22,506 bases of DNA, taken from positions 1-22,506 of IMG/VR virus record IMGVR_UViG_3300008996_000049; one strand, written 5' to 3'. A program made the translations under genes and the position numbers. Source of the stretch: a virus. The notes below the pieces were generated by a model. That model had not been told where the DNA came from, did no database searches, and saw only the letters and a list, made by a program, of their open reading frames with translations. Below are positions 1 to 22,506 of this stretch, in pieces (the stretch's first letter is position 1; each line of letters starts with the position of its first letter).

Positions 1-452
1 AATTCAACGATCTGGAAGATCTTTGTGCGTAGAAGCTTAAGATCACCTTGTTGAGTTAATAGAATAGTATTCTTGTAATGCTGCCAATTGATTCTGTAGT
101 TTATATCTACAATGCCTTCATTGAGGCTCTTAATCAATTCATTTAAAGCATTAATTGTATAGAGAGTATTAGTCTCTTTTTTCCTATGAACTAGGATTGT
201 ATTTTCTGGAATGTTATTAATGTTAGGTTGATCGACGTTATAAGTACAAACGTACTCGTCGTTACTCTTAATATGCAAAACAAAAATCTTATTGTATAAA
301 ATAGTATATTCGCTAGATATGTCCTTTATAAAAGAATCCACTTCATTTAGTGGTACGAATGTACAAAATAACTTATTATTCACGTCTCCGGTATTGATAG
401 TTTCTCTATCATAAATATCAAAGGGGCTGTAAAGTGTTGTAGTCTGGTCCAT
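1..452 (-). CDS. Unknown protein, C-terminus cut by left edge
   Basis: This reading frame is open from an ATG at 452-450 to the left edge (150 codons, no stop), so the gene is incomplete. It starts inside the end of the family A DNA polymerase gene and overlaps it by 35 nt in another frame, which suggests translational coupling. The protein begins MDQTTTLYSPFDIYDRET and has alternating hydrophobic and aromatic strands (for example around FCTFVPL and ILYNKIFVLHI), a mixed charged middle, and a segment with NWQHYKNTILL near the edge. I see no signal peptide, membrane segment or catalytic motif and do not recognise the family. Its position just after a polymerase makes a replication-associated role possible, but that is inference only. 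The start is chosen because it is the only ATG in the frame near the 5' end. Confidence 0.72.
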   Translation of the reverse strand, partial: MDQTTTLYSPFDIYDRETINTGDVNNKLFCTFVPLNEVDSFIKDISSEYTILYNKIFVLHIKSNDEYVCTYNVDQPNINNIPENTILVHRKKETNTLYTINALNELIKSLNEGIVDINYRINWQHYKNTILLTQQGDLKLLRTKIFQIVE

Positions 453-1701
453 AACTTGTTTTTATTTGTAGGTTTTTGTCTTTAAATACTGTTAATATCT
501 GCTTAATCTCTTCTTTATCCTGCTTATTAACATCTAATAAGAAAGCATCATAAGTATAAAGTACTAATTTTGTCTCCTTATTATTAATAATATAGATGAT
601 TTCTTTAAGGATTGCAACGTTGCTGTAAGTTTCCCAATGCTGAATAACATAATTGAACAGTTTCTGTGGGTTCATATTAGGTAAGTCGTCTTTCTTAAAC
701 ACCTTTCCAGTCTCTTGAACTACGTACTTACCTTTACTGCTGAACGTATTCCAGATCTCTTCAATAAGCTTCTGAGTTAACTGAAAGAATTCAAAGTCTC
801 TGTATTGATCGAAGATATGCCCGTATAGCTGCTTGAATACTAGACTCTTTGCTTCTGCTCGGTCCATTCCGTACTTGGCTGCAAAATCTTCGTAGATATC
901 CCCGGTCGGTGAATCATAACCAACCATCTGTCCAATCAACGTAGGATGGTAGGCTGTCAAGTCAATCTCTAATAAAAAATCGTTTCTCGGTATAAAAACC
1001 GATCTAGAACCGTTTTCTTTAGGTAGAGCAGCAAAGTTTAAGCTATTAAACGTATTTGAAGGTCGGCCGGTGGTAGTATTGAGGTTGTATTGAGAGAATG
1101 TATAAGAGTTATAGCGGGATAGAAAGGGTCTCTTTAACTCAAAGTATCTTTCAAAGGCACTATTAACCTTCAAACCGTTTCTTTCTATAAACCAGAATAC
1201 ATTCGATAGATCATCGTGATATTCGTTAGGAATATACCGCTTAATTACTGGGACATACTCATCGAATATAATCTCACACTGCTCAAAATGCTTTACTATT
1301 GGTATGATTGAGTTTAGATCTTCACTTTCATAGTACCTCTGAGAGTAGAATAGGTGAGTGGGAGTCTGCTTTTTTACTTCCTTATACTCTGATAAATTAA
1401 GATCGTAGGTATTTGAACCGAAATACGAATGACTCAATGCTTTTTTGTCCGGAGTATAAATTTTCTTAAAAGTTCTTAGGTATTCTTTGACCTGTAAGGG
1501 GTCAAACTGTAATGCTTCCGGATGGAAGTAGTTGACCAGGAAGCCTTTCGGCTGAGTAACGTCCCTGAGATAAAGACATAACGGAGCATAAATGCCCGGA
1601 TGAATTTCCGGATGAGTATGAATAGGAACTACGAATATTTCCGGTCCTAATTCAAATTGTAACTTATCGAACTGCTCTTGCGTCTCTACTAACCAAAACA
1701 T
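418..1701 (-). CDS. Divergent family A DNA polymerase, no intact exonuclease
   Basis: Template-directed DNA synthesis is indicated by the family A palm and fingers motifs in order: T-T-G-R-P-S at residues 210-215 followed by N-F-A-A-L-P; motif A with Asp247 (EIDLTAYHPT); motif B with R281, K285, F289, Y293 and G294, exactly the spacing of the Pol I O-helix R-x3-K-x3-F-x3-YG; a Q-helix-like region near QHWETYSN; and motif C with Asp385 (YTYDAFLL). Both metal-binding aspartates are kept, but the usual motif A Glu is replaced (AYHPT) and motif C reads YDA instead of HDE. At 427 residues it is far shorter than Pol I. The first 150 residues look like a worn 3'-5' exonuclease fold without its acidic residues (PIHTHP where D-x-E is expected). 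It lies directly downstream of virion genes. Whether it is the main replicase is unknown. Confidence 0.88.
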   Translation of the reverse strand: MFWLVETQEQFDKLQFELGPEIFVVPIHTHPEIHPGIYAPLCLYLRDVTQPKGFLVNYFHPEALQFDPLQVKEYLRTFKKIYTPDKKALSHSYFGSNTYDLNLSEYKEVKKQTPTHLFYSQRYYESEDLNSIIPIVKHFEQCEIIFDEYVPVIKRYIPNEYHDDLSNVFWFIERNGLKVNSAFERYFELKRPFLSRYNSYTFSQYNLNTTTGRPSNTFNSLNFAALPKENGSRSVFIPRNDFLLEIDLTAYHPTLIGQMVGYDSPTGDIYEDFAAKYGMDRAEAKSLVFKQLYGHIFDQYRDFEFFQLTQKLIEEIWNTFSSKGKYVVQETGKVFKKDDLPNMNPQKLFNYVIQHWETYSNVAILKEIIYIINNKETKLVLYTYDAFLLDVNKQDKEEIKQILTVFKDKNLQIKTSYGPDYNTLQPL

Positions 1702-1743
1702 AACCTTTCAATAAAGATAGTAGATTGTCTTCGGAAAACCTAC

Positions 1744-2367
1744 TTAGATTGCAAATTCGGTGTAGTTTGTAATATATTGAGATAATCCGTAGACTTTTTC
1801 TCTATTTTCAGTTAGAAATACTATCTTGCGGTTGGTCTGCTCTATTTCACTCCTAGAAGCTTTTCCGGTAGTCCAGGGTAAAAAAAATGCAATATAGGAG
1901 GGCCAGTTATAGGATTTATCTTTACTTTGTATCAAATTGTATTGCTCTAAGTTTATTTCGATAAAGTTAGCGCTATTAACTCTTTTTACAAAGTATCTCC
2001 TAAAAGACGGGTAGGAAGCTACTGGAAGGGTGTAGGTTGGTTCGATTAAACTTGTTGGTGGGTATTCAATTTGATTTTCATTTCTAATATTATCGTAAGA
2101 TATTTTAGAGATACCGAATCCGTATACTTTAAAAACAGATGTTGGTGATGTTTGAAAGCTTTCCGGTTCAGTAGAGCTTCTACTATTATAATTTTTAATG
2201 TATTCTAATTCAAGAATCTGACCGTCAGTTGGTGTTTTTCCTGAGTATACTTCTCCGGAGGCTATTATGTGGTAGTATCCCTGGTATGGCGTTCTAGAAT
2301 CTTTGTATATCAGTTCTCTCCCGTTAGTATACTGGTCTGGTATTATTTTAGATTTAGGAAAATACAT
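1744..2367 (-). CDS. Probable virion or baseplate protein, unrecognised family
   Basis: The product has 207 residues, is soluble, and is rich in Tyr, Ser and Pro (MYFPKSKIIPDQYTNGRE, then PYQGYYHIIASGEVYSGKTP). It has no signal peptide, membrane segment or catalytic motif that I can see. The G-Y-Y...G-x-x-Y-x-G-K-x-P pattern looks like a small beta-rich structural domain. A mixed helical and aromatic C-terminal half follows (INLEQYNLI, SYNWPSYIAFFLPW). Only one base separates its start from the stop of the upstream lysozyme-like gene, so the two are surely co-transcribed, and I infer a tail or baseplate role from that position. AAGGAGG lies 14 nt before the ATG, too far for a normal ribosome site, and it also encodes the end of the upstream protein. 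A dedicated function cannot be assigned. Confidence 0.75.
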   Translation of the reverse strand: MYFPKSKIIPDQYTNGRELIYKDSRTPYQGYYHIIASGEVYSGKTPTDGQILELEYIKNYNSRSSTEPESFQTSPTSVFKVYGFGISKISYDNIRNENQIEYPPTSLIEPTYTLPVASYPSFRRYFVKRVNSANFIEINLEQYNLIQSKDKSYNWPSYIAFFLPWTTGKASRSEIEQTNRKIVFLTENREKVYGLSQYITNYTEFAI

Positions 2368-2368
2368 A

Positions 2369-3073
2369 TTAGTTGAAACCGCCTCCTTGTAAAATTATGC
2401 TTCGAATCTTATCTCCGCCAGTATTAATTAATGAATCAGTAGATTTCTGTCTTGTTTCAACAAATATATTTGTTAAAGTACCGGAATTTTTTACACCGTA
2501 CTTTTTATAGGAGCTAGTTATTCTTTCTGCAAATCCTTTAAACCATCTATCTCCGTTCCAGCAAGCGTATACAAAGTTAAAGAGTAATCTTCCATCTGAT
2601 TCTATAAGTGTTTTTAATTCTTTATCTTTAATATAAGCATTCATTAGTCTTTCATAACGAACTTCTAACATTTTAGCTGCTAGTGTTACTAGTTCTCCTT
2701 GCAGTGGATCGGGTGGGATATAATTATATCGCCACTTTTCATCTTTTTGAGCAGCTTCAATTTTTGCCCAGAATGCCTTTCCTTCTGTACTTGTGTTAAG
2801 TTCGGGTCCACCTGTTTTTCTATCAATGCCAAACATTGTTTCTCCGCTTTTAGCATACAAAGGTCCTGCGTTGTGGTAGACGGGGTTGTAGTATCCGCCT
2901 TCTAGGTATGCAATTACTTGTCTTGTTACTTTTAAGAAATCTTTTGTTTCTTTTGTGACCGGGTCTGCAGGAACGGAGGAGGATTTTGTACCCAAAAAAT
3001 TAATTCCCGGTCTGTTAACGTTTGCCGACAGTCTTTTTGTTTTAAAATCAGTACCTAAAAAAAAACTTCTCAT
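2369..3073 (-). CDS. Lysozyme-like peptidoglycan hydrolase (GH108-like)
   Basis: The protein has 234 residues. After a low-complexity N-terminal 40 residues it contains E58-G-G-Y-Y-N-P, then SGETMFGIDRKTGG at 76-89 and a Trp/Phe-rich FVYACWNGDRWFKGFA near 167-182. The E-G-G-Y followed shortly by a G-x-T-x-x-G-I-type segment resembles the GH108 N-acetylmuramidase family, in which the Glu of EGGY is catalytic; family assignment by eye is moderate. It would cut the glycan backbone of the cell wall. No signal peptide, spike domain or needle repeat is visible. It directly follows the two hub genes, so I favour a tail-associated lysozyme acting at entry, the job done in T4 by the lysozyme domain of gp5, over a lysis endolysin. 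No holin gene is in the window. The ATG has no Shine-Dalgarno sequence. Confidence 0.62.
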   Translation of the reverse strand: MRSFFLGTDFKTKRLSANVNRPGINFLGTKSSSVPADPVTKETKDFLKVTRQVIAYLEGGYYNPVYHNAGPLYAKSGETMFGIDRKTGGPELNTSTEGKAFWAKIEAAQKDEKWRYNYIPPDPLQGELVTLAAKMLEVRYERLMNAYIKDKELKTLIESDGRLLFNFVYACWNGDRWFKGFAERITSSYKKYGVKNSGTLTNIFVETRQKSTDSLINTGGDKIRSIILQGGGFN

Positions 3074-3093
3074 ATCTTATAACTATATTTTAA

Positions 3094-4371
3094 TTAATCT
3101 TCTTTTAGTACTGTTAATGTAGATAATTTTGTTATCCACTGTCCGTCATTACTAACTTCATGGCTAACCCCTAATACCATTAAATCAAATTGATCACTGT
3201 ATGTATACGGTAGTATATCACTAGTAATATCAAAACGTTCAAAAATCTTGATTCCGCTTATACCAGCTAGAGTTAGATTTATCTTGACCGGTATAAAAGT
3301 TGTTGAAGTTTGTTTATCTTCTGTAAATTTACCTAATAGTGCTTTGTATAATTCTACTGGGATATTCTCCAGATTACCAGTGGTAGCGTCCTTGTATGTG
3401 TAGGTTATTTTATTATCCTTTTCTATTTGGTTGAGAATAATTTTCTTATATGCTTCAACAGTATTATTAAATTGGGTTTCCTGTTGCTTCTCTTTTGTTA
3501 GGTCTATGTCTTTTGGTTTAGGAGAATTTTTTATATTTTTCTCTGTATAGAATCTATCTACTAATCCTTTGCTTAACCTGCTAAATGTTGTTGCTTCTTC
3601 ACCTAATTGGTTTCCATTTGCTTGAGCTCCAATACTAATAGTCGTAGCGATATCTGGTGTAATTGCGCTTTGTGCAGAAAATCCTATTACAAATGATCCT
3701 AATCCCTGAGCTTTTATTCTTGTTATTTTTTTAGTTGCTGGGGAATTTAAATTTTTAATTCTTTTTTGGTTAAAGTCTATAATTGTTAATTCATTTTTAT
3801 CTTCATCTATAATTGCTTGAAAATCGTTAATGCTACCTAATGCTTTTCCGACTACATCACAGACTTCCTGTAGGTAGTTTTTAACACTGATTTTATTTTC
3901 AGCGTTATTACTTCCTTTAAGTATTAATCCGGACAGGTATGCTACATTAAGATATATGTAATTTAGATTACCAATGGTTGGGTATATAGAGTAGTCTTTA
4001 GGTTCAGCAGCTTTTTCCATAGACTCTTGCAGCTTCTTTATAGCTGTATTTTCAAATTGAGTAAAAGGTTTAAATTTACTTTTTTCATAAATTCCGTCAG
4101 TGGTCCCTACGTAGTCGTTGCATAAATAGCATTTTAGTAAATTACAAGATACACTAGTTGAATATGCAAAAAAAGGTTTTTCAGATTCCCAATCAATCTT
4201 TACGACTGGGGCATCGTCAGGACCAACTAGATTTATATACTCTGAAGTAAATTTTAAGAGTGTTTGAAATGAAATATAGATCTCAGCGCCGGCGTCACTA
4301 AATTGGAGTACGTTAACACCGCCAAAGTCTTTTTCGGTTATCTCCTCTATAAAAGCCGTATACTGTCCCAT
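3094..4371 (-). CDS. Baseplate hub protein, second part
   Basis: The 425-residue product begins MGQYTAFIEEITEKDF and is mostly beta-rich. A region around TISIGAQANGNQLGEE is followed by SKGLVDRFYTEK, a charged helical insert, and a C-terminal strand pattern ending VLGVSHEVSNDGQWITKLSTL. A final V-x-G-V-x-H-x-V...W-x-T-x-L element is typical of hub barrels of the gp27/gpD type, which close the end of the tail tube and hold the spike. A short N-terminal segment contains a Cys pair (CYLCNDY near 81-87). The gene starts only 6 nt after the stop of the upstream hub-like gene, so the two are probably translated together. I infer that together they supply the two tube-like barrels usually found in one hub chain. 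Function is inferred from pattern and context. Confidence 0.6.
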   Translation of the reverse strand: MGQYTAFIEEITEKDFGGVNVLQFSDAGAEIYISFQTLLKFTSEYINLVGPDDAPVVKIDWESEKPFFAYSTSVSCNLLKCYLCNDYVGTTDGIYEKSKFKPFTQFENTAIKKLQESMEKAAEPKDYSIYPTIGNLNYIYLNVAYLSGLILKGSNNAENKISVKNYLQEVCDVVGKALGSINDFQAIIDEDKNELTIIDFNQKRIKNLNSPATKKITRIKAQGLGSFVIGFSAQSAITPDIATTISIGAQANGNQLGEEATTFSRLSKGLVDRFYTEKNIKNSPKPKDIDLTKEKQQETQFNNTVEAYKKIILNQIEKDNKITYTYKDATTGNLENIPVELYKALLGKFTEDKQTSTTFIPVKINLTLAGISGIKIFERFDITSDILPYTYSDQFDLMVLGVSHEVSNDGQWITKLSTLTVLKED

Positions 4372-4377
4372 TTTACC

Positions 4378-5934
4378 TTAAAAATCTATATTTGGGAATA
4401 AGTTCTGTAGTAAGATTGCAAAACGTGAGTCAAATGTTGTGCTATCTTTAAATTGAGACCCTTCAACTTTTACAGGTCTAGCGCCGAGTGGTAGCAGTAT
4501 TTCACCCTGATCTAACAAAGTTAGTATAACTTCTTTTTGACTTACTTCTGCTCCATTAATTCCTGCTAGAACATCGACGGACCTATCGTCTATATTACCG
4601 TCATTTTCTCCTACCTTTACTTTATTAAAGTATTTTACTATACTATCTAGTGAACTTTTGTAATTATTTGCAGCAGCTATTTGATTCTCTTCGTTGGCAT
4701 CTTTATAGAGCGACTGTAATTCTGATATAGTGTAATTTAATTTATTCGCAATTTCAGTCCATTCAACCTCATCTACTGCAGGTATAACTCGGATACCGTT
4801 GGTGGTGCCTTTTGTTACTTCTGCACCTTTGTATATTTCAAACCCTCTTAAAAATAGAGTGTAGTATTCCATAAATCCTTCAATAGCGGTTTTATACTTC
4901 TCTTTTATACCTTCTAGTTTGGTTGCAGCATCAGCTTGATCGTTTATCTTTACTATATTTTCTTTGTTTTCTTCTGACCCGTCCTGCTCAATTGCAGGAG
5001 CAATAATCGTATCATAGAGTTCATAAATGAAAGCATTTAGTTTTGATGCTTCTTTATTGACTATTATTGCTGCTATCTCCTGGAATCCTTCTTTAGCTTC
5101 TACCCTATTAGCTAGATCCTCACTGTTGGTTCCACCAACGTTCATTTTTAAAGACTCTATAATATCTCCTGCCGAAATAAGGTATAATTTAATATCAAAG
5201 CTGAGATCATCTCCTAAAGTCCAGGAATAGTTAGCAACTCTAGCAACCATACCGTCGTAGTTGCCAGACATATTTTTTTTATTGTTTGATATCTGCTGTG
5301 CGACGTCAGTAGGTATTAGGTCTTGTTCACTCTTGAATAGCATATTCGGTACTGAGTATGTTCCGGTCTGTGTGAATTTTTCTTTATTACTGTACCATAA
5401 AGTATTTCCCCACTCTAAGACCATCGTGTACCCTAATCTCAAGTAAACTGCTTCTAGAGCTTCGAATTGAGAGCGGGTATAGCATTTCATAGTAACGGTA
5501 GCCTGTTTTAGGGATCCGTTGTTTTTATAATCACAAGTAATACCGGTTATACCTGGAGGTGGTTTTAATCCCTGCTCTGGGCCTGATAGGAATCCGTAGG
5601 TGTTGTTTAATCCGTATCCAATTCCTCCTTTTATAGGGTCTAGGCTAATACTGTTAGACCCTGTAGTAAAACTAGAAATTCCTCCCCATAGTACTAATTT
5701 TCTTGCTAAAGTAGTTCCTTGAACTAAGTCTTGAGAGATTCCAAGTTTATTACTCAATTCGATAGCTCTTGATGGCTCTATCTTAACTCCTGATGATAAT
5801 CTAACCCAAGCAGTATTTGAATTGAATACGCTCAGATCTTGGGGTGTTTTTTGTAATAGTGCCAGTCTTTTTTGCCTAATTTCGATTTGCTTATCAACGA
5901 AAGAATCAAAAGGCAAGCCTAATATCTTAACCAT
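4378..5934 (-). CDS. Baseplate hub protein, first part
   Basis: This 518-residue structural protein has a core at residues 126-177 reading PPPGITGITCDYKNNGSLKQ, then an A-T-V-T-M-K strand, a helix (RSQFEALEAVYLRLG) and MVLEWGNT. That strand, helix, strand layout resembles the first barrel domain of gp27-type or gpD-type hubs. A long helical, charged region (about 290-470) follows, and the chain ends in short strands at FDSRFAILLQNLFPNIDF. It overlaps the LysM-like wedge gene by 8 nt upstream and is followed after 6 nt by the second hub-like gene. It probably sits at the centre of the baseplate at the tube tip. I cannot exclude that this is a wedge or hub-accessory protein instead. No enzymatic motif is visible. 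Confidence 0.6.
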   Translation of the reverse strand: MVKILGLPFDSFVDKQIEIRQKRLALLQKTPQDLSVFNSNTAWVRLSSGVKIEPSRAIELSNKLGISQDLVQGTTLARKLVLWGGISSFTTGSNSISLDPIKGGIGYGLNNTYGFLSGPEQGLKPPPGITGITCDYKNNGSLKQATVTMKCYTRSQFEALEAVYLRLGYTMVLEWGNTLWYSNKEKFTQTGTYSVPNMLFKSEQDLIPTDVAQQISNNKKNMSGNYDGMVARVANYSWTLGDDLSFDIKLYLISAGDIIESLKMNVGGTNSEDLANRVEAKEGFQEIAAIIVNKEASKLNAFIYELYDTIIAPAIEQDGSEENKENIVKINDQADAATKLEGIKEKYKTAIEGFMEYYTLFLRGFEIYKGAEVTKGTTNGIRVIPAVDEVEWTEIANKLNYTISELQSLYKDANEENQIAAANNYKSSLDSIVKYFNKVKVGENDGNIDDRSVDVLAGINGAEVSQKEVILTLLDQGEILLPLGARPVKVEGSQFKDSTTFDSRFAILLQNLFPNIDF

Positions 5935-6229
5935 TATTCATATTATTAAAACTATTCAAAATTGTATCTACAGGGAATGGGATGCGGAGCTGTGTTCCTA
6001 GGACTGGGTACAGTAGGTTGTATGTTTGGGTTGGATTAGCTGCAGAGATAATCCAGTACATTGAGGAATCTCCGTAGTACTCATATGCTAGATTATCTAA
6101 TCTATCACCGTCTGTTGTGATTACGTAGATATCATCTTCACTATAAGGTATCTCAGGGTACCTGGTTACTCCTTGGTATGTAATCCCAGTAGAGGTTTTA
6201 TATAGTTTAATATCTTCGTATCGGTTCAT
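5927..6229 (-). CDS. LysM-like baseplate wedge protein (T4 gp53-like)
   Basis: The small 100-residue protein has a central LysM-like segment, residues 37-80: D-G-D-R-L-D-N-L-A, Y-Y-G-D-S, Y-W-I-I, A-N-P, then G-T-Q-L-R-I-P. This is the arrangement seen in T4 gp53, tail protein X and the LysM proteins of contractile injection systems. There it is thought to act as an adaptor in the inner baseplate rather than a cell-wall binder. The N-terminus (about 1-35) contains the short strands Y-E-D-I-K-L-Y and V-T-R-Y-P-E-I-P. It lies between the large tube-initiator-like protein (1 nt upstream) and the hub genes (8-nt overlap), the same place as in many contractile systems, which strengthens the call. 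Confidence 0.8.
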   Translation of the reverse strand: MNRYEDIKLYKTSTGITYQGVTRYPEIPYSEDDIYVITTDGDRLDNLAYEYYGDSSMYWIISAANPTQTYNLLYPVLGTQLRIPFPVDTILNSFNNMNNG

Positions 6230-6230
6230 A

Positions 6231-8372
6231 TTAAGAGAATGATGAGTTAAATCCCGGGATTGTAACTTCAGGGGTAGTTCCTACGAGGGTGTTTTCACCT
6301 CCGGCAAAGTTAGTTTGTCCGTCTATGGTTGAAATGACTTTAGTTGGGTCTTCAGATCGAACTGATGTAAAGATAGATAGGTTTGATGCTGTTGTATCGT
6401 CAAAGCCACCTGGGTCTGTTGTTATCCTATCCTTTGTTGTTCTAGTTACGTATGATTTAGTTTTATCTGTATATTTTCCGGTTGTTTCATCTTTACCTGA
6501 TAGGAAAACGTTTTCAACCGTAGCTTGGGGGGTGATGAAGGCTGTTTGAGCAGTAGTACCTAATTGCGGAGCAAAATCGTGAATTGCAGTAAATGAAACA
6601 CTTACATCAAAATACTTAGGTGTTTCTAGCATACCGTAATCCTGTCCGTCCTCTGGTGAACTCAGTGCGATTTCCCATGCTGATTCTTCTGGGATGGTGT
6701 ATGTTAATGATGAAATAAATCCCGGTACAATATAGAGGTAATCTCCTATCGTTAATCTAATTAAATTTCCCTTCATGTATCCACCTCTGTAATCAGGAGC
6801 TAGTGAAGCTGCAAGAAGGTTTAATTTTTGGTATATAGATCTCATTTCTGCTCTAGATTGGGGATGTACCTTAAAAGAAAAGGATATATCCCTAGAAAAG
6901 CCACTATAATTGTAAAATTTATCTCCTCTACCTACGTATTGCACAGGAGTCCAGTCTGATTTAAAGTTATCAGAGATGCTTCCAAGGAATGCTCTAAAAT
7001 GCAAAAACGTACTATGTGACGGTTTTGCGTTATCTATAATTTCAAATCTAAACTTTACTAAGTCTCTAGTTAGTACAACTGAGTCTGCGACAACATCACT
7101 ATAATATGGTGGAAGTATGTTAATTCTATCAAGGGCGTCGTTGGTGTAGAACGTTAGTTTGCTTCTATCGCGATTTCTTTTTCCTGGGTTTCCTAAACCA
7201 ATTCTCTGCTCTCTATTGATTGTTGGAGATTTGTAATCAAAGTATATTAATCCTTGGAAATCCTGTTTTTGTTGTTCATCATTTTGAGTATAAGTCTGTC
7301 TTATCTCTTTTCTAAAATCTGAGATATTAGTCAGGCTGGTAGAACCTAAAGACCCGATTGGTGTTCTTGATACTAGTTGACGTTGTTTTAATGTAAAAAC
7401 TCCTAACTTTGTTGTTTTAGTAGGATTAGTATCCGGAAATGTTGCTTTTGTATAATAAACGCTAGGGTCAAAATTAAACCCGGAGTTGTTTCCGTTAATC
7501 TGATTGTTTAAAAAATTACCTACTGCTGTATCTTTGTCTGTAGCGTATTTTAGCTCAACTGCTTTAGTAGATACTCCTAAATAATTGTTGTAATCTAAAG
7601 GTTTTGCTTTATAGCCCAATCTTCCTACATACCGAGCTTCTTCTAGAACTCCAGCTAACTTATACTGTCTACTACTCCCGTAAACCCTGTTATCAGCAAA
7701 AGGAATAGTTGTTCTTCCATTTCTTAGTTTAGCGTTAGGTCCTCCCTTATATGACATTACTACGTTAGGGTCAAACCCGATAGTGGGGGAAGGGGTAAGT
7801 CCTAGTTTAAAACCTTCAGCTACACCGGTGATTGCATCGTCAGGATTTTCAAAACCTGCAATTTTAGATTTATATAGAAGAGTTAATCTGTTTGTATTTT
7901 CTTCCTGATGCTTGGTTCTGTAGATATAATCGTACTTGGTTGTATTATCAGTGATAGGGAATAAACCCTGCTTTTCAATGTGTAATCCGGTCCCTGATGC
8001 TCCTACCTGGGCTAAGGTCATTAAAGGATTATATAGTCCGGATATAGGAGTTGCTCGGTTAGGTCTCCCGGGTACTATTGGATTTTGTAAAGAAAGTAAT
8101 TGCTGTTTTGCAACAAATAAACCTCCTTCTCTAGAAACTAAAAATTTTGTTACTCTTTTAAGGTCATCTACTCTATCATTTAAAGCATTTTTAGGATCTC
8201 TAAGTAAAAAATCGGGAAATGTAGAGATAGGGTCCGAATCTACTTTCGGAAGAGGTGTTGTAACGTAAGGCTGCTTGCTACTACCCCCACCTGGTCTGTC
8301 GTTACCAAATTTTAAGCTTCGGGAGTTGTATTTAAAGTTAGCAGGGTCTGCTAGTAGTTCTTTTAAAGCCAT
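6231..8372 (-). CDS. Large baseplate protein, possible tail-tube initiator
   Basis: The 713-residue protein is Gly, Asn and Pro rich and has no membrane segment. The N-terminal 100 residues include a helical stretch (ALNDRVDDLKRVTKFLVSREGG). The middle is low in clear domains. A well-ordered C-terminal domain at about 440-605 carries FLHFRAFLGSISDNF, YVGRGDKFYNYSGFSRDISF, a helix, LTIGDYLYIVPGFISSL, and then a W-E-I strand. The last part (PGFISSL...W-E-I...P-K-Y-F-D-V-S-V-S-F) recalls the tube-like fold shared by gp19, gp48 and gp54. I therefore suggest a tube-initiating or central baseplate protein lying between tape measure and gp53-like genes. The tail of the protein (605-713) is Thr/Ser rich and probably flexible. 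Its leader has no TATTTATA copy but contains a long hairpin at 8393-8438. Confidence 0.62.
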   Translation of the reverse strand: MALKELLADPANFKYNSRSLKFGNDRPGGGSSKQPYVTTPLPKVDSDPISTFPDFLLRDPKNALNDRVDDLKRVTKFLVSREGGLFVAKQQLLSLQNPIVPGRPNRATPISGLYNPLMTLAQVGASGTGLHIEKQGLFPITDNTTKYDYIYRTKHQEENTNRLTLLYKSKIAGFENPDDAITGVAEGFKLGLTPSPTIGFDPNVVMSYKGGPNAKLRNGRTTIPFADNRVYGSSRQYKLAGVLEEARYVGRLGYKAKPLDYNNYLGVSTKAVELKYATDKDTAVGNFLNNQINGNNSGFNFDPSVYYTKATFPDTNPTKTTKLGVFTLKQRQLVSRTPIGSLGSTSLTNISDFRKEIRQTYTQNDEQQKQDFQGLIYFDYKSPTINREQRIGLGNPGKRNRDRSKLTFYTNDALDRINILPPYYSDVVADSVVLTRDLVKFRFEIIDNAKPSHSTFLHFRAFLGSISDNFKSDWTPVQYVGRGDKFYNYSGFSRDISFSFKVHPQSRAEMRSIYQKLNLLAASLAPDYRGGYMKGNLIRLTIGDYLYIVPGFISSLTYTIPEESAWEIALSSPEDGQDYGMLETPKYFDVSVSFTAIHDFAPQLGTTAQTAFITPQATVENVFLSGKDETTGKYTDKTKSYVTRTTKDRITTDPGGFDDTTASNLSIFTSVRSEDPTKVISTIDGQTNFAGGENTLVGTTPEVTIPGFNSSFS

Positions 8373-8392
8373 TCTTTTATGTTAAATTATAA

Positions 8393-8438
8393 AGTAGGAA
8401 GGTACACACCTGTATTCAAGTGCATACTCATCCCTACT
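8393..8438 (-). terminator. Long imperfect hairpin, terminator or leader structure
   Basis: On the coding strand AGTAGG at the left pairs with CCTACT at the right. Inside is a second arm, GTATGCAC with GTGTGTAC, using two G-T pairs and closing a loop of about 9 nt. The hairpin begins 3 nt after the stop of the 67-residue gene and is followed by TTTAT, which suits a terminator, but the T run is short. It lies 20 nt before the start of the 713-residue baseplate gene, so it may also be a leader or processing structure. Seen by eye only; no folding energy was computed. Confidence 0.5.
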
Positions 8439-8441
8439 CGG

Positions 8442-8645
8442 TTAAGGACGCTTTGGTAAAGGAGTGATTCTACTTGCTGCCTTAGCATCAGCAGGTCTCA
8501 AAGACTCATCATAAGTTCCTTTTTCGTAGCTGTCGTTTACGCCAGGTACGTTTGGGTCCCGGTTAGCTGTTACAGGTACTAATCCAGTCAATGAAAGAGG
8601 CGAGCTAGGAGCAGTTTCCAATCTTTTTCGTAGGGTGGTTGTCAT
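8442..8645 (-). CDS. Small hypothetical protein in baseplate block
   Basis: The 67-residue protein (MTTTLRKRLETAPSSPL...) is rich in Pro, Ala, Thr and Arg and is probably extended or disordered. It has no cysteine, membrane segment or known motif. I consider it real because it lies in line between tape measure and baseplate genes. It is preceded by a terminator-like hairpin of the tape measure gene and an exact TATTTATA element 26 nt before its ATG, and it is followed by a long hairpin. Short, Pro-rich proteins at this spot could be minor virion parts or assembly aids, but the sequence itself does not say. No Shine-Dalgarno sequence is present. Confidence 0.6.
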   Translation of the reverse strand: MTTTLRKRLETAPSSPLSLTGLVPVTANRDPNVPGVNDSYEKGTYDESLRPADAKAASRITPLPKRP

Positions 8646-8671
8646 AATTGTATATTAGTTATGTTTACTGT

Positions 8672-8679
8672 TATAAATA
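8672..8679 (-). promoter_or_regulatory. TATTTATA late-promoter-like element
   Basis: Exact copy of the repeated element, reading TATTTATAACAG on the coding strand, 26 nt before the ATG of the 67-residue gene and just after the terminator-like hairpin of the tape measure gene. The role is inferred from its recurrence before late genes. Confidence 0.55.
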
Positions 8680-8691
8680 TTGAAGTTATAG

Positions 8692-8722
8692 AAAATTAAC
8701 CTGGTACTTAAAGGTACTGGTT
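8692..8722 (-). terminator. Terminator-like hairpin after tape measure gene
   Basis: On the coding strand AACC and GGTT form an outer stem around GTACC and AGTAC, with a small internal loop and a TTTA-type loop, followed by AATTTTC. It begins within the stop codon of the tape measure gene. The stem is imperfect and the T run is short, so confidence is moderate. Confidence 0.5.
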
Positions 8723-11093
8723 ATACTGATGCACTAAAGTCTACTCCAGATCCAAATCCACCGCGTCTTTTGCTTATACTATAATCCTGTATAGCTTCTG
8801 CATTTCCGACTGCGGCACTATTCATAAATAGACTAATCCGTGTACTTGAAGGAGCGATTGCAATTTGTTGACCTCCTGAATTAGCTTTTAGTGAGCTTTC
8901 AGGACCGCTATATAGATCATTTGCTTTACTTACATTGATAGGGTTAGTAGTTGCGATAATATTATCTTTGTCATTTAATCTAAATGCTCCTTCGGAAGTT
9001 ATTAAGGTTCTTTTTCCGTATCCTCCTTCTGAGAAAAGATCATCTGCCATCACAGCAGCTGTAATAGCGGCTGCTATAACACCGCCTATCGCTAAACCGG
9101 CTAATCCGCCAGTTAAAAAAGATGCGGGAGAGGACATAGCTGCTCCGTATGCTTTTCCGATTGCAATACCGAGTGATGCAGCTCTCAATGATTTAAATAC
9201 TGTTCCTAACGCTGCAAAGCTTGTTATAAGTTTTAGGACTACCGATCCTGCTAATAGTGTAAAAATTGTATAAATACCAGTTGTGGAAGTTAAAAACTGC
9301 CCGAGAGGGCCTGCTACAAAATCAGCCATAGTTGCAGAGAATCTATCCATTGCTAGTTGTAGTTTCTCTTGAACTGTTAATGTTTCAACTCTATTTCTTA
9401 GATCTTCGTCTGAAATGTTTGCGATATCGGCAGCAGTTGCATTTCTATACTGCTCTTTAAGTAGGATGTCAGAGAGTTCAGTCGAAGTCATACCCAGTGC
9501 TTTAGCTTGAGCATCTTGTGATAAGGCAGTTTGAGACATAAAATCGCTATAGGTTCCTACCTGAGTGGTGAGTTCGTCCATCAGCTTTGACTGCTGATTA
9601 GTTAAAGCGTAGTACCGGGCCTGCTCTAGATTTAACTGTCTTCCTGATAGTACTTCAGCTGCTAATTCATCTTCAATAGATTGTTGGAAGTTTAGAAGAC
9701 TGCCTGCTGTTTTGTTCACAACCTCCAAGCTCATACCTAAAGCTTTTGCTTTAGCTACACCTTCAGTTAATGCTTTAGTAGATCCTTTAAATTGTGCTAG
9801 GGTATAAGAAGAAGCTTTACCAACATCCTCTAATACAGCTCTTTCACTTATGTGTGTTTTGTACTGCTGACTTACTTGATGGGATGTCTGTAGTGCAGTA
9901 GTATAGTTTTCTTTTTGGTTTTTACCAAAAGCATCAGATTGGACTGTAAGGCCGGCTGCTGCATTTTCTGATAGTCCAACTGCTTTGTTTAATCTAGCGA
10001 AAGTCTCAGCTGTTTCAGCAGAGATTTTTCCAATAGACCCCATTTTTTCTTGAGTAGCTCCAACATAGGCAGCCATTGTCCGGCTGTTGACAGCTAGACT
10101 GTCTGAGGCAAGGGCAGTAGCAGAGAAACTTCTATTAATATCTCGTGCTTCTCCTTGGGAGATTGTTAAATTCTTCTGTAGTTGAGCAGTAGATTTATCA
10201 GCTTCAAGGAAACCTTTTACTAACATACTGATAGCTCCGCCTATTAAAAATAACGGGTCTGTAAGTTTTTCTTTTAGTATTTTACCGGTTTCTTTAGTAG
10301 CTTTACCTAGGTTTTCCATTCTACCTGGAGTTTTACCGGTAGCTGTTTGAATTATTTCCGCTTCATGAGCTATTTTAGCGTAAGCTTTAGCTGCTGATTC
10401 ACCGAGGATCGGGATTTTTCCGATAAACCCTAGCAGGGCTCCGGCTATACCTAGACTTTTTCTAAGCTCCTTTTCCTGTTTTTCTCTTAACTCTACCTCT
10501 TTTCCTAATAAATCAACAGTCTCTTTGATAATTACAAAGTCTGTTTTATGTCCTCGTATAGCTGCTGATGTTGCTTCTGTTATTTGTTTTTGAGCAACTA
10601 AAGATCTTAGCCTCAGGCTTAGATTTCCTGTGTTTAGCTCTTTACCGTTTCTATCTAGCAGTAAGTGTTTGTTAGTTGAATAAATACTTTCAGCGTGGAG
10701 CTTAACTATCTCTTGGTTCCCTTCTATTTTACTCTTTATACTTTTTAACTCATCACTAGATAATCTATTTATACCGGATTGGTGTAGGTATAGCTTCTGT
10801 GCGGAGTTTTGGATATTAACAAAAGATTTAGCAAATAAGTTTGTAGGGGTATTAGTTGCTTTAAGCTCTCCGACGATATCCACTAGTGTTTGATAGATAC
10901 TACCAAATCCTGAGGCTAGAGATGCTGCTTGATTTTGAGCAGTTTTAATAGCTAAAGTCAGTGTGTTAACTGCAGTGATTGCATCACTAATACCAGTTAT
11001 ATTAAATACCGGAGCAGGCGCGTTAGTTAGAGCTTCGAGCTGCTTACTTAAAGAAGCGATGTCTTTATTTAATTGATCTATAGACTTTGCCAT
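8721..11093 (-). CDS. Tail tape measure protein
   Basis: The 790-residue protein sets tail length and is ejected ahead of the DNA. Visible features are a helical, coiled-coil-prone N-terminus (SIDQLNKDIASLSKQLEAL), long Ala/Ser/Gln-rich helices throughout, and hydrophobic segments at about 214-230, 280-295, 605-632 and 659-682. The C-terminal segment 688-717 contains GGYGKRTLITSEGAFRLNDK and then N-I-I-A-T-T-N-P, a pattern I associate with the end of tape measure proteins in related phages. At the common rule of about 0.15 nm per residue, the tail would be near 0.12 micrometres. It follows the chaperone pair, as tape measure genes almost always do. It has its own upstream terminator and a TATTTATA element only 4 nt from the ATG. 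No lysozyme or peptidase motif was seen in it. Confidence 0.9.
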   Translation of the reverse strand: MAKSIDQLNKDIASLSKQLEALTNAPAPVFNITGISDAITAVNTLTLAIKTAQNQAASLASGFGSIYQTLVDIVGELKATNTPTNLFAKSFVNIQNSAQKLYLHQSGINRLSSDELKSIKSKIEGNQEIVKLHAESIYSTNKHLLLDRNGKELNTGNLSLRLRSLVAQKQITEATSAAIRGHKTDFVIIKETVDLLGKEVELREKQEKELRKSLGIAGALLGFIGKIPILGESAAKAYAKIAHEAEIIQTATGKTPGRMENLGKATKETGKILKEKLTDPLFLIGGAISMLVKGFLEADKSTAQLQKNLTISQGEARDINRSFSATALASDSLAVNSRTMAAYVGATQEKMGSIGKISAETAETFARLNKAVGLSENAAAGLTVQSDAFGKNQKENYTTALQTSHQVSQQYKTHISERAVLEDVGKASSYTLAQFKGSTKALTEGVAKAKALGMSLEVVNKTAGSLLNFQQSIEDELAAEVLSGRQLNLEQARYYALTNQQSKLMDELTTQVGTYSDFMSQTALSQDAQAKALGMTSTELSDILLKEQYRNATAADIANISDEDLRNRVETLTVQEKLQLAMDRFSATMADFVAGPLGQFLTSTTGIYTIFTLLAGSVVLKLITSFAALGTVFKSLRAASLGIAIGKAYGAAMSSPASFLTGGLAGLAIGGVIAAAITAAVMADDLFSEGGYGKRTLITSEGAFRLNDKDNIIATTNPINVSKANDLYSGPESSLKANSGGQQIAIAPSSTRISLFMNSAAVGNAEAIQDYSISKRRGGFGSGVDFSASV

Positions 11094-11097
11094 ATAT

Positions 11098-11105
11098 TAT
11101 AAATA
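11098..11105 (-). promoter_or_regulatory. TATTTATA element 4 nt before tape measure start
   Basis: The coding strand reads CCTATTTATAATAT and then ATG. The element sits between the terminator of the chaperone gene and the tape measure start. If it is a -10-type element, transcription would begin at or next to the ATG, giving a leaderless message. Confidence 0.55.
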
Positions 11106-11133
11106 GGAAAAGGCATTGATTTTACAATGCCTG
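11106..11133 (-). terminator. Rho-independent terminator after chaperone genes
   Basis: A perfect 8-bp stem, AGGCATTG with CAATGCCT, closes a 6-nt loop (TAAAAT) and is followed by TTTTCC on the coding strand. It starts 1 nt after the stop of the 11134-11439 gene, so it would separate the chaperones from the tape measure gene. Confidence 0.78.
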
Positions 11134-11439
11134 TTATCCATACGATAGTTTTTTACCTTTAGCGTAATCCGGTACCTCTACTTGGCCGTTTTTAATTTTC
11201 TTAGCCAATTCTTCAGGATTTTCGTTTTGCTTGTTTTGCTTTTCGTAATGCTCCTTTATTTGATGAAATATGTATTTTCTCATATGAATAGGTAATTCAT
11301 AGACTTCAGTAAAAGAATACCCTCCTTGCCCGTGAAAAACTATTTGGTGTACCTGATCGAATACAAACCTTCTATGTTCAGGCGTCAGGCCAAAAAAAGC
11401 TAGCGTTAATGGGTAGTGAGATATCCTCCTCGATATCAT
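11134..11439 (-). CDS. Tail assembly chaperone second part, probably frameshift-expressed
   Basis: The frame encodes up to 101 residues from an ATG at 11439, but the convincing part starts after the T7 run: F-F-G-L-T-P-E-H-R-R-F-V-F-D-Q-V-H-Q-I-V, then HGQGGYSFTEVYELP and a helical charged tail. H-G-x-G-G-[YF]-[ST]...[VY]-Y-x-[ML]-P resembles the small T4 gp51-like or T-type partner of tail chaperones (recognised by pattern, moderate). It overlaps the upstream chaperone by 62 nt. Ribosomes shifting +1 at 11392-11398 would make a fused protein of about 325 residues (240 plus 85). The alternative is separate initiation at 11439, whose first 14 residues are merely another reading of the upstream gene. 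It stands right before the tape measure gene, where G/GT-type pairs are found. Its role is tape measure or baseplate assembly, not part of the finished virion. Confidence 0.72.
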   Translation of the reverse strand: MISRRISHYPLTLAFFGLTPEHRRFVFDQVHQIVFHGQGGYSFTEVYELPIHMRKYIFHQIKEHYEKQNKQNENPEELAKKIKNGQVEVPDYAKGKKLSYG

Positions 11440-12112
11440 TGGCAGTAACTGTAACTGTTAGGTTGATATCCGGCTGAACGGATCTGGTATAATCTCTTAA
11501 CGCTTTGGAGTCCCGGGCAAGTAGTAAAGTATCTACAAAAGATCTAATTGTTCCTGGCTCTCTTACTCCATCAACTGAGGTTATAATGTATTTTAGACGG
11601 GTTGATAATTCTGGAGAAGCATCTTTGTTTAGCTTCTTTAATCCTGTAAGTTCTTGTCTAATCTTTTCATCATCGCCTACTGTTAAGATTTTGAATGTAA
11701 TATCTGTCTTTGAGTAAGGTAATGTGAATTTAAATTCATTAACGTTAGGAGTAATTAAAGACTCATCAAAAGGTTTATCTTCTAATGTAGTCAAATCAAT
11801 TACCTGCTTTTCTCCTTTGAAGGTGAATTCATAATCTTTTCCGTAACCTAGGATACGAGCTGCAATCATTACAGCATTCTGATCTCCTGTTACTAGTTGA
11901 GTGTAATCAATATCACTTACAATTAAGGATTGTAGTAATTTGTCAATTACAATACCTCTTTGAAGGTAATTTTGATTGGTTAAGATGTCTTCCTCTTTGG
12001 CTGTCATGTATTTCATTTCAAGCTTTCCGGAAGCGAGTGGGGAATCTTTAGGGTAAAGTAATCCTTTTGAAGGAAGATCAATAACCTCTGTTGGGAATTT
12101 AAATTCTGACAT
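11378..12112 (-). CDS. Tail assembly chaperone, T4 gp26-like
   Basis: The 244-residue protein begins MSEFKFPTEVIDLPSKGLLY, then SPLASGKLEMKYMTAKEEDI, with a helical middle (IDKLLQSLIV) and a mixed region with LPYSKTDITFKILTVGDDE. The P-S-K-G-x-x-Y...G-x-[LI]-x-x-[KR]-x-[ML]-[TK]-x-x-E-E-D pattern is what I know from T4 gp26-type baseplate and chaperone proteins just upstream of tape measure genes. It has no membrane segment. It ends ...S-F-F-W-P-D-A, and the second TTT codon sits at a run of seven T, so a fraction of ribosomes may enter the 11134-11439 frame. The gene has its own leader with a 15-base sequence (12132-12146) identical to that of the sheath gene. No Shine-Dalgarno sequence; the leader before the ATG is A-rich. 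Confidence 0.78.
   Translation of the reverse strand: MSEFKFPTEVIDLPSKGLLYPKDSPLASGKLEMKYMTAKEEDILTNQNYLQRGIVIDKLLQSLIVSDIDYTQLVTGDQNAVMIAARILGYGKDYEFTFKGEKQVIDLTTLEDKPFDESLITPNVNEFKFTLPYSKTDITFKILTVGDDEKIRQELTGLKKLNKDASPELSTRLKYIITSVDGVREPGTIRSFVDTLLLARDSKALRDYTRSVQPDINLTVTVTANDIEEDISLPINASFFWPDA
11392..11398 (-). other. Candidate +1 ribosomal frameshift site
   Basis: The coding strand reads AGC TTT TTT TGG in the first frame. A Phe-tRNA slipping one base forward on the seven-T run re-pairs perfectly with TTT and the next codon becomes GGC, entering the 11134-11439 frame. The -1 frame closes almost at once (GCC TGA), so -1 is excluded. An AGGAGG lies about 26 nt upstream, too far to be a clear stimulator. 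Confidence 0.6.
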
Positions 12113-12131
12113 ATACTTATTTTTTATAACT

Positions 12132-12146
12132 GTTCTAATATAAATA
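12132..12146 (-). promoter_or_regulatory. Late promoter element of chaperone gene (15-mer)
   Basis: TATTTATATTAGAAC on the coding strand, ending 19 nt before the ATG. The same 15 bases occur before the sheath gene (14977-14991). The leader that follows is A-rich (ATAAAAAATAAG). This is the strongest promoter candidate because the identity extends beyond the TATTTATA core. Confidence 0.65.
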
Positions 12147-12160
12147 TATATGAATTAGGT

Positions 12161-12667
12161 TTAAACGTCCACTAGAACGTAACTTCCTTTATAATTCATA
12201 ACGTTTGTAGGTGACCAATCAATTTCATCTGGGTTGATACCTACTTGTTTAAATGCTTCTTTTAATCCGGTTAAAAACTCTTTTAATTTATCTGAAAGGT
12301 CTATATTTAGTTCTTCATCATATACTAGGAAGTCTTCTGCTTTAGTTCCGTTAATTGAGATTTCCTGACTCTCTTCTTCTGCTAGTTGTTCAGCATCCAC
12401 CATGTCAATGATCCCAGTTCTTTTATCAGGTAGAATTTCTACGTTTGTGATAGGGATAATGCATGTGAAAGAATGGTTTAACAGTTTCTCAGCGTGTTCT
12501 AGCTCATCAACATCTGTGGTAAGCTTCTTTACTGTGCTTCCTTTTTGAAGTGCAATGCCATTATCTCCACCTCCTAACACTGTCCAGCCTTCGTCTTTGA
12601 GTTTTGATAACTCTTTTTTTAATCCGGGTGGAAGAATAACTTCGTTTAGTAGCTGTATGAGTTTCAT
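12161..12667 (-). CDS. Mini protein kinase with capsid-targeting-like leader
   Basis: The 168-residue protein has a compressed protein-kinase layout. The Gly loop L-G-G-G-D-N-G is at 31-37 (GxGxxG), and a Lys pair (VKK, 46-48) sits in the place of the ATP-binding lysine. Helix-C-like acidic residues follow (DELEHAEKL). A hinge-like strand reads IIDMVDAEQL. The catalytic loop I-D-W-S-P-T-N-V-M at 149-157 aligns with H-x-D-L-x-P-x-N-I-L: Asp150 and Asn155 are kept. V-D-V at 166-168 stands where the DFG Asp (D167) is expected, and the chain stops right there. The activation segment and remaining C-lobe helices are absent. The N-terminus MKLIQLLNEV matches that of the 16409-16723 protein and fits a T4-style capsid-targeting peptide with an L-N-E cleavage site (L7-N8-E9). 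It lies between tube and chaperone genes. Substrate is unknown; a degenerate, non-catalytic fold is possible. Confidence 0.68.
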   Translation of the reverse strand: MKLIQLLNEVILPPGLKKELSKLKDEGWTVLGGGDNGIALQKGSTVKKLTTDVDELEHAEKLLNHSFTCIIPITNVEILPDKRTGIIDMVDAEQLAEEESQEISINGTKAEDFLVYDEELNIDLSDKLKEFLTGLKEAFKQVGINPDEIDWSPTNVMNYKGSYVLVDV

Positions 12668-12671
12668 GTAA

Positions 12672-12704
12672 TAAAAAAGCCCTCTCTAATAAATAGGAGG
12701 GCTC
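12672..12704 (-). terminator. Rho-independent terminator after tail tube gene
   Basis: A perfect 7-bp stem, AGCCCTC with GAGGGCT, is followed by TTTTTT on the coding strand. The 12-nt loop holds CTATTTATTAG, a variant of the late element. It ends the sheath-tube transcript before the mini kinase gene and is the clearest terminator in the window. Confidence 0.85.
12687..12695 (-). promoter_or_regulatory. TATTTATTA variant inside terminator loop
   Basis: Variant of the late element, 19 nt before the mini kinase start, lying in the loop of the terminator hairpin. The same 11 bases (CTATTTATTAG) precede the gp13-like gene. Promoter function is inferred. Confidence 0.4.
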
Positions 12705-12725
12705 TTTCTTTAAGGTTAATACTAT

Positions 12726-13214
12726 TTAGAAGTTCAATACACAATAATCCATTCCTAAAGTTAAGGTAATATTTTGTGCTGCTGTATCGTTATCGAAGTT
12801 TAAGTCACCAAAAGCAGCATTTTTTACAAAAGCTCCCTTTAATACCCATTCTGACACGATATCACCTACTGGTCCAACTATGTCGATTACGACATCTTTT
12901 TTGTAGAAGTCAGAGTAACCATCACGTCCAGTTACAGATTCATGGTGTAGACGTACCCACTCCATTACTGCCTGTGCTCCTGAAGGAGTAATAGGATCGA
13001 ATAAGGTTAAAGTTACATCGTTCCATCTCAACTTACCTTTGATTTTACGGTAGATGTTGATGTGGTTCATTATAATTTCTCCTTGTTCGAAGCCCAATCC
13101 GGTAATTCCCTTAATAATATAAGTTGGAATACCGTCAACGTACATAATAAATCTATTCTGTACTTTGGGTTCAAACGCGGTAAAGAATATTTCGTCTGCT
13201 GTTAAAATTGCCAT
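12726..13214 (-). CDS. Tail tube protein (T4 gp19-like)
   Basis: The 162-residue protein forms the stacked hexameric rings of the inner tail tube. Length matches the gp19 family (about 160). Typical elements are an N-terminal strand NRFIMYVDGIPTYIIKGITG, GEIIMNHINIYRKIKGKLRW with the conserved strand-turn region, L-T-L-F-D-P-I-x-P-S-G, a helix with MEWVRLHHESVTGRDGYSDF, and a C-terminal beta pattern (WVLKGAFVKNAAFGDLNF) ending with a strand (ITLTLGMDYCVLNF). It directly follows the sheath gene and precedes a strong terminator, the usual sheath-tube order. A TATTTATA element lies 12 nt before the ATG, so it may have extra promoter activity to raise its copy number. The call is firm. Confidence 0.93.
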   Translation of the reverse strand: MAILTADEIFFTAFEPKVQNRFIMYVDGIPTYIIKGITGLGFEQGEIIMNHINIYRKIKGKLRWNDVTLTLFDPITPSGAQAVMEWVRLHHESVTGRDGYSDFYKKDVVIDIVGPVGDIVSEWVLKGAFVKNAAFGDLNFDNDTAAQNITLTLGMDYCVLNF

Positions 13215-13227
13215 TTTGCTATTTGTT

Positions 13228-13235
13228 TATAAATA
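13228..13235 (-). promoter_or_regulatory. TATTTATA element before tube gene
   Basis: Exact copy 12 nt upstream of the tube ATG in the 37-nt gap after the sheath gene. There is no hairpin in this gap, so sheath transcripts probably read through and this element may add tube-only transcripts. Confidence 0.5.
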
Positions 13236-13251
13236 TTACGTTAAGATAAAA

Positions 13252-14955
13252 TTATACCGGGAATGTTGCTCCTGTTGGAGTTATGTTGAAGTCTAAGTAG
13301 ATAAATTCAGCAGTCTTAGTTGGTTGAATATAAATTTGACCAACCATTTGATTTCTGTCGACTACATCTGCAGTATTATTAGATTCATCCATCACTACTT
13401 TGAAAGCATAAAGTCCTTGTCTCTGTTGAACTGATTCTAAGAATGGGTTAACTTGAGATAAGAAAGTGTTTCTAGTAGCAACACTATTCTGTTCGAATAC
13501 TAAGTTGTTAGCTACTTGAGAGATATATGATTTCAAAGAGATTAATAATCTTCTTACGTTTACTCTATCTAAAGCAGATGCTTTAGTCTGCAAAGTCTTT
13601 TGTCCGTATACTACTGTACCCTGTCCTGGGAAAGTAGCGATTGGATTAACTTTACCGCTGTATAGAGTGTCTCTATCAGATTGCGCTAACTTTCTTTCCG
13701 GTCTAACTACTTGACTTAAACCGCCTCTGTTAATACCTGCAGGAGCGAACCATGGCTCAGCTACTGAATCGTTGAATGAATAAACACCACCGATTACGGT
13801 TGAAGCTGGTACCCATACTTGTTTACCGGAGTCTGGGTCAATTACTTGAACCCAAGGCCAGTATGAAGTAGCGTAAGAAGTATTTCTTGAAGCAGCCTGT
13901 GTCACTACTGTACCTACTTGTGAGTTGTAAGGAACTAAATCAAGTACGAATAAATTATCTCCTCTGTTTTGAGTGTTTGAGATAATTGAAGTTGCTAAGG
14001 AAGTGTGTAGTGAATTAATTATACCAGGAGTTAACAAGATGTTAAATTTGTAGTCGTCACTATTTGATAACAAGTTAATCATGTTGTCGTAGCTACCGCT
14101 TGGAATACCTTGCGATTTATTACCATCACTAATTGTATCGTAATACTGTGCACCATTCATTATTCCACCTGTTGCTCCGGTGAAGGAACCTGATCCGTTT
14201 AAAGGAATTGAACTAGTATACTCACTCTTAAATGTTCCAGAGTTGTTAAAGTATCCGGGAGTTGGTGAAGTTACAGATTTAACTCTTACATATTTTGAAT
14301 TTACAGGATAAGATCCAGTAATTTCTAGGTAGTAGCTAGTTCCTGAGCTTGCATAGTTATAAGTCTGGTCACCAATTACTTTTGCTACGTAATTAGGTGT
14401 TTCAGGATCTAAAGAAAGGTTAGTCCAAGTCTCTAAGACAGTTGGGGTGGTTGTTGTATCATTTCCTGCTCTTACTAGCAAATCAAATGTTCCTGAGGAA
14501 GTATTTGAATTAACAATCTGCCATCTATAGTTTTCTTTTGATCCTGAAGCTAAAGCTCCATTAGCATCTAATGAGCTAGAGCTGTTCATACCGGTACCTT
14601 CAGATAAGGTCTCTAGTAATAATGAACCAGAAGTATTTGAACCACTGATAGGAGATGTTGCTGAGCTGAAAGAACCTGATACTACTCTGGCAACTAATAA
14701 GCTTTCGCCTCCGTTGTTGAAGTAGTTATAAGCTGCGATTGAGGTAAAGTATGTAAATACACTACTAGCGCTTGTGAAGGTAGTTCCAAAGATATTTTGG
14801 TACTGGGAGTAGGATGTAACTACTGTAGGTACTTCTACAGGACCTTTAGCTGTAGGTCCTATAATAGCTGCTCCTACCGTAACTGGTCCTTGTGTAATAA
14901 ACGATTGATCGTTTTCTCTAGCGAGTACCCCCGGGGATATTAAAGTTTCTGCCAT
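13252..14955 (-). CDS. Contractile tail sheath protein (T4 gp18-like)
   Basis: The 567-residue protein contracts around the tube to drive it through the host envelope. The N-terminus has the family signature S-P-G-V-L-A-R-E-N-D, then AAIIGPTAKGPVEVPTVVTS and Y-Q-N-I-F-G, followed by a long variable Ser/Thr/Gly-rich protruding domain (about 90-270). The C-terminal half has a mixed fold with NRGGLSQVVRPERKLAQSDR, GQGTVVYGQKTLQTKASALD, RVNVRRLLISLKSYI and the final strand TAEFIYLDFNITPTG. Such arms form the inter-subunit mesh in contractile tails. It is 92 residues shorter than T4 gp18 (659), within family range. It is the first gene after the gp15-like gene and has a 15-base promoter-like element with a 28-nt A-rich leader, fitting very high expression. 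Confidence 0.96.
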   Translation of the reverse strand: MAETLISPGVLARENDQSFITQGPVTVGAAIIGPTAKGPVEVPTVVTSYSQYQNIFGTTFTSASSVFTYFTSIAAYNYFNNGGESLLVARVVSGSFSSATSPISGSNTSGSLLLETLSEGTGMNSSSSLDANGALASGSKENYRWQIVNSNTSSGTFDLLVRAGNDTTTTPTVLETWTNLSLDPETPNYVAKVIGDQTYNYASSGTSYYLEITGSYPVNSKYVRVKSVTSPTPGYFNNSGTFKSEYTSSIPLNGSGSFTGATGGIMNGAQYYDTISDGNKSQGIPSGSYDNMINLLSNSDDYKFNILLTPGIINSLHTSLATSIISNTQNRGDNLFVLDLVPYNSQVGTVVTQAASRNTSYATSYWPWVQVIDPDSGKQVWVPASTVIGGVYSFNDSVAEPWFAPAGINRGGLSQVVRPERKLAQSDRDTLYSGKVNPIATFPGQGTVVYGQKTLQTKASALDRVNVRRLLISLKSYISQVANNLVFEQNSVATRNTFLSQVNPFLESVQQRQGLYAFKVVMDESNNTADVVDRNQMVGQIYIQPTKTAEFIYLDFNITPTGATFPV

Positions 14956-14976
14956 TTTATTTTTGTTAATTTAATA

Positions 14977-14991
14977 GTTCTAATATAAATA
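14977..14991 (-). promoter_or_regulatory. Late promoter element of sheath gene (15-mer)
   Basis: TATTTATATTAGAAC on the coding strand, identical over 15 bases to 12132-12146 before the chaperone gene. It lies 21 nt before the sheath ATG, and the leader ends in an A-rich AACAAAAATAAA. The TATTTATA core is at 14984-14991. Confidence 0.65.
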
Positions 14992-15032
14992 GTAAGGTAG
15001 TGTTCAAAAAGCTTGGAGTAAATCCACCTAAC

Positions 15033-15917
15033 TTACTGTAATGTTGAATCAATCTCTGTGTTAAAAGTTATTTTTCCGGTCGATAAAAATCTCTTTACAC
15101 TAGTTAAATCTTTAATAATTGTTTCGGGTATAATATAACCTCTTAACTTTATATTAAAAGACATTCTTACCAGACGTTCTTCTCCTTGATTTAGAGTTGT
15201 ATTATCAGTAAATGTATCGATTCTTGCTCTAAATTTAAATTTACTTGGATCACCCCAATATGAATCAGAGGAATAGTTGATTGCTTCTACAATCTTGTTC
15301 ATCTGCTCGCGGTAGTAAGTCCAAATAATACATTCATAATTTAAGGTTACATAATCAGGGATTACTACTGCTTGAAAGTTGGTTACAGGCTCTCTATTAT
15401 TTAAAACATCAAAATTACTGTAGGCTACCCCTTTTTGGTATTTTTTACCAGTTACTGCATAATTTAGAGGATTATTAGCATCTAGTTTATTACCCACAGT
15501 GTATTCTTTTTCAACTGAGGAGTTTTTAAACATAATAATAGGGCACATAATCTTACTGTTTTTATCCCTGTAGTACCCGTCTTTTTGAACTGCCTTCCAT
15601 CTTTCGGGATTTCCGTAAATTACCGGTACTGGGATAGTAGTCCCGTTTTGGTATATTTGTGGTTTAATTACATTATTGAAGTAGTATGTGACTGTTTCAT
15701 CAATGTCCTGAATACCGACGGTGTATGGTTTATCTGTATCTCCTTTTACTGAGATTTCTTTAGCACGGTAAGCTTTTGCAGTTGCTGGATCATTCTGATT
15801 AGCGAATACCGGCAAGGGTGTTGCTGCATTATTTGGATTGTCTAGTAACGGAGTTTGTTGAGAGATGGAAATCTCTCTTTGATTTTTTGGTACCGGTTTT
15901 CTAATCTTGTCTGCCAT
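15033..15917 (-). CDS. Tail sheath stabiliser/completion protein (T4 gp15-like)
   Basis: The 294-residue protein is close in length to T4 gp15 (272). After a polar, probably extended first 55 residues, the core shows T-Y-Y-F-N-N-V-I-K-P...I-P-V-P-V-I-Y-G-N-P-E-R-W. The later part reads D-Y-V-T-L-N-Y-E-C-I-I-W-T-Y-Y-R-E-Q-M-N-K-I-V-E-A-I, then SKFKFRARIDTFTDN and E-E-R-L-V-R-M-S-F-N-I-K-L-R-G-Y-I-I-P-E. This parallels gp15 (VPITYAS..., YELSIFTRYEDDMFQIVEQI, RRIEWSLTFEVNGWMYPP), so the tail-terminator role is well supported. It would cap the tube and sheath and bind the neck. It sits between the gp14-like and sheath genes, the T4 order, overlapping the gp14-like stop by one base (TAATG). Confidence 0.82.
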   Translation of the reverse strand: MADKIRKPVPKNQREISISQQTPLLDNPNNAATPLPVFANQNDPATAKAYRAKEISVKGDTDKPYTVGIQDIDETVTYYFNNVIKPQIYQNGTTIPVPVIYGNPERWKAVQKDGYYRDKNSKIMCPIIMFKNSSVEKEYTVGNKLDANNPLNYAVTGKKYQKGVAYSNFDVLNNREPVTNFQAVVIPDYVTLNYECIIWTYYREQMNKIVEAINYSSDSYWGDPSKFKFRARIDTFTDNTTLNQGEERLVRMSFNIKLRGYIIPETIIKDLTSVKRFLSTGKITFNTEIDSTLQ

Positions 15918-16408
15918 TACATTCTTTCTTTGGTTATACCTAGTTTGTCAGCAGGTACTAGGTGAGTTGAACAAGCGATACTAATTGATGAGCCAAATTG
16001 ATTTAACCCTTCAGAATACGCGTAATCAGGTACTTTTCCTACGAAGTATTGATTCTCAACAACTCCATCTACTTCATAATAATTTTCGTAGTAGAATATG
16101 ACGTCTCCAACCTCTGGGACAATTGCCACGTCGACGAGGTCCTCTCTAAAGAATGCAATATTTAGCGTTTGGCCAGTATCTGGTCCAAATGCATCGGAAG
16201 TCCAGGTTGGATCTAGTCGTTCAATTAAGCAATTAAGAAGGGTTGGTTCGCTAAAGAATTTATTGGTGGCTTCTCCATAAATGTTTGTTTGTGAAGCTCC
16301 GAGAGTGAGTTTGTAGTAACCAACCTGCTGAGTTACAATATTAGGTAGTAACTCCCGGTTGATACTATTGATCAACAATACGTCTCTAGATCTTCCAAAT
16401 AAAGCCAT
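15917..16408 (-). CDS. Neck protein, T4 gp14-like
   Basis: The 163-residue protein begins MALFGRSRDVLLINSINREL. A beta-rich core includes T-N-I-Y-G-E-A-T-N-K-F-F, L-N-I-A-F-F-R-E-D-L, V-G-D-V-I-F-Y-Y-E-N-Y-Y-E-V and Q-Y-F-V-G-K-V-P-D-Y-A-Y. The Y-G-E element and the G-D-V-I...Y-Y-E-V strand pair match the neck/proximal tail connector type that joins portal to tail. It is shorter than T4 gp14 (256), so the assignment rests on pattern and on the position between gp13-like and gp15-like genes. It starts directly after the small leader-bearing protein (no gap) and overlaps the next gene by one base, so it belongs to one translational unit. No cysteine cluster or enzymatic motif is seen. Confidence 0.65.
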   Translation of the reverse strand: MALFGRSRDVLLINSINRELLPNIVTQQVGYYKLTLGASQTNIYGEATNKFFSEPTLLNCLIERLDPTWTSDAFGPDTGQTLNIAFFREDLVDVAIVPEVGDVIFYYENYYEVDGVVENQYFVGKVPDYAYSEGLNQFGSSISIACSTHLVPADKLGITKERM

Positions 16409-16723
16409 TTATATCTCTTCAATTTTTTGTAATTGTTTGGTACTATATTTAAATTTCTTTAAAGTAGGAATGGTCGCCATTGCTTCTTTTTTAATTAATT
16501 CAAAAGTTTCCTGTCCAGGCTTTAATGTAACTACTTTTAATTGAAGTAATCCTCTTGGATTTAAATCTTCTTTATCAGTTTTATTGTTTACGACAGTAAC
16601 ATAACGTAGACCTCTAATCAACTGAGCGATATCAGTAATATTAGTTTCATCGGAAAATTCAACATAAACCAAATTTTTGTACATTGAGTATGTTACTTCG
16701 TTTAATAGATCTGTTAATCTCAT
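16409..16723 (-). CDS. Small ferredoxin-fold-like protein with capsid-targeting-like leader
   Basis: The 104-residue protein starts MRLTDLLNEV, matching in position and pattern the leader of the mini kinase. It has an L7-N8-E9 site of the kind cut by T4-type prohead proteases. After it come a strand (NLVYVEFSD), a helix (ITDIAQLIRGL), a strand (YVTVVNNK), a strand (LLQLKVVTLKP) and a helix (ETFELIKKEAMATI) with a basic end. This beta-alpha-beta-beta-alpha order suggests a small ferredoxin-like or ACT-like fold; this is by eye. It lies between gp13-like and gp14-like genes and shares the base A of TAATG with the gp13-like stop. A TATTTATA copy 5 nt before the start lies in the end of the gp13-like coding region. 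Likely packaged or a head-neck assembly factor; the molecular role is unknown. Confidence 0.72.
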   Translation of the reverse strand: MRLTDLLNEVTYSMYKNLVYVEFSDETNITDIAQLIRGLRYVTVVNNKTDKEDLNPRGLLQLKVVTLKPGQETFELIKKEAMATIPTLKKFKYSTKQLQKIEEI

Positions 16724-17877
16724 TATGCTATAAATATTAGTTGTGGAACCATGTTAAGCTCCTTCTGTTTATAATCAGCTTCTAGAGCTCTTCTCTCTAG
16801 TAATTTATCTCTTGATGTATCATCTAAGTAAACTCTTAACCTATCTAAAAGCAAGTTCTTTTCAGCAGTAGCTGCAGTAATTAAATCTGCATGATTTAGG
16901 GTAACATCTGCGCCGGGTATTGGGATAGTGGTATACTTACCTCTGACATATCCGAGCATCTCTTTTACTAGTGCTAGCGTGTATTCAAAGATCCACTGTC
17001 TACCGATTGAGTTGATCTGCAGGTATTTTGGATTAGTATAAGGAACATTAGAAACGTTAGAAACTAACCCTGTTGAATTTGCCATCACCGGATTGTTTCT
17101 TTCTGAGTTTTTAATATATTCAAACCGGTATCTTCCACCGGTTTCAGTCGGTACTGGGAAGACTCTTAACCTATTATTTACTAATTCAAAAGAGAAGTTC
17201 GATTTTCTAATCTGGTCGTTAAATTCAATAGCTTGAATCTTCTGAAGATCGTAGTTGATTGGCATCAGAAGGAAGTTAATTGCCGGTGAATAGTTTCCCC
17301 ATCCGAAAGTATCTAACATATTCATCATTCCTGTCCCTGTTCCTGCATAAGGATCAAAGTAACGAACGATGGCCGGAGGCGCTTCATAAAATACTCTTTT
17401 AATTTCGATTGTATCACCGGGTGTTAGAGAAGCAGAGGCACTAGCCCATACATTCATATCGTAATTCTGCTGACCGGCGATAGTATCGAAAGAACCTGTA
17501 TACCAAGTTACTGTTCCTCCTACTCCAGCTTCTTCTCCGTACTGATTAGACATTCTAACAATAGCTCCGAAGTTTGGCTGTACTACTGAGTTGTTTAAGT
17601 AAGAGCCTGTGGAGCTTCCTTCCATTGAAAGAAAGTCCTGTCTTACTTTCCAAGCATAGATTTCATTTCCGTAAGTTGTTACTGCTTCTTCAAATGCTGT
17701 ATAAAAATTTGTAGATTGTAATTCAACATCCACTAAAGGATATCCTAATCTCCTTGCACAGAAATCCGCTACTTTATCAGCATCTGTTTGAAACTGATAA
17801 TCATAGTCGTAAAAACCGAATGGAGTATCTCCGGGAAAGAAGGATGAGGAACCGGGCCAGATTTGAGCGTTAGCCAT
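16723..17877 (-). CDS. Neck protein, T4 gp13-like
   Basis: The 384-residue protein has an N-terminal W-P-G-S-S-S-F-F-P-G-D-T-P-F-G-F-Y-D, then A-D-K-V-A-D-F-C-A-R-R-L-G-Y-P-L-V-D-V-E-L, a helix with TAFEEAVTTYGNEIY, and a mixed middle with SNFSFELVNNRLRVFPVP. Its C-terminal helices are WIFEYTLALVKEMLGYVRGK and A-A-T-A-E-K-N-L-L-L-D-R-L-R-V-Y-L-D. The L-G-Y-P-x-V-x-V-E-L start followed by an E-E-A-[VL]-x-x-Y helix is typical of gp13-like neck proteins, which sit below the portal. Length is a little above T4 gp13 (309). It opens the neck block and has a TATTTATTA-type element 5 nt upstream that also forms the loop of a small hairpin. The closing L-I-F-I-A overlaps the next start. Confidence 0.77.
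   Translation of the reverse strand: MANAQIWPGSSSFFPGDTPFGFYDYDYQFQTDADKVADFCARRLGYPLVDVELQSTNFYTAFEEAVTTYGNEIYAWKVRQDFLSMEGSSTGSYLNNSVVQPNFGAIVRMSNQYGEEAGVGGTVTWYTGSFDTIAGQQNYDMNVWASASASLTPGDTIEIKRVFYEAPPAIVRYFDPYAGTGTGMMNMLDTFGWGNYSPAINFLLMPINYDLQKIQAIEFNDQIRKSNFSFELVNNRLRVFPVPTETGGRYRFEYIKNSERNNPVMANSTGLVSNVSNVPYTNPKYLQINSIGRQWIFEYTLALVKEMLGYVRGKYTTIPIPGADVTLNHADLITAATAEKNLLLDRLRVYLDDTSRDKLLERRALEADYKQKELNMVPQLIFIA
16729..16736 (-). promoter_or_regulatory. TATTTATA copy inside the end of the gp13-like gene
   Basis: Exact copy 5 nt before the ATG of the 104-residue gene. Because it also encodes the I-F-I end of the gp13-like protein, coincidence is more possible here than at the intergenic sites. 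Confidence 0.35.
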
Positions 17878-17895
17878 ATACTAATAAATAGTATA
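17877..17895 (-). promoter_or_regulatory. Hairpin with TATTTATTA loop before gp13-like gene
   Basis: The coding strand has TATACT pairing with AGTATA around a loop ATTTATT. The late-element variant (17882-17890) is therefore in the loop, as in the terminator at 12672-12704. The hairpin starts at the ATG and fills almost the whole 21-nt gap. It has no T run, so it is not a clear terminator. Confidence 0.4.
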
Positions 17896-17898
17896 GAC

Positions 17899-18660
17899 TT
17901 AAATGTAAGTAGCTACAAAGGTAAAATCGGTACTTGCTACGTTGCTTACAAAAGTAATACTAGACGGATTGCTTATGGTTGCACTCACTGTAGCGCCTGA
18001 CTGTGAAGGAGCTATACCTAAAAATAAACTTTGATTTAGAGTTTTACCTGTTAAATCAAGAGGGGATACAGTAACTACGCTAGTGTATGGAGGAGTTGCT
18101 CCAGTTTTACCTGCACCTGCAAATATTTTTAACAATCCAGCAACGGATACCGCTGATCCGCTCGGAACGTAGTAGCTTGATACTTGACTGGCAGCGGTGG
18201 CAAAATCAGAAATACTTGCAGTAGCTGCGTAAGATGCGGATGTTGCTGTACCTGTAACGTTTCCTGTTACACTACCTGATAATGAACCGGTAATTGAAGT
18301 AAATCTACCTATAGAACCGGAGACTGTTAATCCTCCTAACCCACCTAAAAGGTTGGTTGATGGATTGTAGTACGGACCGTTTGTTCCGTCAGCTGCTAAT
18401 TGATAGAAATCACCTAGAGCACCAGTACTGTTTTTAAATACTAAAGTGAAATCGCTGTTAGTTGCTGCATTTGAAGCAATGTAAGCTGTATTTGCAGCCG
18501 AAGCGGTTGCAGTCAAGGGGCCAATAACTACTAATGATCCGGAGACTTTAAGGTCGTATGCTACCGAACCGGTTAATGCATCAACAAATTGAGATACATG
18601 GACTGCTTGGATGGTTTGCCCGGTTTGAATTTGGGATAAATAATTTACTGCGTTTGCCAT
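17899..18660 (-). CDS. Fibre-like or decorating virion protein
   Basis: The 253-residue protein is very rich in Ser, Ala, Thr and Gly. The N-terminal part (GQTIQAVHVSQFVDALTG, AYDLKVSGSL) looks like an attachment or trimer-start region. The middle has short repeats S-G-S-L-S-G-S-V-T-G-N-V-T-G-T-A-T-S-A-S-Y-A-A-T-A typical of elongated beta-fibres. A C-terminal beta domain ends with a strand (DFTFVATYI). No catalytic motif is visible. It stands between the coiled-coil gene and the gp13-like neck gene, so it could be a neck whisker, head fibre or fibre-base protein; I cannot choose. It has an exact TATTTATA element 5 nt before the ATG and a terminator-like hairpin upstream, so it is probably transcribed separately. 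Confidence 0.7.
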   Translation of the reverse strand: MANAVNYLSQIQTGQTIQAVHVSQFVDALTGSVAYDLKVSGSLVVIGPLTATASAANTAYIASNAATNSDFTLVFKNSTGALGDFYQLAADGTNGPYYNPSTNLLGGLGGLTVSGSIGRFTSITGSLSGSVTGNVTGTATSASYAATASISDFATAASQVSSYYVPSGSAVSVAGLLKIFAGAGKTGATPPYTSVVTVSPLDLTGKTLNQSLFLGIAPSQSGATVSATISNPSSITFVSNVASTDFTFVATYI

Positions 18661-18665
18661 TTACT

Positions 18666-18673
18666 TATAAATA
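18666..18673 (-). promoter_or_regulatory. TATTTATA element 5 nt before fibre-like gene
   Basis: The coding strand reads AAATATTTATAAGTAA and then ATG. It directly follows a 6-bp hairpin (TTTCCT/AGGAAA at 18674-18690). A start point next to the ATG would give a message with nearly no leader. Confidence 0.55.
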
Positions 18674-18708
18674 TTTCCTAAAACAGGAAAGGCCTTTTTT
18701 AAAGGCCC
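18674..18708 (-). terminator. Double hairpin, probable terminator
   Basis: On the coding strand GGCCTTT pairs with AAAGGCC around a 3-nt loop and is followed by TTTCC. A second perfect stem, TTTCCT with AGGAAA (loop GTTTT), then follows at 18674-18690. It ends the coiled-coil gene transcript before the fibre-like gene. The T run is short, so activity is not certain. Confidence 0.6.
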
Positions 18709-18738
18709 TTCTGTTAATTCATTAATGTAAAATGTTAA

Positions 18739-19002
18739 TTAAGCTTCCTTTACAGGCTCAGGAGTAAACTCTCCAGTTTCGATGCTAATTGATCCGACAC
18801 CATATTTGTCGCTCAATTCTTTACCCAAAGTTTGTTCTTCGGTCTTTAATTCACTAAGGAAAGTAAGAACTTCTTCTTTACGAGAATCTAAATTAATTTT
18901 AGATAATTCGATGTTTCCTAATTCACTTACTACAGCATTGTACTTTTGCTGAATTGCTTGAAGTTGTTCAACTTCTTCTACTGCTAATTTAATTGGTTCC
19001 AT
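18739..19002 (-). CDS. Small coiled-coil protein
   Basis: The 87-residue, acidic protein is almost all helix. Residues 5-66 have heptad-like spacing (VEEVEQLQAIQQKYNAVVSE, then LDSRKEEVLTFLSELKTEEQ), resembling a prefoldin-like hairpin with a short turn near NIELSKINL. A small tail follows, Y-G-V-G-S-I-S-I-E-T-G-E-F-T-P. I do not know a named function. Such short coiled-coil proteins among head and neck genes may be assembly factors or scaffolding. It has its own TATTTATA element 12 nt upstream and a terminator-like hairpin after its stop, forming a one-gene cassette, which suggests separately set expression. Confidence 0.75.
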   Translation of the reverse strand: MEPIKLAVEEVEQLQAIQQKYNAVVSELGNIELSKINLDSRKEEVLTFLSELKTEEQTLGKELSDKYGVGSISIETGEFTPEPVKEA

Positions 19003-19014
19003 AACGTTATTTTA

Positions 19015-19022
19015 TATAAATA
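19015..19022 (-). promoter_or_regulatory. TATTTATA element before coiled-coil gene
   Basis: Exact copy 12 nt before the ATG in the 22-nt gap after the methyltransferase gene. The coding strand reads AGTATATTTATATAAAAT. Confidence 0.52.
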
Positions 19023-19024
19023 TA

Positions 19025-20254
19025 CTAAAAAAGCATGTAATCTCCTACAAATTTAATTTTTTCGGAAGAATCCATCATTACTTTTAATATTTCATGATTT
19101 ACTAAATCAGGATGTACCCACCAGTCCTCAAATGTGCTATTTTTATCGGGAGCAATATCGCCAACTACCATAATATATCCTTTACTTTCTAAAAACTTTC
19201 TTGATTTTGACCTATAAGACTTAGTTTCGTCGGCGTAGTAATCATGTTCATAGGTAATTACAGCAAATTTATAATCGTCAAAAGGAATTTTTTCTAATAC
19301 TTGGTAAGTAATGTCGGCAGGCTCACAATCAATCTGAAGATAATCAATTGTATTTTTAGATGTAAGTGCTTTTAGTTCTTCTTTATAGTCAATATTTAAA
19401 GCATTTAACATTAAGATAGGACCGTTCCTGTCTGTTTCTAGGAATTTTTCTACTTCTAAAGGATTAATTTCAACCGATATTCCTTTCCAGTTAAATTTCT
19501 TTTCTAGTAAGTAGGTATTATTGTTGTAAATTGGATCTGCAGTTCCTATTTCTAAATAAGTTCCTTTTGTTTTTCCATTTAACATAGTTAAAACAAACAT
19601 ATCCTGGTATACTTGAGAGTAGTTTTGCTGTATTTTATCGACTCCTTTAAATTGATGTCTTAAACTACTTTGCAAATCTGAAGTATATGGGGCCTTGAAG
19701 TACATTTCTCCTTTGGTTAATTTAAGATTCTTGTAAGTATCGTTAACGTATTGAGTAGACATTTCGTAGTTCTTTAACAACTCACCAAACATTCTCCTAG
19801 CATCATCTCTTCCTCCTATGTACCAAATTGTAACTGCTTTCTGGAATAAAATTACATATTTACCTTCGTACCCAATATAAGTACGGGTTGGTATAGCATT
19901 ATCAGCATAGTATTCGGCTTGACAAATTGCATTATGCGCTTCATGCCACTCTACGTTCAGTTCATAAACCTGACTTAATATCCAGAATGCTTCCGGGCGA
20001 GTGGGGCAGAGGTTAATTGCATGATAAAGCAAACTCTTAGTTGAAAATAACCTATACCCTTGTTTTTTAAATCCTAGAGCGGCTTTAATTAATGCTTCAT
20101 AAGTTAAATTATCATCATTTGATAATTCGGCTGTTCTTAAATAAAAAGAAACTGCTGATGCTATATGGCCTTCTAGGTCATAAGTATAACCCACTTCAAA
20201 GTTTTTCTCTGCATTATATGGGTCAAAAATGTATTCTTGGATTTTATTGTTCAT
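19025..20254 (-). CDS. TPR protein fused to FkbM-type methyltransferase
   Basis: The 409-residue protein has two parts. Residues 1-190 are helical repeats of TPR type (for example IASAVSFYLRTAELSNDDNL, RPEAFWILSQVYELNVEWHE, KAVTIWYIGGRDDARRMFGE). Residues 205-395 are an FkbM-like SAM-dependent methyltransferase: Y-S-Q-V-Y-Q-D at the entry, G-T-Y-L-E-I-G-T-A-D-P at 231-241 (SAM motif I), NNNTYLLEKKFNWKGISVEI, I-D-Y-L-Q-I-D-C-E at 303-311, and E-H-D-Y-Y at 336-340, ending D-W-W-V-H-P. FkbM enzymes usually O-methylate sugars or polyketides, so a glycan substrate is inferred. The start overlaps the GH130-like stop by 11 nt, so the two act in one pathway, either virion glycan decoration or alteration of a host surface sugar. 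No signal peptide; cytoplasmic. Confidence 0.83.
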   Translation of the reverse strand: MNNKIQEYIFDPYNAEKNFEVGYTYDLEGHIASAVSFYLRTAELSNDDNLTYEALIKAALGFKKQGYRLFSTKSLLYHAINLCPTRPEAFWILSQVYELNVEWHEAHNAICQAEYYADNAIPTRTYIGYEGKYVILFQKAVTIWYIGGRDDARRMFGELLKNYEMSTQYVNDTYKNLKLTKGEMYFKAPYTSDLQSSLRHQFKGVDKIQQNYSQVYQDMFVLTMLNGKTKGTYLEIGTADPIYNNNTYLLEKKFNWKGISVEINPLEVEKFLETDRNGPILMLNALNIDYKEELKALTSKNTIDYLQIDCEPADITYQVLEKIPFDDYKFAVITYEHDYYADETKSYRSKSRKFLESKGYIMVVGDIAPDKNSTFEDWWVHPDLVNHEILKVMMDSSEKIKFVGDYMLF

Positions 20255-21233
20255 TATTTAATAACTCCTCCACGAGGTTTTTAGGTACTGTTAAAGCAAA
20301 AGCTGCATTGTCTTGATATCCGTATGTAATAACTAAATCTCCATTTATTTCAGCAGCACCACATGCAAACTCGATTTGGGCTGTCATAAAGTTAAATTCA
20401 TCTGAGTATTTAATTAAGTTCCAATCTTTATCCCAAAGTAATAATCGATGAAGATAAACTGAATCTTTATTATTTCCTTCATTATACCAAAAAGTACATT
20501 CGTGAATAATGCCTAATTTATATTTTCCCCAATTAATTACATTGGAACCGCCTCTCATTTCCTGGTTAGTTGTGATGGTTTGAGGTACCAAAGCAATAGT
20601 TTTGCTTGATTCTGTTTTTAAATCAACTTTAACTACCTCTGTTGGATTAGTCCACTTAACAAAGTGGAAGGGCATGTCGTTAATAGGCATCCAATTCTTC
20701 TCACAATAAGAAGGTGCGTTGTTTGGAGGTTGGATTCTATACCTTGCTTTTTCTACTACTGAATTCTTAGTAATGGTGATTTCAGATAATTCCATTCTAC
20801 CTTCTCCGTTGGTAGTTGTATCTCTTCTTACCCCGCAGATAAAGTATTTACCGTCCCACTTAACGATCCGGGCATCCTCTAATCCAATAAATTCCCAAAG
20901 AGGAGGTTCATCTAAATCGCTAGTATCTACTTTAAAGTATTCTTTAATAGATAAATCCTTGTTTAAGTAACAAAAGTAGTTTGTTGTCCTTAATGTTTGA
21001 TCAGATTCTGGGTGGAGGTAAGATAAAGGTCCCCAACGTCCTTGAAATTTTTGTTGAAATTCTGAATGGTACAGGGTGTACCCTACATTTCGAAGTATTA
21101 AAAGAGTATCCTTCCCGTCTACAAAAATGGAAGGATTACATAGTCCTGTTCCGTTAGTATATTCAGGTGATATCTTTAATGGAGTAATACTACCTCCTCG
21201 TTCTAAAACTAGTTTAGCTAGATTATAAATCAT
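20244..21233 (-). CDS. GH130-like beta-propeller glycoside enzyme
   Basis: The 329-residue protein has repeated blade-like strands and the clustered motifs of the GH130 type: N-P-S at 33-35 with L-I-L-R-N-V, G-L-E-D-A-R at 117-122 (the position of the catalytic Asp in GH130), E-K-N-W at 178-181, R-G-G-S at 227-230, H-E at 244-245 with H-R-L later, I-E-F-A-C-G at 287-292 and Y-G-Y-Q-D at 304-308. GH130 members are phosphorylases or hydrolases acting on mannosides; this one could also be an inactive binding protein. There is no signal peptide, so it acts in the cytoplasm or is assembled into the virion. It overlaps the TPR-FkbM gene by 11 nt. The leader contains TATCTTTATATAA, a poor match to the late element. 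The enzyme class is likely; the reaction is not determined. Confidence 0.74.
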   Translation of the reverse strand: MIYNLAKLVLERGGSITPLKISPEYTNGTGLCNPSIFVDGKDTLLILRNVGYTLYHSEFQQKFQGRWGPLSYLHPESDQTLRTTNYFCYLNKDLSIKEYFKVDTSDLDEPPLWEFIGLEDARIVKWDGKYFICGVRRDTTTNGEGRMELSEITITKNSVVEKARYRIQPPNNAPSYCEKNWMPINDMPFHFVKWTNPTEVVKVDLKTESSKTIALVPQTITTNQEMRGGSNVINWGKYKLGIIHECTFWYNEGNNKDSVYLHRLLLWDKDWNLIKYSDEFNFMTAQIEFACGAAEINGDLVITYGYQDNAAFALTVPKNLVEELLNNEQ

Positions 21234-21270
21234 TTATATAAAGATAATAACTTTTATTTAAAAAGCCAAG

Positions 21271-22506
21271 TTAAACACCAAAACGTTTTCTAAGAGATTC
21301 GTAATTTTGTAGTATTTCTGCTCCAGAAAGTCCTCGATTGTAAATTTTTGCATGGCTGATGTGGCCTTGAAAGTTATGTGTACCATCTACAACTGTTCCT
21401 CCATATGTTCCTAAGTAGTAGGTACTTGAAGGGATATTGCCTGTTTGTGCCCAGCTCGAAATTTCAACTCCGTTAACATAAGCTTTAGCAGTTGTACCAT
21501 TATACGTACCGGCGATGTGGGTCCAGGTATTATTAGGTATACTTCCATTCCAGTTATAGAGTCTACTATTGGTTGTTTGATTTGCCCAGTGCATAGCAAA
21601 AGTATTACCTCCATCTACTGAATCAATAATACCTAAGTACATACTGTTAGCAGCTGAGATTGCTCCTCCTCTATGTGTTCCGGTTCCTACTGATGCTTTT
21701 GTTGGTTTAATCCAAGCCTCGCAGGTAATTTGTGTTGTTGGCTGGTTAGTGAATGAATTTACTATCACATAATCATTTGTACCATCAAAGCTAAAGTAAT
21801 TGTCTTTTGTACCGTAGATTGGTAAACCAAAGTTTAAATGAGCTACTTGACCTCCGTTTGTTGTATAATTTTCATAAGACCACCCGTAAGCGTTTCCAGT
21901 ACCTAACCCTGGTTTACCGACCAAAACCCATTCTGGGGCTGCTATATAATCAGAATCTAAGTACCCCGTTGGCATCCCTAAATCATATAAGATTGTTCTT
22001 AAATCTGATGTGTATCTATCCGCTCTATGAGATCCTGCTACTACATATGTAGCGTTAGGAAAAACACTTTTAAGTGTGTTAAAATCTGATATAAACAACC
22101 CTATTTCAGTTAAATATCCATTTTCAGCTCCTGAGTAGTTATCATAACAATGTCCTCCTAGTCGGAAACCTCTAAAGTATGTTGTAGCTCCATTATCAAT
22201 CCAAGTTGATGTATCGTTATTATATACCCATAAATGTAAAGCTCTTGAAGCATCGTACAGTTTACCTCCTCCTCTAACATTAAGTCCGGGAGTCATTCCT
22301 TGTCTATTAACAGCATCACCTCCATAACTTGATTCAGGATAATCAATAGAGAAAACTGTATAGTAGGTTAAATTACCTACATAAACCCCGTTTACCTGCT
22401 GTACTCCTTCTGAGGGTGATAGTATGTTTTTTAACAGTGAATTAGCACTACTAAATAAATCATTACCTAAAGGAGAAATACCTTTTCGATTAAATGCATC
22501 TGCGGC
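21271..22506 (-). CDS. Adhesin or fibre protein with LamG-like domain, N-terminus missing
   Basis: The frame stays open to the right edge (411 residues seen plus stop), so this is the C-terminal part of a larger gene. The ATG at 22296 is internal because the 70 codons upstream are open and continuous (G-V-Y-V-G-N-L-T-Y-Y-T-V-F-S-I-D-Y-P...). Counted from that Met, residues about 1-160 form a Gly/Tyr-rich beta region (GFRLGGHCYDNYSGAENGYL). Residues 168-330 are a concanavalin-like LamG domain: Y-F-S-F-D-G-T-N-D-Y-V, I-T-C-E-A-W-I-K-P, N-N-T-W-T-H-I-A-G-T-Y-N-G, A-K-A-Y-V-N-G, and F-Q-G-H-I-S-H-A-K-I-Y-N-R-G-L-S. Such domains bind sugars and occur on phage receptor-binding and fibre proteins. 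It precedes the glycan enzyme pair, consistent with a carbohydrate theme. No exact late element is visible because the start is outside the window. Confidence 0.84.
   Translation of the reverse strand, partial: AADAFNRKGISPLGNDLFSSANSLLKNILSPSEGVQQVNGVYVGNLTYYTVFSIDYPESSYGGDAVNRQGMTPGLNVRGGGKLYDASRALHLWVYNNDTSTWIDNGATTYFRGFRLGGHCYDNYSGAENGYLTEIGLFISDFNTLKSVFPNATYVVAGSHRADRYTSDLRTILYDLGMPTGYLDSDYIAAPEWVLVGKPGLGTGNAYGWSYENYTTNGGQVAHLNFGLPIYGTKDNYFSFDGTNDYVIVNSFTNQPTTQITCEAWIKPTKASVGTGTHRGGAISAANSMYLGIIDSVDGGNTFAMHWANQTTNSRLYNWNGSIPNNTWTHIAGTYNGTTAKAYVNGVEISSWAQTGNIPSSTYYLGTYGGTVVDGTHNFQGHISHAKIYNRGLSGAEILQNYESLRKRFGV

Follow-up and report, generated by a model that had tools for sequence, protein, structure and literature searches.

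The window analysed here, a viral fragment of 22.5 kb, is colinear with the tail region of the Flavobacterium phage immuto, and the tail sheath proteins of the two are about 56% identical. The window belongs to a freshwater T4-like phage whose nearest isolated relative infects Flavobacterium. On its minus strand, the open reading frame running from position 12667 to position 12161 is a real gene of 168 codons (product P0001, the mini-kinase), with 66 related loci detected in IMG/VR by two scans; a reading-frame check shows that the plus strand is stop-rich over the same positions. The gene is located in the tail operon. It is flanked on one side by the tail tube gene expected there from the original prediction (12726-13214; PHROG tail tube profile, E 3e-23) and on the other side by the gene 11378-12112, previously taken for a chaperone gene, whose product matches baseplate hub and T4_baseplate profiles instead. 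A terminator-like hairpin (AGCCCTC...GAGGGCT followed by a T run; window 12673-12703, minus strand) ends about five bases before the start codon of the kinase. This hairpin, nearly letter-perfect in many relatives and without a match in Rfam, may be a terminator for the tube gene or a control element of kinase translation.

The protein P0001 contains the motifs G32-x-G34-x-x-G37 (GGGDNG), K47/K48, D150-W-S-P-T-N155-V-M and a terminal V-D167-V168. An alignment of 40 relatives reveals that G32, G34, D35, N36, G37, K48 and E55 are all invariant, as are the residues K2, L3, L7 and E9 of the N-terminal leader, and that no row reaching the positions of D150, N155 and D167 lacks these residues. In the relatives displaying 53-55% identity, residues 100-149 are mostly changed whereas the sequence I-D-W-x-x-x-N-I-M-N-Y-K-G-x-Y-V-L-V-D-V is kept, with the same stop point. 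The family comprises two other clades. The immuto homologue (146 amino acids, about 29-30% identical to the window kinase) belongs to a clade of 32 loci, and profile comparison shows that the window and immuto families are homologous, leader included (E 2e-15). The third clade, represented by the contigs L188 and L235, is 43% identical and was found between the tube and hub genes of sheath relatives. Across the three clades, the residues conserved without exception are those of the glycine-rich loop (residues 32-37, positions 12557-12574, minus strand; G32, G34, D35 and G37), K48 (12524-12526, minus strand), E55 (12503-12505, minus strand), N155 and D167; residue 168 is a conserved Val or Leu, and every complete member seen ends in D-V or D-L. 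In the catalytic loop D150-W-S-P-T-N155 (12203-12220, minus strand), D150 is kept in the window and L188 clades, which retain the full set Lys, Glu, Asp, Asn and Asp, and the catalytic Asp is missing from the Immutovirus clade.

Profile searches of Pfam, PHROGs, NCBIfam and PADLOC gave no match of note for this family, T7 gp0.7 itself being also missed by Pfam. Sequence searches of the PDB with the kinase returned nothing reliable, and a scan of bacterial genomes detected no relative of it. Weak matches of the protein P0002 with PHROG 15752 (E 0.15) and Pkinase (E 0.38) were considered as leads only.

The structure predicted by AlphaFold for the window clade (pLDDT 90.8, pTM 0.83) displays the kinase topology, and the immuto clade was modelled separately (pLDDT 86.8, pTM 0.78). 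Both models contain an N-lobe beta sheet with helix C, followed by the catalytic loop and the DFG strand pair. K48, the candidate ATP-binding lysine, lies inside the strand E45-50 (strand 3) and E55, the candidate glutamate of helix C, inside the helix 53-61. The presumed active-site geometry is taken from conservation and from alignment ranges rather than from model coordinates. The Foldseek matches listed in the PDB for the window-clade model are all kinases or aminoglycoside phosphotransferases, and the immuto-clade model also matches protein kinases in the PDB. The VIA Z scores to CDK2 are 9.7 and 10.2 for the window-clade and immuto-clade models, respectively. In a library of viral structures, T7-type kinases and small phage proteins without a name score best. 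Together with the conservation, the fold rules out a chance match of the motifs in P0001, and it is nearly certain that the family has a protein kinase fold. The glycine-rich loop, Lys, Glu, Asp, Asn and DFG Asp are all in place in the window and L188 clades. The original reading of the gene as a mini-kinase is borne out by structure prediction and fold search and, as described below, by profile homology to T7 gp0.7. The chain stops at the DFG position, as had also been noticed: in both models the last residue is aligned with the phenylalanine of DFG, residue 146 in CDK2, and residue 168 of P0001 is likewise superposed on MPS1 665 (D167-V168, 12164-12169, minus strand). The activation segment, the APE motif and the C-lobe helices F to I of canonical Hanks-type kinases are absent from every complete relative. 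P0001 is a protein-kinase-like domain devoid of activation segment and lower lobe.

The top single Foldseek match (E 5.9e-5) is APH(2'')-Ia, which would be expected if P0001 phosphorylated small molecules in the manner of aminoglycoside phosphotransferases. However, CK2 and CDC7 share this top rank among the Foldseek matches, the VIA rows are protein kinases, and the substrate-binding lobe of these phosphotransferases is missing from the mini-kinase. The homology described below also points to a Ser/Thr kinase of phage T7, and a small-molecule kinase is therefore very improbable.

Seven kinases of the gp0.7 type share the motifs G-x-G-x-F, Lys, D-x-H-x-x-N-x-M and I-T-D-P and have no conserved lobe beyond the last Asp (D213 in T7). 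When the alignment of the window and immuto clades was compared with the gp0.7 family using hhalign, a match was obtained over residues 16-166 (E 9e-7), in which D150, N155 and D167 are paired with D195, N200 and D213 of gp0.7. On rerunning, the score was 53, against at most 20 for 60 column-shuffled controls and 9 for reversed controls. Addition of the third clade gave E 5e-7, whereas the window clade alone is only weakly similar to gp0.7 (E 0.005), the significance requiring the two-clade alignment. The mini-kinase family is very likely homologous to T7 gp0.7. Like the latter (Autographiviridae, PHROG 15752), the mini-kinase possesses a glycine-rich loop, a Lys, the motif D-x-x-x-x-N-x-M and a terminal Asp after which no lower C-lobe is conserved. 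T7 gp0.7 differs by being the product of an early gene, by its size (about 40 kDa), its longer N-terminus and its C-terminal shut-off domain, and by having no leader comparable to that of the mini-kinase, whose chain stops one residue past the DFG Asp.

Since the activation segment, the P+1 loop and the lower lobe are missing, P0001 could be a pseudokinase, packaged or not, that binds ATP or a partner without transferring phosphate. The end of the chain at DFG is in line with such a function, and so is the Immutovirus clade, where the loss of the equivalent of D150 bars the normal mechanism for some members of the family. On the other hand, the window and L188 clades keep the Lys, Glu, Asp, Asn and Asp. 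Moreover, the N-terminal domain of gp0.7, of approximately 30 kDa, is an active, ATP-dependent Ser/Thr kinase (PMC4858673), although no lower lobe is conserved after D213; the truncated plan has therefore a biochemically active precedent. P0001 is likely to be an active kinase, and a pseudokinase is an appreciable but less probable alternative.

Kinases lacking the C-lobe were predicted in 2017 by Iyer et al. in phage polyvalent proteins escorting the DNA, and the parts of that paper concerned also describe stand-alone forms in phages of Bacteroidetes (PMC5512222). The original prediction had considered a packaged mini-kinase as unusual, a judgement tempered by this earlier account. As in the mini-kinase, the whole C-terminal subdomain is gone from the polyvalent-protein kinases, which are thought in these parts of the paper to travel with the phage DNA. 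The marks given there for them are a Glu before strand 2, a Gln in the last strand of the N-lobe, and a His with an insert before the Asp. By comparison with this description, none of them was seen in the mini-kinase family: there is no invariant Gln, the nearest candidate being position 94, just past the last strand, which is Q or P, and no conserved His precedes the catalytic Asp in the three-clade alignment. Judged by the same partial description, the mini-kinase family therefore seems to be a branch that runs parallel to these kinases or has diverged from them. A leader of the T4 type is not described for the polyvalent-protein kinases in the parts of the paper concerned, and in the literature we have found no direct report of a packaged phage kinase, nor of such a leader on such a kinase, nor any proteomic study of immuto virions. 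The leader appears consequently to be the new part, truncated kinases having been predicted before.

The leader MKLIQLLNE corresponds to residues 1-9 (12641-12667, minus strand). It lies outside the kinase fold and is modelled with low confidence in both clades (pLDDT 59 for the poorly ordered residues 1-10 in the window clade). Over the three clades it takes the forms MKLIQLLNE, MISIYNILKE and MKTLTE / MIKIKDLLAE, each followed by a variable linker. Its flanking residues and its length vary, and the only invariant residues are the L and the E of L-x-E (L7 and E9), that is, an N-terminus ending in L/I-x-E as in T4. The T4 protease gp21 cleaves after L/I-x-E (PMC9026906); it removes exactly ten residues from gp24 (PMC9958956), and Alt is cleaved at ITE-6 (PMC5694885). 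The N-terminus of T4 gp24, MAKINELLRE, resembles the leader of the mini-kinase, which is short and N-terminal and has the L/I-x-E site, like those of the T4 internal proteins and Alt; T4's own leaders differ from it in sequence.

The motif L-x-E is short and is expected by chance in about 3-5% of N-termini. A protein of 104 amino acids, unrelated in sequence and encoded in the operon of the kinase beside the neck gene (16409-16723, minus strand), carries the MKLxxLLNEV-type leader MRLTDLLNEV. Among all pairs of genes in the window, this one and the kinase are the most alike at the N-terminus, with identity at 7 of the first 10 residues against 5 for the next best pair, and the sharing of their leaders recurs across many contigs. 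The N-terminus of its immuto orthologue is MRKLVNEV.

The head genes of the window phage are outside the fragment, which ends short of them, and its own prohead protease is thus deduced from relatives. The protease of Immutovirus is a homologue of gp21 (E 4e-32), and the site QIVSE|A of Immutovirus gp23 aligns with FLTE|A of T4. A gp21 homologue is also present in the contig L177, which belongs to the sheath group of the window and whose sheath is 78% identical to that of the window. In immuto, the kinase gene is included in a cluster at 102-104 kb, outside the tail operon. In this cluster and at other places of the genome, unrelated proteins share the leader sets MENFDLKKFLVENK, MKKSQLRxIIKE and MKKQILSEQFxRMQxLAGIITES, and are candidates for a head-packaged set. 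Among isolate records, the Immutovirus leaders are common only to other immuto strains. A hydrophobic pair followed by x-E is found in 30 of the 233 immuto N-termini, against 5.3% expected (p 8e-6). Near the head genes, at 101-126 kb, 12 of 33 N-termini possess this motif, but the values obtained there (p 6e-8; Fisher test against the rest, 1.4e-4) are only indicative because the region was picked after inspection. The genes with shared leaders in immuto (MW353175) are at positions 1803, 25061, 102294, 102880, 103806, 111675, 113188, 117631 and 118632.

From the sequence evidence, the leader is probably a head-targeting peptide, with a predicted cleavage after E9. The head targeting of the original prediction is thereby supported indirectly, through the conservation and sharing of the leader and through the gp21 protease and gp23 site of relatives. 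The location of the gene in the tail operon, away from the head genes, argues against packaging, and would suit a late mini-kinase that acts in the infected cell without being packaged, the N-terminal helix being an ordinary docking helix. Yet this helix is of low confidence and outside the kinase fold, varies except for L-x-E, differs in length between clades and is common to an unrelated protein, which makes an unpackaged kinase rather unlikely.

Concerning the position between the tube and hub genes, it is empty in some sheath relatives and is occupied in others by the kinase, by a homing-endonuclease-like gene or by a small protein with the leader LAGIVNEA. The kinase occupies this slot in two clades and is elsewhere in Immutovirus. 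Profile searches detected no kinase in L177, L198 and other contigs, known carriers being matched with a slightly wider alignment; this result is consistent with a slot that is empty or different there. The variable content of the slot and the location in Immutovirus indicate that the kinase is an accessory cargo, like the T-even internal proteins. The retention of the slot in two clades could also suggest that the protein serves in tail assembly and has borrowed the kinase fold, but this role is very unlikely for a gene whose place is empty or taken by unrelated genes in many relatives, and which is accessory as judged from its location in Immutovirus.

With moderate confidence, we consider that the window encodes a mini protein kinase belonging to the same superfamily as T7 gp0.7 and placed behind a T4-type capsid-targeting leader, packed in the head, injected and phosphorylating the host. 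The kinase would be made late from the tail operon and drawn by its leader into the prohead core, where a gp21-type prohead protease would cut after the L-x-E (E9). The mature kinase would be kept in the head, accompany the DNA into the next host and phosphorylate host proteins at once. T7 gp0.7 also phosphorylates the host immediately, but from an early gene. T4 Alt likewise modifies host proteins from the head, but as an ADP-ribosyltransferase; in comparison with Alt, the packaging of the mini-kinase is a prediction. A more specific version is tentative: an active kinase reduced to N-lobe, catalytic loop and DFG Asp would be loaded by its leader, trimmed by the protease and injected, so as to phosphorylate host proteins ahead of all phage gene expression, and one lineage would carry a pseudokinase as cargo. 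If the proposed mechanism is true, the early host phosphorylation of T7 and the head delivery of T4 are joined in one small protein, which also shows how little of a protein kinase still works. The leader would then be a readable code for predicting, in the T4-like phages abundant in freshwater, which of their numerous unnamed proteins the virion carries, and phage immuto is an isolate permitting direct tests of packaging.

Other features were observed in the window and its relatives. In L153 (5297-6001) and L157, HNH-type homing-endonuclease-like genes, recognized by eye, lie between the tube and kinase genes, apparently at the hairpin. In L188 (3454-4413) and L235 (4959-5726), a neighbouring protein (MCGCGCNTCETKPAVLLNES...EILSEG) possesses two L/I-x-E sites close to the N-terminus, and its C-terminal part matches PHROG 7595. 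L235 also contains tandem tail sheath genes (180-4293) encoding proteins of 566 and 799 amino acids with similar ends. The contig L123 (56 kb, G017) has in-frame stops in both the kinase and the gp21-like protease, which may be due to errors, decay or another code. In the window, a protein of 409 amino acids from the structural region (19025-20254, minus strand) displays a weak match with FkbM methyltransferase in its C-terminal part. Finally, a protein of 427 amino acids (418-1701, minus strand) is encoded at the position of the 441-residue DNA polymerase family A protein of immuto; a second protein of this family (777 amino acids) is encoded elsewhere in the immuto genome, and the polymerase may be split.
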